From Synechococcus sp. MW101C3 (lineage in GTDB: Bacteria > Cyanobacteriota > Cyanobacteriia > PCC-6307 > Cyanobiaceae): a stretch of DNA of 64,000 nucleotides. The notes under the pieces were generated by a model. That model did no database searches. It worked only from the letters and a program-made list of their open reading frames with translations, and was not told the DNA's origin. Below are positions 1 through 64,000 of the stretch, piece by piece (positions within the stretch are counted from its first letter, which is position 1; each line of letters begins with the position of its first letter). The stretch covers positions 310,001 to 374,000 of the forward strand of contig NZ_NQKX01000001.1 of NCBI RefSeq assembly GCF_002252635.1. The letters run 5' to 3'. Both the position numbers and the translations under genes were made by a program.

Positions 1-742
1 AGGGGTGGCCGGCATAGGCCGCACGAATGGGTTCAATCGCGAAGGTAAGGGGATTCAGGGCGGCAAGCCAGCCCAGCCAGGTGGGCATGAAGGAAATCGG
101 GGCCAGGGCCGTGCTGGCGAACAGCAGGGGCAGGTTGGCCACGAAGATCACCGCGATCAGCTCGATGTGGCCGGGCAGCGCGAAAGCCAGCCCCAGACTC
201 ATGGCCGTGACGGCGAACACCAGCAGCACCAGGGTGACCAGCACCAGCGCCAGCCCGGCGGTGCCGGGCCAGCCATAACCGAGCAAGGCTGCGGTGCCCA
301 TGATCGCCAGGCTCTGAACCAGGCTCAGGCTGGTGATGTAGAGCACCGAGGCCAGCACGATCGAGCTACGGGAGCGCAGCGGTGCCACCAGCAGCCGGTT
401 GAGGAAGCCGAATTCCCGATCGAACATCACCGGCAGGCCGGCATTGAGAGCGGCGCTGAACGCCGTGAACACGATCACCCCCGCACCGAGAAAGCGTCCG
501 TAGCTCATGCCATCGGGCAGCAGACCTTCCGGCGCCTTGGCGAAGAGGGCCCCAAACAGCACCAGCCAGATGAGCGGCTGCAGCACGCCGGCCACCAGCG
601 TGGTGGGCCGTCGGGCCAGTTGGAGGAACAGCCTGCGGGTGAGCGCCAGGGTTTCCTGCGTCACGTCGGCCAGGGCGGAACGGTTGGCCGCCGGTAGGGC
701 CGGAAGGGGCGGCTGGGTGGGGAGGGTGGAGGCGCTGGTCAT
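1..742 (-). CDS. ABC-2 type transporter permease (DrrB-like), C-terminus cut by window edge
   Basis: Integral membrane half of an ABC exporter. About 247 codons are visible from an ATG at 742; the frame runs off the left edge, so the C-terminal end is missing. A hydrophilic N-terminus of about 40 residues is followed by hydrophobic segments and by the ABC-2 permease pattern of a cytoplasmic loop FDREFGFLNRLLVAP (about residues 105-120). The start lies 40 bp downstream of the ATPase gene on the same strand, so the two form one transporter operon. The substrate cannot be read from the sequence; DrrAB-type pairs export lipids, drugs or glycans. Confidence 0.85.
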   Translation of the reverse strand, partial: MTSASTLPTQPPLPALPAANRSALADVTQETLALTRRLFLQLARRPTTLVAGVLQPLIWLVLFGALFAKAPEGLLPDGMSYGRFLGAGVIVFTAFSAALNAGLPVMFDREFGFLNRLLVAPLRSRSSIVLASVLYITSLSLVQSLAIMGTAALLGYGWPGTAGLALVLVTLVLLVFAVTAMSLGLAFALPGHIELIAVIFVANLPLLFASTALAPISFMPTWLGWLAALNPLTFAIEPIRAAYAGHP

Positions 743-782
743 GGCCGAAGGGTGTCGGAGGGTGGGACGAGGGGGTGGCGGG

Positions 783-1802
783 TCAGCGCATGGCCTGTTT
801 GCGCTCGGCTTTGGCATCCCGGCTGCCGGCAACCGCCAGCTCTGCGTCCATCAGGGTGCGGCCGGTGGCCTGCAGATACACATCATCAAGACTGGCCTGG
901 CTCTGGGCCAGCGAGAAGACGGGCAGTTCGGCGGCCTCCAGCTGGCGGCGCAACTGCTCGATCACGGCCTGGTGTTCCACCACCAGGTTCAGCGAGTGGC
1001 CCTGGGCCCGGTTCACCACCACCTGCCGCACGCCGGGACAGGTCTGAAGCAGCTCACTGACGTGGCCGGCTTCATTCTCGTCGCTGAATTCACGCACGCG
1101 CAGGGTGACCCGGTCGCCGCCCAGGGCCTCCTTGAGCGAGCTGGGGCTGCCTTCGGCGATCACGCGGCCGCCGTCGATGATGGCGAGACGATCGGCGAGC
1201 GCATCCACTTCCTCCAGGTAGTGGCTGCTCAGCAGCACGGTGGTGCCGGCCTGACGCAGCTCACGCAGCACCTGCCAGATGGCAGCGCGGCTTTCGATGT
1301 CAAGGCCCACCGTGGGTTCGTCGAGCACGAGCAGCTCGGGGCTGTGCAGCAGGCCGCAGGCCAGATCGAGGCGTCGACGCATCCCGCCGGAGTAGGAGCC
1401 GCAGCGCCGGTCGATCCAGTCGCCCATGCCCATGCGCTCCACCAGTTCCTCGATGCGAGGAGCGAGCAGGCGGGCGGGCTGGTGGTAAAGCGCCCCCTGC
1501 AGCTGGAGCAGCTCCCGGCCGGTGAGGATCTTGTCGATCGCCACCTCCTGGGCCACGTAGCCCAGCAGTTCCCGCACCTGGCGCGGTTCCTTGAGCGCGT
1601 CGTGGCCCGCCACGATCACCCTGCCGCTGTCGGGGGCCAGCAGGGTGCACAGAATGCGCAGGGCGGTGGTCTTGCCGGCTCCGTTCGGACCCAGCAAGCC
1701 GTAGAGGCACCCCCGCGGCACACTCAGATCGAGCGACTGGAGGGCCTCCACCGGGCCATAGCGTTTGGTGAGTTGCTGCAGCTCAATCACCGCGTCTGGC
1801 AC
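783..1802 (-). CDS. ABC transporter ATP-binding protein, DrrA family
   Basis: Nucleotide-binding subunit of the exporter whose permease follows 40 bp downstream. The 339-residue product has Walker [10 protein letters not shown] (about 38-46), signature YSGGM (about 137-141), Walker B LLVLDEP (about 157-163) and an H-loop in LLSSHYLEE. The C-terminal 100 residues form the extra domain typical of DrrA/CcmA-like ATPases (DUF4162 region). The start codon is GTG. It lies 75 bp downstream of ctaB and may share that transcript, a neighbourhood I recall from marine Synechococcus genomes. Substrate unknown. Confidence 0.9.
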
Positions 1803-1877
1803 CGCTGAGCAGGCTTGCGCCCGTTGGAAAGGAGAACCAATCTAGAAAGGAGCCCCATCAAGCGGCTCTGGCGAGGA

Positions 1878-2966
1878 TCAGCGGCTGCCTACAACATTCA
1901 GGAGCGGAAAGCCGCTCAGCTGCGGAAATCCCAGGGGTGCGAACCCGCTCAGGCCGTTGAACACAGGCAGCCCGTCAATACCGGTCGCCCAGCCGATCAG
2001 GTCACCGGCCTGATGAGAGAAGGCAGCCGCAGCCGGTAGCCGGCAGATCAGCAGCAGCAGGCAGATCCCGAACAAGTAAAGGATCGACCAACGGAACAGG
2101 CCCTTGGCCCGCACGGGGTCGTCGGGTGAGGCTGCCAGGGACCGGCCCATCTGCAACAGGCGGCTGTTGAAGGGCAGCAGCAGCAGGCCATAGAGCAGCC
2201 CTCCACTGGGCAGGGCCACGATGCCGAGGGCACTCACCAGCACCGTGGCGCGGGCGTAGTGCACGATCGCTTCAGCGGTGACCTGGGAGCCCTTGACCAC
2301 CGGCAGCATCGGGATGCCCACCGAGCGGTAGTCCTCGCGCAGCAGCAGGGCCAGGGCCCAGAAATGCGCGGGGGTCCAGAGCATCACCAGGCTGAACAGC
2401 CACCAGCTGCTCAGGCCCAGATGGCCGGTGGCGGCCGCGGCGCCCACCAGGGGAGGGATGGCCCCAGCCACGCCGCCGATCACGATGTTCTGGGAGGTGC
2501 GCGGCTTGAGCAGGGCGGTATAGAGCAGCACATAGCTGCAGAGACCCAGCAGGGAGAGCCCGGCGGCCAGGCAGTTCACGCCGCTCACCAGCAGGGCGGC
2601 CGCCACGCACGTGAGCGAGACAGCCACCGAGAAGGCAGTGGCGGGAGAGAGGCGGCCGGAGGGCAGGGCCCGGCCGCTGGTCCGGACCATGCGGCCATCG
2701 AGGTCCTGCTCCCAGAGGCAATTGAGAACGCCGGCAGCGGCAGCGGCCAGGGCACCACCTCCCAGCGTGCAGGCCAGGCGCGGGGCCGGCAGCGGCCAAC
2801 CTTCCGACAGGGCCATGCCGCCGAGGGTTGTGGCCAGCAGCAGCGGGATCAGCCGCGGCTTGGCGATCTCCAGCCAGGCCGGCAGTTTGACCTTGGCGCG
2901 GGAGGGAACGGCCTCGCTGCGGGGGAGCGTGGGGGAGGCGCCGCTCCCTGCGGTGGCGCTAACCAT
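1878..2966 (-). CDS. ctaB: Protoheme IX farnesyltransferase (heme O synthase)
   Basis: Converts heme B to heme O by adding a farnesyl group, the first step toward heme A of the aa3 oxidase encoded next door. The product is a 362-residue multi-span UbiA-family membrane protein. The prenyl-diphosphate motif is visible at about 82-99 ([18 protein letters not shown]) and a second conserved stretch [12 protein letters not shown] is present. The ATG at 2966 overlaps the end of ctaA by 8 bp, indicating translational coupling. The N-terminal 30 residues before the first conserved part are poorly conserved, so a later start is possible. Confidence 0.95.
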
Positions 2967-3936
2967 GACAACTCTCCAGGGTGGAAGAACGAAGCGGTTG
3001 GACCGCCGCAGGCTGGGCTGGGGCCAGGCTCCAGTTGCGCACCGCCAGGGCAGTGAGCAGACCCAGCAGCAGGGCGGCCGTGATCTGGTGCCCGACCGTG
3101 ATGAGCGGGACGGCCAGCGACAGACGCAGGGTGAGCACCCCGAGCATCACCTGCACAACGACAAGCAGAACCCCACCGAGGGCAAAGGGCCAGCTGCGCC
3201 GGCGGGTGGCAGGCGTGAGCAGGGTGACGCTGCAGCAAAGCACCACCACCAGTGCCACCGGCGCCGCCAGCTGGCGGTGGGTGGCCAGGAGGCTGCAGGC
3301 TTCGCCGCTGCTGAGGCAACGGCCTGAGGCCCACTGGGTGGCCATGAGCGCTCCGGAAATCGCCTGAGCAAACACCGCGAGAGCGGCCATCGCCGTGGCC
3401 GCACCTGCAGCGCGGACGAAGAGGAGAGCAGGAGGGGTGACGGCTGTGCCGACCGTGGTGGTGTTGGCCCCCGGGAAGGAGGGCTGGGGGATCAGGCCCT
3501 GGTGGACGCCGCTGAGCAGGGCCACCAGCACCAGGGCGGTGCCGAGATGGGCCGTCACCACATCGAATCGAAGCAACTGGGTGACGGTGAGGGCGCCCAG
3601 CAGGCCCTGAACGGCAACCAGCAGCAGCGCGGCGCCGCTGGCCCAGGGAAGCCACACCGGCAGCGCCAGGCGCCGCAACACGCTCCAGCCGGCGAGCACC
3701 AGCAGAGCCATCCCCACCAGAAAGGCATCAAGGCGGTGAAACCACTCCAGAAACACCTGGAGGTTCATGCGTCCGCCCGGCAGAAAGCTGCCATAACAAA
3801 GTGGCCAGTCAGGGCAGGCCAAACCGGCCTCCATCACCCTGGTGGCGCCTCCGATCGCCACCAGGGCCACCAGGGCTACGACCAGGTGAGAAGTGAGAAA
3901 GAGCAAACTTCGCCTCATGGCGATCAAGTTAGCCAT
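2959..3936 (-). CDS. ctaA: Heme A synthase (CtaA/COX15)
   Basis: Oxidises heme O to heme A for cytochrome oxidase; membrane protein with about eight spans. The conserved N-terminal signature [19 protein letters not shown] and the following [12 protein letters not shown] (heme-ligand His) are clear. The frame is open up to an ATG at 4011, but the first 25 residues from there look non-conserved; ATG 3936 or 3918, just ahead of the first membrane span, fits the family better. It is divergent from ctaC, so the roughly 150 bp between them should carry promoters for both halves of the oxidase locus. It overlaps ctaB at its 3' end. Confidence 0.93.
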
Positions 3937-4092
3937 CACTTCTGAAGCTTCGAGACCCGGTGTGGTGGAGTCGCAACAGTGGGGGTCTGTGTTGAATTCC
4001 TGACGCCTCATTGCGTTTGTTTCGCTGTTCTCACGTTGGCCAAGCGCCCCTGTGGCGGCTCCCCATAGGGTGGTGAAAGCCTGGCTTGCTCC

Positions 4093-5010
4093 GTGCCGAT
4101 TCCTTCAACCATCGTCACCCTGGTGGTGGGGATGCTGCTTGTCCTCGTTGGCCTCTGGGTTGGTCAGAACGTCAACCTGCTGCCGGTTGCCGCCAGCTCC
4201 AACGCCCCCCTCTACGACCAGCTCTTCACCGTGCTGTTCGTGATTGGAACCATACTTTTCCTCGGTATTCTCGGGCTACTTCTGTATAGCTTGATTCGTT
4301 TTCGCCGCAAGGACGGCGATCTCGGCGATGGGGTCGCGGTGGAAGGAAATCTCCAGCTTGAGATCTTCTGGACGGCCGTTCCCGCCGTGGTGGTCCTGTT
4401 TGTGGGCATCTACAGCTACGACATCTATGACCGCATGGGCGGGATGATTCCTCTCAGCGACCCCCACGCCATGCACAGCGGCATGGCGATGCAAACCGCC
4501 TCGCCTGCCTCCAGCGATCCGATGCCACCGGGAATGGTGATGGCGGCGAACCTGCCTTCAGCGGCAGAAGGCGTGGAGGCTCGCACCTGGGGCGGCATCG
4601 GTGGTTCGCCCGGCAGCAGCAGCGGCGCCTTGCCCGTTGACGTCACCGCCCTTCAGTTCGCCTTTCTGTTCCACTATCCCCAGGGTGATTTCATCAGCGG
4701 CGAGCTGCATGTGAAAGAGGGGCAACAGGTGGAGTTACGCATGGAGGCCCGTGATGTGATCCATGCCTTCTGGGTGCCGGAATTCCGCCTCAAGCAGGAC
4801 GTGATTCCAGGCCAACCCACGATCCTCACCTTCACGCCTACCCGCGCCGGCAGCTATCCGATCGTGTGCGCCGAGTTGTGCGGCCCTTATCACGGCGGCA
4901 TGCGCTCCACCGTGGTGGTGCATGAGCCCGATGCCTTCGACGCCTGGCTGGATCAGAACCGTCCTGCCACCGTGGCCAGTGCCGTGCCGGGGCCATCAGC
5001 GACCGGTTGA
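4093..5010 (+). CDS. ctaC: Cytochrome c oxidase subunit II
   Basis: CuA-carrying subunit of the aa3-type terminal oxidase, taking electrons from cytochrome c6 or plastocyanin on the lumenal/periplasmic side. It is 305 residues from a GTG start. Two membrane spans (about 5-25 and 45-68, with a further hydrophobic stretch 92-108) precede the cupredoxin domain. CuA ligands are visible: H224, C259, E261, C263, H267 and M270 in the run CAELCGPYHGGM. Odd feature: a Met/His-rich linker (about 115-150) with eight Met and two His lies between the membrane part and the cupredoxin domain. First gene of ctaCDE. Confidence 0.96.
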   Translation: MPIPSTIVTLVVGMLLVLVGLWVGQNVNLLPVAASSNAPLYDQLFTVLFVIGTILFLGILGLLLYSLIRFRRKDGDLGDGVAVEGNLQLEIFWTAVPAVVVLFVGIYSYDIYDRMGGMIPLSDPHAMHSGMAMQTASPASSDPMPPGMVMAANLPSAAEGVEARTWGGIGGSPGSSSGALPVDVTALQFAFLFHYPQGDFISGELHVKEGQQVELRMEARDVIHAFWVPEFRLKQDVIPGQPTILTFTPTRAGSYPIVCAELCGPYHGGMRSTVVVHEPDAFDAWLDQNRPATVASAVPGPSATG

Positions 5011-5145
5011 GCGCTTGGCGCCACCCCGGTTCCGTCCCCACGCTTACGGCTCCTCCCTTTCCCTGCTGACGCTGACTCCCCCTTCTTTCTGGCTTCCCCC
5101 CAGCTCACCCGTCTTCCGCTTCCCCTCCACGCGCTCCCCCGTCCG
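5011..5145 (+). other. Pyrimidine-rich ctaC-ctaD intergenic leader
   Basis: This 135-bp gap is dominated by C and T on the plus strand, with runs such as CTCCCTTTCCCTGCTGACG and CTTCTTTCTGGCTTCCCCCC, and has no Shine-Dalgarno-like GGAGG ahead of the ctaD ATG. No gene is seen in it. The same style of leader precedes ctaE. Confidence 0.5.
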
Positions 5146-6816
5146 ATGACCCTGGCCCTGCCGCCCACCACCAGCTCAGCTCCGCCGAGCCTCCAGCCCG
5201 AGGGTTGGCTTCGGTATCTGAGTTTCAGCCTGGATCACAAGGTGATCGGTCTCCAGTACCTGGTCACAGGATTCCTCTTCTATTTCATCGGCGGCGCCCT
5301 GGCCGGCATGATCCGCATTGAGCTGGTCAGTCCGATGTCGGACTTTCTGCAGCGGGACACTTACAACGAGGTGCTCACCCTGCACGGCACGGTGATGATC
5401 TTCCTCTGGATCGTGCCTGTCGTGAACGGGGCCTTCGGCAACTACCTCATCCCCTTTTATGTGGGCGCCAGGGACATGGCCTTCCCTCGGCTCAACGCGG
5501 TGGCCTTCTGGTTGATCCCCCCCGCGGGCATCCTGCTGATCGCCAGCTACTTCATTGCCGGCGCCTCCCAATCAGGTTGGACGGCTTATCCACCCCTGAG
5601 CCTCACCACTCCGGCAGCCGGGCAGGTGGTGTGGATTCTGAGTGTGCTGTTGCTGGGGGGCAGCTCAATCTTCGGCGGCATCAACTTCATTGCCACCGTG
5701 CTGAAGATGCGCCGGCCAGGCCTGAAGATGATGCAGCTGCCGATGTACTGCTGGGCCATGCTCGGCACCAGCTTTCTGGTGGTGCTGGCCACGCCGGTGC
5801 TGGCAGGAACCTTGGTGCTCCTCAGCTTCGACATCCTCGCCCACACTGGCTTCTTCAATCCCGCCCTGGGCGGCAATGCGGTGGTGTACCAGCATCTCTT
5901 CTGGTTCTATTCACACCCGGCCGTTTACATCATGGTGCTGCCGGCTTTTGGCCTGGTCAGTGAGATTCTGCCGGTTCATGCCCGCAAGCCCCTGTTCGGC
6001 TACACCACCATGGTGTATTCGATCCTCGGCATCGTGTTTCTTGGACTGATCGTGTGGGCCCACCACATGTTCACCAGTGCAACACCGCCCTGGATGCGCC
6101 TGTTTTTCACGATCGCCACGGCCTTCATCGCCGTGCCCACCGGCATCAAGTTCTTCAACTGGCTGGCCACCCTCTGGGGCGGCAAGATCGCCCTCAACAG
6201 CGCCATGCTGTTCTCCTGTGCCTTCATCGTTCACTTCGTGTTCGGGGGCATCACCGGGGTGGCCCTGGCCCAGGTTCCCTTTGATATCCACGTCCACGAC
6301 ACCTACTTCGTGGTGGCCCACTTCCACTACATCGTCTATGGCGGCACAGTGTTTGTGGTGTTTGCCTCGCTCTACCACTGGTATCCGAAGTTCACCGGCC
6401 GCATGCTCAATGAAGATCTGGGCCGGCTGCACTTCCTGCTCACCTTCGTGGGCTTCAACCTCTGTTTTGCGCCTCAGCACTGGCTGGGCCTGAACGGCAT
6501 GCCCCGCCGGGTCGCTGAATACGACCCCCAGTTCACCCTCGTGAACCAGATCAGCAGTGTGGGGGCTCTGCTGATGGCGATCAGCACCCTCCCCCTGCTG
6601 ATCAACGTGATCTGGAGTGCCTTCCGGGGTCCTGTGGCCGGCGACAACCCCTGGAATGCACTCACCCCTGAGTGGCTGACCAGCTCGCCGCCGCCGGTGG
6701 AGAACTGGAAGGGCCCGGCCCCCCTTGTCACCCACCCCTACGGCTATGGCGTTCCCGAAGGGCAGATCGATCTGAAGGGAGCCTCCGGCAGGGAACTCTG
6801 GACCTCAGGCAGCTGA
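5146..6816 (+). CDS. ctaD: Cytochrome c oxidase subunit I
   Basis: Catalytic subunit holding heme a and the heme a3-CuB centre; reduces oxygen to water in thylakoid and/or plasma membrane. At 556 residues it is full length, with about twelve spans. Metal ligands are recognisable: H80 (LTLHGTVM), H257 and Y261 (FYSHPAVYIM), H306-H307 (WAHHMFT), H392 and H394 (VVAHFHYIV). K335 in PTGIKFFNW matches the K-channel lysine. The motif YSHPAVY in place of HPEVY lacks the usual D-channel glutamate and indicates the A2 subclass of heme-copper oxidases. Flanked by ctaC and ctaE. Confidence 0.97.
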   Translation: MTLALPPTTSSAPPSLQPEGWLRYLSFSLDHKVIGLQYLVTGFLFYFIGGALAGMIRIELVSPMSDFLQRDTYNEVLTLHGTVMIFLWIVPVVNGAFGNYLIPFYVGARDMAFPRLNAVAFWLIPPAGILLIASYFIAGASQSGWTAYPPLSLTTPAAGQVVWILSVLLLGGSSIFGGINFIATVLKMRRPGLKMMQLPMYCWAMLGTSFLVVLATPVLAGTLVLLSFDILAHTGFFNPALGGNAVVYQHLFWFYSHPAVYIMVLPAFGLVSEILPVHARKPLFGYTTMVYSILGIVFLGLIVWAHHMFTSATPPWMRLFFTIATAFIAVPTGIKFFNWLATLWGGKIALNSAMLFSCAFIVHFVFGGITGVALAQVPFDIHVHDTYFVVAHFHYIVYGGTVFVVFASLYHWYPKFTGRMLNEDLGRLHFLLTFVGFNLCFAPQHWLGLNGMPRRVAEYDPQFTLVNQISSVGALLMAISTLPLLINVIWSAFRGPVAGDNPWNALTPEWLTSSPPPVENWKGPAPLVTHPYGYGVPEGQIDLKGASGRELWTSGS

Positions 6817-7019
6817 TGGATGACCAGTTCACGCTTCTGCCGCACAGGACCGGCCCGCCATCCTCCGGCTCACGTTCATCCCGGTCACCGGTGGCTGTAG
6901 CCCTCACCGACCAGCTGCCTTTGATCCCCAGCCCGCCTCCGCTTCACTGATCTCCAGCTGCTCATCTCCGTTTTTCCCCTCCCATCCGTTCCGGCCACCG
7001 CCCCCACGCCTTTTCCCCG
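6817..7019 (+). other. Non-coding ctaD-ctaE gap with pyrimidine-rich 3' half
   Basis: About 200 bp separate ctaD and ctaE. I see no credible gene. The last 80 bp are strongly pyrimidine-rich (for example CCGTTTTTCCCCTCCCATCC) and reach the ctaE ATG without a purine-rich ribosome-binding site. An internal ctaE promoter is possible but no clear -10/-35 pair stands out. Confidence 0.4.
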
Positions 7020-7634
7020 ATGACCATCCTCTCCCCCAGCACCGATTCGCTGCCGGCCGTTGCTGGAGCTGCAGCACCGGTTCTTGAAGAGGGGCACGGC
7101 GATTACCGCATGTTCGGGCTGGCCACCTTCCTGCTGGCCGATGGCATGACCTTCGCCGGCTTCTTCGCCGCTTATCTCACCTTTCGGGCTGTCAATCCGC
7201 TGCCGCCCGGTGCGGTGTATGAGCTGGAGCTGATCCTGCCCACGATCAACACCGCCCTGCTGGTGCTGAGTAGCTTCACCTTCCACCGCGCGGCCTCCGA
7301 GCTGAAGCAGGAGCGCATGGGCCGCTGCCGCTGGTGGCTGCTGGTGACGGCGAGCCTGGGCTTCGCCTTTCTCGGCGGGCAGATGGTGGAGTATTTCTCC
7401 CTGCCTTTCGGTCTCACCGACAACCTCTACGCCAGCACCTTCTACGCGCTCACCGGGTTTCACGGCCTGCACGTGTGTCTGGGGGCCCTGATGATCATGA
7501 TTGTTTGGTGGCAGGCGCGGCAGCCCGGCCGCTTCACCCCCAGCGAGCACTTCGGCCTGGCGGCTGCGGAGCTCTACTGGCATTTCGTCGACGTGATCTG
7601 GTTGATTCTCTTCGGAATTCTCTATCTGCTGTAA
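7020..7634 (+). CDS. ctaE: Cytochrome c oxidase subunit III
   Basis: Non-catalytic core subunit of the aa3 oxidase; stabilises subunit I. The 204-residue product has about five spans. Family marks are ADGMTFAGFFAAYLTFR near the first span, GFHGLHVCLGALM and the C-terminal HFVDVIWLILF. It lacks the two N-terminal helices of the long mitochondrial form, as is usual for short bacterial subunits III. It completes ctaCDE; no separate terminator is obvious before the next gene. Confidence 0.96.
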   Translation: MTILSPSTDSLPAVAGAAAPVLEEGHGDYRMFGLATFLLADGMTFAGFFAAYLTFRAVNPLPPGAVYELELILPTINTALLVLSSFTFHRAASELKQERMGRCRWWLLVTASLGFAFLGGQMVEYFSLPFGLTDNLYASTFYALTGFHGLHVCLGALMIMIVWWQARQPGRFTPSEHFGLAAAELYWHFVDVIWLILFGILYLL

Positions 7635-7743
7635 TCGGCCCTTGCCGGATCACCAATCCAATCGGCAGAATTGTTGTCTGTCAGGCCCGTTCATCTTGAA
7701 CTATCAAGTCACGCCGAGCCTCAGCTCCAACGGCAGACCCCCC

Positions 7744-8103
7744 ATGCTGGTTGGCGATGCTCTGCTCGAGAAGGCCCGTTCGCTCAGCAGCCGCTCCGAA
7801 GACGAGATCGCCCGTGGCTGCGGCTATGTCTCCCCTGCCGGCCGTTTGCTGAAGAAGAGCTTCTACAAGGCCCTGGTGGATGCGAAGGGCTACAGAATTT
7901 CCAGTGATTCCGCTGCCCAGGCGGCCGCCAGAGGGCGACAGGCCGAGTTCCGCACCCGCGTGCATGGCAACGGCAACCTGCTGATCGGCAACGCCTACAC
8001 CCGCCGCATGGGGCTCACCCCCGGGCAGGAATTCAGGATCCAGATCCATCAGGAAACCGGCTCCATCTGGCTGCTGCCACTGCAGGAGGAGGCCTCGGCC
8101 TGA
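7744..8103 (+). CDS. cyAbrB-family transcriptional regulator
   Basis: Small DNA-binding protein of the cyanobacterial AbrB class, whose members tune carbon and nitrogen metabolism genes. From the ATG at 7744 it has 119 residues; the frame is open upstream to 7642 but that part is not protein-like. The C-terminal half (about 70-112) carries the swapped-hairpin AbrB element, read as NGNLLIGNAYTRRMGLTPG. The N-terminal half is the conserved cyanobacterial extension (SEDEIARGCGYVS). It stands 109 bp after ctaE and is tail-to-tail with the HdeD-like gene. Target genes cannot be inferred. Confidence 0.85.
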   Translation: MLVGDALLEKARSLSSRSEDEIARGCGYVSPAGRLLKKSFYKALVDAKGYRISSDSAAQAAARGRQAEFRTRVHGNGNLLIGNAYTRRMGLTPGQEFRIQIHQETGSIWLLPLQEEASA

Positions 8104-8118
8104 GCCGCCCGCTTGGCT

Positions 8119-8799
8119 TCAGGATTCCTGACCGTCTGCAGGCCTGCCATCGGCAGGCTTTCCGTCTGCGGGATGGCCATCCGCAGGCTGGGCGTGAAAG
8201 CTGGTGCTGAAGCCGATCAGATCGATGCCGCTGAACAGGAAGCTCACTCCCACCAGCACACCGATCACCGACAGCTGATTCCAGAACTTCATCGTCAGGA
8301 TCAGCACGCCGAGCAGCAGGGTGACGGCCCCATTGGCCAGGCCCCAACCCCAGCCGCGGGCAGCCCGGTGCGCCAGTGCCACCAGGATCGCCACCAGGCC
8401 TTCGATCACGAACACCACGCCGATCGCCAGCGCAAAGGCCGCCACCTGGGCGGCGGCACTGGGAAAACCGGCGCGGAACTGCAGGATCATCCAGGCGCCC
8501 GTCACCACGAACAGGGTGGACACCACCAGCCGCCAGAAGGTGTGCGAGCGGCTCAGGTGTGGCGACCGGGCCAGGTTGTCGATCCAGCTCACGATTCCCC
8601 CCACCAGGAAGGCCACCGCCACGATCGCGGTGACCCACAAGGAGGCCACCACTGGAAAGATCAGCGCCAGCACCCCCAGCACGATCATCAGCACCCCTTC
8701 CGCCAGCGTGAAGCTGCGCAGCGCGGCGATGCGGCGGGGGTCGAACCGGGGCGTCAGGCCCCCAGGCGCTTCAGCAGCGGCTGTGTCTTGAGGCGCCAT
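8119..8799 (-). CDS. HdeD-family (DUF308) membrane protein
   Basis: Small polytopic membrane protein of the HdeD/DUF308 group; the E. coli namesake is linked to acid stress, but the molecular function is unknown. From ATG 8799 it has about 226 residues with six predicted hydrophobic segments in three pairs (for example TLAEGVLMIVLGVLALIF and FLVGGIVSW). An ATG at 8856 would add 19 basic residues and is less likely. The C-terminus ends in four tandem copies of a PADGx pentapeptide, which is hydrophilic and follows the last membrane span. Confidence 0.82.
   Translation of the reverse strand: MAPQDTAAAEAPGGLTPRFDPRRIAALRSFTLAEGVLMIVLGVLALIFPVVASLWVTAIVAVAFLVGGIVSWIDNLARSPHLSRSHTFWRLVVSTLFVVTGAWMILQFRAGFPSAAAQVAAFALAIGVVFVIEGLVAILVALAHRAARGWGWGLANGAVTLLLGVLILTMKFWNQLSVIGVLVGVSFLFSGIDLIGFSTSFHAQPADGHPADGKPADGRPADGQES
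8131..8187 (-). repeat. Four 15-bp tandem repeats coding PADGx
   Basis: The last 60 bp of the HdeD-like gene are four in-frame 15-bp units giving PADGH, PADGK, PADGR and PADGQ, just ahead of the C-terminal ES and stop. The units differ by single bases, so this is an older duplication. Confidence 0.85.
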
Positions 8800-8917
8800 G
8801 GCTCGCAAGGGCGTGCGGGGAGAACCGAGCCGCCGCCCTCGGCGCGGTCTCTTCAACCCTAGGCCGGGTTCCCAGGGCAGGCCGCGGCGGGGGAGCCCGA
8901 TGAAGGCGGTGGCGGAG

Positions 8918-9586
8918 TCAGCCCCAGCCGTGCTGCGCCAGCCAGTCGCGCTCCAGCTGAGGGCTGTGGTCAGCCGTGGCGGCGGGGGACGCTGCGCCGG
9001 CCGCCAGCAGCCGCTCGGTGTACTTGGCGAGCAGGTCGGCTTCCAGGTTCACCCGGTCCCCCACCCGCCGAAGCTTCAAGGTGGTGACCTCCCAGGTGTG
9101 GGGAATCACCGCCATCCAGAAGCGTTCCCCCTGGGGGCTGCAGCCCGCCACGGTGAGGCTGATGCCATCGATGCCCACACTCGCCTTGTCGCAGACATAG
9201 CGGCCGTAGCTGGGATCCAGCCAGCGCAGCTCCAGTCGCCAGGACTCCCCCTGTCGGGCCACGCCCACCACCTCGCCCAGGCCGTCCACATGGCCGCTCA
9301 CCAGGTGACCGCCGAGCCGGTCGCTCAGCCGCAGGGCCGGCTCCAGATTCACGGCCGCGCCCACCGCCGCCTTGGCCGCCAGGGTGCTGCGGCTCAGGGT
9401 CTCGTCGCTGACGTCGGCGCGAAAGCTGCGGCCGTCGGGGTGCAGCTCGGAGATCGTCAGGCACACCCCATCGACCGCGATGCTGTCGCCGAGGGCCAGG
9501 GGCTGCAGGTGCTCCACGCCTTCCACCAGCACCCCCCGGGGGTGGCGCCTGAGCTGCCCCACGGCCCGGACCAGACCGGTGAACAT
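8918..9586 (-). CDS. ribE: Riboflavin synthase alpha chain
   Basis: Dismutates two 6,7-dimethyl-8-ribityllumazine molecules to riboflavin in the cytosol. It has 222 residues, the usual length, from an ATG giving the invariant N-terminus MFTGLV. The two lumazine-binding barrels are visible: the first with DGVCLTISEL, the second starting near SGHVDGLGEV and containing GIDGISLTV. The reading frame stays open far upstream, but MFTGLV fixes the start. It is divergent from the DUF151 gene with only 54 bp between the start codons. Confidence 0.95.
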   Translation of the reverse strand: MFTGLVRAVGQLRRHPRGVLVEGVEHLQPLALGDSIAVDGVCLTISELHPDGRSFRADVSDETLSRSTLAAKAAVGAAVNLEPALRLSDRLGGHLVSGHVDGLGEVVGVARQGESWRLELRWLDPSYGRYVCDKASVGIDGISLTVAGCSPQGERFWMAVIPHTWEVTTLKLRRVGDRVNLEADLLAKYTERLLAAGAASPAATADHSPQLERDWLAQHGWG

Positions 9587-9640
9587 TCGCGGTCTCGCAG
9601 GCCTGGCCATAATCGGATATCGGGCGTGCGTGGCACAACC

Positions 9641-10258
9641 ATGGTGGAAATGTGTGTGGCCGGGATCGCCCTGGACGCGGCCAGCCGGAGTCCGATCGTG
9701 TTGCTCAGGGACCCGAACGGCCGGCGTCAGGTGCCGATCTGGATCGACCAATCCCAGGCCCAGAACATCCTGGCCGGCATGGGTGATCAGCAACCGCCCC
9801 GCCCGCTCAGCCATGACCTGATGGCCAACCTGATGGCGGTGGGAGGCGTGCAGCTGGAGCGGGTGATCATCCACACGATCGAAGACAACACCTTCCGGGC
9901 TGTGTTGAAGCTCACCGACAACGAAGGAGAGCCCAGTGAGCTGGATTGCCGGCCCAGTGATGCCATCGCCCTGGCACTGCGCACCGGCAGCGGCATCTGG
10001 ATGCTGGAGGAGGTGGTGGCCGAAGCCTCGATCCCCGTGGATGCCGAAGCCGACGCCGAGGACCAGGAGGATTTCCGCCGCTTCCTGGATCAGGTGAGCC
10101 CGGCGGAGCTGATCCGCAACGTGCGCCGTGCCCAGCAGGAGGGCTATGGCGAAAGCGGCGGTGGCACCGACCCCCCTCCGACCGTTCCAGGCATGGGGCC
10201 GGCCGGCCCCGCAGGCAGCGGACCCAAGCCCAGCGGGCCTGACGGTGTTCCCGGCTGA
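9641..10258 (+). CDS. DUF151 bifunctional nuclease-domain protein
   Basis: Member of the DUF151 family, named after plant bifunctional nucleases with RNase and DNase activity; the bacterial role is unclear. From the ATG at 9641 it has 205 residues. The domain covers about 1-130, starting MVEMCVAGIALDAASRSPIV, with the conserved stretches VPIWIDQSQAQNI and LDCRPSDAIALALR. An acidic segment (about 132-145) and a Gly/Pro-rich tail end the protein. The tail overlaps the start of the aldo/keto reductase gene, suggesting coupled translation. Confidence 0.87.
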   Translation: MVEMCVAGIALDAASRSPIVLLRDPNGRRQVPIWIDQSQAQNILAGMGDQQPPRPLSHDLMANLMAVGGVQLERVIIHTIEDNTFRAVLKLTDNEGEPSELDCRPSDAIALALRTGSGIWMLEEVVAEASIPVDAEADAEDQEDFRRFLDQVSPAELIRNVRRAQQEGYGESGGGTDPPPTVPGMGPAGPAGSGPKPSGPDGVPG

Positions 10259-11378
10259 AGCCTGCCGCCGCCCCTTCGGACGGGGCCCGGCCGTTTCGCT
10301 GTTCACCCTCGGCACCATGCGCGCGGTCGATTCGGCCGCCCAGATGGGCGCTGTGGTGGAAGCGGCTATGGCGGCGGGCATCAACCACCTGGAAACCGCG
10401 CCCGCCTACGGCCCGGCGGAGGCCCACCTGGGTGCCGCCCTGCGGCAGCTCGCCATCCCGAGGGAGCGGCTGCTGCTCACCAGCAAGCTGTTGCCGGGGG
10501 TGGATCTGGCCACCGGCCAGGCCCAGCTGCAGTCCTCCCTGAAGCGGCTGGGACTGGCCCGCCTCGACAACCTGGCGGTGCACGGCCTCAACCGGCCGGA
10601 TCATCTCGAGTGGGCCCTGCAGGGGGACGGGGCCGCCCTGCTCCGCTGGGCGCAGGCCGAAGGGCTGGTGGGGCAGGTGGGGTTCAGCAGCCACGGCAGC
10701 ACCGATCTGATCGAGCGGGCCCTGGCCAGTGGCCGTTTCGGTTTCTGCAGCCTGCATCTGCATCTGTTCGATCAGGAGCGCCTGCCCCTGGCCCGCCAGG
10801 CCCTCGCCGCCGGCATTGGCGTGATGGCAATCTCCCCCGCCGACAAAGGGGGGCGGCTGTACGACCCACCCCCCGAACTGGTGGAGGATTGCGCGCCCTT
10901 CACGCCCTTGCAGCTCGCCTATCGCTTTCTGCTGGACGCAGGCGTGTCCACGCTCACCCTCGGCGCCGCCCGGCCGGAGGATCTCGCTTGGGCCGTGGCC
11001 CTGGCCGGCGCCGATGGGCCGCTCAGCGCAGTGGAGAAGCAGGCGCTGGCGCGGCTGGCGGAGGCGGGCCGGCGCCGCCTGGGGGCGGGGGCCTGCGGCC
11101 AGTGCCGCGCCTGCCTGCCCTGCCCGAGCGGGGTGCCGATTCCGGCGCTGCTGCGCCTGCGCAACCTGGCTCTCGGTCATGGCATGACCCCCTTCGCCAG
11201 CGAGCGTTACAACCTGATCGGCAGGGCCGGTCACTGGTGGGAGGCGCTTGATGCCTCCGCCTGCCAGCAGTGCGGCGCCTGCCTGCCCCGCTGCCCCCAC
11301 GGCTTGCCGATCCCGGACCTGCTGGCGGCCACCCATCAACTCCTCGCCGCGCCACCACGGCGGCGGCTGTGGGGCTGA
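10245..11378 (+). CDS. Aldo/keto reductase with C-terminal ferredoxin domain
   Basis: Predicted cytosolic oxidoreductase. The N-terminal 270 residues form an aldo/keto reductase barrel with ETAPAYGPAEAHLG (catalytic Tyr), TSKLLPG (Lys) and AVHGLN (His). The C-terminal part has a bacterial ferredoxin-like region with Cys clusters at about 284-293 (CGQCRACLPC) and 340-350 (CQQCGACLPRC), enough for two 4Fe-4S centres. I prefer the GTG at 10245, overlapping the DUF151 stop by 14 bp, because conserved sequence starts at RRPFGRGPAVSLFTLGTMR; a frame open to 10128 gives a longer alternative. Substrate unknown. Confidence 0.86.
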   Translation: MFPAEACRRPFGRGPAVSLFTLGTMRAVDSAAQMGAVVEAAMAAGINHLETAPAYGPAEAHLGAALRQLAIPRERLLLTSKLLPGVDLATGQAQLQSSLKRLGLARLDNLAVHGLNRPDHLEWALQGDGAALLRWAQAEGLVGQVGFSSHGSTDLIERALASGRFGFCSLHLHLFDQERLPLARQALAAGIGVMAISPADKGGRLYDPPPELVEDCAPFTPLQLAYRFLLDAGVSTLTLGAARPEDLAWAVALAGADGPLSAVEKQALARLAEAGRRRLGAGACGQCRACLPCPSGVPIPALLRLRNLALGHGMTPFASERYNLIGRAGHWWEALDASACQQCGACLPRCPHGLPIPDLLAATHQLLAAPPRRRLWG

Positions 11379-11379
11379 A

Positions 11380-11401
11380 CGGCAGGGGGGTGGGACTGCC
11401 G
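11380..11401. terminator. Possible bidirectional hairpin between convergent genes
   Basis: Inverted repeat CGGCAG / CTGCCG with a 10-base G-rich loop sits between the convergent ends of the aldo/keto reductase and the solute-binding protein genes. There is no U-tract on either side, so it is only a weak terminator candidate. Confidence 0.25.
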
Positions 11402-11403
11402 GC

Positions 11404-12498
11404 TCAGGCGGCGGCGTCCCAGAGGCCCTGATACCGCTGCTGTTCGCTGCTGCTCAGCGGCGGCAGGGTGGTGCAACGCGCAAGCACGGCATCGTCGGGG
11501 TAGAGCAGGCGCGCCACATGGTCGGGCCATGGCTCCAGGGCCGCCTGCAGCAGCTGGCGCTTCACCGGCGGCACCCAGCCTGCCGCCAGCAGGCGATCGA
11601 GGGTGGGCCGCTCCATGCCGCGGGCGATCCAGGCCAGCGGTGCCGGTTCGCGGCTGCGGCGCGGCCGCAGCAGCAGGTTCCACCAGAGCGGTGAGCCGCT
11701 GGCCGGCAACAGGGCGGTGAGCCTGGCATCGCTGCGCAACAGCGGCAGCACCCGCTGGCTGGGCAATACGGCCGCCTCGGCATCGCCGCTCAGCAGAAGG
11801 TTCAGGCCGTTCTTTTCGTCGAAGGCGAGGGCCTGCTCCCTTAGGCGCTTGAGCTGGCCGGGCAACGCCGCCGCTGCCAGGCGATCAACGCCGGCGGCAG
11901 TGGCGCCGGGGCTGAGGGTGCGCAGCGCCAGCTCGATCACGACGCGGGGGCTGGAGGGAAGCACGAGCTGACGGCGCAGGCTCGGATCGAGCAGCAGGTT
12001 CCAGCCCTCTGCGCTGCGGCGGCTGAGGTCGGTGCGGTTGCGCAGCACCAGCACCCAGGTGCCGAAGGCCCACGGATAGGCGATCGGCGCCGCTGCGGCG
12101 GAGTCTTCGGGCGCCGCCACAGGATTCCGGAACCCATCGCGCACCGCCGCGCTGAACGGAGCCAGCTGCTCGAACAGGGCAGTAGCGGTGCTGCTGGCGC
12201 TGAACGGCTGCAGGGCGTCGGCGTTCAGGGCGCCGAGCCAGCCATCGGAGAGCTGCAGCAGATCGGCATCGCTGTGCTGCGCGAGCACCGCCTCGGGGCC
12301 CTCCAGCGCCTTGCCTCGCCACGGGGAGGGAAGCTGCTTGCCCCAGGCGGCGGGCAGCTGGCCGCGGCTGTACAGGAGGGTGGGGGAAGAGGACGCGCCA
12401 CGGGCGCAACCCGCCAGCCAGCCGCTGCCGACCAGAACGCCGGCCTGCAGCAGGTGGCGGCGGCTGAAGCGGGCGGGAAGGGGAGGGCGTTCCTGCAT
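11404..12498 (-). CDS. Tat-exported lipoprotein, PotD-like extracellular solute-binding protein
   Basis: Predicted substrate-binding protein of an ABC importer, polyamine (PotD)-like in overall layout, 364 residues. The N-terminus has a twin-arginine motif SRRHLL, a hydrophobic core and a lipobox LAGC (Cys about 31), so it should be Tat-exported and lipid-anchored. The mature part is a periplasmic binding fold with LLYSRGQLP and the hinge-like YPWAFGTWVLV. No permease or ATPase gene lies beside it. It follows the cobT-like gene by 9 bp and ends the topA-led minus-strand run. The ligand is unknown. Confidence 0.78.
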   Translation of the reverse strand: MQERPPLPARFSRRHLLQAGVLVGSGWLAGCARGASSSPTLLYSRGQLPAAWGKQLPSPWRGKALEGPEAVLAQHSDADLLQLSDGWLGALNADALQPFSASSTATALFEQLAPFSAAVRDGFRNPVAAPEDSAAAAPIAYPWAFGTWVLVLRNRTDLSRRSAEGWNLLLDPSLRRQLVLPSSPRVVIELALRTLSPGATAAGVDRLAAAALPGQLKRLREQALAFDEKNGLNLLLSGDAEAAVLPSQRVLPLLRSDARLTALLPASGSPLWWNLLLRPRRSREPAPLAWIARGMERPTLDRLLAAGWVPPVKRQLLQAALEPWPDHVARLLYPDDAVLARCTTLPPLSSSEQQRYQGLWDAAA

Positions 12499-12507
12499 GG
12501 TTGGACC

Positions 12508-13656
12508 CTAGAGGGAGGCGATCAGACGCTCCTGGGCCCGGTCGCAGTCGGCAGCCAGGTCGCCGGGGCTGCGGCCGCTCCACTCCCACAGCAGCGCCAG
12601 GCCGCCGGCGCCCACCCCCTCCTTGACATAACCGCGCTCGTAGTCCTGCAGGGCCGGGCTGCGGCAGTTGCTGAAGCACAGCTCCGTGGCGAAGCTGGCC
12701 GGTGCCGCCACTTGCCAGCGGTCTGCCACGCGCTGCAGCAGCAGCGCCAGATCGCTGCTGCGTTCCCGCGCCACCCAGCTGGTGGTGCCCACGGCCGCTG
12801 CCGCCACCAACCGGCCCCGCAGCGGCACATCGGCCAGGGCCAGGGCCAGGGCCAGCACCGCCGCCATCTGGCTGCCTCCCGCCAGCAGCACCGGCCAGTG
12901 CCCTTCGGCTGCCGCCAGCAGCACCCCCGCCGCCAGCGGTTGCATCGGATCCCCCACCGCCGCCACCACCTTTACGGGATCCAGGTCCGCAGCGCCGGCA
13001 CCGGCCAGGCCCGCTGCCCGCAGCCCCTGGTCCACCAGGGCCGCCTTGAGGTCGTGGGCGGGGCTGCGCAGGCTGCCGCTCACCAGCCCGCCGGCCGCCA
13101 CGCCCAGACCGGTGAGCACCGCCTGGGCGGTGCTGGTGCCGCCCGGGACGCATTCGGCCAGCACCAGCGGCGGGAGCTGCGGGGCCGCCCGCCAACGCTC
13201 CTGCCAGCTCTGCGCCCAGCGGCGCCCCAGCGCCAGCAGTGCCCGCACCCGCTCTTCGCCCATGGCACGGCCGCTGCTGAGGCAGAGCGCCGGCTGCTGC
13301 CCCAGGCGGATGTGGGGCACCGCCGGTGCCACTGGACAGCCCAGGTCGACCACCAGGGGCGTGAGCTGCAGCCCCTGCATCACCACATGGGAGATCAACG
13401 CCGGACTGACGCCCGCCGGCAGGGGGGGCAGGGCATGGGGCCGGGCTGTGCCAGGGCCCAGCAGCAGCAGCTCAGCATCGGCGGCGGCCGTGCGGCGACG
13501 GGAGTCCGGGGTGGCGCCGGCTGCGGAGATGCCCGGCACGGCGGCGGTGTCGGTGCCGGCCAGCAGCAGCAGCACCAGCGCGTCCTGCCAGCCGGCGGTC
13601 ATCTGCATGGTCCAGCGATCGGCTTGAGCAGCGTCGCCCGTCAGCTGCAGCACCAT
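12508..13656 (-). CDS. cobT: CobT-like nicotinate-nucleotide-dependent phosphoribosyltransferase
   Basis: Probable enzyme for the lower ligand of (pseudo)cobalamin, transferring phosphoribose from nicotinate mononucleotide to a base. The 382-residue protein matches the divergent archaeal/cyanobacterial CobT-like family. Motifs include LAECVPGGTSTAQAVLTGLG (about 167-186), a Gly-rich LLAGGSQMAAVLALA and FATELCFSNCRSP near the C-terminus. Picocyanobacteria make pseudocobalamin, so adenine rather than dimethylbenzimidazole may be the real base (inference). The ribosome-binding site and ATG are duplicated upstream; see the repeat entry. The solute-binding gene follows 9 bp later. Confidence 0.82.
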   Translation of the reverse strand: MVLQLTGDAAQADRWTMQMTAGWQDALVLLLLAGTDTAAVPGISAAGATPDSRRRTAAADAELLLLGPGTARPHALPPLPAGVSPALISHVVMQGLQLTPLVVDLGCPVAPAVPHIRLGQQPALCLSSGRAMGEERVRALLALGRRWAQSWQERWRAAPQLPPLVLAECVPGGTSTAQAVLTGLGVAAGGLVSGSLRSPAHDLKAALVDQGLRAAGLAGAGAADLDPVKVVAAVGDPMQPLAAGVLLAAAEGHWPVLLAGGSQMAAVLALALALADVPLRGRLVAAAAVGTTSWVARERSSDLALLLQRVADRWQVAAPASFATELCFSNCRSPALQDYERGYVKEGVGAGGLALLWEWSGRSPGDLAADCDRAQERLIASL

Positions 13657-13685
13657 GGGCCTCCAGGCAAGGGCCTCAACACCAT
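13641..13685 (-). other. 14-codon upstream ORF overlapping the cobT start
   Basis: The upstream copy of the duplicated start region has its own GGAGG and ATG (13685). Its frame gives 14 codons (MVLRPLPGGPWCCS) and stops at TGA 13641-13643, 16 bp inside cobT in another frame. It contains the cobT ribosome-binding site, so translating it could affect cobT initiation. Confidence 0.45.
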
Positions 13686-13708
13686 GGGCCTCCAGGTAAG
13701 CGCCTCAC
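13651..13708 (-). repeat. 29-bp tandem duplication of ribosome-binding site and start codon
   Basis: Two adjacent 29-bp copies (13651-13679 and 13680-13708) differ at only a few positions. On the minus strand each contains CCTGGAGGCCCATGG, that is a Shine-Dalgarno core and an ATG. The period is not a multiple of three, so the two ATGs are in different frames. Confidence 0.85.
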
Positions 13709-13772
13709 TGCAGGCCTGCAGGCCGCTGTCTCAGCCCGGGCCTGCTGGCACGCGCATGGGTCGCCCACCAGC

Positions 13773-14426
13773 TCAGAGAGGGTCAAGGGCCACCAGGGCC
13801 CGCAGGGCTTCGGGCGGTTCGGGGATCGGCGCCTGCAACCGGGGAAAGATCCAGTAGGCCACCGCGTGCAAGGCCAGCACGTAGATCAGGTTCTGAACCA
13901 CCACCAACCCCAGGGCCAGGGCCTGCACCTGCAGCAGGTCGGGGCCACCACCCAGGTTCAGCAGGGCGCTGATGCGCTCCAGCAGCCCGGCGGCGGCGGC
14001 CGTGATCAACACCCACAGGTTTTCGCCCACCAGCACCGACAGCACCGTGACCCGCACCAGGAAGCCGCCCGCACCGATCACCAGCCCCACGCCCCAGGTG
14101 AGCCACCAGCTCCAGTTGCTCCGCCAACCCCAGCCGAGCCAGAGTGCCAGCGCTCCGTAGGGGAAGAGCACCAGCGGCCCGCGGATCGGGCCCATCAAAG
14201 CCACCAGCAGCAGGGAGGCCACCACCATCCCTTCCCAGCCGCAGCGCCAGCCCTGGCGGAGCAGCAGCAGGGCGATCGGCAGGGGGAGAGCCAGGCGGAA
14301 CAGGGCGCCCCCCACCGGCAGGTAATAGAGGCCTGCCCAGAGCAGGGCGGTGGCGGCAGCCATGTAGGCGGTTTCCACCAGCTGAAGGGCCTGGCGCCGA
14401 CTGAGGCGGTGGAGGGAAGGGGGCAT
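13773..14426 (-). CDS. DUF2232 family membrane protein
   Basis: Polytopic membrane protein of 217 residues with about six to seven hydrophobic segments. It resembles the DUF2232 family (YybS-like, related to ECF-transporter S components), common in cyanobacteria at this position after topA. The N-terminus is MPPSLHRLSRRQALQLVETAY, followed by a first span near 20-38; the last span lies near 180-195. It starts 9 bp after the lipoprotein gene and is followed after 116 bp by cobT. If it is an S-component, a vitamin or metal substrate would suit its neighbours, but that is inference. Confidence 0.75.
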   Translation of the reverse strand: MPPSLHRLSRRQALQLVETAYMAAATALLWAGLYYLPVGGALFRLALPLPIALLLLRQGWRCGWEGMVVASLLLVALMGPIRGPLVLFPYGALALWLGWGWRSNWSWWLTWGVGLVIGAGGFLVRVTVLSVLVGENLWVLITAAAAGLLERISALLNLGGGPDLLQVQALALGLVVVQNLIYVLALHAVAYWIFPRLQAPIPEPPEALRALVALDPL

Positions 14427-14435
14427 GGCGGCGGC

Positions 14436-15056
14436 TCAGCGTGGCGCCGGCGCCGGCGTGGTCTTCGGCGCTGCCGCGCCGGTTTCCGGCGTTGGGATCC
14501 GCTCGATGGTCTCCACCTCAAAGCGCAGGCCGGCGGCCCGCAGTGCCTCGGTGACCGCTTCGGCAGGTGCGGAAGGATCGGCGCCGGGCAGCTTCAGAGT
14601 GATCCTGTAGGGCACAGCGGCGGCCGGTGCCTGTCCTTGTCTCCCAGCGGCTCGGTTACCGGCGCTGGGGCCGCCGGTGGGGCTGCGGGCGGCATCACCT
14701 GCCTGTCCTGCGGCGCGGCCAGGGACCGCCGGCGTGGGGGAGAGTGACTGTGTTCCTGGCGCCGCGCCCGGGGCGGCGGTGGCCGGCGTGGCAGTGCCGG
14801 GGGAAGCCGTGGCCGCGGTGGTGGCGTTCGCGCCTGTGGCCGGTGTGGTGGGATTCGAGCCTGTGGGGGAAATGGCGGTGCCGGAAGAGGCACCCGGCCG
14901 GGCGGCACCGGAGGCGGGGGATGTGGTGGCGGCCGGTGGCGCCGGAGCATCGAACCCGGCTGCCAGCTGCTGGCCGAAGGGCGTGCCGGCACAGCCGGCC
15001 AGTGTGAGCAGCAGCGACGCCAGCAGGAGCAGGGGGCGGCGGGGGTAGTGGCCCAT
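14436..15056 (-). CDS. Low-complexity Ala/Pro/Thr-rich lipoprotein, unknown function
   Basis: Predicted lipoprotein of 206 residues: signal peptide LLLLASLLLTLAGCAG with lipobox LAGC (Cys about 22). Residues 35-140 are almost only Ala, Pro, Thr, Ser and Gly, an extended spacer suited to crossing the cell wall. A short folded C-terminal part follows (about 148-190, VPYRITLKLPGADPSAPAEA, one alpha-beta unit). The ATG shares one base with the topA stop (TGATG), so translation is coupled to topA. I do not recognise a functional family; similar short proteins seem to occur after topA in related picocyanobacteria. Confidence 0.7.
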   Translation of the reverse strand: MGHYPRRPLLLLASLLLTLAGCAGTPFGQQLAAGFDAPAPPAATTSPASGAARPGASSGTAISPTGSNPTTPATGANATTAATASPGTATPATAAPGAAPGTQSLSPTPAVPGRAAGQAGDAARSPTGGPSAGNRAAGRQGQAPAAAVPYRITLKLPGADPSAPAEAVTEALRAAGLRFEVETIERIPTPETGAAAPKTTPAPAPR

Positions 15057-17863
15057 CAGCCGGAGGCGGCCTTGATGATCCGCACGGCGCTGGCGCGTGG
15101 ACGTCCGGTCTTGGTGGTGGCCGGCGGCTTGGCTTTGGCGGTTCCGCCGGCAGCCTTGGCCTCCGCCGCGCCGCTCCTGCTGCTCGCTGCCGAAGTGCCG
15201 GTGGCCTTGCGGCTGCTGGTGGTCTTGGTGGCGGCTGGCTTGGTTCCGGTGGTCTTGGCAGCGGCGGTCTTGGCGGCGGAGCGGGCGGCGGGCTTGCGGG
15301 TCTTGGCCTTGCCGCTGGCGGCCTTCGCGGCCAGGAGCTCAACGGCCTGCTCGATCGTGATTGTGTCCGCCGTGGCGCCCTCCGGCAGCGAGGCGTTCAC
15401 CTTGCCCTGCTTCACGTAGAGGCCGTAGGGACCGTCGAACACCTGGATGGTTTCCTCGTCCCCCTCAGGGATGCCCAGGTCCTTCAGGGCCGTGCGGCCG
15501 CCCCGGCCCCGCTTGGGGGTGGCCAGCAGCTCGATGGCGCGCGACAACCCCACCAGCAGCACGTCGTCTTCTGCCTTGAGCGAGCGGTAGTCCTTTTCTC
15601 CCTTCGCCTTGTCGTGCACCACGTAGGGACCGAAGCGGCCCAGGCCGGCCTGAATCCGCCCACCATCGGGGTGCTCGCCCAGCAGCCGCGGCAAACGCAG
15701 CAGGCCAAGGGCATCATCGAGGCTGAGATCCTCCGGCTTGACGCCCTTGGGCAGGGAGGCCCGCTTCGGTTTGGGGTTCTCCTCGCTCACCTGCCCCCGT
15801 TGCAGGTAGGGGCCGTACTGGCCGAACAGCAGGTAGATCGCATCGCCGGTTTCGGGGTCTTCCCCCAGTGATTCAGGCCCCTCGGTTTTCTGGCGCAGGA
15901 TCTGTTCGGCATGCTCGGCATCGAGCTCGGCCGGGGTGATCTCCTGGGGCAGGGTGGCCTTCACCAGCTCCTCGCTGCCGTCGTCCGCGACCCGCTTCGA
16001 CTCCAGGTAGGCGCCGAAGCGCCCGATCCGCACCACGCAGGGCAGGCCCTCCATCACGATCGTGCGTGAGGCGGTGGGATCGATGTCGCCCTCGCGCTGC
16101 TGCACCTGGGCTTCGAGCCCCTTCTCCCCCTTGAAGAAGCTGTTCAGATAGGGGAGCCACTGGACCTTGCCGTGGGAAATCTCATCGAGTGTGTTCTCCA
16201 TCCGCGCGGTGAAGCTGGTGTCCACCAGGTCGGGGAAGTGCTCCTCCAGCAGGGCGGTCACCGCGAAGGCGGTGAAGCTGGGGGTGAGCGCGTTGCCGGC
16301 GAGGGTGGCGTAGCCGCGGTCGGTGATCGTGCCGATGATGCTGGCGTAGGTGGACGGTCTGCCGATTCCTTCCTTCTCCAGCATCTTCACCAGTGCCGCT
16401 TCGCTGTAGCGGGCCGGCGGCTGGGTCTGGTGGCCGAGTGCCTCCACTGACTTGCAGACCGGTGCATCGCCCACCGCCAGGGCGGGCAGCAGCAGTTCCT
16501 GCCCCTCCAGCGCCGCGTCGGGATCGTCGCTGCCCTCCACATAGGCGCGGAAGAAACCGGCAAAATCGATGCGCTTGCCGCTGGCCCGGAAGCGGGCGTC
16601 CCCGGCGACGATCTCCACTGCCAGCATCGTGAGCCGTGCATCGGCCATCTGGCTGGCCACGGTGCGTTTCCAGATCAGCTCGTAAAGGGCGAGATCCTTG
16701 CCGTCGAGACCGGTGTCCTTGGGGGTGCGGAAGCGTTCACCGGAGGGGCGGATCGCCTCGTGGGCCTCCTGGGCGTTGCGGCTCTTGGTGCTGAACTGCC
16801 GCGGGGCGGGGCTTAGGAAGCTGTCGCCGTACTTCTCAGCCACACAGGCACGGGCGGCGCTGATCGCCTGCTCGGAGAGGTGCACCGAGTCGGTGCGCAT
16901 GTAGGTGATGAAGCCGCGCTCATAGAGCGCCTGGGCCGTGCGCATGGTTTCGCGGGCCGAGAGCCGCAGCTTGCGGTTGGCTTCCTGCTGCAGGGTGCTC
17001 GTGGTGAAGGGCGGCACGGGCTTGCGCACCGTGGGTTTCTCCTCCACCTGCTCCACCCGCCAGGGCAGGGCCAGCACGCTTTCGCGCAGGGCGCGCGCTT
17101 CGCTCTCCGCCAGCAGCTTCACTGTGCTGCCGGGCTTGAGCCCCCCGGTGCTTTCGTCGAAGTCGCTGCCCTGGGCGATGCGCTCGCCGGCCAGGTGGGT
17201 GAGCTTGGCTTCGAACCGGCCGCCCGGCTGCTCCAGCTCGGCCTTGAGGTCCCAGTAGCTGCCGCTGCGGAAGGCCCGCCGGGCACGCTCCCGCTGCACC
17301 AGCAGCCGCACCGCCACCGATTGCACCCTGCCGGCAGAAAGCCCCCAGGCCACTTTTTTCCACAGCAGCGGTGAGAGGGTGTAGCCCACCAGCCGGTCGA
17401 GGATCCGTCGCGTTTCCTGGGCGTGCACCAACTCCATGTCGAGTTCGCGCGTCTGGTCGAGGGCGCGGTGGATGGCGTCCTTGGTGATCTCGTGGAACAC
17501 CATCCGCTTGACCGGCACCTTGGGGCTGAGCAGCTCCAGCAGGTGCCAGCTGATGCTTTCGCCTTCCCGGTCTTCATCCGTGGCCAGGAGCAGCTGGTCG
17601 GCGCCCTTCAGCGCGTCCTTCAGCTCCTTCACCACCTTCTTTTTGTCTTTCGGCACCACGTAGAGCGGCGCGAAATCCTCGCTGGTGTTGACGCCCAGGT
17701 TCGCCCACTTCTCGCCCTTGTAGGCGGCGGGAATCTCGCTGGCGTTGTTGGGCAGGTCACGGACGTGCCCCATCGACGCCTCCACCCGGAACTCCTTCGG
17801 CAGGAAGGCGCGGATGGTGCGGGCCTTGGTGGGGCTCTCGACGATGACCAGGGTGTGCGCCAC
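15056..17863 (-). CDS. topA: DNA topoisomerase I (type IA)
   Basis: Relaxes negative supercoils. The product is 935 residues from a GTG at 17863 giving the Toprim start [20 protein letters not shown]; the frame is open far upstream, but this motif fixes the start. Metal-binding residues D96, D98 and E100 lie in ATDEDREGE and the active-site Tyr is about 321 in [10 protein letters not shown]. After the core come several TopA C-terminal repeats (each with FGPYVV or YGPYLQ-like strands). The last about 85 residues are Lys/Ala/Thr-rich, like a histone H1 tail. It is divergent from ndhB and heads a minus-strand run. Confidence 0.96.
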
Positions 17864-17974
17864 AGGCAGGCGATGAACCGGTTCCCTCTTTATCGCATCG
17901 GCGGCCCGCCCCGCCTGAGAATGATCGGCGCCGCCGCTACAGTCCGCTCGAAAAGGCGATCGTTTGAAGCCGAC

Positions 17975-19627
17975 ATGGATCTGTTTGGCGCCCTTCCCGC
18001 CCTGACGGAACTGCCCCACCTGGCCGTCGCCTCCCTGGCCACAGCGCCCGCGATCGGGCTGGGAATCACCGCCGCCCAGCTCAATTCCGGCGCCATTGCG
18101 CCAGAGGCTGCCATCCTCATCGCCCTGCTGATCTGCCTGCTGGTTGATCTGGCCGGCGAGGAAGCGGCGATCCGCTGGGTGCCGCCGATCTGTTACGCCG
18201 GCCTGGGCACGGCTCTGGTGCTCCTGGCTCTGCAGTGGAACACGCCGCTGGAGCCTTCGTTCCTTGGCTCGTTCCTGGCGGACGATCTGGCGGTGGCTTT
18301 CCGCGCCGTGGTGGCAGCCTCCACCCTGCTCTCTCTGATGATCAGCTGGCGCTACGTGGAGCGTTCTGGCAGCCCGGTTGGCGAATACGCCGCGATCCTG
18401 CTGGCGGCCACGCTCGGCGCCATGTTCCTGTGCGGCTCCACCGATCTGGTCAGCATCTTCGTGTCGCTGGAAACCCTTTCGGTGTCCAGCTACCTCCTGT
18501 CGGGCTACATGAAGCGGGATGCCCGCTCCGGCGAGGCAGCGCTCAAATATCTGCTGGTGGGTTCCGCCGCCGCTGCGGTCTTTCTCTACGGCGCCTCCCT
18601 CCTCTACGGCCTCACTGGCGGCTCCACCGGCCTTGACGCGGTCGGACTTGCCCTTCAGACCAGTGCCACGCCGGTCACGGCATTGGCGCTGGTGTTCGTG
18701 CTGGCCACCGTGGCCTTCAAGATCGCTGCGGTGCCCTTCCACCAGTGGACCCCGGACGTCTACGAGGGGTCGCCCACCCCGGTGGTGGCGTTCCTTTCCG
18801 TGGGCTCCAAGGCCGCCGGCTTCGCCTTGGCCCTGCGCTTGCTGGTGGGCTGCTTCGACACCTTCGACACGCAGTGGAAGCTGCTGTTCACCGTGCTGGC
18901 GGTCCTGAGCATGACCCTGGGCAACGTGGTGGCCCTGGCCCAGACCACCATGAAGCGGATGCTGGCCTACAGCTCGATCGGCCAGGCCGGCTTCGTGATG
19001 ATCGGCCTGGTGTGCGGCACCGAAGACGGCTATGCCGCCATGGTGCTCTACATGGCGGCCTACCTGTTCATGAACCTGGGCGCCTTCGCCTGCATCATCC
19101 TGTTCTCGCTGCGCACCGGCAGCGACCGCATTTCCGATTACGCCGGCCTTTATCAGAAAGATCCACTGATCACGCTCGGTCTCAGTCTCTGCCTGCTGTC
19201 GCTGGGGGGAATCCCGCCGATGCTCGGCTTCTTCGGCAAGATCTATCTGTTCTTTGCCGGCTGGGCCGACCACCAGTATCTGCTGGTGGTGGTTGGCTTG
19301 ATCACGTCCGTGGTGTCGATCTACTACTACATCTCGGTGATCAAGATGATGGTGGTGAAGGAGCCGCAGGAAGCCTCCGATGTGGTGAAGGCCTACCCGG
19401 CGATCACCTGGAATCTGGCTGGCATGGGCACCCTGCGCACCGCCCTGGTGGCCTGCGTGCTGATCACGGCGGTGGGCGGTGTGCTCTCCAATCCGCTATT
19501 CAGCTGGGCGAATGAGGCCGTCACCGGCACGCCGATGCTGCAGCAGTCGATTGCCTCTTCAGCCGCCCGTGAAGCCACCGCCATCGCCGTGGCCCCCGTT
19601 CCTCCCACGCCTGCCCTGCTGGGATGA
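17975..19627 (+). CDS. ndhB: NAD(P)H-quinone oxidoreductase subunit 2
   Basis: Proton-pumping antiporter-like membrane subunit of the cyanobacterial NDH-1 complex, used in respiration, cyclic electron flow and CO2 uptake. It is 550 residues from the ATG at 17975, with about fourteen spans. The proton_antipo_M signature is clear (for example [20 protein letters not shown] and the Lys/Glu-bearing spans). The open frame upstream of 17975 overlaps topA antisense and is not real. The stop overlaps the next gene (ATGA). About 110 bp separate it from divergent topA. Confidence 0.97.
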
Positions 19628-20346
19628 CGCTCACGGCCCCGGCGGACCTCTCACGGTCCCGGGCCCATGAGCCCGTGGCCGTCCTTGATCGCGTGAGCAA
19701 GGTGTACGGCTCAGGCGACACCGAGGTGCGTGCCCTTGATGAACTCAGCCTCACGGTGATGGAGGGCGACTATCTCGCCGTGATGGGAGCTTCCGGTTCA
19801 GGCAAAAGCACGGCGATGAACATCATCGGCTGCCTTGATCGTCCCACGTTTGGCCATTACCGGCTCAGCGGATCGGCGGTGGAGGATCTCGACGACGACG
19901 AGCTGGCCGATCTTCGCAACCGCAAGCTGGGTTTCGTGTTCCAGCAGTTTCATCTGCTGGCCCACATGAGCGCAATCGACAACGTGATGTTGCCGATGAT
20001 CTACGCCGGCATCCCCGCCGAGCAGCGCCGCCAGCTGGGCATTGAAGCCCTCGAACGTGTCGGGCTCGGCCATCGCCTGCAGAACAAACCGAACCAGCTC
20101 TCCGGCGGTCAGCAGCAGCGTGTGGCGATCGCGCGGGCGATCATCAACCGGCCGGCCCTGCTGCTGGCCGACGAACCCACAGGGGCGCTGGATTCCCAGA
20201 CCACCCAGGAGGTGCTGGAGATCTTTGATCAGCTGCACCAGGAAGGGATGACCGTGGTGATGGTCACCCATGAAGACGACGTGGCTGCGCGGGCCGATCG
20301 CATCGTGCACTTCCGCGATGGCCGCCTGGATGACGCCTTCGCCTAA
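19624..20346 (+). CDS. ABC transporter ATPase, MacB/LolD/DevA type
   Basis: ATP-binding subunit of 240 residues, of the type that powers lipoprotein release or MacB/DevBCA-like export. Walker [10 protein letters not shown] at about 55-63, Q-loop in FVFQQFHLL, signature [14 protein letters not shown], Walker [13 protein letters not shown] and switch H in MVTHEDDVA are all intact. The ATG overlaps the ndhB stop by 4 bp (ATGA), so the two are translated together although no functional link is known. No permease gene is adjacent; its partner must be elsewhere. Confidence 0.92.
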
Positions 20347-20349
20347 CGC

Positions 20350-21531
20350 TTAGCCCGGCCCTGCGGCGCTGGAAGCGGCTGGTGCGCTGGGCCGCTCGAG
20401 CGTTTCCAGCAACTGGCCCATCAGCAGGGCAATCGCATCGCTGCCGCCCAGCAGCTGACGGCCCGGGTCGAATTCTCCAGGCTCCACCGCCACCCAGCCG
20501 CCATTGGCCGGCTGGCGCAACTCGAAGTGAAGATGAGGGCCGGTGCTCAGCCCGGTGCTGCCGACCCGGCCGATCACTTCGCCCTGAGCCACCCACTCCC
20601 CTTCTTTGACGAACAGCTCGGAGAGGTGGCCGTAGAGGGTGCGGCGCAGGGGACGCTCATGCTCCACCTCCACCGCCAGGCCGTAGCCGCCGGCCAGGCC
20701 ACTGCTCACCACTCGCCCGGCCAGGGCCGCCACCACTGGGGTGCCCTCCGGCGCCGCCAGATCCCGGCCCGCATGCATCAGCCAGCTACCGATCACCGGG
20801 TGCATCCGCCAGCCGAATTCGCTAGTGGTGACAGCCGATCCGATCAGCGGAAACAGCAGGCTGCGGTTGCCGTTGCCCAGGAGCGGCGCAGGCCTGGGGG
20901 TGATGCGGAACACGCTGGCAAGGCTGAAGTTGCCCCCCTGGCCGGCCAGCAGTGCCGACACGGGCACGGTGATCGGAGGCAGCGGCATGGATCCGGGCCC
21001 GCCGCTGGCATAGGTGCCATCGGGGAGCAGGCCGCCGGAGCCGGTGACAGAATCACTACCAGGCCAGCTCACCACCACGCCGCGGCATTCGGAGGGGGAG
21101 AGGGCGCCCTCGCTGCAAGCCTGGCGATGGGCCGGCATGTTTTCAGGTCGCACCACGGCGCCGAGGCGTGCCCGCCGCCGTTCGGCCGGTGTCACCACTC
21201 CCTCACGCTCGAAGCGATCCAGCACCTGGTCAAAGGAGAGGGCTGGGGTCTGGGAACGCTGCAGGCTGGGTCGTAGCGGCTGGGGGGAGGTGTCGCTGGA
21301 GCCTGCCTGGGGTACCAGGGGCGGGGCTGGCGGCGTGAGCGCCTGGGGCACCGCCGGCGGGGGGGGTGCGGGAAGGGGCGCAGCAGGAGCTGTGGGAGCT
21401 GGTGCGATGGCGGCTGGGGCACCGGCCGCGGCATCGCGCAGCTCGGCGAGGGCGAGCGGCGCTCCGATCACAGAGGCCAGTCCGATCGCGAGCACGGGCA
21501 GATGACGAAGGCGGTTCACACCAGGTGGCAA
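20350..21531 (-). CDS. Secreted M23 family (LytM) metallopeptidase
   Basis: Probable periplasmic peptidoglycan endopeptidase or an EnvC-like amidase activator. It has 393 residues: signal peptide (LRHLPVLAIGLASVIGAPLA), a Pro/Ala-rich linker to about 95, then a spacer and the M23 domain at about 245-365. Zinc-site motifs are visible: HPVIGSWLMHAGRDLAAP (H and D) and GPHLHFELR (HxH), so it may be catalytically active. It is tail-to-tail with the ABC ATPase (3 bp gap) and preceded by birA on the other side. Confidence 0.87.
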   Translation of the reverse strand: MPPGVNRLRHLPVLAIGLASVIGAPLALAELRDAAAGAPAAIAPAPTAPAAPLPAPPPPAVPQALTPPAPPLVPQAGSSDTSPQPLRPSLQRSQTPALSFDQVLDRFEREGVVTPAERRRARLGAVVRPENMPAHRQACSEGALSPSECRGVVVSWPGSDSVTGSGGLLPDGTYASGGPGSMPLPPITVPVSALLAGQGGNFSLASVFRITPRPAPLLGNGNRSLLFPLIGSAVTTSEFGWRMHPVIGSWLMHAGRDLAAPEGTPVVAALAGRVVSSGLAGGYGLAVEVEHERPLRRTLYGHLSELFVKEGEWVAQGEVIGRVGSTGLSTGPHLHFELRQPANGGWVAVEPGEFDPGRQLLGGSDAIALLMGQLLETLERPSAPAASSAAGPG

Positions 21532-21545
21532 AATGCGAGTTCAGC

Positions 21546-22325
21546 TTAGGCAACCTGGGGCGACAGTTCTGCGAAGCGGCGGCGCACGATGGTGCACTCC
21601 GCGCCACGTCGCAGTTCCAGGCCGCCGTCGCGGGCCAGCCCGGCCACCATCCAGGTCTCTCCCTGCCACAGCAAGGGTTGACCGCGGCCATGCAGTCGCC
21701 TGTCGGCTTCTTGCCACACCCGCTCCGGTTCAACGGCCGCCGCCACGGCCCAGTCAAGCGCCAGCAGCACCCGGGCTGCCAGGCGGATGGCATCGGCTCC
21801 CTGCCGTCGAGCCTGGCCGCTGAGCGCCAGCGCCTGGCGCACGTTGATCGCCCCAGCCGGTACAGGGTTCTCCCCGTTGAGGCCGATGCCCACCCGGGCC
21901 GCCTGGATGCGGCCGCCGCGCAGGCGCAGCCGGGGCAGCAGTCCCGCCACCTTGCAGTTGTGCAGCAGCAGATCGTTCGGCCATTTCAGCGTGGGCGCCA
22001 GCCCTAGCGCCTCCAGCTGCAGCGCCAGACCCACGGCCGCCGCCATGGCGAGGGAAGCCCCCTGAGGCGGCCACGGCAGAGCCGCACTCAACCAGACCCC
22101 ACCGTGGGGCGAGACCCACGGGCGACCCTGCTGGCCATGGCCGAAGCGCTGCCGCTGCGCCAGCAGTGCCAGTGGCCCGGAGCCCCACCCTGCCTTTCGT
22201 TGATCGAGCAGCCGTTCCGTGCTCCCGCATACCGGCACCATCGCCAGCCTCCAGGGCAGAGGTGGCGCGAGGTACCCCTCCCGCAGCTGCAGCTCGCGTC
22301 GGGCAGCGGCGATGCGGCCGATCAT
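21546..22325 (-). CDS. birA: Biotin--[acetyl-CoA-carboxylase] ligase
   Basis: Attaches biotin to the BCCP subunit of acetyl-CoA carboxylase. About 259 residues from ATG 22325; the frame is open to 22490 but that part lies in the aminotransferase gene on the same strand. The catalytic domain is complete but with a loosely conserved biotin loop (RFGHGQQGRPWVSP), LKWPNDLLL and VGIGLN. There is no N-terminal helix-turn-helix, so it is a monofunctional ligase and not a repressor. It follows the aminotransferase by 28 bp on the minus strand. Confidence 0.85.
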   Translation of the reverse strand: MIGRIAAARRELQLREGYLAPPLPWRLAMVPVCGSTERLLDQRKAGWGSGPLALLAQRQRFGHGQQGRPWVSPHGGVWLSAALPWPPQGASLAMAAAVGLALQLEALGLAPTLKWPNDLLLHNCKVAGLLPRLRLRGGRIQAARVGIGLNGENPVPAGAINVRQALALSGQARRQGADAIRLAARVLLALDWAVAAAVEPERVWQEADRRLHGRGQPLLWQGETWMVAGLARDGGLELRRGAECTIVRRRFAELSPQVA

Positions 22326-22353
22326 GGGCCGGTGCGGCCAGCCAGCGACCACC

Positions 22354-23568
22354 TCACCCGGAGAAGGAACGCAGCCAGTTCCCGATTCGCCCCGCGCCGG
22401 CCTCCAGCTCCGCCGCCGGATGCACCAGCGCCAGCCGCACCCACCCCTCGCCGCCGTCGCCGAAGCCGTTGCCCGGGGTGAGCGCCACACCGCTGCCCTT
22501 CAGCAGGGCCGCGCAGAAGGCTTCCGAGCCCATGGCGCGGGCCACGGGCGGCAGCTCCAGCCAGAGGTAGAGGGCCATGGAGGGCCGCTGCACCGGCCAG
22601 CCCTGGGCCTCGAGCGCCCCCATCATGCGGTCGCGGCGCTCCCGGTAGGTGGCACGCAGTTGCTGCGGCCACTGCGGCGCCTGCTCCAGGGCGGCGATCG
22701 CCCCGGCCTGCAACGCCAGCGACTGGTTGAAGTCGACCACTCCTTTCACCTGGCGCAGGGCGGTGATCAAGGGGGCGGCACCGATCGCGAAGGCGAGCCG
22801 GAAGCCGCCCAGGCACCAGCTCTTGGAGAGCGAGAAGAATTCGATCCCGCACTGGCGCCAGTGCGGACTGCGCAGCAAGGCGGGCGCTTCGCCCTCTAAG
22901 GCCAGGTCCACGTAGGGGTTGTCGTGGGCGAACACGAAGCCGTGCTGCACGGCTCGTGCGGCCGCTTCCTCCAGCCAGGCCTGTTCGCCCGTGGTGGCGG
23001 TGGGGTTGTGCGGATAGCCAAGCACCATCAGCTTGAGCTGCTCCCACTGGCTGGAGGGCACCTGCTCGAACGGCGGCCGCCAGCCCTGCTCGGCCTGCAG
23101 GGGCAGCAGCAGGGAGCGCGCGCCTGCCAGCTCCAGGCCGCCGCGGTGGGAGGGGTAGAAGGGATCCAGCAGCAGGGCACGGTCGCCCGGGTCAAGCACA
23201 GCCAGGGGAAGGTGGGCGGTGCCTTCCTGCGAGCCCACCAGCAACAGCACTTCGCTGTCAGGATCGACGGCCACATCGAAGCGGCGCCGGGCCCAGGCGG
23301 CGGCCGCCTCCCGGAACGGACGCGTGGAAGCGTGCAGGCAGTAAGAGGAGCTGCCCGGCTCGGTGAGTGCCGCCGCCATGGCCGCCAGCGCCTGCGGCGG
23401 CGGGGGCAGATCGGTGGAGCCGAGCGAGAGATCCAGCAGCGGCGCGGGGCTGCTGCTGGGATCGGCAGCGCTCAGGGTGCTGCAGTATTGCCGGTAGTCG
23501 GATTTGCGTTGATCGTTGCGGGCGAAGACTCCGCTGCCCAGGCGGGCGACCCGCTCAGAGATGGGCAT
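22354..23568 (-). CDS. PLP-dependent class I/II aminotransferase
   Basis: Cytosolic fold-type I aminotransferase of about 404 residues, close to the succinyldiaminopimelate/LL-diaminopimelate or aspartate aminotransferase groups; the substrate is not certain. The Schiff-base lysine lies in FFSLSKSWCLGGFRLAF, the cofactor Asn/Asp region in GYPHNPTA and FAHDNPYVDLALEG, and the C-terminal Arg in WVRLALVHP. I use ATG 23568 (MPISERVARLGSG), overlapping the trxA stop by 14 bp; a longer frame starts at 23610. In the minus-strand chain vipp1, trxA, aminotransferase, birA. Confidence 0.82.
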   Translation of the reverse strand: MPISERVARLGSGVFARNDQRKSDYRQYCSTLSAADPSSSPAPLLDLSLGSTDLPPPPQALAAMAAALTEPGSSSYCLHASTRPFREAAAAWARRRFDVAVDPDSEVLLLVGSQEGTAHLPLAVLDPGDRALLLDPFYPSHRGGLELAGARSLLLPLQAEQGWRPPFEQVPSSQWEQLKLMVLGYPHNPTATTGEQAWLEEAAARAVQHGFVFAHDNPYVDLALEGEAPALLRSPHWRQCGIEFFSLSKSWCLGGFRLAFAIGAAPLITALRQVKGVVDFNQSLALQAGAIAALEQAPQWPQQLRATYRERRDRMMGALEAQGWPVQRPSMALYLWLELPPVARAMGSEAFCAALLKGSGVALTPGNGFGDGGEGWVRLALVHPAAELEAGAGRIGNWLRSFSG

Positions 23569-23875
23569 CAAGGAAGGCGTTGAGCTGTGGACGGGCCATC
23601 GCCCCTTCATGGCGGGCCACTTCTTCGCCGCCCTTGAACAGGATCAAGGTGGGTAGCCCCTGGATCTTCAGGGCATCGCGCACGCTGGGGTTGCCATCGG
23701 CCTCCAGCTTGCCCACCTCCAGGCGCCCGGCGTAATCGCTGGCGGCCGCCTCCATCAGCGGCGCCATCAGGCGGCAGGGGCCACACCAACTGGCCCAGAC
23801 GTCGACCAGTACCGCGCCGGGCCGCTCAAGCACGTCGGAGGCGAAGTTCGCGTCGGTGAACTGGGCAACGGCCAC
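23555..23875 (-). CDS. trxA: Thioredoxin
   Basis: Small dithiol oxidoreductase, 106 residues from a GTG at 23875. The active site is WASWCGPCRLM and the cis-Pro loop is QGLPTLILFKGG. The frame is open to 23995 but the extra N-terminal residues are Ser/Arg-rich and overlap vipp1, so they are unlikely to be used. It overlaps the aminotransferase downstream and follows vipp1 by about 76 bp. Most like m-type thioredoxins of cyanobacteria. Confidence 0.93.
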   Translation of the reverse strand: MAVAQFTDANFASDVLERPGAVLVDVWASWCGPCRLMAPLMEAAASDYAGRLEVGKLEADGNPSVRDALKIQGLPTLILFKGGEEVARHEGAMARPQLNAFLDAHL

Positions 23876-23951
23876 GGGAGGGAACGAGCAGGGATCGGGA
23901 GAGTCCAAGTCTAGGAATCCCCTGGCGGGGATCCTGCCGCACCGCCGGAGC

Positions 23952-24725
23952 TCAGAGCTTGTCGATTGAGCGCTTGAGCTCTTCGAGCTCGGCATCCACT
24001 TCCGCGGCCTTCACGGGTTCCAGCAGGGGGGTGGGACTGTCGGCGGCCAGCAGGGGGGTGGCGGCAGGGCCGCCTTCCAGCCGGTTCTTGAGAGCGGCCA
24101 GCTCGTCGTCCACCTCGCTGCCCTCCAGGGAGGCGAACTGGCTTTCCAGGTCGGCGCCGGCCAGCTCGGCCGCGGCCTGGCTACGGGCCTCCTGCTGCAG
24201 CACCTTCTCCTCCATCTGCTCGAAGGCGGCCATGGCGGAGTTGGTGCCCAACCCGCTGACGGCGCTCTGCAACTGCTCCTGGGCCTGCGCCGCCTGGGAG
24301 CGGGCCTTGAGCATGTCCTTCTTGGTCTTGGCCTCGGCGATCTTGCCTTCCAGTGCCAGCAGACTCTTCTTCAGCGCGTCGACCTGGCCTGCCTGGCTGG
24401 AGAGCTGGTTGTTGAGCGCGGTGGCGGTGTCCTGATAGGTCTTGCGGCGGCTGAGCGCTTCGCGCGCCAGATCCTCCTCGCCTTTCTTGAGCGCCAGCTC
24501 GGCCCGCTCGTACCAGGTTTTGCTCTGGGCTTCCGCCTGCTGCGCCTGATTCTGGATGCGCTTCTGGCTGGCGATCGCGGTGGCCACGGCCGTGCGCAGC
24601 TTCACCAGGTCGGACTGCATGTCCGCGACCGACTGATCCAGGATCTTGCCCGGATCCTCCGCCTTGCTGACCAGATCGTTGAGGTTGGCCCGCAGCAGGC
24701 GGCTGAGCCGATCGAAGAAGCCCAT
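23952..24725 (-). CDS. vipp1: Vipp1/IM30 (PspA family) membrane-remodelling protein
   Basis: Forms ESCRT-III-like rings that maintain thylakoid and plasma membranes. It has 257 residues: amphipathic N-terminal helix MGFFDRLSRLLRANLNDLVS, then long coiled-coil helices rich in Ala, Gln, Glu and Lys to about 215. A C-terminal extension to 257 (linker with PAATPLLAADSP, then a last helix AEVDAELEELKRSIDKL) is the feature separating Vipp1 from PspA. Start ATG unambiguous. Confidence 0.95.
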   Translation of the reverse strand: MGFFDRLSRLLRANLNDLVSKAEDPGKILDQSVADMQSDLVKLRTAVATAIASQKRIQNQAQQAEAQSKTWYERAELALKKGEEDLAREALSRRKTYQDTATALNNQLSSQAGQVDALKKSLLALEGKIAEAKTKKDMLKARSQAAQAQEQLQSAVSGLGTNSAMAAFEQMEEKVLQQEARSQAAAELAGADLESQFASLEGSEVDDELAALKNRLEGGPAATPLLAADSPTPLLEPVKAAEVDAELEELKRSIDKL

Positions 24726-24806
24726 GGATCATGGAGGGGGCACGTCCGAGGGTAGCGGTGGCGGGCGGCCCTGGCTCCGCCGGTTGCCCGCACCTAACCT
24801 GGCCCC

Positions 24807-25331
24807 ATGGCGATCGCCCCCCGCGACCAGACCCGTCGCTTCGGCTCCCTGCAGGTGCTGGTGGCGCCGCAGCGGCGGCCTGCCACCGCGGTGGGCACCT
24901 GTCTCACCGCCCTCTCTGCCCAGTGGCGCCGCAACGGCAGCCTGGCGGCGCTGTGGCAGGCCTGGCCGAAGGTGGCGGGTGCTCAGCTGGCGCCCCATTG
25001 CCGCCCCCTGTCGCTGCAGGCCGGGGTGCTGTGGGTGGGGGCGAACCACCCGCAGTGGCTGCAGGCGCTCCGCTTCAACCGCCATCAGCTGCTGGGAGCG
25101 CTGCGGGGCGCGGGCTTCCAGATCCGTGATCTGCGCTTTCAGCACCACCACCCAGCCGCCGCCGCCAGCGCTGGCAGCGAGAGTGAGGCAGAGGTCTGGG
25201 CTGCCCACCCCAGCCGCATCGATGTCCAAGGCCTCACCGATTGCCCCCGCTGCGGCGCACCCGCTCCAGCTGGTGAACTGAAGCGCTGGGGGCATTGCAG
25301 CTTCTGCGTGCGCCAGGACGGCGCTCAATAG
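24807..25331 (+). CDS. DUF721 domain protein with C-terminal zinc ribbon
   Basis: Protein of 174 residues. The DUF721/DciA-like domain covers about 30-110 (LAALWQAWPKVAGAQLAPHCRP). Actinobacterial and proteobacterial relatives (DciA) help load the replicative helicase; a similar role here is only an inference. The C-terminus adds a probable four-Cys zinc ribbon, CPRCGAPAP...CSFC (about 148-169). It is divergent from vipp1 and its last 7 bp overlap the convergent glycosyltransferase gene. Confidence 0.78.
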   Translation: MAIAPRDQTRRFGSLQVLVAPQRRPATAVGTCLTALSAQWRRNGSLAALWQAWPKVAGAQLAPHCRPLSLQAGVLWVGANHPQWLQALRFNRHQLLGALRGAGFQIRDLRFQHHHPAAAASAGSESEAEVWAAHPSRIDVQGLTDCPRCGAPAPAGELKRWGHCSFCVRQDGAQ

Positions 25332-27193
25332 CGCTCCGGCCTTGGATCCCGCCAGCTAGGACGGCCTGCCCCCCTGTTCACCAGCGCCGCGGCGGCGCTC
25401 TCCAACCGCGCGCGGTCCACGCGCCAGAGGCGGTAGATGCCGGCGCGATCGAGCTCTTCCCCCTGAACGGCGCGCCAGTAGGGCAGCTGGCTCGTGTTGT
25501 GATCGATCACCACGAGCACGGTGGGGGACTCGGCGCGGGTACTGGGCTGCTGCCCCTCGCGCTGCTCGTGGCGCAGGCGATCGCTGAGGTTCACCATGCC
25601 ATCGACGGAAATCCCCTCGTAGATCACCACTCGACCGGTGTAGTAGTGCAGCGAAGGCTTGAGTACCCCCACCATCGCCAGGGCCTCGCTGGGGCGGATC
25701 TCCCGCTGCACGCTGGCGGCCATTTCTCGCACCGGTCGCTGCCGCACGCCATCACCGAGTTGCCATAGCGGCAGCAGGGCGAAGAGATGGAATGCCACCA
25801 AGGGAAGCTGCAGCCCCAGCAGCCAGCCGGGCACCACCCGCCACAGGCAGAGCAGGCCGACCAGGGCCGCCAGGGTCCAGAACAGGGCTGCCCTCTCGAC
25901 GAACCCGCTGGCGGTGAGCTCCGCCGTCAGGGTGGGCATCTCTGGATCCTTGATCAGGGGTATCCAGGTGTTGGACACCCAAAGCGCCACCGCCACCGTG
26001 GTGGTGAGCAGCACGGTGGCGGCCTGGGCGAGCAGGAACCAGCGGCCGGCCCCAGCGCCACGCCCTTCGCCGTCCCGCCTGCCGCTTTCGCCGTCCTGGG
26101 CCGCCAGGGAGATCAGCAGGCCCGCCGCCGGGGTGGCAGGCAGCCAGTAGCTCGGCAGTTTTGTGGCTGCCATGGTGAAGAACACCAGCACAGCCAGCAA
26201 CCACCAGGCGGCAAAGCTGCGCAAGGAGTGCTGGGGCGCCCTCGGGGTTCTGGCCAGGCCACGCTTCAGGCCGAGCAGCAGCAGCGGTGTGAATGGCAGG
26301 CTGGCGATCACCAGCACCGGCAGGAAAAACCACCAGGGCTGGAGGTGGTCGTTCACCACCGAACTGAAGCGCTGCAGGTTGTGGTAGCCGAAGAAGCTGT
26401 CCCAGAAGGGCTGCCCCTCCACCACCAGCATCGCGGCATACCAGGGCACGGCCACCAGCGCTGTGATCACCAGGCCGCGCCCGGCCTTCAGCCGTGCCCA
26501 GAGGGCCGGCAGACTGCCCTGATGCCACCCGAAGCCGACGAGGGTGAGGCCGGCGAGCACCACAGCCACCGGCCCCTTGGCCAGCACCGCCAGGCCCAGC
26601 ACCAGCCAGCCTGGCCACCAGGGGCGGCCGGGGTCGGCCCAGGCCTGCCACAGCAGCAGCAGGCTGACGGCCAGACAGCCGCTGAGCAGGGCATCGCTGA
26701 CGCCGATGCGCCCCCACAGCAGCACCAACGGAGAAAGCGCAAAGGCCAGGGCCGCCACCACGGCGCTGCGGGCAGGCCGCCGGGGCAGCCGTTCTCCCCC
26801 CGGGCCCAGGCTGGGCTGGGGCCAGCGCAGCAGGGTGGCGCAGAGGGCCAGCATCACGCCGATGCTGGAGAGGGCTGACGGCAGGCCGGCGGCCCAGCTG
26901 CCGAGCGGGTCGAAGCGGGCGTGATCCGGCAGGGCGTACACCAGCCCCATCAGCCAATAGATCAAGGGCGGCTTGTCGTAGCGGGGCAGTCCGTTCACCC
27001 GCGGGGTCAGCCAGTCGCCGGTCTCGGCCATCGCCCGGGCGGCGCCAGCGAACAGCGGTGGCGTTTCGTCCACCAGCCCAGCCTCGCCGAGTTGCAGAAC
27101 GAAGATCCCCAGCCCGAGCACTGCCGTGACAAGGAGCGCAAGCCGCCAGCCCTTGCCTCGACGAACCGCGGCCGGCGGGTTGGCAGGGGGCAC
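25325..27193 (-). CDS. GT39/ArnT-like membrane glycosyltransferase
   Basis: Integral membrane glycosyltransferase using a polyprenyl-phosphate sugar donor (GT39/ArnT/PMT type), about 622 residues. After a short basic N-terminus and first span comes the catalytic loop DETPPLFAGAARAMAETGDW and then NGLPRYDKPPLIYW, classic for ArnT-like enzymes. About eleven to twelve spans follow, then a soluble C-terminal domain. I choose the GTG at 27193, 25 bp after the upstream GT4 gene stop; the frame is open to 27508 inside that gene. It may modify lipid A, protein or surface glycan. Confidence 0.85.
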   Translation of the reverse strand: MPPANPPAAVRRGKGWRLALLVTAVLGLGIFVLQLGEAGLVDETPPLFAGAARAMAETGDWLTPRVNGLPRYDKPPLIYWLMGLVYALPDHARFDPLGSWAAGLPSALSSIGVMLALCATLLRWPQPSLGPGGERLPRRPARSAVVAALAFALSPLVLLWGRIGVSDALLSGCLAVSLLLLWQAWADPGRPWWPGWLVLGLAVLAKGPVAVVLAGLTLVGFGWHQGSLPALWARLKAGRGLVITALVAVPWYAAMLVVEGQPFWDSFFGYHNLQRFSSVVNDHLQPWWFFLPVLVIASLPFTPLLLLGLKRGLARTPRAPQHSLRSFAAWWLLAVLVFFTMAATKLPSYWLPATPAAGLLISLAAQDGESGRRDGEGRGAGAGRWFLLAQAATVLLTTTVAVALWVSNTWIPLIKDPEMPTLTAELTASGFVERAALFWTLAALVGLLCLWRVVPGWLLGLQLPLVAFHLFALLPLWQLGDGVRQRPVREMAASVQREIRPSEALAMVGVLKPSLHYYTGRVVIYEGISVDGMVNLSDRLRHEQREGQQPSTRAESPTVLVVIDHNTSQLPYWRAVQGEELDRAGIYRLWRVDRARLESAAAALVNRGAGRPSWRDPRPERY

Positions 27194-27218
27194 GAGCAGC
27201 GGAACGATCGTGGGAAAC

Positions 27219-28370
27219 CTACGTCCCGGCGTCCGGCGTCCGGCCCGCCGTTTGACCTTGTAGTGAATGACCGGCGGGGGAGCCTGGCTCCAGACCGGCC
27301 AGCAGCCAGGCCTCCACGCGCCCTGCGAATGCCTCCCGCGAGGCATGGCGCTCCACCCAGTGCCTGCAGGCCAGCCGGTCGAGGCCTTCGGCGGCAAGCA
27401 CGGCCGCCTGCATCGCCTCCAGGTCGTCGGGAGGAACGAGCAGGCCGTTGATGCCGGGCTCCACCAGCTCGCCGGGGCCGCCACGGCGGTAGGCCACCAC
27501 AGGCACACCGCAGGCCATCGCCTCCACCACCACGTTGCCGAAGGCTTCGTTCCATTTCGGCGTGTTCAGGAACACGCGGCAGCCGCCGAGCTCCGCCTGC
27601 AGCTCCCCGGTGGGCAGAAAGCCGCGCCAGTGCACGGTGCCGGCCGGCACCGCCGCCTCCACCGCTTCCCGGTAGGCGGCGTCTTCCACCACCCCCCACA
27701 CCAGCAAGCGCCGGCCCAGCCCGGCGGCCACCCGCGCCGCGTCGATCAACCCCTTCTCCGGAGCGATGCGTCCGGCCCAGCCCAGGGGGGCTTCCGGGTC
27801 GGGCTCGGCGCGGAAGCGATAAGCCGTCAGATCGAAACCGTTGCCCAGCACCAGCGGCGGGCCGGGCAGGTCGAAATCCGCCGCCTGGGAGCGCGTGTGG
27901 AAGGCCAGCCGCCCCGGGCAGCGACGCGCCACATCGGCGATCACCGCATCCATCACCCGCGCCACCGAGCCCATGCTCACCAGATGGAACAGCGGCGTGG
28001 CGCAGTGGGGCGTGAGCCAGAGAGGCAGCCAGTCGTAGGCCAGGTTGAGCACCGCATCGAAGCTGCCCTGCTCCTGCAGCACCCGGTCCCACAGGGCCGG
28101 CAGCAGGCCGTCGGCAGGGATCTGCACGGCACTGTCGTGGCTCTGGTGCTGCCAGCTGGGCTGGTCGTGGCCGGAGCAGGTCCAGAGCTGCACCGCCCCG
28201 CTGCCGGGGGGCAGCCGGGAACCTTCACCGGCTAGCACCGTGAGCCGGTGGCCGCGCCCGCCCAGTCCTGCCACCAGCGCCGCCAGGGTGAGCTCCACGC
28301 CCCCACCCCGGCCACTGCCGAGCGTGCCCACCGGCGTGCTCACCAGCAACAGCCGCAAACCCGTGCTCAT
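27219..28370 (-). CDS. Glycosyltransferase family 4 (GT-B fold)
   Basis: Cytosolic sugar-nucleotide-dependent transferase of 383 residues. The N-terminal domain starts LRLLLVSTPVGTLGSGRGGG, the donor-binding C-terminal half carries GWAGRIAPEKGL and the EX7E motif in WNEAFGNVVVEAMACGVPVV. ATG 28370 overlaps the stop of the EamA gene (ATGA), and the GT39 gene follows after 25 bp, giving a three-gene surface-glycan operon. Sugar and acceptor unknown. Confidence 0.87.
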   Translation of the reverse strand: MSTGLRLLLVSTPVGTLGSGRGGGVELTLAALVAGLGGRGHRLTVLAGEGSRLPPGSGAVQLWTCSGHDQPSWQHQSHDSAVQIPADGLLPALWDRVLQEQGSFDAVLNLAYDWLPLWLTPHCATPLFHLVSMGSVARVMDAVIADVARRCPGRLAFHTRSQAADFDLPGPPLVLGNGFDLTAYRFRAEPDPEAPLGWAGRIAPEKGLIDAARVAAGLGRRLLVWGVVEDAAYREAVEAAVPAGTVHWRGFLPTGELQAELGGCRVFLNTPKWNEAFGNVVVEAMACGVPVVAYRRGGPGELVEPGINGLLVPPDDLEAMQAAVLAAEGLDRLACRHWVERHASREAFAGRVEAWLLAGLEPGSPAGHSLQGQTAGRTPDAGT

Positions 28371-29329
28371 GGGGCCGGCTCCGGTGTGGCGCTGGCGGGC
28401 ACCCACAGTTGGCGGCGCCGGTTGATCAGCAGCACCGACACCATCGCCAGGGCGGCCCCCAGCCACTGCAGCGGGCGCAGGTGCTCATCCAGCAGCAGCA
28501 GACCGCAGAGCAGGGCGAACACCGGGGTGAGGAAGGTGAGGGCCGAAAAGCCGGTGAGATCGCCGCTGCTGGCGAACCAGAAAAACAGGCCATAGGCCAG
28601 GGCGCTGCCCAGGAGGCTGGCGTAGGCCATCCAGCCCCATTCCTGCAGGGTCCAGGTCGGCCAGAAGGGCGGCAGCGCCGGATCGAGGGCGGGCCCCAGT
28701 GCAGCACCGATCAGCAGCGGCACCCCGCCGATCACCATGTGCCAGCCGGTGATGGCCACCGGATCGCTGCGCCGCATCGCAAAGCGGCAGAGCACCGTGC
28801 CCACCGCCATCGCCACGGCGGCGCCCAGCATCCAGAGCTCGCCGTGGCTCCAGGCCCGCACCCCGAAGCTGATGGGACCCTCCAGCCACCAGTGCTGGAG
28901 CAGCGGCGCCGGCAAGCCCAGGCAGAGGATGCCGGCCAGCCCCAGCAACAGGCCGAGCCAGCCCACCGGGTTGATCGCTTCGCCGAACAGGGCACGGGCC
29001 AGCAGCGCCACCAGCAGCGGCTGCGAATCGATCAGCACCGAGCCCAGCCCGGCGCCGGTTCCCTCCAGCCCGCGCGCCAGCAGTCCCTGAAACAGCGTGC
29101 CGTCCACAAGCGCGAAGGCCAGCAGCCAGAGCCGGTCGGCGGGATCCACCCCGAGCGGGCGCCGCAGCGCTACGGCGGCCAGCAGCACGGCCACGCCAGC
29201 GGGCAGCAGACGCATCCAGGCCAGCGTGAGCGGCCCGCTGTGGGCGAGCAGCGGCTTCATCGCCGCCATCGCCGTTCCCCACAGCGCGAAGGGAAGCAGC
29301 ATCGGCAGCCAACGGAAAACGGGAGTCAT
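28367..29329 (-). CDS. EamA (DMT superfamily) transporter
   Basis: Ten-span membrane transporter of about 320 residues built of two EamA repeats (about 10-140 and 165-300), with WLPMLLPFALWGTAMAAMK at the first span and FLTPVFALLCGLLLLDEHL in the second repeat. Substrates of this family are varied (amino acids, sugars, nucleotide sugars). ATG 29329 is preferred to 29347. First gene of the operon with two glycosyltransferases, so a role in supplying sugars or lipids is possible but unproven. Divergent from sppA. Confidence 0.85.
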   Translation of the reverse strand: MTPVFRWLPMLLPFALWGTAMAAMKPLLAHSGPLTLAWMRLLPAGVAVLLAAVALRRPLGVDPADRLWLLAFALVDGTLFQGLLARGLEGTGAGLGSVLIDSQPLLVALLARALFGEAINPVGWLGLLLGLAGILCLGLPAPLLQHWWLEGPISFGVRAWSHGELWMLGAAVAMAVGTVLCRFAMRRSDPVAITGWHMVIGGVPLLIGAALGPALDPALPPFWPTWTLQEWGWMAYASLLGSALAYGLFFWFASSGDLTGFSALTFLTPVFALLCGLLLLDEHLRPLQWLGAALAMVSVLLINRRRQLWVPASATPEPAP

Positions 29330-29382
29330 CGGAGCGGCCGCCAACAACCTTTTTAAGATCCAGCCACTACGTGCCGCAGCGC

Positions 29383-30195
29383 ATGCCCTGGCCCTGGCGC
29401 CGAAAGTCCCGCAAAACCCTGGCCCGCGTCGTGATCGAGGGACCGATCGCCGGGGGCACGCGCGAGCGGGTGCTCAAGGCGTTGCGCCAGGTGGAGGAAC
29501 GGGAATGCCCGGCCCTGCTGCTGCGCATCGACACCCCTGGTGGCACCGTTGGCGACAGCCAGGAGATCCACGCTGCCCTGCTCCGCTTGCGGGACAAGGG
29601 TTGCCGAGTGGTGGCCAGCTTCGGCAATATCTCCGCTTCCGGCGGGGTGTACGTGGGGGTGGCGGCGGAGCGCATTGTGTCCAATCCGGGCACGATCACT
29701 GGCTCGATCGGCGTGATCCTGCGGGGCAACAACCTTTCCCGCCTGCTTGAGCGGGTGGGCATCAGCTTCGAGACGGTCAAGAGCGGCCCCTACAAGGACA
29801 TCCTTTCCCCCGACCGCGCCCTCACCACCGAGGAGCGCAGCCTGCTGCAGGGCTTGATTGATTCCAGCTACGACCAGTTCGTGGCGGCGGTCGCCACCGG
29901 TCGGTGCCTCAGTGAGGAAGTGGTGCGTGGCTTCGCCGATGGGCGGGTGTTCACGGGCGCTCAGGCGCTTGAGCTGGGCCTGGTGGATGAACTGGGCGAC
30001 GAGGACACCGCCCGTCGGCTGGCGGCCCGGTTGGCAGGCCTCGATGAACAGGAGGTGCGTCCCACTACCTTCGGCAAGCCCGCCAAGCGGGTGCTGTCGT
30101 TCCTGCCAGGCCGCAACCTCTTCGCCGGCCTCCACCAGGCGCTCAGCCTGGAACTGGCCTGGAGCGGCCAGCCGCTCTGGCTCTGGCGGCCATGA
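29383..30195 (+). CDS. sppA: Signal peptide peptidase SppA, short form
   Basis: Serine-lysine protease that clears signal peptides. The product has 270 residues, a single-domain form. The oxyanion/TPGG motif is at about 51-54 (RIDTPGGTVGD), nucleophile S86 in NISASGGVYVG and general-base K138 in SGPYKDILSP. There is no clear N-terminal membrane span, which is usual for some cyanobacterial short forms. ATG 29383 is used; a GTG at 29371 would add four residues. The stop overlaps aroH (ATGA). Confidence 0.92.
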   Translation: MPWPWRRKSRKTLARVVIEGPIAGGTRERVLKALRQVEERECPALLLRIDTPGGTVGDSQEIHAALLRLRDKGCRVVASFGNISASGGVYVGVAAERIVSNPGTITGSIGVILRGNNLSRLLERVGISFETVKSGPYKDILSPDRALTTEERSLLQGLIDSSYDQFVAAVATGRCLSEEVVRGFADGRVFTGAQALELGLVDELGDEDTARRLAARLAGLDEQEVRPTTFGKPAKRVLSFLPGRNLFAGLHQALSLELAWSGQPLWLWRP

Positions 30196-30572
30196 ACCAG
30201 CCACTTGCGCTGCGGGCGCTGCGGGCCGCAATCACCGTCGAGGCCAACACCAGCGCGGCCATCGCCGAGGCAGTGGCCGAGCTGCTCGACGCCCTGATTG
30301 CCCGCAATGGCCTGGAGGGCCCGCAGGTGCTCTCGGTCACCTTCTCGGTCACCCCCGACCTGAACGCCTGCTTCCCTGCGGCGATCGCCCGCCGCTACCC
30401 CGGCTGGGACGCGGTGGCTTTGCTGGACTGCCAGCAGATGGCGGTGACTGGCGACCTTCCTCGCTGCATCCGGCTGCTGGCCCACGCCTGGATGGAGGCC
30501 TCCCGCCCTCCGGCCCATCCGTACCTGCGCGAGGCAGCCCGGTTGCGTCCGGACAGATCCGGTCATAACTGA
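30192..30572 (+). CDS. aroH: Chorismate mutase, AroH class
   Basis: Converts chorismate to prephenate for Phe/Tyr synthesis. At 126 residues it is a full AroH-type trimeric mutase, and not the helical AroQ type. Family marks are LRAAITVEANTSAAI, FSVTPDLNACFPA and the C-terminal block CQQMAVTGDLPRCIRLLAH with the active-site Arg. The ATG overlaps the sppA stop by 4 bp, so the two are co-translated. About 90 bp lie before the DUF2808 gene. Confidence 0.94.
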   Translation: MNQPLALRALRAAITVEANTSAAIAEAVAELLDALIARNGLEGPQVLSVTFSVTPDLNACFPAAIARRYPGWDAVALLDCQQMAVTGDLPRCIRLLAHAWMEASRPPAHPYLREAARLRPDRSGHN

Positions 30573-30662
30573 CAGCTCGGCCGCTGCACCCGCCTGGGCT
30601 GAACCGCCGGAACAGGGGAGGGAGAATGCACCCACAGCCTTTCGGCCCCCACCCCCGTCCCA

Positions 30663-31301
30663 ATGACCCTTCCGTTGCTCGGCCCGCTCCGCTCCCGTCC
30701 GGCGCGTCCGGTGAGCCCGTTGCGGCGGCGATTCTCCCGGGCCAGCGCTGCGCTGGCTCTAGCCCTGGCCGGCACGGCCCTGGCGGCCACCATCGGCGAT
30801 GTGCCCGCAGCCCGCTCCCAGGGCACGCCGGGCCTGCTGGAATTCCGCTGGGACAACAACCGGGATTACCGCAAGCTCTACTTCTTCATGACCGAGACGG
30901 CACGGCTGAAGCGCTCGGAGTATTACCTGATCCTGAGGCCCAAAGACCGCAACACGGCCATTCTCAAGCTCACCGTGGCCGTGCCTGCCACCTTCGACAC
31001 CAAGATCAATCCCAAGGACCTCAAGCTCTGCGTGATGCAGGAAGGCGGTGTGATGTCGCGCACCCGCTGCAAGGAGCAGATCCCCGCCACCATCGAGGTG
31101 AACGCCAATGGCAAGGCGATCGAGATCTTCCCTGACCGCCCCATCCCCGACGACATCACCATCGGGGTGTACATGAACCTGTTCAATCCCTTCAACACGG
31201 GCATGTATCAGTTCAATGCCCTGGCACAGGCGCCAGGGGATGTGCCATTTGCCGGCTACCTGGGCAGCTGGCTGATCCAGATCGACCCCACCAACAACTG
31301 A
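30663..31301 (+). CDS. DUF2808 secreted protein
   Basis: Exported protein of 212 residues, of a family nearly confined to cyanobacteria. A long basic N-region precedes the signal peptide core (ASAALALALAGTALA, cleavage near 42). The mature domain (about 58-205) is beta-rich with FRWDNNRDYRKLYFFM and VGVYMNLFNPFNTGMYQFN-like features (VYMNLFNPFNTG) and two Cys (about 121, 133) that may pair. Function unknown; periplasmic or lumenal. The leader just upstream is C-rich with no Shine-Dalgarno. Confidence 0.82.
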   Translation: MTLPLLGPLRSRPARPVSPLRRRFSRASAALALALAGTALAATIGDVPAARSQGTPGLLEFRWDNNRDYRKLYFFMTETARLKRSEYYLILRPKDRNTAILKLTVAVPATFDTKINPKDLKLCVMQEGGVMSRTRCKEQIPATIEVNANGKAIEIFPDRPIPDDITIGVYMNLFNPFNTGMYQFNALAQAPGDVPFAGYLGSWLIQIDPTNN

Positions 31302-31369
31302 GCCCGGGCCCACGGGCACCTGCCTGATAAGTTGGCCAATCGACCACAAGCAAGACCCAGAGCGGCACC

Positions 31370-31507
31370 ATGACAAAGCGCACCCTCGAAGGAACCAGCC
31401 GCAAACGCAAGCGCGTCTCCGGATTCCGGGTGCGCATGCGCTCCCACACCGGCCGCCGCGTGATCCGCACCCGCCGCCGCCGCGGCCGCGCCCGCCTGGC
31501 CGTCTGA
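31370..31507 (+). CDS. rpmH: 50S ribosomal protein L34
   Basis: Short basic ribosomal protein of 45 residues: [20 protein letters not shown], then [20 protein letters not shown] to AV and a TGA. The RxRxSGFRxRM pattern is diagnostic. It leads the conserved rpmH-rnpA-(PH protein)-yidC order, 37 bp ahead of rnpA. Confidence 0.97.
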
Positions 31508-31544
31508 TCCGATTCCCTTCGCCAGGCCGTTCAGGCCCTTCTCC

Positions 31545-31931
31545 ATGGCCTTGCCCGCCGCGCTGAGGCTGCGGAGCCGCCGGGCCTTCGACCGCCTCTA
31601 CCGCAACGGCCGCAGGGTGCATGGATCGCTCCTGGTGTTGCGTGTCACTGAGGCGGACCCCGCCCTGCTGCGCACTGGTGGCCCACACCCGCCCAGCCGC
31701 TGGCGTTGTGCCGTGGTGGTGAGCAGCAAGGTCAGCAAGCTGGCGGTGCGGCGCAATCAGCTGCGGCGCCAGCTGCACGCCTGGCTCCACCAGCGCTGTG
31801 CCGGCCCCCAGCCCTCCGGCCGTGCCCTCTGGCTGCTGCTCAGCCTCAAGCCGGGCAGTGCGGACGCGGACACCGAGGCCTTGCTGGGAGAATGTGCGGA
31901 GCTGTTTCGCAAGGCAGGTCTGAGCCCATGA
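31545..31931 (+). CDS. rnpA: Ribonuclease P protein component
   Basis: Protein cofactor of RNase P for tRNA 5' maturation; 128 residues. It has the N-terminal LRSRRAFDRLYRNGRRVHGS and the RNR-like helix SKLAVRRNQLRRQLHAW. The stop overlaps the start of the PH-domain gene (ATGA). Standard position after rpmH. Confidence 0.94.
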   Translation: MALPAALRLRSRRAFDRLYRNGRRVHGSLLVLRVTEADPALLRTGGPHPPSRWRCAVVVSSKVSKLAVRRNQLRRQLHAWLHQRCAGPQPSGRALWLLLSLKPGSADADTEALLGECAELFRKAGLSP

Positions 31932-32380
31932 GCGGTACCCCGGCCGATGGTCTCCCCGTGATCCCCACCATTCCCGAACCCGTCTTTTATGAGGGTGGTC
32001 CGGCCAAGGGCGATCTGATCTTCAACCTGCTGCTCGGTCTCACCTTGATCGGCATCCCCTTCGCCGTGGGGGCCATCGTGCGTGCGCTCTGGCTGCGCTT
32101 CCGCATCACCAGCCGGCGCATCTCCGTGAGCGGTGGCTGGCTGGGCCGCGACCGCAGCCAGGTGGTGTACAGCCAGATCCGCGAGCTGCGCTCGGTGCCC
32201 CGCGGCTTCGGCGCCTGGGGCGACATGGTGCTGGTGCTCAACGATGGCGCCAAGCTGGAAATGCGTTCCGTGCCCCGCTTCCGCGAAACAGAGGCCTACA
32301 TCCTCGAGCGCATGGCAGCCAAGACCAGCGCCGCAGCAGGAACGAAGGGATTCGGCGATGCCCAGCTGGCCACGGCCTGA
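31928..32380 (+). CDS. Membrane-anchored bacterial PH-domain protein
   Basis: Small membrane protein of 150 residues between rnpA and yidC, a position kept in many cyanobacteria. One or two hydrophobic segments (about 27-55, FNLLLGLTLIGIPFAVGAI) are followed by a bPH_2 domain (about 58-130, FRITSRRISVSGGWLGRDRS). Role unknown; the context suggests membrane protein insertion. ATG 31928 overlaps the rnpA stop. The frame upstream to 31706 lies in rnpA and is not real. Confidence 0.85.
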   Translation: MSGTPADGLPVIPTIPEPVFYEGGPAKGDLIFNLLLGLTLIGIPFAVGAIVRALWLRFRITSRRISVSGGWLGRDRSQVVYSQIRELRSVPRGFGAWGDMVLVLNDGAKLEMRSVPRFRETEAYILERMAAKTSAAAGTKGFGDAQLATA

Positions 32381-32470
32381 CGCCCCCCACTCCCTCCCGG
32401 TGCGCTCGCACCGCCCCATTGGTCGGGCACACTGGGCCGATCAGATCCTTCCCCCCGTCCCCACCCCGCT

Positions 32471-33610
32471 GTGATCGGCTACATCTCCGACAACCTGCTG
32501 CTCCCCATCCTCGATTTCTTCTACGGATTGGTGCCGAGCTACGGGCTGGCCATCATCGCGCTCACCGTGGTGATCCGGCTGGCGCTCTTCCCGCTGAGCG
32601 CCGGCTCCATCCGCAGTGCCCGCCGCATGCGCATCGCCCAGCCGGTGATGCAGAAGCGTCAGGCGGAGATCAAATCGCGCTACGCCAGCAACCCACAGAA
32701 GCAGCAGGAAGAGCTGGGCAAGTTGATGAAGGAGTTCGGCAGCCCGCTGGCTGGCTGCCTGCCGCTGGTTGTTCAGATGCCGATCCTGTTCGCCCTGTTC
32801 GCCACCCTGCGGGGGTCCCCCTTCGCCGATGTGCCCTACACCCTCAACCTCAAGGTGCTCCCCGCCGACCAGATCGCTGCGGTGGAAGCCAAGCCGTTCA
32901 ACAGCGCCAGCCATTCGATCTTCATCACCGAAACCAGCCACGTGCCAGTGGTTGCCAGCCTTGAGCAAGGCACCAAGCTCGGCGTCGGCGACACGGCCCA
33001 GATCGAGCTGCACACCCGTGACGGCAAGCCGTTCACCTCCGTCCTCGCCGATGTGGAGAACGGTTCGGCCTTCCTGCCCACCTGGTCGGTGACCAAAGGC
33101 GATGGCGTCGTGGCGGTGAGCGACGACGGCAGGATCACGGCCATCGGCACCGGTGACGCCACGGTGGAGGCCAAGGTGCCCGGCCTGGCAGCCCGCAGCG
33201 GCTTCCTGTTCATCAAGGCGCTCGGTCAGGTGGGCTTCTACACCGATGGGGCGATCAACTGGGACATCGCCATCCTGGTGGGAGCTTTCGGCGCCAGCCT
33301 GTTCGTCTCCCAGATCCTCTCGGGCATGGGCATGCCGCCGAACCCGCAGCAGTCCACCGCCAACAAGATCACGCCCGTGATGATCACCGGCATGTTCCTG
33401 TTCTTCCCGTTGCCCGCCGGCGTCCTGCTTTACATGGTGGTGGCGAACATCTTCCAGGGCCTGCAGACCTTCCTGCTCACCCGCGAAGCCCTTCCCGACA
33501 ACCTCCAGGAGATTCTTGACCAGCAGCTTGCTCAGCAGACCGTGTCGGTGGCCTCCAGCGGCGCCGCCGCCCTCGACCGGCTGCCGTTTGAGCCCAAGAG
33601 CAAGAAGTGA
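32471..33610 (+). CDS. yidC: Membrane protein insertase YidC/Alb3
   Basis: Inserts thylakoid and plasma-membrane proteins with or without Sec. It is 379 residues from a GTG. The N-terminal span region ([20 protein letters not shown]), the basic hairpin ([18 protein letters not shown]) and [20 protein letters not shown] are typical. Between spans two and three a periplasmic insert of about 130 residues (about 118-248) includes an Ig-like stretch [20 protein letters not shown]. The leader is C-rich with no Shine-Dalgarno. The stop overlaps the yceD gene. Confidence 0.95.
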
Positions 33611-34152
33611 CACAGCGCGGCCCCTCCCACCCTCCGCAGGCGGTGCCGCTGCAGCCGATCCCCCTGCAGCAGCTGCGGCTGATGCCCCAGGGGTGTCACT
33701 GGGCGGTCGACCAGCATCTGCCGGCCCTCACCACCCTCACGCCGGTGCGGGGCACGATCACTGCCCTGCATGGCGGCAGCGTGCTGGAGGTGAGCGGTGC
33801 GGCCCACACGATCATCACCCTCTGCTGCGACCGCTGCCTGCGCCACTACAACCAGCCGATCGCCTTCAAGGAGCGTGAACCGCTCTGGATCGGCGACGCT
33901 GAACCGAGCGAGCCAGATGACGACCCGCTCGATGGCCCCTGCGAGCGCCTTGATCCCCAGGGCAGTTTCGATCCCGCCCATTGGCTGTTCGAGCAGCTCA
34001 GCCTGCAATGGCCCCTGCGCAACCATTGCGGCCCCGACTGCCCCGGGCCTGCCAGCTGGGGCACCCACGACGCGGCCCCGATCCCCGATTCCGCTTCCCA
34101 GGATGGTGCTGGGATCGACCCGCGCTGGGCGCGGTTGCGTGAGCTCCGCTGA
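33607..34152 (+). CDS. YceD/DUF177 family protein
   Basis: Protein of 181 residues of the YceD (DUF177) family, linked in bacteria to rRNA accumulation and in plants to 23S rRNA processing. It has the family Cys pair [13 protein letters not shown] (about 77-89) followed by the acidic segment [12 protein letters not shown], and a C-terminal CGPDCPGP that may complete a zinc site. The GTG start overlaps the yidC stop (GTGA), so it belongs to the rpmH-yidC transcript. Confidence 0.82.
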
Positions 34153-34211
34153 TCCGCTCCCATGCCCCACGTCGCCGCTCCCTTCCCGTTCAGCGCCCCT
34201 GAAGCCGGCCG

Positions 34212-35714
34212 ATGACGGCGCCCTGGATCGACCAGCTGGATCTGCTGATCCGTTCGCGCACGCCGATCCTCTGGATCCGCAGCCCTGAAGAGGAGCGCAT
34301 CCAGACGCTGCTCACCACCGCGGCCGAGCGGCTGGGCCAGCGGCTGCTGCTGCGCTGGGATTTCGTGCAGGGGCTGGAGGGCCTGCCCAACCGGCGGGGG
34401 GAGGCAGCCCGCAACCCGATGGCGGCGCTCGACAGCATCGAATCCCTGCCTCCGGATCAACCAGCGATCCTGCTGCTGCTGGATTTCAACCGCTACTGCG
34501 AGGACCCGGGCATCTCGCGCCGCCTGCGCAATCTGGCTACCAGCCTGCGCCGCCAGCCCCGCACCCTGGTGATCACGGCCCCCGACTGGCAGGTGCCGCG
34601 CGAACTGGAGGAGTGCATCACCGTGCTCGAGCTGCCCCTTCCCAGTCCCAGCGAGATCAGCCAGCTGCTCACCAACATCGGTCAGGCCAGCGGCCGGCCG
34701 CCGGAGCCTGCCCTGCTGGAGCAACTGGCCCACTGCTGTAGCGGCCTCACCGAGCAACGCATCCGTCAGGTGGCCGCCCGGGCCCTGGCCCGCCGGGGGC
34801 AGCTCGGCGAAGCCGATCTCACCGAAGTGCTGGAGGAGAAGCGGCAGGCGATCGCCCGCAGCGAGCTGCTGGAGTATTGCCCAACCGAAGCGACCCCCTC
34901 CGACATCGGCGGCCTCGACGCCCTCAAGCACTGGTTGAAGCAGCGCAAGCTGGCCTTCAGCGACGAGGCCGAGCGCTATGGCCTGCCGCTACCCCGCGGT
35001 GTGCTGCTGGTCGGTCCACAGGGCACGGGAAAATCGCTCACGGCCAAGGCGATCGCCCACAGCTGGGCGATGCCGCTGCTGCGCCTCGATGTGGGACGCC
35101 TGTTCGCCGGCCTGGTAGGAGCCAGCGAGGCCCGCACCCGGGACATGATCCGCCGCGCCGAGGCCATGGCCCCCTGCGTGCTCTGGATCGACGAGATCGA
35201 CAAGGGCTTCGGTGGCGACAGCCGCAGCGACGGCGGCACCAGTCAGAGGGTGCTGGCCAGCCTGCTCACCTGGATGGCGGAGAAAACCTCCGCCGTGTTC
35301 GTGGTGGCCACCGCCAACGGGGTGGACAGCCTGCCCCCCGAGCTGATGCGCAAAGGACGCTTCGACGAGATCTTCCTGCTCGATCTGCCTGATGTGGCTG
35401 AGCGGCTGGCGATTCTCGATCTGCAGCTGCGCCGGCGGCGCCCCGACCACCGCATCCCCCTGGATGTGCTCGTGGACCGCACCGCTGGCTTCTCCGGCGC
35501 AGAACTGGAGCAGGTGGTGGTGGAGGCCATGCACCTCGCCTTCGGCGACCACAGGGAGTTCGGTGAGCCTGATCTGATTGCCGCCGCCAGTGATCTGGTG
35601 CCCCTGTCGCGCACGGCGCGGGAACAGTTGGAGGCGCTCAAACACTGGGCCGAGAGTGGCCGGGCCCGCCCGGCCTCCAGATTGCGCGGCGTAACGAAAA
35701 CAGACGCCGAGTAA
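34212..35714 (+). CDS. ycf46: Ycf46-type AAA ATPase
   Basis: AAA ATPase of 500 residues, of the cyanobacterial and plastid Ycf46 group, linked in Synechocystis to CO2 uptake and photosynthesis control. The N-terminal domain (1-220) starts WIDQLDLLIRSRTPILWIRS. Walker A GPQGTGKSLTAK is at about 272-283, Walker B CVLWIDEIDKGF at about 322-333, and the arginine-finger region is in LMRKGRFDEIFLLDLP. The stop codon and last seven codons fall in a 20-bp tandem repeat. It closes the rpmH-yidC-yceD run after 59 bp. Confidence 0.9.
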   Translation: MTAPWIDQLDLLIRSRTPILWIRSPEEERIQTLLTTAAERLGQRLLLRWDFVQGLEGLPNRRGEAARNPMAALDSIESLPPDQPAILLLLDFNRYCEDPGISRRLRNLATSLRRQPRTLVITAPDWQVPRELEECITVLELPLPSPSEISQLLTNIGQASGRPPEPALLEQLAHCCSGLTEQRIRQVAARALARRGQLGEADLTEVLEEKRQAIARSELLEYCPTEATPSDIGGLDALKHWLKQRKLAFSDEAERYGLPLPRGVLLVGPQGTGKSLTAKAIAHSWAMPLLRLDVGRLFAGLVGASEARTRDMIRRAEAMAPCVLWIDEIDKGFGGDSRSDGGTSQRVLASLLTWMAEKTSAVFVVATANGVDSLPPELMRKGRFDEIFLLDLPDVAERLAILDLQLRRRRPDHRIPLDVLVDRTAGFSGAELEQVVVEAMHLAFGDHREFGEPDLIAAASDLVPLSRTAREQLEALKHWAESGRARPASRLRGVTKTDAE

Positions 35715-35745
35715 CGAACCCCGACGCCGGGTAACGAAACCCGGG
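35691..35745 (+). repeat. Three 20-bp tandem repeats at the 3' end of ycf46
   Basis: Copies start at 35691, 35711 and 35731, each beginning GTAACGAA and followed (first two) by four bases and GACGCCGR. Copy 1 codes the last residues of ycf46 (VTKTDA), copy 2 supplies its TAA stop, and the partial copy 3 runs into the leader of the small gene at 35748. Confidence 0.85.
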
Positions 35746-35747
35746 GA

Positions 35748-35963
35748 ATGGCGAAGTCTCCGCAATCTCCATCCCTACGGTTCCGTGCAGTTGTACAGAA
35801 CACCGTGGATCGTCCCGCCGTCGCTACCCAGATCGCCGTGGCTTGTCTTGGTGCCGGTGTGGTGACCACCTTCGCCGTGGCCCAGGGTCAGAACCCCCTC
35901 ACCGCCCTCGGCATCACCCTGTTTTCCGCTCTCGCCGCTGTGATGGTGGGCCAGGTTCTCTGA
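35748..35963 (+). CDS. Small hypothetical membrane protein
   Basis: Unrecognised small protein of 71 residues from ATG 35748, or 52 residues from a GTG at 35805 that begins just before the hydrophobic part. Two hydrophobic segments are visible, AVACLGAGVVTTFAVAQG and ALGITLFSALAAVMVGQVL, separated by QNPL, so it may be a two-span hairpin. Codon use matches its neighbours. It looks like one of the small conserved picocyanobacterial membrane proteins, but no function can be given. Confidence 0.6.
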   Translation: MAKSPQSPSLRFRAVVQNTVDRPAVATQIAVACLGAGVVTTFAVAQGQNPLTALGITLFSALAAVMVGQVL

Positions 35964-36043
35964 ACCCACACAGGCCAGGGTTGACGGTCGCTGTGGCTGG
36001 TTAGGGTCGCCTGGATGATCCATCCAGTGCGGTTCGTTTGGTC

Positions 36044-37171
36044 ATGGATGCTTCGAAGCCTTCGCTGAACGTTGAGGCCACGGCGACTCACGTTCAGCCT
36101 TCGCTCACACACCCAGAGCCTTCGCCCACACAGGTTCTGCCATCTGTCACCCCTCCGGACCCTGCCGCCACGACGTTGACCGTGGCGGTGTTTGATGCGA
36201 AGCCCTACGACCGGCTCCATCTCCCAGCGGCCACAGGCGCAGATGTGCAGCTTCGCTTTCTTGCCTTTCGCCTCACTGCGGATACTGCCGCCGCCGCTGA
36301 AGGGGCCAAGGCTGTCTGTGTCTTCGTCAACGATGTGGTCGACCGGGCCTGTATCCAGCAGCTGGTGGCGAGGGGCATCACACTGGTGGCCCTGCGTTGC
36401 ACCGGCTTCAACAATATCGATCTGGATTCAGCCAGGGAACTGGGGCTCACGGTGAACCATGTTCCGGCCTATTCCCCCTATGCGGTGGCTGAACATGCGG
36501 TGGCGTTGCTGCTGAGCCTGAACCGCAAGGTGCACCGGGCTTATAACCGGGTGCGGGAGATGAATTTCTCGCTGCAGGGCCTGGTGGGGAGCGATCTGCA
36601 TCGCAAGACGGTGGGAATCGTGGGTACGGGCAAGATCGGCAAGATCGTGGCGCGCATTCTTCACGGCTTCGGCATGGTGGTGGTGGCCTACGACCCCTAT
36701 CCCGACCCCGCCTGGGCGGCGCGGGAGGGCATCACCTATCTCGATCCGATCACATTGGCCTCGATGAGTGATGTGATCTCCCTGCACGTTCCGCTCACGC
36801 CGGAAACCCATCACATCATTCGGCGCGAAACCATTGAGCGCATGAAGCCGGGCGTGATTCTCGTCAATGTGAGCCGTGGCGGCCTGATTGACACCTCCGC
36901 GCTGATCGAGGCGCTCAAGTCGGGCCGGCTCGGTGGAGTGGCACTCGATGTCTATGAGGAAGAGGAGGGGGTGTTCTTCGAGGATCTCTCCAGCCATGTG
37001 CTTCAAGACGATCTGCTCGCCAGGCTGCTCACCTTCCCCAATGTGCTGATCACCGCCCACCAGGCCTTCCTCACCCACGAGGCGCTCGGTGATATCGCCC
37101 ACGTGACCGGTGTCAACCTGCGGGCACTGGCGGCGGCGCACCCCTTCCTGAAGGGCTCCGTGCTCACCTGA
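36044..37171 (+). CDS. D-2-hydroxyacid dehydrogenase, D-lactate dehydrogenase (LdhA)-like
   Basis: NAD-dependent reductase of the D-lactate dehydrogenase group, 375 residues from ATG 36044. The catalytic domain starts near 47 (LTVAVFDAKPYDRLHL). The nucleotide-binding motif is GIVGTGKIGKIVA (about 194-206); catalytic Arg lies in NVSRGGLIDT, Glu in DVYEEEEGVFFED and His in ITAHQAFLTHEA. Odd: a 46-residue Pro/Ser/Thr-rich N-terminal extension with seven-residue repeats. A role in fermentation or overflow metabolism is likely. It is 19 bp ahead of the cysteine lyase gene. Confidence 0.87.
   Translation: MDASKPSLNVEATATHVQPSLTHPEPSPTQVLPSVTPPDPAATTLTVAVFDAKPYDRLHLPAATGADVQLRFLAFRLTADTAAAAEGAKAVCVFVNDVVDRACIQQLVARGITLVALRCTGFNNIDLDSARELGLTVNHVPAYSPYAVAEHAVALLLSLNRKVHRAYNRVREMNFSLQGLVGSDLHRKTVGIVGTGKIGKIVARILHGFGMVVVAYDPYPDPAWAAREGITYLDPITLASMSDVISLHVPLTPETHHIIRRETIERMKPGVILVNVSRGGLIDTSALIEALKSGRLGGVALDVYEEEEGVFFEDLSSHVLQDDLLARLLTFPNVLITAHQAFLTHEALGDIAHVTGVNLRALAAAHPFLKGSVLT
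36095..36157 (+). repeat. Three 21-bp repeats coding xPSxTxx heptads
   Basis: Residues 18-38 of the dehydrogenase read QPSLTHP, EPSPTQV, LPSVTPP, three degenerate seven-residue units; the earlier KPSLNVE looks like a fourth, more distant one. At DNA level the units share a CCTTCGCYCACACA core in the first two copies. Confidence 0.7.
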
Positions 37172-37190
37172 CGACGGCATCGTTTCCCCC

Positions 37191-38372
37191 ATGGATCCAC
37201 ACACCCCTGCCCAGCTGCGGCAGCTCATGCCAGCGCTGGCGAACAAGAGCTACTTCAACTACGGCGGGCAGGGCCCGCTGCCGACGCCCTCGCTCGCGGC
37301 GATCACCGCCAGCTGGCAGCGGCTGCAGGAGCTGGGCCCGTTCACGACAGACGTCTGGCCATGGCTGTCAGCCCAACTGAGCAGCCTGCGCGGGGTTCTG
37401 GCGGCCGGTTGCGGCGTTCCTCCCGATCGGTTGGCGCTCACCGAGAACGTGTCGAGTGGCTGCGTGCTGCCGCTCTGGGGGCTCCCCTGGCAGCCCGGCG
37501 ACACCTTGCTGATCAGTGATTGCGAGCACCCCGGCATCGTGGCGGCCTGCCGCGAGCTGGCGCGCCGCGAAGGCCTCAGCCTCGACACCCTGGCGGTGAA
37601 GGAGATCCGCGGCGATTCCCCCGCTGCTGTGGATGACGCTGTGCTGGCGGCGCTCGAAGCCGCACTGACGCCGCGCACGCGCCTGGTGGTGCTCTCCCAC
37701 TTGCTCTGGAACACAGGCCTGGTGATGCCGATCGCGGCCGTGGCTGCGCGGCTGCGGGAGCATGGGCGCCAGCCATGGTTGCTGGTGGATGCGGCCCAGT
37801 CGGTGGGAAGCCTGCCCGTGGCTGAAGCCGCCAGCCAGGCCGACATCTACGCCTTCACCGGCCACAAGTGGTGCTGCGGCCCTGAAGGGCTGGGTGGGGT
37901 GGCGCTGTCGGCGCGGCTGCTGGTGGAGTCGCAGCCCACGCTGGGAGGCTGGCGCAGCCTGGCGAACGAATCCCAGGGGGGCAGTGCCTGGCACACCGAC
38001 AGCCGCCGCTTCGAGGTGGCCACCTCCTGCACGCCGCTGCTGGCAGGGTTGCACACCTCGCTGGCGTTGCTGGAGTCGCTGGGCTCGTGCGAGCAGCGGC
38101 TTTCGCTGATCCAGGAGCGCAGCGGCCAGCTGTGGCAGGGGCTGCAGGCGATTGATGGGATCACGCCGCTGCTGAGTGCAGCGCCACCCGCTGGCCTGGT
38201 GAGTTTCACCGTGGCCGGTCAGACCCCCCAGGCGGTGGTGGAGGCGCTGGGGAAGCAGGGACTCTGGCTGCGCAGCCTCGACGACCCGTGCTGTCTGCGG
38301 GCCTGCACCCATGTGACCACCAGCGCAGCCGAAGTGGAACGGCTGCTCGATGCCCTGTGTCAGCTGGTGTGA
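37191..38372 (+). CDS. Class V PLP enzyme, L-cysteine/cystine C-S lyase-like
   Basis: Fold-type I PLP enzyme of 393 residues in the cysteine desulfurase/NifS superfamily. The sequence around the Schiff-base Lys, FTGHKWCCGPEGLGG (about 222-236), resembles the cyanobacterial L-cysteine/cystine C-S lyase (C-DES) rather than SufS. The N-terminus (NKSYFNYGGQGPLPTPS) supports this. Other options are an isopenicillin N epimerase-like or a desulfurase role. Likely product: persulfide or sulfide plus pyruvate, feeding Fe-S assembly. Lies 19 bp after the dehydrogenase. Confidence 0.8.
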   Translation: MDPHTPAQLRQLMPALANKSYFNYGGQGPLPTPSLAAITASWQRLQELGPFTTDVWPWLSAQLSSLRGVLAAGCGVPPDRLALTENVSSGCVLPLWGLPWQPGDTLLISDCEHPGIVAACRELARREGLSLDTLAVKEIRGDSPAAVDDAVLAALEAALTPRTRLVVLSHLLWNTGLVMPIAAVAARLREHGRQPWLLVDAAQSVGSLPVAEAASQADIYAFTGHKWCCGPEGLGGVALSARLLVESQPTLGGWRSLANESQGGSAWHTDSRRFEVATSCTPLLAGLHTSLALLESLGSCEQRLSLIQERSGQLWQGLQAIDGITPLLSAAPPAGLVSFTVAGQTPQAVVEALGKQGLWLRSLDDPCCLRACTHVTTSAAEVERLLDALCQLV

Positions 38373-38427
38373 GGCGCCGGCGGTGACCCAGGAGGGCTCC
38401 GCCGACGGTGACGTGAGCCAGGAGCGT

Positions 38428-39171
38428 TCAGCCGACCGTGTCGGACGCCATCAGGGTGCGGTGAACCCAGCCCGCCAGCAGGGCGCCGGCAATCGGTGCC
38501 ACCCAGAACAGCCACAGCTGAGCCATGGCATCGCCGCCGACCCACACCGCCACGGCGGTGCTGCGGGCGGGGTTCACGGAGGTGTTGGTGACGGGGATGC
38601 TGATCAGGTGAATGAGGGTGAGGCTGAGACCGATCGGCACCCCGGCAAAGCCGCCGGGAGCCAGGCGATCGGTGGCGCCCATGATCACCAGCAGGAACAC
38701 GAACGTGAGGATCACCTCGATCACCAGCGCGGCCAGGAAGCCGTAGCCGCCGGGGGAGTGGGCTCCCCAGCCGTTGGTGGCCAGCGGATTGCCACCAGTG
38801 AGGGCGAAGCCCTCCCTGCCGCTGGCCACGAGCAGGATCACACCGCCGGCGATCACGCCGCCGAGCACCTGGGCGATCACGTAGGGCAGCAGCTGGGAGC
38901 CGGGAAACTTGCCGCCGGCCCACAGCCCGAAGCTGACGGCCGGGTTGATGTGACAGCCGGAGATGTGCCCGAAGGTGTAGACCATGGTCAGCAGGGTCAG
39001 ACCGAAGGCGAGCGAGACGCCGAGGAAGCCCAGGCCCAGAGGGTTGGCGGCGGGGTTGTCGTAGGGGAACACCGCTGCCAGCACGGCGCTGCCGCAGCCT
39101 CCGAGCACCAGCCAGAAGGTGCCGATCAGTTCAGCGAAGAACTTCTTCGCCAGTGGAACACTGGAGGCCAT
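38428..39171 (-). CDS. aqpZ: Aquaporin Z
   Basis: Water channel of 247 residues with six spans and two half-helices. Both NPA boxes are present: [12 protein letters not shown] (about 74-85) and [15 protein letters not shown] (about 199-213, NPARS as in AqpZ). The Cys and Arg of the selectivity filter fit a water-specific pore. Convergent with the cysteine lyase gene (55 bp apart). About 135 bp upstream, up to the murE stop, hold its promoter; no other gene is seen there. Confidence 0.95.
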
Positions 39172-39306
39172 GCGGGTTAAGCGGCGGTATCGCGGTTGAT
39201 CTTCTCACCGCCTGGTGCTGGTTTTCGGCCGTTTGTGTGTTCAGACGCACAGTTTTCAGGGGGGCGGTCAGTGTGCCTGCCGGCCCCTGCAAGGGTCGTT
39301 TCCTCC

Positions 39307-40839
39307 TCAGACGGTTCTGAGCTGCAGCGCCTTCTGCGCTTCTTCCCGGTCGTCGAAGTGGATCTTGGTGGTGCCAAGAATCTGATAGTCCTCATGGCCC
39401 TTGCCGGCGATCAGCACCAGATCGCCGGGCGCGGCGCTGGCGATGCCGAGGGCGATGGCGGTGGCCCGGTCTCCCTCCACCACCAGGTCGGTGCCGGCGG
39501 GAATGCCGGCCACCACGTCGTCGAGGATGCGCTGGGGGTCTTCCGTGCGCGGATTGTCGGAGGTGACCACCACCCGATCCGCCAGCCGGGCGGCGATCGC
39601 CGCCATCTGGGGCCGCTTGCCGCGGTCACGGTCACCGCCGCAGCCGAACACGCAGATCAGCCGGCCGGAGCAGAAGGGCCGGCAGGCGGCCAGGGCGTTC
39701 TCCAGCCCATCGGGGGTGTGGGCGTAGTCCACCAGCACCGCCGGCAGGTCAGTGCCGGCACCACCAGCCAGCACCACCCGCTCCATGCGGCCGGGCACCC
39801 CGCGGAAGCTGTCGATCGCCGCCAGCAGCGGGGCCAGATCCAGCCCCTGCTGCAGCAGGGCGCCCACCGCCTCCAGCAGGTTCATCAGGTTGAAGCGCCC
39901 CACCAGCGGCGAGCAGAACGGCCCTGAGCCCAGCGGGCTCACCAGGGTGCCGCTGACGCCATCGGCCCCGACCACCAGATCACGCACACCCAGCTCCGCC
40001 ACGCCCGCCCCCGCCGGCGCTTCGGCCGGTGTCGCCAGGGAGCAGCGCCAGAGTCGCTCGCCGAGGGTGTCCGTCAGGCGCTCCGCCAGCTGCGCGCCCC
40101 ACGGGTCGTCGATGTTCACCACGGCGCCCCCTGCCAGCCGCTCGGAGGCGAACAGCAGCGCCTTGGCCTCGAAGTAGGCCTGCATCGACGGGTGGTAGTC
40201 GAGGTGGTCCTGGGTGAGGTTGGTGAACACGGCACCGGCGAAGCGGCAGCCCGCCACCCGCGCTTGATCAAGGGCATGGGAGCTCACCTCCATCGCCCCG
40301 ACCCGGGCGCCTGCGGCCACCGCCTCGGCCAGTTGCCGCTGCAGCTCGTCGGCGAAGGCGGTGGTGTGCGAGGCGGTGGCGCTGTGTCCGGGCCAGCGGT
40401 TGCTGAGCGTGCCGAACAGGGCGACCGGCTGGCCGCAGGCGGCTGCCAGATGTTCGATCAGATGGGTGGTGGTGGTTTTGCCGTTGGTGCCGGTGACGCC
40501 GATCAGGGCCAGCTGCTGGCTGGGCTCCCCCCAGAAGGCCGCGGCCAGCCGTCCGGCAATTTCCGCCAGCGGTCCCTGCACCACCAGCACTGGGTCGGTG
40601 GCGGAGGGCGGGCACTGGGCGGCGGCCGCCGCGCCGATCACCGCAGCCACCGCGCCATTGCTCAGCGCCTTGGGCCAGAACACGCCGCCGTCCACCTGAC
40701 CACCGGGCACCCCCACGAACAGGGTGCCGGCGCCCACTTGGCGGGAATCGCAGCTCACGCCGGTGACGGTCTCATCCCCCAGGGTGCGGGGCACCTCCAG
40801 ACCGCTCTGGTGCAGGAGGGAATGGAGAGGCTGGGTCAT
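39307..40839 (-). CDS. murE: UDP-N-acetylmuramoyl-L-alanyl-D-glutamate--2,6-diaminopimelate ligase
   Basis: Adds meso-diaminopimelate to the peptidoglycan precursor in the cytosol; 510 residues, normal length. ATP loop [17 protein letters not shown] (about 113-129), the carbamylated-lysine region in the central domain ([14 protein letters not shown]), and DNPR in [12 protein letters not shown], the motif that marks diaminopimelate rather than lysine specificity. The glutaredoxin-like gene lies 45 bp upstream on the same strand and could be co-transcribed. Confidence 0.96.
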
Positions 40840-40884
40840 GGGGGTGGGGGCAGCCGCCGCCGTGGGATCGGGGTTCGCAGGGTT

Positions 40885-41187
40885 TTAGGCGGATTCGGGG
40901 GCATCCGATAGCGCTGCCAGACACTTCCTCAGCCAGCGGTCGAGGGCGGCCCCGCTGAGCCGCGGCGATGCCCGCGGCAATTCCTGCAGCTGATCGGCGC
41001 GCCGTACAGCCAGCACCGGAATCTCCAGCCCGTAACGGGCCTCGAGCGCGGGGTCGCTCGCCACATCCACCAGCACCAGGTCGGGACGGGGTTCAAGCGC
41101 CCGCAGCCGTTGCTCCAGCCCGTCGCAGAGGCAACAGCCGTCGCGCCGGTAGAGCGTCAGAGGGGGCAGGCCGGCCGTGGCGGTCAT
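40885..41187 (-). CDS. Glutaredoxin-like (DUF836) protein
   Basis: Small thioredoxin-fold protein of 100 residues from ATG 41187. It starts PPLTLYRRDGCCLCDGLEQR, with the CCLC redox site, and has the cis-Pro region LEIPVLAVR. The frame is open to 41331 but that part overlaps yidD. DUF836 proteins are found in many bacteria; the physiological partner is unknown. Upstream gene of murE, downstream of yidD. Confidence 0.83.
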   Translation of the reverse strand: MTATAGLPPLTLYRRDGCCLCDGLEQRLRALEPRPDLVLVDVASDPALEARYGLEIPVLAVRRADQLQELPRASPRLSGAALDRWLRKCLAALSDAPESA

Positions 41188-41215
41188 CAGCAAGGGAGGG
41201 TGTGGGGGGAGAGCT

Positions 41216-41482
41216 TCAATCGGGAACCGGATCGCAGCCGCACGGGGTGAAGGGGTGACAGCGCAGCAGGCGGCGGGCCGTGAGCCAACCACCCCGCCAG
41301 GGGCCATGGCGTTGAATGGCCTCCAGGCCATAGGCGCTGCAGCTGGGGATGAAGCGGCAGCGGGGCCCCAGCAGGGGAGACAGCCACTGCCGGTAGGCCT
41401 GGATCAGGCCCATAAGCACCCTCGCGACCAGGGCGGAGAGGGCGTTGGCCCGGAAAGATAGAGTGATGGGCTGGCGTTCCAC
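41216..41482 (-). CDS. yidD: Membrane protein insertion efficiency factor YidD
   Basis: Small amphipathic membrane-associated protein that assists YidC. The diagnostic core is [20 protein letters not shown] followed by [15 protein letters not shown] and the C-terminal [13 protein letters not shown]. The start is unclear: GTG 41482 (88 residues) is used here; ATG 41527 and ATG 41413 are alternatives. It is divergent from rpsD and apart from the rpmH-yidC operon at 31-34 kb. Confidence 0.88.
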
Positions 41483-41565
41483 TGCCGGGAGCTGCCGAGG
41501 GAAACCTCCAGCATGCTCCCAGGTCAACGGCGGCGCCGGTCCATCCCTTTGAACAGCTTTCCCCG

Positions 41566-42174
41566 ATGTCCCGATACCGCGGCCCTCGCCTGAGGATCAC
41601 GCGGCGCTTGGGAGACCTCCCCGGTCTCACCCGTAAGTCCGCCAAGCGGGCTTATCCCCCCGGTCAGCACGGCCAAGCCCGTCGCAAGCGCTCCGAATAC
41701 GCCATCCGCCTGGAAGAGAAGCAGAAGCTTCGCTTCAACTACGGCATCTCCGAGCGCCAGCTCGTGCGCTACGTGAAGAAAGCGCGCGCCCAGGAAGGTT
41801 CCACCGGAACCAACCTGCTCAAACTGCTCGAGAACCGTCTCGACAACGTCTGCTTCCGTCTCGGCTTCGGCCCCACCGTGCCCGGCGCCCGCCAGCTGGT
41901 GAACCACGGCCACATCACCGTGAATGGCCGTGTCGTTGACATCCCCAGCTATCAGTGCCGAGCCGGTGATGTGATCATCGTGCGTCAGCGCAAGGCCAGC
42001 AAGCAGCTGGCTGAAGGCAACCTGGAGTTCCCAGGCCTCTCCAACATCCCCCCCAACCTCGAGCTCGACAAAGCCAAGCTCTCGGCCAAGGTCAACGGCC
42101 GCATTGAGCGTGAATGGGTGGCGCTGGAGATCAACGAACTGCTGGTGGTGGAGTACTACTCCCGCAAGGTGTGA
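41566..42174 (+). CDS. rpsD: 30S ribosomal protein S4
   Basis: Primary 16S rRNA-binding protein; 202 residues. N-terminus [20 protein letters not shown] and the S4 RNA-binding domain (about 90-150, [19 protein letters not shown], then [19 protein letters not shown]). No N-terminal zinc-binding Cys set, the usual cyanobacterial form. It is a single-gene unit with its own terminator; the leader is pyrimidine-rich. Confidence 0.97.
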
Positions 42175-42212
42175 CCCTCGGGATCCTCCCCATCCAGCTT
42201 TGGTTCACCACA

Positions 42213-42235
42213 CCCCGCCCTCGGCGGGGTTTTTT
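42213..42235 (+). terminator. Rho-independent terminator after rpsD
   Basis: Perfect 7-bp GC stem CCCCGCC / GGCGGGG with a CTC loop followed directly by six T, 39 bp after the rpsD stop. This is one of the two clearest intrinsic terminators in the window. Confidence 0.92.
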
Positions 42236-42333
42236 CATGGTCGAGCTCTGGCTTGCACTCTCACAGTTCCGCAAGGGCTGTACTGAGCCGTCGCAGACGA
42301 CGGCCAAGCCTCAGCCGGCGCGGCCAGCCGCCC

Positions 42334-43242
42334 TCAGCCGCTGATCAGCTGCTCCAAGGCGGCGGTCACATCCGGCTGGCGCATCAGTGCTTCCCCCACC
42401 AGCACCGCATCGGCGCCGGCGCTCTGCACCCGGTCGAGGTCGTCGCGGCTGAACAGCCCCGATTCGCTCACCAGCAGTACTCCCCGCTGCCGCACCTGAT
42501 CGCCGAAACGGACCATCAGTTGCTCGGTGGTGGCGAGATCGGTGTGGAAGCTGGTGAGGTCGCGGTTGTTGATGCCGATCAGGGTGTGAGCCGCCGTGAT
42601 TGGCTCCGACCAGATGGGCAGGCGCAGCATCCGCTCCAGCTCGTCGGCGTCATGCACCTCCACCAGCACGGCCAGCCCCAGGGCACGGGCCACCTTCATC
42701 AGGTAAACCACGTCCTGGTCGGTGAGAATCGCCGCGATCAGCAGGGCCGCATCGGCGCCGGCGGCGCGTGCCTGGTGCAGCTGGTAGGGGGAAAGGATGA
42801 AGTCCTTGCAGAGCAGGGGCAGATCCACCACCTGGCGCACCTCAACCAGCACCTCGAAGCCGCCCTGGAAAAACCTCTTGTCGGTGAGCACCGACAGGCA
42901 GCTGGCGCCACCGGCCGCATAGCCCCTGGCAATGGCCACCGGATCGAAATCGGCGCGGATCACGCCTTTGCTGGGGCTGGCTTTCTTGATCTCGGCGATC
43001 ACCGCGGGCTTGCGGCAGCTCGCCCGCAGCGCGGCAACGAAATCACGGGTGGGGGGCAGGTCGCGCAGTTGGCGCTGCAGCGTTTCCAGCGGCACCCGCT
43101 CTCTGGCGGCGGCCACCTCGCGATCTTTCTCCCAGACGATCCGCTCGAGGATGTGCTGGGGCTCCTGCTCGGGATGGGGAATGCCGAACTGAAGATTGGC
43201 CACCTTCACCGGCGGATTGGGTGGACGGCGACGAATCTCCAA
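42334..43242 (-). CDS. trpC: Indole-3-glycerol phosphate synthase
   Basis: Ring-closing step of tryptophan synthesis; TIM barrel of about 302 residues. Catalytic and phosphate-binding motifs: [58 protein letters not shown]. The cyanobacterial N-terminal extension [13 protein letters not shown] is present. I prefer a TTG at 43242, preceded by CTGAGG, since homologues start at xEIRRRPPN; a GTG at 43281 is the other choice. About 70 bp after lpdA on the same strand. Confidence 0.93.
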
Positions 43243-43311
43243 AGCCTCAGGGCAACAGGAGCCGATCGTAAGGGCGGGCACCGAGACGGCCCGTGAGTGG
43301 GCCAGGCCTCA

Positions 43312-44760
43312 TCAGGCCACGGCCATGGCCGCCTGCTTGTAGGCCACCTCCACCACTTCACTGAGGGTGGGGTGGGTGTGCACTTCCGTGGCGAGGTCCC
43401 CCACCCGCTGGCGGCGGGCCACGGCGTTGGCGACCTCCTGAATCAGGTCGGCGGCGTGCAATCCATAGATGTGGGCGCCCAGCACCTCGCCGGTGTCCTT
43501 GCGGAACAGCAGCTTCATCAGCCCATCGCTTTCCAGTTCCGCCAGCGCCTTGGAGTTGGCCTTGAAGTAACTGCGCACGCTGCCTAGCTCAAACCCCTCG
43601 GCCGCCGCCAGCGCCTTGGCGTCGGCTTCGCTCAGGCCCACCGAGCTGATCTCGGGATGGGTGAAGGTGGCTGCCGGAATGGAGCGGTAGTCGATCGCAC
43701 GCGCATGGCCAAGGATGTTGTCCACTGCCACGGTGCCCTGGGCGGCGGCGGTGTGGGCCAGCATCATCTTTCCGGTCACGTCGCCCACGGCCCAGAGATG
43801 GGGCACGGGCGTCTCGCCCGCCAGCACCTGGAGCTGGTCGTTCACGGGGATGAAGCCGCGGTTGGTTTCCACGCCCACGCTGGCCAGGTGTAGATCCTTG
43901 CTCACCGGCACCCGCCCGGTGGCCACCAGCACCGCATCCACTTCCAGCACCTCCACCAGCTCCTTGGTGGCCATGGCGGCCAGTTCGATCCGTACCGGCG
44001 CCCCCGGGGTCACCTTGCGGGCCAGCAGACCGGCCCGGGTGTCGATGTCCCGGCCGTCGATCAGGTGGCGAGCGGCGATCTTGGCGATGTCGGGATCAAA
44101 GGTGGGCATCACCCGATCGAGCGCCTCGATCATCGTGACCTCGCAACCCAGTGCCGTGTACACATCGGCGAATTCCAGGCCGATGTAGCCGCTGCCCACG
44201 ATGGCGATCCAGCGGGGCAGCCACTCCAGGCTGATCGCTTCGTCGCTGGTGAACACCGTGCGTCCGTCGGTTTCGATTCCGGGCGGCACGAAGGGATCCG
44301 AGCCGGTAGCCACGATCACATCGCGGGCGGTGAACACCTGTTCCACCCCGTTGCTCTGGCGCACCGCCACCCGCTGATGCCCGTCGAGGCGCCCCTTGCC
44401 CCGCAGGATCACGGCCCCCGACCGCTCCAGGGTCTTGGTGAGATTGGTGCGGATCGTGGCCACCAGCTGATTGGCGTGATCGGCGATCTTCTGCCGCTCG
44501 AAGCGCACCGGCGCGGCGTGGATGCCGAAACCTTGCAGGTGCTTGGCATCAGCCAGCTCCCGCACCCGGCCACTGGCGGCCAGCAGCGCCTTGGAGGGCA
44601 CGCAGCCGCGGTTCACGCAGGTGCCGCCCATGTCACGCGATTCGATGATCGCCGTGCGCAGGCCATGGTCGGCCGCATGCTTGGCCGCATCGAAGCCGCC
44701 GTAGCCGGCGCCGATCACGATCACGTCGTAGTCGAAGGAAAAGGCGCTGCTGTCGCTCAC
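43312..44760 (-). CDS. lpdA: Dihydrolipoyl dehydrogenase
   Basis: FAD disulfide reductase serving pyruvate dehydrogenase and glycine cleavage (E3/L-protein); 482 residues from GTG 44760. FAD motif VIVIGAGYGGFDAA at about 13-26, redox disulfide GGTCVNRGCVPSK, NAD motif IAIVGSGYIGLEFA, and the C-terminal dimer His-Glu region VHTHPTLSEVVEV. The frame is open to 44979 but the upstream part lies in the methylase gene. Between the SpoU methylase and trpC on the minus strand. Confidence 0.95.
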   Translation of the reverse strand: MSDSSAFSFDYDVIVIGAGYGGFDAAKHAADHGLRTAIIESRDMGGTCVNRGCVPSKALLAASGRVRELADAKHLQGFGIHAAPVRFERQKIADHANQLVATIRTNLTKTLERSGAVILRGKGRLDGHQRVAVRQSNGVEQVFTARDVIVATGSDPFVPPGIETDGRTVFTSDEAISLEWLPRWIAIVGSGYIGLEFADVYTALGCEVTMIEALDRVMPTFDPDIAKIAARHLIDGRDIDTRAGLLARKVTPGAPVRIELAAMATKELVEVLEVDAVLVATGRVPVSKDLHLASVGVETNRGFIPVNDQLQVLAGETPVPHLWAVGDVTGKMMLAHTAAAQGTVAVDNILGHARAIDYRSIPAATFTHPEISSVGLSEADAKALAAAEGFELGSVRSYFKANSKALAELESDGLMKLLFRKDTGEVLGAHIYGLHAADLIQEVANAVARRQRVGDLATEVHTHPTLSEVVEVAYKQAAMAVA

Positions 44761-44771
44761 CGGGGCGTGTC

Positions 44772-45824
44772 TCAGGGAGTGACCGGCATTCTCTCCTGTT
44801 GCTGGCGCCAGCGTTCCAGCAACAGGGGCCCGGCCGCCACGGCCACGTTGAGGGATTCCACGGCGGCGCTGTGGGGAATCGTGACCCGGTGGCTGCAACA
44901 GCTGAGCAGCTCGGCGCTCAGCCCTGCACCTTCGTTGCCCAGCAACAGCACGGTTGGCAGCGTCCAGTCGAGCTGCCAATAGGGAATCGCGGCAGTGTCG
45001 GCCCCAGAGGCGCTGGCCTCAGAGGCGGTGGGTGCGCTGCGGGCCATCACGGTGGTGGCCACCACCTGGGCCCCTTGCGCGCGGGCCTGCTGCAGGCGCA
45101 GGGCGAGGCCTTCGAGGCGCTCAAGCGGCAGGGTGAGGGCCGCGCCGGCGGAGGCGCGCACCACTTTCGGTTGCCAGGGGTCGGCGCCACCGGCCAACCA
45201 CAGCGCCTCGACCCCGGCCGCCAGGGCCGTGCGCATCAAGGTGCCCAGGTTGCCCGGATCCTGCAATTGCTCCAGGGCCAGCACGAACCCCGGCCTGGCG
45301 GGCGCGGCGGGACGGGGCAGGGCCAGGCTCAGCACCACCCCATCGGGATGCTGGGTGGTGGCCGCGGCCGCCAGCACCGCCTCATCCACCGGCTGCAGCA
45401 CCGCCGCCATCGACGGATGCTGGTGTAGCAGGGCCTGATGGGCCTCGATCCAGGCGGGTGTGGCGAGCAGTTCGCCCGCGGCCAGGCCAAGTCGGGCGGC
45501 TTCCTCGATCAGGTGGGTGCCTTCCAGCAGCACGCGTCCCTGGTCGCGCCGTCCACGGGATTCATGCAAGGCGCGGAAGCGCCCCACAACTGGATTGCGC
45601 CGGCTGGTGATCAGCGGACGAAAGAACGTTGCTGGCTCCCGCGACTCTGAAGGCTGGCCAGTGGCCTCATAGTGGCTCTGTTCGGCAGATTGGCCAGATT
45701 GTCTTGGCTCTGCAGATTGCAGTGGCTCACCAGGTTGGCTGGGGTCGCCGGATTTCCGGAGTTCTTGGGCTGGCCAGGGGCCGCCGGCCTGCGGTAGTTC
45801 AGAAGACCTGATGTTTTCTGACAT
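44772..45824 (-). CDS. SpoU/TrmH-family RNA 2'-O-methyltransferase
   Basis: SPOUT-class RNA ribose methylase, probably acting on 23S rRNA or tRNA. The substrate-binding domain begins RRNPVVGRFRALHESRGRR (about 75-93), and the trefoil knot motifs are QDPGNLGTLMRTALAAG, LLLGNEGAGLS and IPHSAAVESLNVAVAAG. From ATG 45824 it has 350 residues; the first about 70 are a Gln/Ser/Pro-rich low-complexity stretch with imperfect repeats (QSGQSAEQS), unlike the family norm of about 270, so a later start or a species-specific tail is possible. Overlaps the upstream small gene by 26 bp. Confidence 0.88.
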   Translation of the reverse strand: MSENIRSSELPQAGGPWPAQELRKSGDPSQPGEPLQSAEPRQSGQSAEQSHYEATGQPSESREPATFFRPLITSRRNPVVGRFRALHESRGRRDQGRVLLEGTHLIEEAARLGLAAGELLATPAWIEAHQALLHQHPSMAAVLQPVDEAVLAAAATTQHPDGVVLSLALPRPAAPARPGFVLALEQLQDPGNLGTLMRTALAAGVEALWLAGGADPWQPKVVRASAGAALTLPLERLEGLALRLQQARAQGAQVVATTVMARSAPTASEASASGADTAAIPYWQLDWTLPTVLLLGNEGAGLSAELLSCCSHRVTIPHSAAVESLNVAVAAGPLLLERWRQQQERMPVTP

Positions 45825-46047
45825 GCATGGAATCCTTCATCACCAGTTCGGTGGCATGAAGATCCATTCCTTTGACCGCCGCCACTTCGCCGCGGATGCC
45901 CTCCTCGCGGAGGTTTTCAACGAGCTTCTGCAGCACAATGTCCTCGACGGTGGTTTCGTCGAAACCGCCAGGGGTGAGGCGTTCAAGAAAGCGCCCGATC
46001 TTCCCCGCCACGACCTCGGAGGAATTGCTGATCTTGAGGACGATCAT
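45799..46047 (-). CDS. Small conserved protein of unknown function
   Basis: Unrecognised soluble protein of 82 residues, starting MIVLKISNSSEVVAGKIGRF. It is charged, with a helix-rich middle (VEDIVLQKLVENLREEGIRG) and ends VRKHQVF. It begins 75 bp after the tRNA-Leu(CAG) gene on the same strand and overlaps the methylase start by 26 bp, a layout suggesting a real, co-translated gene. Codon use is like its neighbours. No function is proposed. Confidence 0.72.
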   Translation of the reverse strand: MIVLKISNSSEVVAGKIGRFLERLTPGGFDETTVEDIVLQKLVENLREEGIRGEVAAVKGMDLHATELVMKDSMHVRKHQVF

Positions 46048-46121
46048 GGAAACGGGAGCGCGACGGAGGAGAACCCGGATTGGAGGTTCCTACAGGACAG
46101 AGGGAGTGGGCTGAAAAATGA

Positions 46122-46205
46122 TGCGGATGGGGAGACTTGAACTCCCACGACATTGCTGCCACTAGTACCTGAAACTAGCGCGTCTACCAATTCCGCCACA
46201 TCCGC
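46122..46205 (-). tRNA. tRNA-Leu (CAG)
   Basis: 84-nt class II tRNA. Acceptor GCGGATG pairs with CATCCGC plus discriminator A; D-arm TGGCGGAATTGGTAGACGCG; anticodon stem CTAGT/ACTAG with loop TTCAGGT (anticodon CAG, reads CUG); long variable arm; T-arm GGGAGTTCAAGTCTCCC. CCA is not encoded. A T-rich stretch follows immediately. Confidence 0.95.
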
Positions 46206-46337
46206 TGGCGTGCCGCCGCAGCGACCGAGCAACCCTAGATCATCGCCTGCACGGCCGGCCACCGGCTACCGCGTCACGCCACGGGGTACTCCGGAAGACA
46301 GTTCAGGGGGCGGACGGCTAGACGGTGCGCCTCTGAA

Positions 46338-46368
46338 TTGTCAAGATGCCGGCACCATCGGCTATGTA
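46338..46368 (+). promoter_or_regulatory. Possible murA promoter
   Basis: TTGTCA at 46338 and TATGTA at 46363 with a 19-bp spacer. Transcription would begin within a few bases of the murA ATG at 46376, giving a nearly leaderless mRNA. No Shine-Dalgarno is seen. Based on consensus only. Confidence 0.3.
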
Positions 46369-46375
46369 ATCAGCC

Positions 46376-47677
46376 ATGACCGTGACCGCCGCCGTGGCTC
46401 CCCAGCTGATGGTCAATCCCCGCCTGGAGATCCTGGGGGGACACCGTCTGGCCGGCGAGCTGCGCGTGAGCGGCGCCAAGAACTCGGCGCTGGTGCTGAT
46501 GGCGGCCTGCCTGATGAGCACCCAGCCCCTGCGCCTGCGGAACATCCCTCCGCTCACCGACATCGCGGCGATGGGCGAGATCCTCGGTGCCTTCGGCGTG
46601 AAGGTGAAGCGCGGTCCCGACTGGATCGAGCTTGATGGGGCCCATCTCACCCACTCCACCGCCCCCTACGAACTGGTCAACAGCCTGCGGGCCAGCTTCT
46701 TCTGCATCGGCCCGCTGCTGGCTCGCCTGGGTGTGGCGAAGATTCCCCTTCCTGGTGGCTGCCAGATCGGTTCCCGTCCGGTCATTGAGCATGTGCGGGG
46801 CCTCAAGGCGCTCGGCGCCCAGGTCACCATTGATCACGGTGTGGTCTCGGCCGTGGTGCCCGGCCGCAGCCATCGGCTCCACGGCGGCCACATCCACCTG
46901 GAATGCCCCAGCGTCGGCGCCACCGAAACGTTGATGATGGCCGCGGCTCTGGCCGAAGGCGAAACGGTGATCCACAACGCCGCTCTCGAGCCTGAAGTGG
47001 TGGACCTGGCCGGCCTGCTGATCGCCATGGGGGGCAAGGTGCGCGGCGCTGGCACCCCCACGATCACGATTGTTGGCGTCGAGCGGCTCCATGGCGCCGA
47101 TTACGCCGTGATTCCCGATCGCATCGAGGCCGGTACCTTTCTGCTGGCAGCGGCGATCACCCGTTCCGAGCTGCGCGTCGCCCCGCTGATCCCCGACCAC
47201 CTCGGTGCCGTGATCAGCAAGCTCGAAGAAGCCGGCTGCTCGCTGGAAGCGGATGGGATCGGCATGACCATCCGCGCCGACCGGATTCAGGCCCTCGACC
47301 TGCGCACCCAGCCGTTCCCTGGTTTCCCCACCGACCTGCAGGCCCCATTCATGAGCCTGCTGGCCACGGCCTCGGGCACGAGCATGGTCGTCGAGACGAT
47401 CTTTGAAAACCGCCTGCAGCATGTGGCTGAGCTGCAGCGCATGGGAGCTTCGATCCGCATGCAGGGCAATACGGCGTTCGTGGAGGGGGTGGCCCGGCTC
47501 AGCGGCGCTCCCGTGCAGGGCACCGATCTGCGCGCCTCGGCGGCGATGGTGCTGGCGGGTCTGGCCGCCGATGGCACCACCAGCGTGCAGGGCCTGGAGT
47601 TCCTCGACCGCGGCTACGCCGATCTGGAAGGGAAGCTCAACAGCGTCGGCGCGGTGATCCGCCGCGTGAATGGCTGA
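46376..47677 (+). CDS. murA: UDP-N-acetylglucosamine 1-carboxyvinyltransferase
   Basis: First committed step of peptidoglycan synthesis, adding enolpyruvate to UDP-GlcNAc. It is 433 residues, full length. [13 protein letters not shown] near 32-44 binds substrate; the fosfomycin-target Cys is C129 in [11 protein letters not shown]. The C-terminal EIFDRGY-like motif is [15 protein letters not shown]. Flanked by two tRNA-Leu genes; the ATG is 171 bp from the divergent tRNA-Leu(CAG). Confidence 0.97.
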
Positions 47678-47748
47678 GCGGAGCTTCGGGCGGTTGCCCG
47701 TTGCTCGGGCGAGGGGCTGATTCCCGCCTCCCCCTACAGTCGTTGAGC

Positions 47749-47830
47749 GGGAGCGTGCCGGAATTGGTAGACGGACTCGACTCAAAATCGAGCGCCTTCG
47801 GGCATGTGGGTTCGAGTCCCACCGCTCCCA
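47749..47830 (+). tRNA. tRNA-Leu (CAA)
   Basis: 82-nt class II tRNA. Acceptor GGGAGCG/CGCTCCC plus A; D-arm TGCCGGAATTGGTAGACGGA; anticodon stem CTCGA/TCGAG with loop CTCAAAA (anticodon CAA, reads UUG); variable arm CGCCTTCGGGCAT; T-arm GTGGGTTCGAGTCCCAC. CCA is not encoded. It ends 19 bp before argD. Confidence 0.95.
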
Positions 47831-47849
47831 TCCCTCCAGCCTCAGCCCC

Positions 47850-49103
47850 ATGTCCGTAGAGATCGCCGCGCCACCGCGGCCCGCTCCCACGCTGGTGCTG
47901 GTTCCCGACCCGGTGATGGACACCTACGCCCGCTTCCCCCTGGAGTTGGCGAAGGGCAAGGGCGTCTGGGTGCAGGACACTGCCGGCCGCCGCTACCTCG
48001 ACTGTGTCGCCGGCATCGCCACCTGCACCCTCGGTCACAGCGACCGTGTGATGCGCAAGGCGCTGTCACGGCAACTGGGCCGCCTGCAGCATGTGTCGAA
48101 CCTCTACCGGATTCCCGAGCAGGAGGAGCTGGCCGCCTGGATCACCAGCCGCAGCTGCACCGATCGGGTGTTCTTCTGCAATTCCGGCGCCGAGGCCAAT
48201 GAGGCGGCCATCAAGCTGGCCCGCAAACATGGCCACACCGTGCGGGGCATCGAGCGGCCGATCATCCTCACGGCCCAGGCCAGCTTCCACGGCCGCACCC
48301 TGGCGGCGGTGAGCGCCACCGGCCAGCCGAAGTACCACCACGGCTTCGAGCCCATGGTGGAAGGCTTTCGCTTCTTCCCCTACAACGACATCGCCGCGTT
48401 CGAGGCGCTGCTGACGGCCTGCGAGGCCGACGGCCCCCGCGTTGCCGCCGTGCTGATCGAGCCGCTGCAGGGCGAAGGGGGGGTGAACCCCGGGGATCCC
48501 GCCTTCTTCCGTCGCCTGCGGGAGCTCTGCGACCGGCACAGCATCCTGCTGATCTTCGATGAGGTGCAGATCGGCGTGGGCCGCAGTGGTGCGCTGTGGG
48601 GCTACGAGCAACTCGGCGTCGAGCCCGATGCGATCACCCTCGCCAAGGGCCTCGGCGGTGGCATCCCGATCGGAGCCCTGGCCGTGAAGCGCTCGGTGGA
48701 TCACTTCCGCCCGGGCGACCACGCCAGCACCTTCGGCGGCAATCCCTTTGCCTGCCGCGCCGCCCTCACGGTGGTGCAGGAGCTGGAGCGGCGCGCCCTG
48801 GTGCCGCATGTGGCGGCCATGGGCATGCTGCTGCAGTCGCTGTTGCGGGAACTGGTGGACCAGCGCCCCCACCAGCTCGAGGGGGTGCGCGGCTGGGGGC
48901 TGCTGCAGGGTCTGGTGCTCAAGGCCGACGGTGAGCTCACGGCACCGGCGATTGCCCTGCGGGCGATCGAAGCCGGCCTGTTGGTGGTGCCCGCCGGCCC
49001 GCGTGTGGTGCGCTTCGTGCCGCCGCTGGTGATCCGGCCCAAGCACCTGCGCCTGGCGGTCAGCCGCCTCGCGCAAACGCTGGATGCGTTGGCCGGCGCC
49101 TGA
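47850..49103 (+). CDS. argD: Acetylornithine aminotransferase
   Basis: PLP aminotransferase of arginine synthesis (may also serve lysine synthesis); 417 residues. N-terminal VPDPVMDTYARFPLELAKGK, phosphate-binding FCNSGAEANEAAIKLARKHG, cofactor Asp in LLIFDEVQIGVGRSG and Schiff-base Lys in TLAKGLGGGIPIGA. Starts 19 bp after tRNA-Leu(CAA), so read-through from the tRNA promoter is possible. The stop TGA overlaps the probable non-AUG start of folC. Confidence 0.96.
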   Translation: MSVEIAAPPRPAPTLVLVPDPVMDTYARFPLELAKGKGVWVQDTAGRRYLDCVAGIATCTLGHSDRVMRKALSRQLGRLQHVSNLYRIPEQEELAAWITSRSCTDRVFFCNSGAEANEAAIKLARKHGHTVRGIERPIILTAQASFHGRTLAAVSATGQPKYHHGFEPMVEGFRFFPYNDIAAFEALLTACEADGPRVAAVLIEPLQGEGGVNPGDPAFFRRLRELCDRHSILLIFDEVQIGVGRSGALWGYEQLGVEPDAITLAKGLGGGIPIGALAVKRSVDHFRPGDHASTFGGNPFACRAALTVVQELERRALVPHVAAMGMLLQSLLRELVDQRPHQLEGVRGWGLLQGLVLKADGELTAPAIALRAIEAGLLVVPAGPRVVRFVPPLVIRPKHLRLAVSRLAQTLDALAGA

Positions 49104-50446
49104 AGCTGTCGAACGCCTCGGTTTCTCATCGGTTCCCAACCATCGACGACTTCGCCGACCTGATCGAACCGTTCAGCCGTCGCGGGGTGGACCTGGGCCT
49201 GGAGCGTCTGCGGGCGGCGCTGGCGGAGCTGGGCCATCCCGAACGCCGCTTTGCCGCCGTGCAGGTGGCCGGCACCAACGGCAAGGGCTCGATCTGCGTG
49301 CTGCTCCATGCGGCGCTTCAGGCCGCCGGCCATCGCTGCGGGCTCTACACCTCGCCCCATCTGGTGAGCTGGTGCGAACGGATCCAGCTGGGGGCCGCTC
49401 CCATCGCTCCCGCCCACCTGCGCCGCCTGCTGACGGCCCTGCAACCGCTGGCGCGCCGCCACGATCTCACCCCGTTCGAGCTGGTGACGGCGGCGGCTTT
49501 CGTGGCCTTCGCCGAAGCCGGGCTGGAGATCGTGGTGCTGGAGGTGGGGTTGGGGGGACGGCTGGATGCCACCACGGTCCACCCTGATCGCCGCGTGCTG
49601 GGGTTCGCCAGCATCGGCCTCGACCACGCTGAATTCCTCGGTGACAGCGAGGCGGCGATCGCCGCTGAAAAAGCCGGCGTGCTGCATGGGGCCGCTGCGG
49701 CCGTGTCTGGGCCCCAGCGGCCCGATGTGGCGGCCGTGCTGGCGCAGCGGGCGCAACAGCAGGGCTGCCCACTTCACTGGGTGAGACCGCTGGAGCAACA
49801 GGGGCAGGAGCTGGTGGCGGGTCGGTTGCGCTGGCGCCATGGCCTGCCGGGCGACATGCAGCGCACCAATGCGGCGGTGGCGCTGGAGATGCTCCAGGTG
49901 CTGCGCCGCCAGGGCTGGCACCTCCCCGACGGGGCGATCAGCGCGGGGTTTGCCGCCGCCCGCTGGCCAGGCCGCCGGCAGCGGGCGCGCTGGGGCCAGC
50001 TGCCCCTGCTGCTGGACGGGGCGCACAACCTGCCGGCGGCCCAGGCGCTGCGGGCCGAACTTGACGGTGGCGGCAGGGGCACGCCGGCGCCGCCCCAGCT
50101 CTGGGTGCTGGGCATGCTGGCCAACAAGCAGGGCCCGGAGATGGTGCACGCCCTGCTGGCCCCCGCGGATCGCTGCTGGCTGGTGCCCGTTCCCGGCCAC
50201 GCCTGCTGGAGCGCCGCCGAGCTGCGCAGCGCCTGCCCAGAGCGGGCCAGCGCCCTGCTGGCTGCCGCCAGCCTGGAAGAGGGACTGGCGGCGGCGTCCA
50301 CCGTCTGGGAGACCGTTGCCGGGGCCGCGCCGGTGGTGGTGGCGGGCTCGCTCTACCTGCTGGGCAGCCTGCTGGCGGCTGGCACGCTGGACCTGGTCCC
50401 CGGGGCAGGGGAGAGTGAGGACGGCATGTCCGGGCTGGAGCGATGA
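49100..50446 (+). CDS. folC: Folylpolyglutamate synthase / dihydrofolate synthase
   Basis: Mur-ligase-like enzyme that makes and glutamylates folate. ATP loop AGTNGKGSICVLLH, then TSPHLVSWCERIQLG and LEVGLGGRLDATT. The first conventional start in frame is GTG 49187, but that removes IDDFADLIEPFSRRGVDLG, which is protein-like and conserved in type. Upstream of it the frame has no ATG, GTG or TTG. I infer a CTG at 49100 overlapping the argD TGA (CTGA); ATC or ATT-type codons are other options. The stop overlaps the pentapeptide gene (ATGA). Confidence 0.85.
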   Translation: MKLSNASVSHRFPTIDDFADLIEPFSRRGVDLGLERLRAALAELGHPERRFAAVQVAGTNGKGSICVLLHAALQAAGHRCGLYTSPHLVSWCERIQLGAAPIAPAHLRRLLTALQPLARRHDLTPFELVTAAAFVAFAEAGLEIVVLEVGLGGRLDATTVHPDRRVLGFASIGLDHAEFLGDSEAAIAAEKAGVLHGAAAAVSGPQRPDVAAVLAQRAQQQGCPLHWVRPLEQQGQELVAGRLRWRHGLPGDMQRTNAAVALEMLQVLRRQGWHLPDGAISAGFAAARWPGRRQRARWGQLPLLLDGAHNLPAAQALRAELDGGGRGTPAPPQLWVLGMLANKQGPEMVHALLAPADRCWLVPVPGHACWSAAELRSACPERASALLAAASLEEGLAAASTVWETVAGAAPVVVAGSLYLLGSLLAAGTLDLVPGAGESEDGMSGLER

Positions 50447-51099
50447 CAGTGAGGCATCAAGAGGGAAGGACGCAGAGAGAGGTGGTGGTGCGTAAAGAGG
50501 CAGTGGAAGCGGCCACGCTGCCGGGCTGGCGCTGGCTGGCGGTGCGCCCAGCCCTGGCCGTGAACACGCGCTTGGCCGCACTGGCCGTGCTGGTAGCGGC
50601 GCTGCTGCTGGGGGCAGGCCTGGGGCCGCTGCCGGCTCTTGCGCTCGACACCTCCGCCGGGGTGGGCCTCCAGGAGCGCGCTCTGTTTCAGGACCGGGTC
50701 GATTACACGCTCACCAACCAGAGCGGCGTGGATTTCAGTGGTCAGCAGCTCGCCAACACGTCGTTTGCCGGCGCGCTGGGGCGGGATGCCGATTTCTCTG
50801 GAGCCGATCTGCACGGCTCGATCCTCACGCAGGGAGTGTTTTCGCGCTCCGATTTCCGTGGCGCCGATCTCTCCGACGCGCTGATGGACCGGGCTGACTT
50901 CAGTGAAACCGATCTGCGCGGTGCCCTGCTGCGCGGGGTGATCGCCGCCGGCAGCAGCTTCAGCGGCGCGCAGGTGGAGAACGCCGACTTCACCGATGCT
51001 CTGCTGGACCGCGCCGATCAGCGCGCTCTCTGCCAGCGGGCCAGCGGCACCCACCCGCTCACCGGCATCAGCACCCGGGCCAGCCTGGAGTGCGGCTGA
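50443..51099 (+). CDS. Exported pentapeptide-repeat protein
   Basis: Protein of 218 residues: long basic N-region, hydrophobic signal segment (LAALAVLVAALLLGAGLGPL, about 44-63), likely signal cleavage after ALA (about 67), then pentapeptide repeats of the A(D/N)LXX/F type (about 95-190: FSGQQL, FSGADLHGS, FRGADLSDA, DLRGALLRG). It should form a right-handed beta-helix in the thylakoid lumen or periplasm, as seen for other cyanobacterial lumenal pentapeptide proteins. Four C-terminal residues around Cys (CQRASGTHP, LECG) may form a disulfide. Overlaps folC. Confidence 0.85.
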   Translation: MTVRHQEGRTQREVVVRKEAVEAATLPGWRWLAVRPALAVNTRLAALAVLVAALLLGAGLGPLPALALDTSAGVGLQERALFQDRVDYTLTNQSGVDFSGQQLANTSFAGALGRDADFSGADLHGSILTQGVFSRSDFRGADLSDALMDRADFSETDLRGALLRGVIAAGSSFSGAQVENADFTDALLDRADQRALCQRASGTHPLTGISTRASLECG

Positions 51100-51109
51100 G
51101 CGCAGGCAG

Positions 51110-51130
51110 CCCCGCCCTGTTTGGCCGGGG
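51110..51130. terminator. Possible hairpin between convergent genes
   Basis: CCCCGCC / GGCCGGGG with one bulged base, between the convergent pentapeptide and FAD-oxidase genes. No U-tract follows on either strand, so the call is weak. Confidence 0.25.
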
Positions 51131-51166
51131 ATGGCCGGGCGTCCGCGTGTCTGAATGTGGGCAGGC

Positions 51167-51211
51167 TGATCAGCCGCGTTTGGATCAGCCGCAGCTGGTC
51201 CAGCCGCGCAG
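51167..51211 (-). repeat. Three 15-bp repeats around the FAD-oxidase stop codon
   Basis: Units at 51167, 51182 and 51197 share GGATCAGCCGC (plus strand) with a few changes. The middle unit contains the TGA stop of the FAD oxidase, so the gene end seems to have been duplicated into the intergenic region. Confidence 0.65.
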
Positions 51212-52627
51212 TTTGCCGGGGTTGAGCAGCCCCGCTGGGTCGTAAGCCATCTTTGCGGCCACCTGGTCGGCATCGATCACCCCCAAGCCGCCGTCTTCCA
51301 CCGTGAGGCTGTGGGGGTTGAAGAGCAGGGCGCCCAGGTCCCTGGCCTGCTCCATCAAGGCCTGCAGCGCCGCCCGATCCCGCCAGCGCACCAGAGGAAT
51401 CGCCGCCAGACGTTGCTGGCCCTGCTGACGCACGCCCTCCAGGTGCCAGAGCAGGTCGTCGCCCCAGCGCTGCTTCAAGGCGGCGAGCGTCGGCCCTTCC
51501 GGCTGGGGCAACAGCATCTGCAGATAGGTCCAGCCCTTGTCCTGCGCCCGCAGATGCAGGGTGGTGTGGTTCCAGGTGAGTTCGCGCAGGGGCAACCCGC
51601 GGCTTTCCCCCTCCGCTGCTTGCCACACCAGGGCCCCGCCCAGTTGGGACAGCAGCGGCATCAGGGCCGGCAGGGCATGGGGGGCGGCGAGCAGCAGCAG
51701 CCGGTGGCCGCGGGCCGCCGGGCAGCCGCCGGGCAGGGGGAGCTGGCGGGCGATGGGTGCCTCCAGCAGGCAGAGTTCCTGCAGCACCAGGGCAGCGCAG
51801 GGCAGCAGCCTGGCGGCCTCCAGCGCCCTATCCCAGTCTGCAAAGTCGACCACCAGCTGCTGCCAGGTCTCGGCGGTGGCGGTGGGCACGGTCACCGCCG
51901 TGAGGATGCCGTTGGTGCCGTAGGCGTGATTGAGCGGCCGGCTGCCGGTGGCATCGAGTGTCAGCAGGCGCGGCTCGGGCTCCACCGTCACGATCTCCAG
52001 GCCCAGCAGGTTGCCGGGATCCCGCAGGAAGCCCCAGCGCAGGGAACCGATGCCTCCGGATCCCCCGGCGATGAAGCCCCCCAGCGTGGCGCTGCGGGAG
52101 GTGCTGGGGGTGAGCCGCAGGGCGCGGCCCCGGACCGCCAGTTGACGGTCGAGGTCGCCCAGCAGGCAGCCCGCCTCTGCGGTGAGCACGCCGCTGGCCG
52201 CATCGAACTGCCGCAGCTGTCGCAGGCCGCTGAGATCGAGCACCACGCCACCGGCGAGCGGCACGCACTGGCCGTAATTGCCGGTGCCGGCGCCCCGCAC
52301 GGTGAGCGGCACCTGCTGCTGGGCGCAGGCCGCCGCCACCTGCTGCACGTGCCCCAGCTGCGTGGCCTTCACCACCAGCTGGGCGTGGTGACCGCTGAGC
52401 AGCGGCGTGAGTACCGGCGAATAGGTGAAGAAGTCGTGGGAGAGTTTCTCAAGCTCGCTGCCTGGCCCCACCAGCTCCGCAGCGGGGCCGCTGCCCGGGG
52501 GGCCGGCGGCGGCACGGAGCTGCCGGGACACCGCTTCGATCCGCTCTGCGCTCACGGGAGCGGGCAGGGCGGCTGGCAGGGCCACAGGGAGCAGCGCGAC
52601 CGGTGCGCTGGCAGGGGAGGGGGTCAC
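51185..52627 (-). CDS. FAD-binding oxidoreductase, GlcD-like
   Basis: Flavin oxidase/dehydrogenase of the vanillyl-alcohol/glycolate oxidase (FAD_binding_4) group, 480 residues from a GTG. The FAD-binding domain (about 80-260) has VPLTVRGAGTGNYGQCVPL, a Gly-rich LGGFIAGGSGGIGSLRWG and AYGTNGILTAVTV; the C-terminal half is a substrate cap ending in LLNPGKLRGW. Substrate may be glycolate or another 2-hydroxy acid. First gene downstream of the amidohydrolase in a minus-strand catabolic run, 35 bp apart. Confidence 0.85.
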   Translation of the reverse strand: MTPSPASAPVALLPVALPAALPAPVSAERIEAVSRQLRAAAGPPGSGPAAELVGPGSELEKLSHDFFTYSPVLTPLLSGHHAQLVVKATQLGHVQQVAAACAQQQVPLTVRGAGTGNYGQCVPLAGGVVLDLSGLRQLRQFDAASGVLTAEAGCLLGDLDRQLAVRGRALRLTPSTSRSATLGGFIAGGSGGIGSLRWGFLRDPGNLLGLEIVTVEPEPRLLTLDATGSRPLNHAYGTNGILTAVTVPTATAETWQQLVVDFADWDRALEAARLLPCAALVLQELCLLEAPIARQLPLPGGCPAARGHRLLLLAAPHALPALMPLLSQLGGALVWQAAEGESRGLPLRELTWNHTTLHLRAQDKGWTYLQMLLPQPEGPTLAALKQRWGDDLLWHLEGVRQQGQQRLAAIPLVRWRDRAALQALMEQARDLGALLFNPHSLTVEDGGLGVIDADQVAAKMAYDPAGLLNPGKLRGWTSCG

Positions 52628-52662
52628 GGGGAACGGGGCGGTGGTTTCAAGCTGGCAGGCTT

Positions 52663-53973
52663 TCAGGCTGGCAGCGCTTCGAGCAGTTGCTGCAGTGGCG
52701 ACGGCGACGGGGACGGCAACCAGCGACCCGCGCGCAGCACCCGCCGCGGTACAGGCCGGGCCAGCAGGTCGCTCCAGCCGGAGGCGCCCAGCAGGAGCAG
52801 ATCAGCGGGTGCCCCTGGTCGCACCACCCCGTCCCAGGCCAATCCCATCAGGCGGCTGGAGGCGGTGGTGAAGGGCATCAGGCCCTGGCGCTGCCATGGG
52901 GCCAGGTGAGCGGCCGGCATGGAGAAGCGCAGCAGATCCAGGGGATCGAAGTCTCCGCCCGGATACCAGGGATCCTGCACGTTGTCTCCCCCCACCGCCA
53001 CCGTCACCCCGGCGCGCTGCAGCTGGCGGATCGGTGCCAGCGGGCGTTGGGCGGGGGTGTGGCCGTCGCGGTGCCCCAGCAACCAGAGGTTGGTGGTCGG
53101 CAGCGCCACCACCGCCAGCCCCGCCTCGGCCATGGCGTCGGCGAGGGGCAGCAGGCGGCGCACCGGTAGCTGGGACATGCTGCAGCTGTGGCTGCAGCAC
53201 ACGGGCACACCGATACGGAGCTCGATCACGAGGCGGGCGGCCAGGGCCACACCGGCGCCACCGCCATCGGCGCTTTCGTCGATGTGGAGGTCCACGCCGC
53301 AACCCAGGCCATCGGCCAGGCGCAGCAGAGCCCGCAGTCCTTCGCCATCGGCGCCGTCGGGGGGGAACGGGGCGCCCAGCACGCCGCCCAGCAGCACCCC
53401 GCCGGCCGCGGCTGCACTCTCCCCCCGCCGGCCCAGCAACTGACGCGCCAGTTGCTCGCCTGCCGCGGTGGCCCAGTGTCGCACCGGCACCAGTGCCACC
53501 AGTTGCAGCGGCAGCCGCTCCGCCCACGCCTGCTGCAGATCGAGCAGGGCCTCCCAGCTCACCTCGGCGCCGGGGCCAAGGCTGTCGACATGGCTTCGCA
53601 TGGCCCGCAGGCCGTAGCGCCAGCCCTGGTCCAGGGCACGCTCCGCGCGCGCGTGCACCTGTTCCACACTGCGTTCGTGATGCTCGCGCTGGTTGGCGGC
53701 CAGGGCGCCCGCCATCGTTCCCGTCCGGTTGGGATGGCGCTCCCAGCTGAAGGCCTTGTCGAGGTGGGCGTGGGGCTCCAGCAGGGGGGTGAGGGCGAGC
53801 GGCAGCCGTGCCTCGGCCTGGGCTGGATAGGGCTTGATCGCGGTGAAACGCCCTTCGGCATGCTCCAGCTCGACGGCTACCAGGCCATCGGCATCAGCTG
53901 TCGGCAGGTGGACGGCGCCTGGATCCAGAAGGCAGCGCGGCAGCCGCAGGGGCGGCAGGGGTGTGGCGCTCAC
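52663..53973 (-). CDS. Cytosine deaminase-like amidohydrolase
   Basis: Metal-dependent amidohydrolase of 436 residues, closest in motifs to the CodA/cytosine deaminase branch: EPHAHLDKAF (HxH), VDLHIDESADG (His and Glu), SHSCSMS (in place of GHTTAMH) and GGDNVQDPWYPGGD (catalytic Asp, as in CodA GHDDVFDPW). The barrel is complete. Substrate could be cytosine or another cyclic amide or N-heterocycle. The GTG start overlaps the stop of the DUF4359 gene (GTGA). Confidence 0.83.
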   Translation of the reverse strand: MSATPLPPLRLPRCLLDPGAVHLPTADADGLVAVELEHAEGRFTAIKPYPAQAEARLPLALTPLLEPHAHLDKAFSWERHPNRTGTMAGALAANQREHHERSVEQVHARAERALDQGWRYGLRAMRSHVDSLGPGAEVSWEALLDLQQAWAERLPLQLVALVPVRHWATAAGEQLARQLLGRRGESAAAAGGVLLGGVLGAPFPPDGADGEGLRALLRLADGLGCGVDLHIDESADGGGAGVALAARLVIELRIGVPVCCSHSCSMSQLPVRRLLPLADAMAEAGLAVVALPTTNLWLLGHRDGHTPAQRPLAPIRQLQRAGVTVAVGGDNVQDPWYPGGDFDPLDLLRFSMPAAHLAPWQRQGLMPFTTASSRLMGLAWDGVVRPGAPADLLLLGASGWSDLLARPVPRRVLRAGRWLPSPSPSPLQQLLEALPA

Positions 53974-54431
53974 GGTCTGGCGTCGCTGGTGGCGCCTGCG
54001 TCGTTCTCCTCTCTGCCGTCCTTCGAGGTGGAGAGGATCACGAAGTGCCCGGCGCCGGCCAGGGTGATGACCCGGTAGCGGGGAATGCGCAGGAAGGGCA
54101 ACACCTCCTGGCCCCCGATCTCCGTCTGGTACAGGCTGAAGACGCCGAAGTTGTGCCGCGTCGTGCCCTGCCGGGCCAGGGCGCCAAGCACCTGCGACTG
54201 GCTGCGGATCAGCTCCGGGCAGTTCTGCACCACCAGCCGCAACGGCATCGGCAGCCCATCGGCGCCGCAGACCTCCTCCACCGCCAGTTCCACCAGCTGA
54301 TCGCCGGCGAAGCTTTCGAAGTCGTTCGGTGGAGGGTTGGTGAACAGGAGGGCCAGGGCGGTGCCTCCGAGGCCAGCCGCTCCGGCCAGCAGCGGCCAGA
54401 GGCGCGAGGCGGATGGGGGCGCGGCGGGCAA
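53970..54431 (-). CDS. DUF4359-like protein
   Basis: Protein of about 150 residues with one N-terminal hydrophobic segment (LLAGAAGLGGTALALLFTNP) acting as signal or anchor, and a small exported domain (FESFAGDQLVELAVEEVCGA, NCPELIRSQSQVL, TRHNFGVFSLYQT). This fits DUF4359, a cyanobacterial family of unknown role. The start is uncertain: TTG 54431 is used; a GTG at 54473 and TTG at 54488 would run into the divergent tRNA-His. The two Cys may form a disulfide. Coupled to the amidohydrolase. Confidence 0.7.
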   Translation of the reverse strand: MPAAPPSASRLWPLLAGAAGLGGTALALLFTNPPPNDFESFAGDQLVELAVEEVCGADGLPMPLRLVVQNCPELIRSQSQVLGALARQGTTRHNFGVFSLYQTEIGGQEVLPFLRIPRYRVITLAGAGHFVILSTSKDGREENDAGATSDARP

Positions 54432-54455
54432 GGGGCAGCGGGCGGGGCTACTTGA

Positions 54456-54461
54456 TACATT
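54456..54461 (+). promoter_or_regulatory. Possible -10 element of tRNA-His
   Basis: TACATT in CTTGATACATTGGCAAAGAC, 12 bp before the tRNA-His 5' end. This AT-rich patch stands out in very GC-rich surroundings. No convincing -35 box. Confidence 0.3.
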
Positions 54462-54473
54462 GGCAAAGACCAC

Positions 54474-54547
54474 GGCGGGCGTAGCCAAGTGGTTAAGGCA
54501 GCGGCTTGTGGCGCCGCCATTCGGGGGTTCAAGTCCCCTCGCTCGCC
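54474..54547 (+). tRNA. tRNA-His (GUG)
   Basis: 74-nt tRNA including the His-specific G-1 (54474) opposite discriminator C73 (54547). Acceptor GCGGGCG/CGCTCGC with one G-U pair; D-arm TAGCCAAGTGGTTAAGGCA; anticodon loop CTTGTGG region with anticodon GTG; T-loop TTCAAGT. CCA is not encoded. Its 3' 19 bases are antisense to the end of the DUF1611 gene, and a terminator follows 43 bp later inside that gene. Confidence 0.95.
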
Positions 54548-55632
54548 CTCAAAGCCGCCACCAGTCGATCGGCTGCTGCGCGGCTCCTCACCGGATCCCC
54601 GCAGGGGAGTCCGGTTTTTTTCTGCCCATCCGCGCAGGCCGCCGCCGCTTCCGCCTCCCCCAGCAGCGCCGTGTTGAGCGCTACGGCCCGCACCCGCACC
54701 GGCGGCAGGCCGCCCGGACGGCCCAGCGCCGCCAACTGCTCCACCGCCGCGATCAGCTGAGGCAGCGGGGGGATGGGGATGGTCGGATGCCGCGAGATCG
54801 CCCGCTGACCGGCGCGATGCACCAACAGCAGACCGGTTGGCTGGCTGCCGCGCAGCAGCGGCAGGGTGGCGGTGGAGCCCGGATGACAGAGCGAGCCCTG
54901 GCCTTCCACCAGCACCAGGGTGGCGTCGTTGCAGGCCGCCACGGCCGGGTCGCCGCCCCCACCGGCCTGGCAGGCCTCCAGCACCGCCCCCTCCACGGCC
55001 CCGGCGGCGTAATCCACGCGCACGGCATCGAGCGGCACCCCGCCGCCGCTGATCAGGATGCCCGCCTGGCCGGTGCCCACGAAGCGGGCGTCGAGGCCTT
55101 GGCGGCGGGCGGCGGCCACCAGCTCCAGGCAGGCGCTCATCTTGCCCACGGCCATGTCGGTGCCCACAGCGAGCAGACGCTGGCCGGGCAGGGCTGCGCA
55201 GCGTGCCGCAGCCACCTGCAGTCCTGGCGGCTCCTGCCGCAGGTCCCAGATCCACTGCTGGGGACCGCGCAGGGCCGCCAGCGCGGGGTCGTCGGCCAGG
55301 CGAGTGTGCAGCCCGCTGGCCACATGCAGACCGGCCTGCAGGGCGGCGGCCACATCGCGGCGCAGTGCTTCCGGCAGCAGGCCGCCCGAAGGCGCCAGCC
55401 CCACCACGGCCACCTCCGGGCCGTAGGGGAGAGCCTCCGCCAGGCTGGCCACCACCGGAATGGCGCGGGGGATGCCGGTGACCTGCTCCAGCGGCAGACC
55501 TGCCTGCGCCGGATCGATCACCGCCACGATCGGCCCGCTGCGGTAGCGCAACAGCGCCAGGCCCGTCTTGCCGGACAGATTGTCGAGGCCATCGTGCTGC
55601 AGCAGCACCACCCGGGCCGAGGCGCTCAGCAC
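54529..55632 (-). CDS. DUF1611 protein, possible D-glutamate N-acetyltransferase (DgcN-like)
   Basis: P-loop-containing DUF1611 protein of 367 residues from GTG 55632. N-terminal Rossmann-like domain (VVLLQHDGLDNLSGKTGLAL), then a P-loop-like segment GTDMAVGKMSACLEL (about 157-171) and LVLVEGQGSLCHPG. A DUF1611 member (DgcN) acetylates D-glutamate and works with an enolase-superfamily racemase, just as the next gene here would suggest. The C-terminal 31 codons overlap a tRNA-His terminator and the tRNA itself; the TGA comes from the tRNA T-loop. Overlaps the epimerase gene by 7 bp. Confidence 0.85.
   Translation of the reverse strand: MLSASARVVLLQHDGLDNLSGKTGLALLRYRSGPIVAVIDPAQAGLPLEQVTGIPRAIPVVASLAEALPYGPEVAVVGLAPSGGLLPEALRRDVAAALQAGLHVASGLHTRLADDPALAALRGPQQWIWDLRQEPPGLQVAAARCAALPGQRLLAVGTDMAVGKMSACLELVAAARRQGLDARFVGTGQAGILISGGGVPLDAVRVDYAAGAVEGAVLEACQAGGGGDPAVAACNDATLVLVEGQGSLCHPGSTATLPLLRGSQPTGLLLVHRAGQRAISRHPTIPIPPLPQLIAAVEQLAALGRPGGLPPVRVRAVALNTALLGEAEAAAACADGQKKTGLPCGDPVRSRAAADRLVAALRASEGT
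54591..54621 (+). terminator. Intrinsic terminator of tRNA-His, inside the DUF1611 gene
   Basis: Stem CCGGATCCCC / GGGGAGTCCGG (one bulged G) with a GCA loop, followed by seven T. Orientation is plus, 43 bp after tRNA-His, and antisense to codons near the 3' end of DUF1611 (GLPCGDPVR region, with the T-run read as KK). Confidence 0.88.
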
Positions 55633-56771
55633 CGTGGCGGCTCCGGCGGGGAAGGGCCGGCGGCGGTCCCATCGGGGACGGCACCCTCTGAGGGGGGCTG
55701 ACCCAGGCCCGGCCGGGAGCTGGGGCGCAGGATGTCGCCATCCCGCTCCGGCTCGCTGAAGGGGTCGTCCACCAGGTTGAGGTGGCTGTCCAGATCGGGC
55801 CAGCGCACCAGCGGCAGCAGCTGGGCGGCGGCCCCGTTGAGCAGGGCGCTGTCCGAGTAGCAGCCGAGCATCAGATCGAGGCCGAGGCGTCGGGCGGTCT
55901 GCGCCATCAGCCAGGCCTCCGACAGCCCGCCCGTCTTGAGCAGCTTCATGTTCACCCCATCGACATGGGGGGCCAGCCGCAGCAGGTCCTGCAGATCCCA
56001 GCAGCTCTCGTCGGCCACGAGCGGGATCGGGCAGTGCAGGTCGAGAGCGGCGAAGGCGGCGGCATCGGCCTCCGGATCCTGCAGGGCGGGCAGCGGCTGC
56101 TCCACCAGCACCACCCCCTGCTGCGCCAGCCAGGGAATCAGCTGGCGCGCCGTGGGCAGGTCCCAGCCGCCGTTGGCATCCACCTGCAGCTCGGCGCCGG
56201 GGAACCCTGTGAGAGTGGTGGCCACCGCCTGCACCAGGGCCCGGTCGTGGTCGGCACCATCAGGGCTGCCGAGCTTGAGCTTCACCCGCCGCGGCCTGAC
56301 ACCGAGCCGCTCCTGCCAGCCCACCAGCCGGGCGCGCACCTGCTCCACCGTGCCCAGCCCCAGGGTGACGCTGGTGGGGGTACAGGCCTGGCGATCGAGA
56401 CCCCAGAGGCGCCAGAGCGGCTCGCCCAGACGGCGGCCCCACCAGTCGTGCAGAGCCAGATCGACGGCGCAGCGGGCCGGCGGCGAAAGCCCCGCGAGCA
56501 GGGGCTGAAGGGCCTGCCGCTCGCTCGGATCGCGGGGGCGGCCGAGGGCATCGGGGCTTTCCAGGCGCGGCAACAGGGCGTCCAGTTCCGCCGCCACGTC
56601 ATCGGTGCTGAACCGTCGATGGCCGGTGTCGAAGCCGCCGGCCTCGCCCTGGCCGATGGTGCCGTCGTGCTCGATCTCCACCAGCACACGCTCCACCCCA
56701 CGCGAGGTGCCGCGGCTGATCGTGAGCGGCACGGCCTTGGTAAGGGAAAAGCGGCGAAGACGAGCGTGCAT
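55626..56771 (-). CDS. Enolase-superfamily dipeptide epimerase-like enzyme (possibly DgcA-like)
   Basis: Muconate-lactonizing-subgroup enolase enzyme of 381 residues from ATG 56771; the frame to 56927 overlaps miaB and is unlikely. Catalytic set: KxK in RRVKLKLGSPDG, metal ligands Asp in LQVDANGGW, Glu in VLVEQPLP and Asp in LVADESCW, and the second Lys in GVNMKLLKTGG. Annotated relatives are L-Ala-D/L-Glu epimerases; with the overlapping DUF1611 gene an N-acetyl-D-glutamate racemase role is an alternative. A Pro-rich tail of about 35 residues after ERDGDILRP is unusual. Divergent from miaB. Confidence 0.87.
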   Translation of the reverse strand: MHARLRRFSLTKAVPLTISRGTSRGVERVLVEIEHDGTIGQGEAGGFDTGHRRFSTDDVAAELDALLPRLESPDALGRPRDPSERQALQPLLAGLSPPARCAVDLALHDWWGRRLGEPLWRLWGLDRQACTPTSVTLGLGTVEQVRARLVGWQERLGVRPRRVKLKLGSPDGADHDRALVQAVATTLTGFPGAELQVDANGGWDLPTARQLIPWLAQQGVVLVEQPLPALQDPEADAAAFAALDLHCPIPLVADESCWDLQDLLRLAPHVDGVNMKLLKTGGLSEAWLMAQTARRLGLDLMLGCYSDSALLNGAAAQLLPLVRWPDLDSHLNLVDDPFSEPERDGDILRPSSRPGLGQPPSEGAVPDGTAAGPSPPEPPRC

Positions 56772-56893
56772 GCTCGGAAAGGGGCGTGCATCGGTTCCCC
56801 CCACCGGCAGTCTCCGCCATGGCCGGCGGTTTGCGCCATCCCCGGCTCCTCGCGCCGTGATCCGCAGACGCACCCTGCCCAGGGATCCATGCC

Positions 56894-58330
56894 ATGGCCG
56901 AAACTGGTGCGATGAGCGCGACCCCACCCACCAAAGGCAGCTACTGGATCACCACCTTCGGCTGCCAGATGAACAAGGCCGATTCCGAGCGCATGGCCGG
57001 AATCCTCGAAGCCATGGGCTACGCCGCAGGCAGCGATGAGCATTCCGCTGATCTGGTGCTCTACAACACCTGCACGATCCGCGACAACGCAGAACAGAAG
57101 GTCTACAGCTATCTGGGCCGCCAGGCCCAGCGCAAACGCACCAATCCCCACCTGACCCTGGTGGTGGCAGGCTGCGTGGCCCAGCAGGAGGGAGCGGCGC
57201 TGCTGAGGCGCGTGCCCGAGCTTGATCTGGTGATGGGCCCCCAGCACGCCAACCGGCTCGGCACCCTGCTGGAGCAGGTGGCCAGCGGTCAGCAGGTGGT
57301 CGCCACCGACGACCACCACATCCTCGAAGACATCACCACCGCCCGCCGCGACAGCGCCGTCTGCGGCTGGGTCAACGTGATCTACGGCTGCAACGAGCGC
57401 TGCACGTACTGCGTGGTGCCCGCGGTGCGGGGCCAGGAGCAGAGCCGCACCCCGCAGGCCATCCGGCTGGAGATCGAGGGGCTGGCGGCACGGGGCTTCA
57501 AGGAGATCACCCTGCTGGGCCAGAACATCGATGCCTATGGCCGCGATCTGCCCGGCATCACCCCGGAGGGCCGCCGCGCGCACACCCTCACCGACCTGCT
57601 GCACGCGGTGCACGACGTGGAGGGGATCGAGCGGATCCGCTTCGCCACCAGCCACCCCCGCTACTTCACCGAACGGTTGATCGAGGCCTGTGCCGTGCTG
57701 CCCAAGGTGTGCGAGCACTTCCACATCCCCTTCCAGAGCGGCGACGACGACGTGCTCAAGGCGATGGCGCGGGGCTACACGGTGGAGCGCTACCGCCGCA
57801 TCCTTGAGCGCATCCGGGAACGCATGCCCGATGCGGCGATCAGTGCCGACGTGATCGTGGCCTTCCCCGGCGAAACCGATGCCCAGTTCCGCCGCACCCT
57901 GGCCCTGATCGAGGAGATCGGCTTCGACCAGGTCAACACAGCCGCTTACTCGCCCCGCCCCGGTACCCCCGCCGCCGGCTGGCCCGGCCAGCTGAGTGAA
58001 GGCGTGAAGGTGGAACGGCTCCAGGAGATCAATGCCCTGGTGGAGACCACCGCCCGGGCGCGGAGCCTGCGTTATCTGGGCCGCACCGAAGAGGTGCTGG
58101 TGGAGGGGCGCAACCCCAGGCATCCCGATCAGTGGATGGGCCGCACCCGCACCAATCGGCTCACCTTTTTCCCCGCCGCTGAGGCTGACCCTGCGGCAGC
58201 CCGGGCACAGCAGGGAGCAGCCCCGGGGGCAGGGACGATCCAACCGGGGTCGCTGGTGCCGGTCAGGATTGAGTCGGTGCGGGCGTTTTCGCTCTCCGGC
58301 CTGCCGCGTGTGCCGGCACTGAGCTGCTGA
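56894..58330 (+). CDS. miaB: tRNA-2-methylthio-N6-dimethylallyladenosine synthase
   Basis: Radical-SAM methylthiotransferase acting on A37 of tRNAs. It has 478 residues. N-terminal UPF0004 domain with three cluster Cys ([33 protein letters not shown]), radical-SAM motif [12 protein letters not shown], and a C-terminal TRAM domain with [10 protein letters not shown] and [14 protein letters not shown] 56894 is used; ATG 56912 is possible. About 120 bp divergent from the epimerase gene. Confidence 0.96.
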
Positions 58331-58403
58331 GCCGGCGGGCCGCGTCTTCCCAGCACTGATACGTTTGGCCTCTCGCTTTCGGCCCTGCGGCCTGACTGAC
58401 GCC

Positions 58404-59501
58404 ATGCCCTCAGCCCCGTGCACGATCGGACTGGTGTTCGGAGGGGTCTCCGGGGAGCACGCGGTCTCGATCCGCTCGGCGGTCACGGTGGCCGGTGCCC
58501 TGCGCCGTGGCGCCAACGTCGGCCGTTACCGCCTCTGCTGCTTCTACATCGACCTGCAGGGCCACTGGTGGCCGCCGGCGGTGGCCGATGCGGTGCTGGC
58601 CCAGGGCGTGCCACCGGCGGCCGACCAGTTGCCGGCTACCCCGGTGCGCGCCGGCTTCCAGGGCCTGCCCACCGGCGCCGCTGATGTGGAGGTGTGGTTT
58701 CCGGTGCTGCATGGCCCCAACGGCGAGGACGGCACCATCCAGGGGCTGTTCAGCCTGATGCAGGTGCCCTTCGTGGGATCCGGCGTGCTCGGCTCCGCCG
58801 TGGGCATGGACAAGCTGGCGATGAAGGCCGCCTTCGCCGCCGCCGGTCTGCCCCAGGTGGCTTACCAGGGCGTGGATGCCGCAGAACTGGAGGGCCAGGG
58901 TGTTCCCCTGAAGCTGCTCGAGCGACTGGAGCACCATCTTGGCTACCCCTGCTTCATCAAACCGGCCAACCTCGGCTCTTCCGTGGGCATCAGCAAGGCG
59001 ATCGACCGCCCCAGCCTGCTGGCCGGGCTGCGGGAAGCGGCCCGCCATGACCACCGCCTGGTGGTGGAACGGGGCGTGAAGGTGCGGGAGCTGGAGTGCG
59101 CCGTGCTGGGCAAACGCCAGCTGCGCGCCTCGGTGGTGGGCGAGATCCGCTTCGACGCCGACTGGTACGACTACACCGCCAAGTACAGCGAAGGGCTCAG
59201 CCACACCCTGATCCCGGCGCCGGTGGCGGAGCCGGTGAGCGAGCGGGCGCGGGCCATGGCCATCGAGGCCTGCCGGGCGGTGGCGGCCGAGGGGCTCGCC
59301 CGGGTGGATTTCTTCTACGACGAGGCCAGCGGCGATCTCTGGCTCAACGAGATCAACACGCTGCCGGGCTTCACCTCCCAGAGCATGTATCCGATGCTCT
59401 GGGAGGCCACTGACCTTCCACTGGAGGGTCTGGTGCACGAGTTGGTTCAGTTGGCGAGAGAATCACGCCGTGATCTGCAGGCAGGAGCTCAGGCGGCATG
59501 A
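58404..59501 (+). CDS. ddl: D-alanine--D-alanine ligase
   Basis: ATP-grasp ligase making D-Ala-D-Ala for cell wall; 365 residues from ATG 58404. [16 protein letters not shown] at the N-terminus, [32 protein letters not shown], the ATP-grasp SSVGISKAI and the C-terminal [19 protein letters not shown]. The frame to 58365 adds 13 non-conserved residues. The stop overlaps the next small gene (ATGA). First of the ddl-unknown-ftsQ-ftsZ set. Confidence 0.96.
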
Positions 59502-59908
59502 CGCACGGATTGCTCTGGCTCCCGCTGCTGCTGGTGTTTGTATTGCTCACGGCGCTGGGCTGGCTGGAGCGCCGGCGGCAGCGTCTCTTCCGCGACTGGG
59601 CCTTGGGGGCGGAGCTGGCCAAGCTCGATGGCTGTGGGGCGGCGCTCCTGCGCGACGGCCAGCTGATCTGGAGCACGTTTGAAGCGGGGCAACTCAAGCC
59701 CCAGGGCGAGTTCCAGATCAGCAAGCTGGAATTGCTTGAGCTGATGGCGCTTGGATCCGGTGATGCGCCGCTCACCGAAGAAAGCCAGGGCAGCTGCCGG
59801 CTCAGGCTGGTGGGCAACGGGGTGCAGAAGGATGTGCCCTTCTCCGATGCCGAGCGTGCACGCCGCTGGATGCACGACCTGATGGCCCGCTCCCGTTGCG
59901 AGCTGTGA
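59498..59908 (+). CDS. Conserved membrane-anchored protein between ddl and ftsQ
   Basis: Protein of 136 residues with one N-terminal span ([19 protein letters not shown], about 5-23) followed by a basic stretch and a cytosolic domain ([20 protein letters not shown], then [14 protein letters not shown]). Not a family I can name. It sits in a tightly overlapping run (ATGA with ddl, GTGA with ftsQ), so a role in division or cell wall is a fair inference. Confidence 0.75.
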
Positions 59909-60747
59909 GCCAGGCCCCTCTGCCTCCTGGGGTGGAGCGGCGCCGCCAGTTGCGCCTTCAGCGCCGCAATGAGCGCCTGCGCAATGTCTGGCGTCTGCTG
60001 CTGCTCTCCGCTGGTGCCGCCGGTCTGGGGTACGGGCTGCTGCGCCAGGGCTGGTCGTTGCGGGGGCCGGATCAGGTGCTGGTGATCGGCAGTGAGCAGG
60101 TGAGCCGCGAGGAGGTGATCCGCGCCGCCCAGCTGCGCTTTCCACTCACCCTGTTGAGCCTGCAGCCACGGGAGCTCAAGGACCGGCTGGCGGCGACGTT
60201 GCCGGTGGAGCAGGTGGGCGTCCAGCGCCTGATGCTGCCGCCCCGTCTGCGCATCGATCTGGTCGATCGCCAGGCAGTGGCCATGGCTGAACGCCGCACC
60301 CCTGCCGGCCTCCAGCGGGGCTGTGTGGACCGGCTCGGCAACTGGATGAACTGCGGCCCCCACCAGCTGACGGCCAAATCCGGCGGCGTCTCACCCAGCA
60401 GCCTGCTGGTGCTGGGCTGGCAGCCGGCCTACCGAGCGCCCCTGGCCCAGGTGTTGGCTGAACGGGAACAGCTGGGTGGAAACCTCAGCCAGATCCGCTT
60501 CGAGCCCACCGGCACGATCGTGCTGCTCACCCGCAACCTGGGCGAGGTGCGCCTGGGGCCCCCAGATGGCCAGCTCACCCGTCGCCTCGAGGTGCTGGAG
60601 CATCTGGAAGAGGAGCTTCCTGCCCGGGTGAAGGGCAAGCCGGTGAACACGATCGATCTGAGCGATCCCGACCGACCGGAACTGGGCCTCAGCGTGCGCA
60701 CGCCTGCGTCTGCCGCCCCTCGCCGTACCCCACCCACGACCAACTGA
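59905..60747 (+). CDS. ftsQ: Cell division protein FtsQ/DivIB
   Basis: Bitopic divisome protein of 280 residues from GTG 59905, overlapping the previous stop. A basic cytosolic tail (RRRQLRLQRRNERLRNVWRL), one span (LLLLSAGAAGLGYGLL), a POTRA domain (about 45-115, QVLVIGSEQVSREEVIRAAQ) and the FtsQ domain (LPPRLRIDLVDRQAVAMAER). Next gene is ftsZ after 136 bp. Confidence 0.9.
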   Translation: MSQAPLPPGVERRRQLRLQRRNERLRNVWRLLLLSAGAAGLGYGLLRQGWSLRGPDQVLVIGSEQVSREEVIRAAQLRFPLTLLSLQPRELKDRLAATLPVEQVGVQRLMLPPRLRIDLVDRQAVAMAERRTPAGLQRGCVDRLGNWMNCGPHQLTAKSGGVSPSSLLVLGWQPAYRAPLAQVLAEREQLGGNLSQIRFEPTGTIVLLTRNLGEVRLGPPDGQLTRRLEVLEHLEEELPARVKGKPVNTIDLSDPDRPELGLSVRTPASAAPRRTPPTTN

Positions 60748-60883
60748 GACCACCGATGCCGTTGCAGCTGCCAGCCCGTGTGCTCAGGCCTTTCTCCTCA
60801 CCTGACGGGCTCGGTTGCGAGAATGGAAGATTCGGGCGAATGTGTGGGATCAGACAATCCTTTTCCCGCACCTGAAGGACATA
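60748..60883 (+). promoter_or_regulatory. ftsQ-ftsZ intergenic region with ftsZ leader
   Basis: This 136-bp stretch is less GC-rich than its surroundings and ends with GAAGGACATAATG, a good Shine-Dalgarno, unlike most genes in the window. It likely contains the ftsZ promoter; I do not see an unambiguous -35/-10 pair. Confidence 0.4.
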
Positions 60884-62077
60884 ATGCTGTCCGAGATGAA
60901 CGGTTCAGCGCGCTTGATGGAGACTGCACCGGAAGGCCTCCCCCTCGTCGACCACGTTGGCTCCAACGGACACGCCGTGACTTCTTCTCATCCCAGCAGC
61001 AACGGCATCGTTCCCAGCCAGACGGCCCGCATCGAGGTGATCGGCGTCGGTGGTGGAGGAAGCAACGCCGTGAACCGGATGATCGCTTCCGATCTGCAGG
61101 GGGTGGGCTTCCGCGTTCTCAACACCGACGCCCAGGCCCTGCTCCTCTCCCAGGCCCAGAACCGGCTGCAGCTCGGCCAGAAACTCACCCGCGGCCTCGG
61201 TGCCGGTGGCAACCCTGCCATCGGTCAGAAAGCGGCGGAAGAGTCCCGCAATGAGCTCCAGGAAGCGATGCAGGGTGCCGATCTGGTGTTCATCGCCGCA
61301 GGCATGGGGGGTGGCACGGGCACCGGTGCCGCACCGATCCTTGCCGAGGTGGCCAAGGAGTGCGGCGCCCTCACCGTGGGGATCGTCACCAAGCCATTCA
61401 GTTTCGAGGGTCGCAAGCGGCTGCGCCAGGCTGAGGAGGGCATCGCCCGTCTGGCGGAGCACGTCGACACCCTGATCGTCATCCCCAACGACCGCCTGCG
61501 CGATGCCATTGCCGGCGCTCCCCTCCAGGAAGCCTTCCGTCACGCCGACGACGTCCTGCGCCAGGGCGTCAAGGGCATCAGCGACATCATCACCAAACCG
61601 GGCCTGGTGAACGTCGACTTTGCTGACGTGCGCTCGGTGATGACCCTTGCGGGCACCGCTCTGCTGGGCATCGGCGTGGGCTCGGGGCGCTCCCGCGCGA
61701 TCGAGGCCGCTCAGGCGGCGATGAGCAGCCCGCTGCTGGAATCGGCCCGCATCGACGGCGCCAAGGGCTGTGTCATCAATGTGAGCGGCGGCAAGGACAT
61801 GACCCTTGAGGACATGACCACCGCGGCGGAGGTCATTTACGACATGGTCGACCCCGACGCCAACATCATCATTGGCGCCGTCGTCGACGACCTCCTCGAG
61901 GGCGAGATCCACGTGACCGTGATCGCCACTGGCTTTGAGAGTGGTGCTCCTTACCGCTCAGAACGCTCCACCCCCTCCTTCGCCACGCCGCCAGCCGCCG
62001 AATCCCCCGCCGATCACCGCGGCGCCAAGATTCCTCCCTTCCTGCTCAACCGCCAGTCCCACCCCCGCGAGGAGTGA
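60884..62077 (+). CDS. ftsZ: Cell division GTPase FtsZ
   Basis: Tubulin-like ring-forming GTPase, 397 residues from ATG 60884 (ATG 60896 possible). A flexible N-terminal tail of about 45 residues precedes [19 protein letters not shown]. Nucleotide motif [15 protein letters not shown]7 loop in [14 protein letters not shown]. After about 345 a Ser/Pro-rich linker leads to the C-terminal peptide [10 protein letters not shown] for partner proteins. It closes the ddl-ftsQ-ftsZ cluster. Confidence 0.97.
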
Positions 62078-62385
62078 AGCGTCAGCCAGGTCGAGGGTTC
62101 CTAAGGGCGTCTGGCGATGAGCTACGGCCTGCGCGGATTTCAGTGGAGCTGATCCCGTTCTATCCAGGGCTAGCGGCGTAGCAGCTTGGCCGGCGGGTCT
62201 AAGCGGCGGAAGGCCTGCGTTGAAAGCCGAAACGCCTGTGTTGAAGAGGGTGACCCGGAGACCACGCCTGCCTGGAGCATCCCGTGTGGCTGCTCCCTTC
62301 CAGGCCTGACCAGATTTGGGCGTCCGGGCCGCGTGGGTCCGAGTCGTGGCGATGCTAGCAAGGGGGTGCCTGCGCCCTAGCTCGC
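62078..62385. other. ftsZ-panB intergenic region (308 bp), no gene recognised
   Basis: No convincing protein gene. One short plus-strand frame exists at 62186-62380, but it is a low-quality Arg/Pro/Gly-rich product. The region holds a 21-bp duplication (62207-62248) and, near 62353-62380, an imperfect inverted repeat (GCTA...GGG / CCC...TAGC) just before the panB GTG. Base composition is slightly less GC-rich than neighbouring genes. Confidence 0.5.
62207..62248 (+). repeat. Two 21-bp tandem copies in the ftsZ-panB gap
   Basis: Two adjacent units share the core GCCTGYGTTGAARR and differ in a few positions. No function is apparent. Confidence 0.6.
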
Positions 62386-63204
62386 GTGCCCCTGCGCCCT
62401 GCAGATCTGATCCAACGCAAGCAGGCCGGTCTGCCGATCCGGGTGCTCACTGCCTGGGATGCCCTCTCGGCAGCGCTGGTGCAGGCCGCCGGCGTGGAAG
62501 CGGTGCTTGTGGGCGATTCGCTGGCGATGGTGGTGCTCGGCCACGCCACCACCTTGCCGGTCACGCTGGAGGAAATGATCCACCACACCAAGGCGGTGGG
62601 CCGCGGCCTACAGGGCGCTGCGGCGGAGCGGCCCATGGTGATCTGTGATCTGCCCTTTCTCAGTTATCAGTGCGGCGGTGATCTGGCCATGGCTGCCGCC
62701 GGCCGGGTGCTGAAGGAAACCGAGGCGGCGGCGGTGAAGCTGGAAGGCGGTGAGGCGGAAACCGTGCAGGTGGTGGACCGGCTGGTGCGCAGTGGCGTGC
62801 CGGTGATGGGGCACCTCGGTCTCACCCCCCAGTCGGTGCACCAGCTGGGCTACCGGCGCCAGGCGAACGATCCGATCAGCCAGGAACGGTTGCGGCGCCA
62901 GGCCAGGGATCTGGAGGCGGCCGGCTGCTTCGCCCTGGTTCTGGAGCATGTGCCTGCCCCGCTGGCTTCCAGCCTGCGGAGCCAGCTCGCGATTCCTGTG
63001 ATCGGCATCGGTGCCGGCGACGACTGCGACGGCCAGGTGCGGGTCACGGCCGATCTGCTCGGACTGACCAGCCGGCAGCCGCCGTTCAGTCCGCCACTGA
63101 TCGATGGGCGCCAGCTGGCGGTGCAGGCCCTGCGCCAATGGACGGAAGACTGGACGCCCGCTGCTCCCACCATTCGACCATCACCCGCAGCACCGCATTG
63201 CTGA
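62386..63204 (+). CDS. panB: 3-methyl-2-oxobutanoate hydroxymethyltransferase
   Basis: First step of pantothenate synthesis; 272 residues from a GTG. Metal and substrate motifs: VLVGDSLAMVVLGHATTLPV, MVICDLPFLSYQ, AVKLEGGEAE, PVMGHLGLTPQSVHQLGG-like (LGLTPQSVHQLGY) and IGIGAGDDCDGQVRVTADLLG. The last 119 bp overlap the convergent hemW gene, so its C-terminal about 39 residues are coded opposite hemW. Confidence 0.95.
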   Translation: MPLRPADLIQRKQAGLPIRVLTAWDALSAALVQAAGVEAVLVGDSLAMVVLGHATTLPVTLEEMIHHTKAVGRGLQGAAAERPMVICDLPFLSYQCGGDLAMAAAGRVLKETEAAAVKLEGGEAETVQVVDRLVRSGVPVMGHLGLTPQSVHQLGYRRQANDPISQERLRRQARDLEAAGCFALVLEHVPAPLASSLRSQLAIPVIGIGAGDDCDGQVRVTADLLGLTSRQPPFSPPLIDGRQLAVQALRQWTEDWTPAAPTIRPSPAAPHC

Positions 63205-64000
63205 GGGCGAGGCCGGCGGGATCGCTGAGCCGCCAGCGCCCCCCCTCGATCCGCAACAGTTCGCGGCAGTGGGCGCCTGAGAGCTGGGCCAACAGATCCT
63301 CGAGGTCGGCGTTGCTGAGGCCATGGCGGCGGGCCAGCTCGGCCATGGCCACCCCCTCGCGCCGCCGCAGCCCCACGATCATCAGTTCATCGAACGCCAT
63401 GCCGCCACCGCTGGGCTCAGTTGCCGGCTGGTCTGTTTCTGTGGCTTTGGGCTGTTCCATCCCCTCTGTCAACCAGGCGGCATAGGCCGCGCGGGTACGG
63501 GGCCGGGCCAGCCGCAGGCCGTAAGGCGCCGAGGTGGCACCCATGCCGAAGCCCCACCAACCCGCGCCGCTCCAGTACACGCGGTTATGGCGGGAAGCGT
63601 GGCCAGGCCTGGCGTAGTTGGAGATCTCGTAGTGGCCGTAGCCAGCCGCGCGCAGGCGCTCCCCGGTGAGATCCATCAGGTCGGCGCCCAGATCCGGCTC
63701 CGGCAGCTCCAGCTGGCCCTGCTGTTGCCGCCTGGCGAACACGGTGCCGGGCTCCACGATCAGGTCGTAGATCGAGAGGTGGGGCGGGCTCAGGGCAAGG
63801 GCCTGCTCCAGTTGCCCGCGCCAGTGGGCCAGGTCCTGCTGCGGCAGGCCCTGAATCAGATCCAGGCTCCAGCTGCGCAGGTCACCGTGCTGGCGCGCCT
63901 GCTGCAACCAGCTGGCCGCTTCCAACAGATCCCGGCGCCGGTGGCGCCGCCCCAGCCGCTCCAGCACCCCGTCATCGAAGCTCTGGCCCCCCAGGCTGAC
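63086..64000 (-). CDS. hemW: HemW-like radical SAM protein (coproporphyrinogen oxidase-like), 5' end outside window
   Basis: C-terminal part of a HemW/HemN-like protein, a heme chaperone family. The frame is open to the right edge; about 304 codons are visible, and SLGGQSFDDGVLERLGRRH is the first recognisable stretch. The radical-SAM Cys cluster lies beyond the window. Conserved parts: LDLIQGLPQQ, LSIYDLIVEPGTVF, GHYEISNYARPGHASRHN, NRVYWSGAGWWGFGMGA. The C-terminal 40 residues overlap panB tail-to-tail and are Pro/Ala-rich. Confidence 0.88.
   Translation of the reverse strand, partial: VSLGGQSFDDGVLERLGRRHRRRDLLEAASWLQQARQHGDLRSWSLDLIQGLPQQDLAHWRGQLEQALALSPPHLSIYDLIVEPGTVFARRQQQGQLELPEPDLGADLMDLTGERLRAAGYGHYEISNYARPGHASRHNRVYWSGAGWWGFGMGATSAPYGLRLARPRTRAAYAAWLTEGMEQPKATETDQPATEPSGGGMAFDELMIVGLRRREGVAMAELARRHGLSNADLEDLLAQLSGAHCRELLRIEGGRWRLSDPAGLALSNAVLRVMVEWWEQRASSLPSIGAGPAPPAGAHRSVAD

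Follow-up and report, generated by a model that had tools for sequence, protein, structure and literature searches.

A conserved cyanobacterial gene pair of a DUF1611 protein and an enolase-superfamily epimerase, resembling DgcN-DgcA, as a candidate D-to-L amino acid converter

Closest described systems

The described system that most resembles the locus studied here is the DgcN-DgcA D-glutamate pathway, to which PMC11747546 assigns EC 2.3.1.312 and 5.1.1.25. The two protein families involved, DUF1611 and an epimerase group of the enolase superfamily, lie side by side in the annotated dgcN-dgcA loci and in 77 of 80 Rhodobacterales loci, as well as in 17 of 18 DgcN-like loci from a survey of Pseudomonadota. 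Some dgcN-like genes (in L181, L189, and L220) have no recognizable dgcA adjoining them.

A second set of relatives consists of L-Ala-D/L-Glu (dipeptide) epimerases, namely YkfB (1jpm), E. coli YcjG (1jpd), a proven enzyme of this type, and the Bacteroides thetaiotaomicron protein 3iji/3ijq, solved with L-Ala-D-Glu bound. We know of no established activity for any cyanobacterial member of either protein, and no publication on this pair in cyanobacteria was found in the open-licence literature searched (titles and abstracts, among the matches listed).

The gene pair in Synechococcus sp. MW101C3

The window analyzed here, a 64,000-nucleotide stretch of the Synechococcus sp. MW101C3 genome, contains an enolase-superfamily gene followed by a DUF1611 gene, and the 7-bp overlap that the first-pass annotation had reported between them is confirmed (Table 1). 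The longest mechanical open reading frame of the epimerase reaches 56927; we placed its start at the ATG at 56771 because relatives begin there (MHARLRRF in the window, MRLRLSRF in L029). The start chosen for the DUF1611 gene is consistent with the MLSAS start of L008. The DUF1611 protein matches DUF1611_C with 209 bits (E = 8e-62) and DUF1611_N with 91 bits, which by the Pfam description correspond to a C-terminal P-loop domain and an N-terminal Rossmann-like domain respectively, while the epimerase matches MR_MLE_C with 95 bits and MR_MLE_N with 35 bits; Pfam thus gives the two products only DUF1611 and general enolase-superfamily names. The structure models of the two proteins have intermediate confidence (mean pLDDT 73.6 and 69.0).

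Table 1. Positions in the window of the two genes, their overlap, and the motifs and residues discussed in the text.
Feature	Position	Strand	Remarks
Enolase-superfamily (MLE subgroup) gene, N-acyl-Glu racemase/dipeptide-epimerase-like	55626..56771	-	381 aa; upstream member of the pair; Pfam MR_MLE_C/N; best NCBIfam match DgcA NF042940; nearest solved structures 3iji/3ijq
DUF1611 gene (DgcN-like)	54529..55632	-	367 aa; GTG start; downstream member of the pair; Pfam DUF1611_N/_C; nearest solved structure 2obn, then 7xrj
7-bp overlap GTGCTGA	55626..55632	-	contains the DUF1611 start codon and the epimerase stop codon
P-loop-like GTDMAVGK of DUF1611	55141..55164	-	sequence motif
K164-L-K166, catalytic KxK	56274..56282	-	by alignment
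Metal-ligand Asp198 (DAN)	56178..56180	-	role by homology
Metal-ligand Glu224 (VEQP)	56100..56102	-	role by homology
Metal-ligand Asp254 (ADES)	56010..56012	-	role by homology
Catalytic Lys276 of NMKLLKTGG	55944..55946	-	aligned with K268 of YkfB
Arg20 of SRGT motif	56712..56714	-	aligns with the Arg in VIARGS of YcjG
Y305-S306-D307	55851..55859	-	cyanobacterial residues directly after predicted strand 299-303
D326-L-D328-S-H-L-N332	55776..55796	-	DxD motif, then cyanobacterial S-H-x-N; directly after predicted strand 324-326

Co-occurrence and joint loss of the two genes

In a search of 214 cyanobacterial genomes, both genes were found in 61 and neither in 152; a single genome (G074) has the epimerase alone, and none has a DUF1611 gene of the pair type alone. 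The comparison across genomes that the first-pass annotation had called for therefore gives a clear answer, namely that the pair is kept or lost together, and a DUF1611 partner, DgcN-like rather than DgcN, accompanies the epimerase in 61 of the 62 genomes that contain it. The two genes are same-strand neighbors in 51 of the 61 pair-bearing genomes, which together with the strength of the DUF1611_C match shows that the pairing is no chance occurrence. The epimerase gene comes first in 48 of these 51 adjacent pairs, and five pair-bearing genomes retain both genes despite wide separation or location on different contigs. At class level, 58 of 102 genomes have both genes and 44 have neither, and five families within the class vary internally, each time in both genes together. 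The Synechococcus elongatus genome used as a control also gives matches to DUF1611 and to the DgcA model, and may thus carry a pair of this type. All nine pair-less relatives examined retain the flanking genes and lack both members of the pair, one of them with a 29-codon remnant of the epimerase at the site. We conclude that the two genes form one functional module. Among family members with genomes no larger than 2.0 Mb, the DUF1611 gene was found in none of 17, several of which are incomplete assemblies, and likewise in none of the 10 complete genomes listed in this size range.

The same pair-less relatives bear on the neighboring genes. The first-pass annotation had taken the proximity of argD (6 kb) as support for a link to arginine synthesis; argD occupies the same place in all nine of them, and it is therefore no evidence for the function of the pair. 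The downstream genes for a cytosine-deaminase-like amidohydrolase and an FAD oxidase were considered as further parts of the module and rejected, since they also stay in 9/9; a DUF4359 gene is retained in two of the nine. ArgJ, ArgB, and MurI do not discriminate, being present in all four pair-bearing and all four pair-less genomes tested. No transporter, regulator, or deacylase gene linked to the pair was found within the window.

Relation to DgcN and DgcA

The sole NCBIfam match of the DUF1611 protein is the DgcN model NF041892 (207.5 bits, equivalog cut-off 480), and for the epimerase the DgcA model is the best of 13 matches (173.3 bits, cut-off 400), so that both remain far below the equivalog level. 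The L-Ala-D/L-Glu epimerase models are likewise below their cut-offs, with 116.7 bits for PRK15129 (cut-off 343) and 60.2 bits for NF041118 (cut-off 500).

In the DUF1611 tree, the cyanobacterial proteins form their own clade (100/98, starred), separate from the one that holds annotated DgcN together with 7xrj, and the careful tree places this clade on the DgcN side of a branch with support of 84/62 (not starred). By a criterion of our own rather than a published one, 16 alignment columns are common (at least 90%) to the cyanobacterial clade and DgcN and held by at most half of 15 other DUF1611 rows. These include D207, S247, Q264, N320, T321, and R349, and the window protein itself has all but one of the 16, although such columns may reflect kinship only. 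Ten further columns are fixed differently from DgcN in the cyanobacterial clade. One of them is Q276, a position that is Arg in at least 90% of DgcN and in each of the 15 other rows, and Asn in f45.

The cyanobacterial epimerases likewise fall outside the DgcA-labelled clade and group with 3iji of B. thetaiotaomicron (96/92, starred). A topology uniting them with the DgcA rows only is rejected (p 0.00013), whereas one that also admits YcjG and 4gfi is not (p 0.079). Since YcjG and 4gfi fall inside the DgcA-labelled rows, and holding these rows together without the two gives an AU p of 0.0016, the DgcA label does not describe one clade. The phylogeny that was to settle the matter thus places both proteins outside the DgcN and DgcA clades. 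Neither phylogeny alone nor the refuting condition set by the first-pass annotation separates the two candidate functions of the epimerase, since a proven L-Ala-D/L-Glu epimerase sits among the DgcA rows.

We therefore reject, on sequence comparison, the view that the pair is orthologous to DgcN-DgcA, and regard it as a separate branch resembling that system. Of the DgcN-DgcA type suggested by the first-pass annotation, what stands is the single module of the same two families, usually adjacent, with catalytic residues, the DgcN-shared columns, and membership in the same N-acyl-amino-acid racemase/epimerase group in common. The differences are an identity of 29-41% to the reference loci, separate clades, other residues beside the DxD motif, the lack of an adjoining regulator gene in the window pair, and a gene order that is usually reversed (in L178-L180 and L182, which are annotated loci, dgcN precedes dgcA).

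Epimerase residues and the relation to dipeptide epimerases

The complete catalytic set claimed for the epimerase is present (Table 1), except that the lysine of the sixth strand is not that of a KxGG motif; it is K276, which aligns with K268 of YkfB (numbering from the 1jpm alignment). Arg20 is retained in 65 of 66 cyanobacterial loci, the remaining locus being cut off before that position; the Arg of this column presumably holds the Glu side chain, a role known from structural work on L-Ala-D/L-Glu epimerases. All residues expected of an L-Ala-D/L-Glu epimerase (KxK, D, E, D, K, the Arg near the start, and DxD) are thus present, and DgcA has the same set. The proposed comparison of specificity residues was carried out and failed to discriminate, because DgcA, YcjG, and 4gfi have the Arg, the catalytic set, and a DLDG motif in common. 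The cyanobacterial loop residues match neither side.

These residues lie in the loops after strands 7 and 8, where a Tyr after Gly-Cys (GCY) and the sequence DLDSHxN are conserved in 66/66 cyanobacterial loci (42 genomes); the epimerase model is of low confidence from residue 331 on. S306 is replaced by Gly in G010 and D307 by Asn in G027. The column of Y305 holds Met in all DgcA rows, YcjG, YkfB, 3iji, and f45, and the DxD motif is followed by G-P-L in most DgcA loci vs. S-H-x-N in cyanobacteria. For Y305/D307/S329/H330/N332, YcjG has M/C/G/P/W and 3iji has M/E/G/N/L, so the residues flanking the DxD motif are not matched in either.

The main rival reading takes the epimerase for an L-Ala-D/L-Glu epimerase of murein recycling that is fed by NlpC/P60 enzymes, with DUF1611 performing another step on the peptide or on released D-Glu. 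By sequence, tree, and fold alike, the nearest solved relatives are 3iji/3ijq and then YcjG, and the L-Ala-D/L-Glu epimerases share with the cyanobacterial enzyme the fold, the catalytic residues, and the DxD motif (the YkfB segment is unreadable for the last). According to PMC2954226, cyanobacterial NlpC/P60 enzymes act on peptides whose N-terminal L-Ala is free and cleave them at gamma-D-Glu-DAP, a cut that would set L-Ala-D-Glu free. The genome of Synechococcus sp. MW101C3 contains a single NlpC/P60 match, which may be of this subtype. However, NlpC/P60 occurs in 95 of the 102 genomes of the class (52/58 with the pair and 43/44 without it), which disqualifies it as a marker of dipeptide recycling; it shows no association with the pair and is missing from six pair-bearing genomes, although a near-universal presence would still be compatible with its use. 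No murein peptidase gene was found beside the epimerase among the neighboring ORFs of the window. Murein recycling also fails to account for a DUF1611 gene of the pair type never occurring without the epimerase (0/214), and the cyanobacterial enzyme departs from the known L-Ala-D/L-Glu epimerases in having this partner, in the Tyr that replaces Met, and in the S-H-x-N after DxD. We consider this reading rather unlikely, if still a serious contender.

Proposed function

On balance, and by analogy with DgcN-DgcA, the pair probably acts as a two-step D-to-L converter of D-glutamate or a related D-acidic amino acid. With an acyl-CoA as donor, the DUF1611 enzyme would acylate (acetylate, if the analogy holds) D-glutamate or a close D-acidic amino acid on its nitrogen. 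K166 and K276 of the enolase-type partner would then abstract the alpha proton from this N-acyl product and give it back, yielding an N-acyl-L-amino acid. In the case of N-acetyl-L-glutamate the product could feed arginine synthesis; alternatively, it could lose its acyl group. While the genes, their overlap, the intact catalytic residues, the near-perfect co-occurrence, and the joint absence are directly observed, the two reactions, the D-Glu substrate, and the acyl donor are inferred. The co-occurrence and joint absence of the two genes, the columns that DUF1611 shares with DgcN and its place on the DgcN side of the tree, the adjacency of the same families in dgcN-dgcA loci, the best NCBIfam matches to the DgcN and DgcA models, the retained Arg and DxD motif, and the lack of association with NlpC/P60 argue for this function. 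Against it we count the low equivalog scores, the grouping with 3iji, the replacement of DgcA residues at Y305/D307/S329/H330/N332, and the ten fixed differences in DUF1611, as well as the dgcN-like genes without a dgcA neighbor, the missing linked transporter, regulator, and deacylase genes in the window, and the flanks that are conserved without the pair.

The cyanobacterial proteins branch off on their own, and the residues around the DxD motif of the epimerase are changed, so that the group transferred may be one other than acetyl. The same two-step logic with another N-acyl group (e.g., succinyl, formyl, carbamoyl, or aminoacyl) or another D-amino acid would constitute a distinct pathway, suggested by the conserved GCY and DLDSHxN loops and by the fixed DUF1611 differences including Q276. 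Such residue changes need not alter the acyl group, however, and Arg20, the presumed contact of the Glu side chain, is retained, which leaves a distinct pathway improbable in our judgment.

If the converter function is correct, many larger-genome phototrophs could salvage D-glutamate or a related D-acid, and a two-gene unit of 61/214 sampled cyanobacterial genomes has gained a function that can be tested. Further, the position of YcjG shows that proteins labelled DgcA and those labelled L-Ala-D/L-Glu epimerase occupy overlapping regions of sequence space, and similarity-based names in this enzyme group therefore need assays.

The wider DUF1611 family offers another comparison. In a separate branch, whose members share 27-37% identity with the window protein by BLAST, DUF1611 genes lie by genes for PLP-dependent alanine/ornithine-racemase-like proteins, so that the family is again closely coupled to a racemase, here of an unrelated fold. 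In that branch an L-to-D change would precede acylation, and racemases of the enolase group considered here are reversible; both points are consistent with the cyanobacterial pair running in reverse and supplying an N-acyl-D-amino acid to a product or the cell wall instead of salvaging D-Glu. We regard this direction as very improbable, as MurI in 8/8 genomes tested makes a second route to D-Glu unneeded and the window shows no biosynthetic genes linked with the two. Returning to the converter, a speculative extension that we would not dismiss, though we doubt it, is that DUF1611 is a general family of amino-acid N-acyltransferases tied to a change of chirality, with an enolase-type racemase acting after acylation in the branch that comprises DgcN and the cyanobacterial pair, a PLP racemase acting before it in another, and with the cyanobacterial pair being a variant with its own, non-N-acetyl, acyl group. 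A solved structure from the DUF1611 clade of the window protein, the cyanobacterial 2obn (E = 1.6e-93 against that protein), carries the name 'hypothetical protein'.

A Conserved Two-Gene Module

In the window, the last 7 bases of a gene encoding an enolase-superfamily, epimerase-like protein overlap a DUF1611 gene, whose GTG start agrees with the MLSAS start of its ortholog at locus L008. The epimerase-like protein keeps K164-x-K166, D198, E224, D254, and K276, so that the catalytic set is complete as the first-pass annotation had it, but the last lysine is not that of the KxGG motif named there; the true one lies three residues earlier, in NMK (K276), and aligns with K268 of YkfB (1jpm).

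Coordinates of the genes and loci discussed (window positions unless a locus is named)
Feature	Position	Strand	Remarks
Epimerase-like gene	56771 to 55626	minus	Pfam MR_MLE_N + MR_MLE_C
DUF1611 gene	55632 to 54529	minus	Pfam DUF1611_N + DUF1611_C
miaB	at 56894	divergent from the pair	upstream of the pair; named from conserved place and family resemblance
Cytosine-deaminase-like amidohydrolase (257 bits, cut-off 403) and GlcD/GlcE-like FAD oxidase	51185-53973		
tRNA-His gene	54475-54548	plus	20-bp antisense overlap with the DUF1611 3' end
Epimerase remnant, G167	L253:10102-10188		beside miaB
Second-branch DUF1611 loci	L237-L248 and L188, e.g., L237:3166-5456		racemase of PLP fold-III
Divergent pair, G036	L193:4197-6343		4-bp overlap
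Haloprofundus plasmid pair	L186:3375-5494		1-bp overlap

The final DUF1611 codons are the opposite strand of the tRNA-His gene.

Each of the two window proteins was used in turn to search 214 cyanobacterial genomes, all of them 90% complete or better, and a gene was counted as present at 170 bits or more (DUF1611) or 110 bits or more (epimerase). Both genes occurred in 61 genomes, DUF1611 alone in none, the epimerase alone in one (G074, with 9% contamination), and neither in 152; within the window's class (102 genomes) the split was 58 with both and 44 with neither. In 51 of the 61 the two genes share a strand and their matches are separated by no more than 400 bp; the epimerase comes first in 48 of these and DUF1611 in three, which all belong to family f45 and so lie outside the window's class. 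Five further genomes have them 0.4-2 kb apart, and another five far apart or on separate contigs, still keeping both. Since related genomes are not independent, Fisher values on this co-occurrence overstate the case; stronger evidence comes from these unlinked pairs and from five families (f1, f21, f22, f24, and f25) that vary internally, each time for both genes jointly. The pair is a real, conserved two-gene module. The f45 members (L190-L192; same phylum, genomes of 1.9-2.3 Mb), with their reversed order, carry the motifs MIESS and DLDGH.

Joint Loss at a Fixed Locus

In five relatives from the window's family (L195-L198 and L205), the pair is flanked, as in the window, by miaB on one side and on the other by a block that begins with DUF4359, the amidohydrolase, and the FAD oxidase and goes on with a pentapeptide protein, folC, and argD. 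The amidohydrolase and FAD oxidase genes are conserved side by side in this family. The miaB regions were taken from nine of the 12 searched relatives that lack the pair (G167, G169, G015, G193, G023, G012, G005, G189, and G165), and in all nine miaB, amidohydrolase, FAD oxidase, folC, and argD are in place. Neither pair gene was found at E 0.001 in the miaB regions of eight; in the ninth, G167, 29 codons of the epimerase start remain, a scar of pair loss. Loss is likelier than gain in the window's family, because the pair likewise adjoins miaB in G034, from another family. The nearby argD had been read as a link to arginine synthesis; being kept in all nine pair-less relatives, it is a standing neighbor and no sign of such a link.

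Relationship to DgcN and DgcA

In the known D-Glu route, DgcN (a DUF1611 protein) N-acetylates D-Glu and DgcA racemises the product. As references we used 80 Rhodobacterales-type contigs, of which 77 carry a DgcA-like gene directly downstream, and the annotated dgcN-dgcA plasmid loci of Pseudoalteromonas donghaensis (with dgcR), Vibrio pelagius, Sphingobium yanoikuyae, and Pantoea ananatis. Among 150 Pseudomonadota genomes, PF07755 matched in 24 (over cut-off in 22), and an epimerase adjoins 17 of the 18 DgcN-like loci from that survey; none was recognisable beside three DgcN-like loci (L181, L189, and L220). Structure 7xrj, deposited under another name, we take to be DgcN from its place among these loci.

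The best NCBIfam match is DgcN for the window DUF1611 protein (207.5 bits, cut-off 480) and DgcA for the epimerase (173.3 bits, cut-off 400). In a careful DUF1611 tree the cyanobacterial clade (100/98) stands beside, and outside, the DgcN clade (100/100), the branch that sets the two apart from the rest having only 84/62. Sixteen columns, including D207, S247, Q264, N320, T321, and R349, hold one residue at 90% or more across both DgcN and the cyanobacterial proteins, a residue that no more than half of the 15 other rows share (the window protein deviates at one, column 351); kinship as well as function may be the cause. Ten other columns are fixed differently in cyanobacteria and DgcN. The proposal of a DgcN-DgcA type pathway is partly supported, as to kind, a two-gene module, but not as to membership, given scores below the cut-offs and cyanobacterial clades outside both DgcN and DgcA: the pair is a variant of that kind.

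Specificity and Proposed Mechanism

In the epimerase tree, built with equal care, the cyanobacterial rows form a clade (100/100) that joins f45, the Bacteroides thetaiotaomicron structure 3iji, and L194 (96/92), outside DgcA, a label that most rows bear by place and similarity and only L178, L179, L180, and L182 by annotation. Constraining cyanobacteria with the DgcA rows was rejected without E. coli YcjG and 4gfi (p 0.00013) and compatible with the data when both were included (p 0.079); holding the DgcA rows together without these two was also rejected (p 0.0016). YcjG, a proven L-Ala-D/L-Glu epimerase (PMC5808125), falls within the DgcA-labelled clade, where its neighbors are the rows from Vibrio and Pantoea (98/97). 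DgcA, too, has the Arg and the DLDG motif as well as the catalytic set. Tree position and specificity residues, offered earlier as discriminators, therefore fail to separate N-acetyl-Glu racemases from dipeptide epimerases. The window protein scored 116.7 bits with PRK15129, the model for L-Ala-D/L-Glu epimerases, and its top fold matches were 3ijq and 3iji, both with L-Ala-D-Glu in the structure, followed by YcjG.

An epimerase serving murein-peptide recycling would make sense, because cyanobacterial NlpC/P60 enzymes act on murein peptides whose N-terminal L-Ala is free (PMC2954226) and would release L-Ala-D-Glu from them. However, NlpC/P60 occurs irrespective of the pair: within the class it was found in 52 of 58 genomes with both genes, and so is missing from six of them, and in 43 of 44 with neither. 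Its near-universal presence is still compatible with such use, but dipeptide recycling would give DUF1611 no clear role. Most likely, the pair works by acylation followed by racemisation: DUF1611 would acylate the nitrogen of D-Glu or a similar D-acid, and its partner would racemise the N-acyl compound via K166/K276 and a metal. Were the acyl group acetyl, the product would be N-acetyl-L-Glu, on which ArgB acts; ArgB was found in all four pair-bearing and all four pair-less genomes tested.

Across 66 cyanobacterial epimerase loci from 42 genomes (not counting f45 or the divergent enzyme of G036), Tyr invariably follows Gly-Cys, at a position where Met is found in DgcA rows, YcjG, YkfB, 3iji, 3jva, and f45. 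Past the eighth strand, all 66 read DLDSHxN; among 102 DgcA-type loci, 96 have GCM and 93 DLDGP (three unreadable, the rest different). In the predicted structure these residues come after strands 299-303 and 324-326, which by homology puts them at the ends of the barrel strands, presumably where structures of L-Ala-D/L-Glu epimerases hold the N-terminal half of the substrate, the Arg facing the Glu side chain. By this analogy we infer that the cyanobacterial enzyme keeps the Glu end of the substrate and has an altered acyl end.

DUF1611 and Racemases Elsewhere

A second DUF1611 branch, from cyanobacteria (including G007 and G020 of the window's family) and Pseudomonadota, is followed by a PLP-dependent alanine/ornithine-racemase-like gene in all 13 loci read; the L237 racemase scores 299 bits against the Orr model (cut-off 480). 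The long-branched DUF1611 of G036 falls beside this branch, making the count 13 of 14 if included, and is paired with an enolase-type epimerase whose best-scoring model is the Thermotoga L-Ala-D/L-Glu epimerase (204 bits, cut-off 500). No racemase-type neighbor was seen beside DUF1611 at L183, L184, and L185. On a Haloprofundus plasmid, a haloarchaeal DUF1611 is paired with a dipeptide epimerase that groups with 3u9i, apart from DgcA; this pair and the PLP-racemase branch suggest a frequent link between DUF1611 and racemases.
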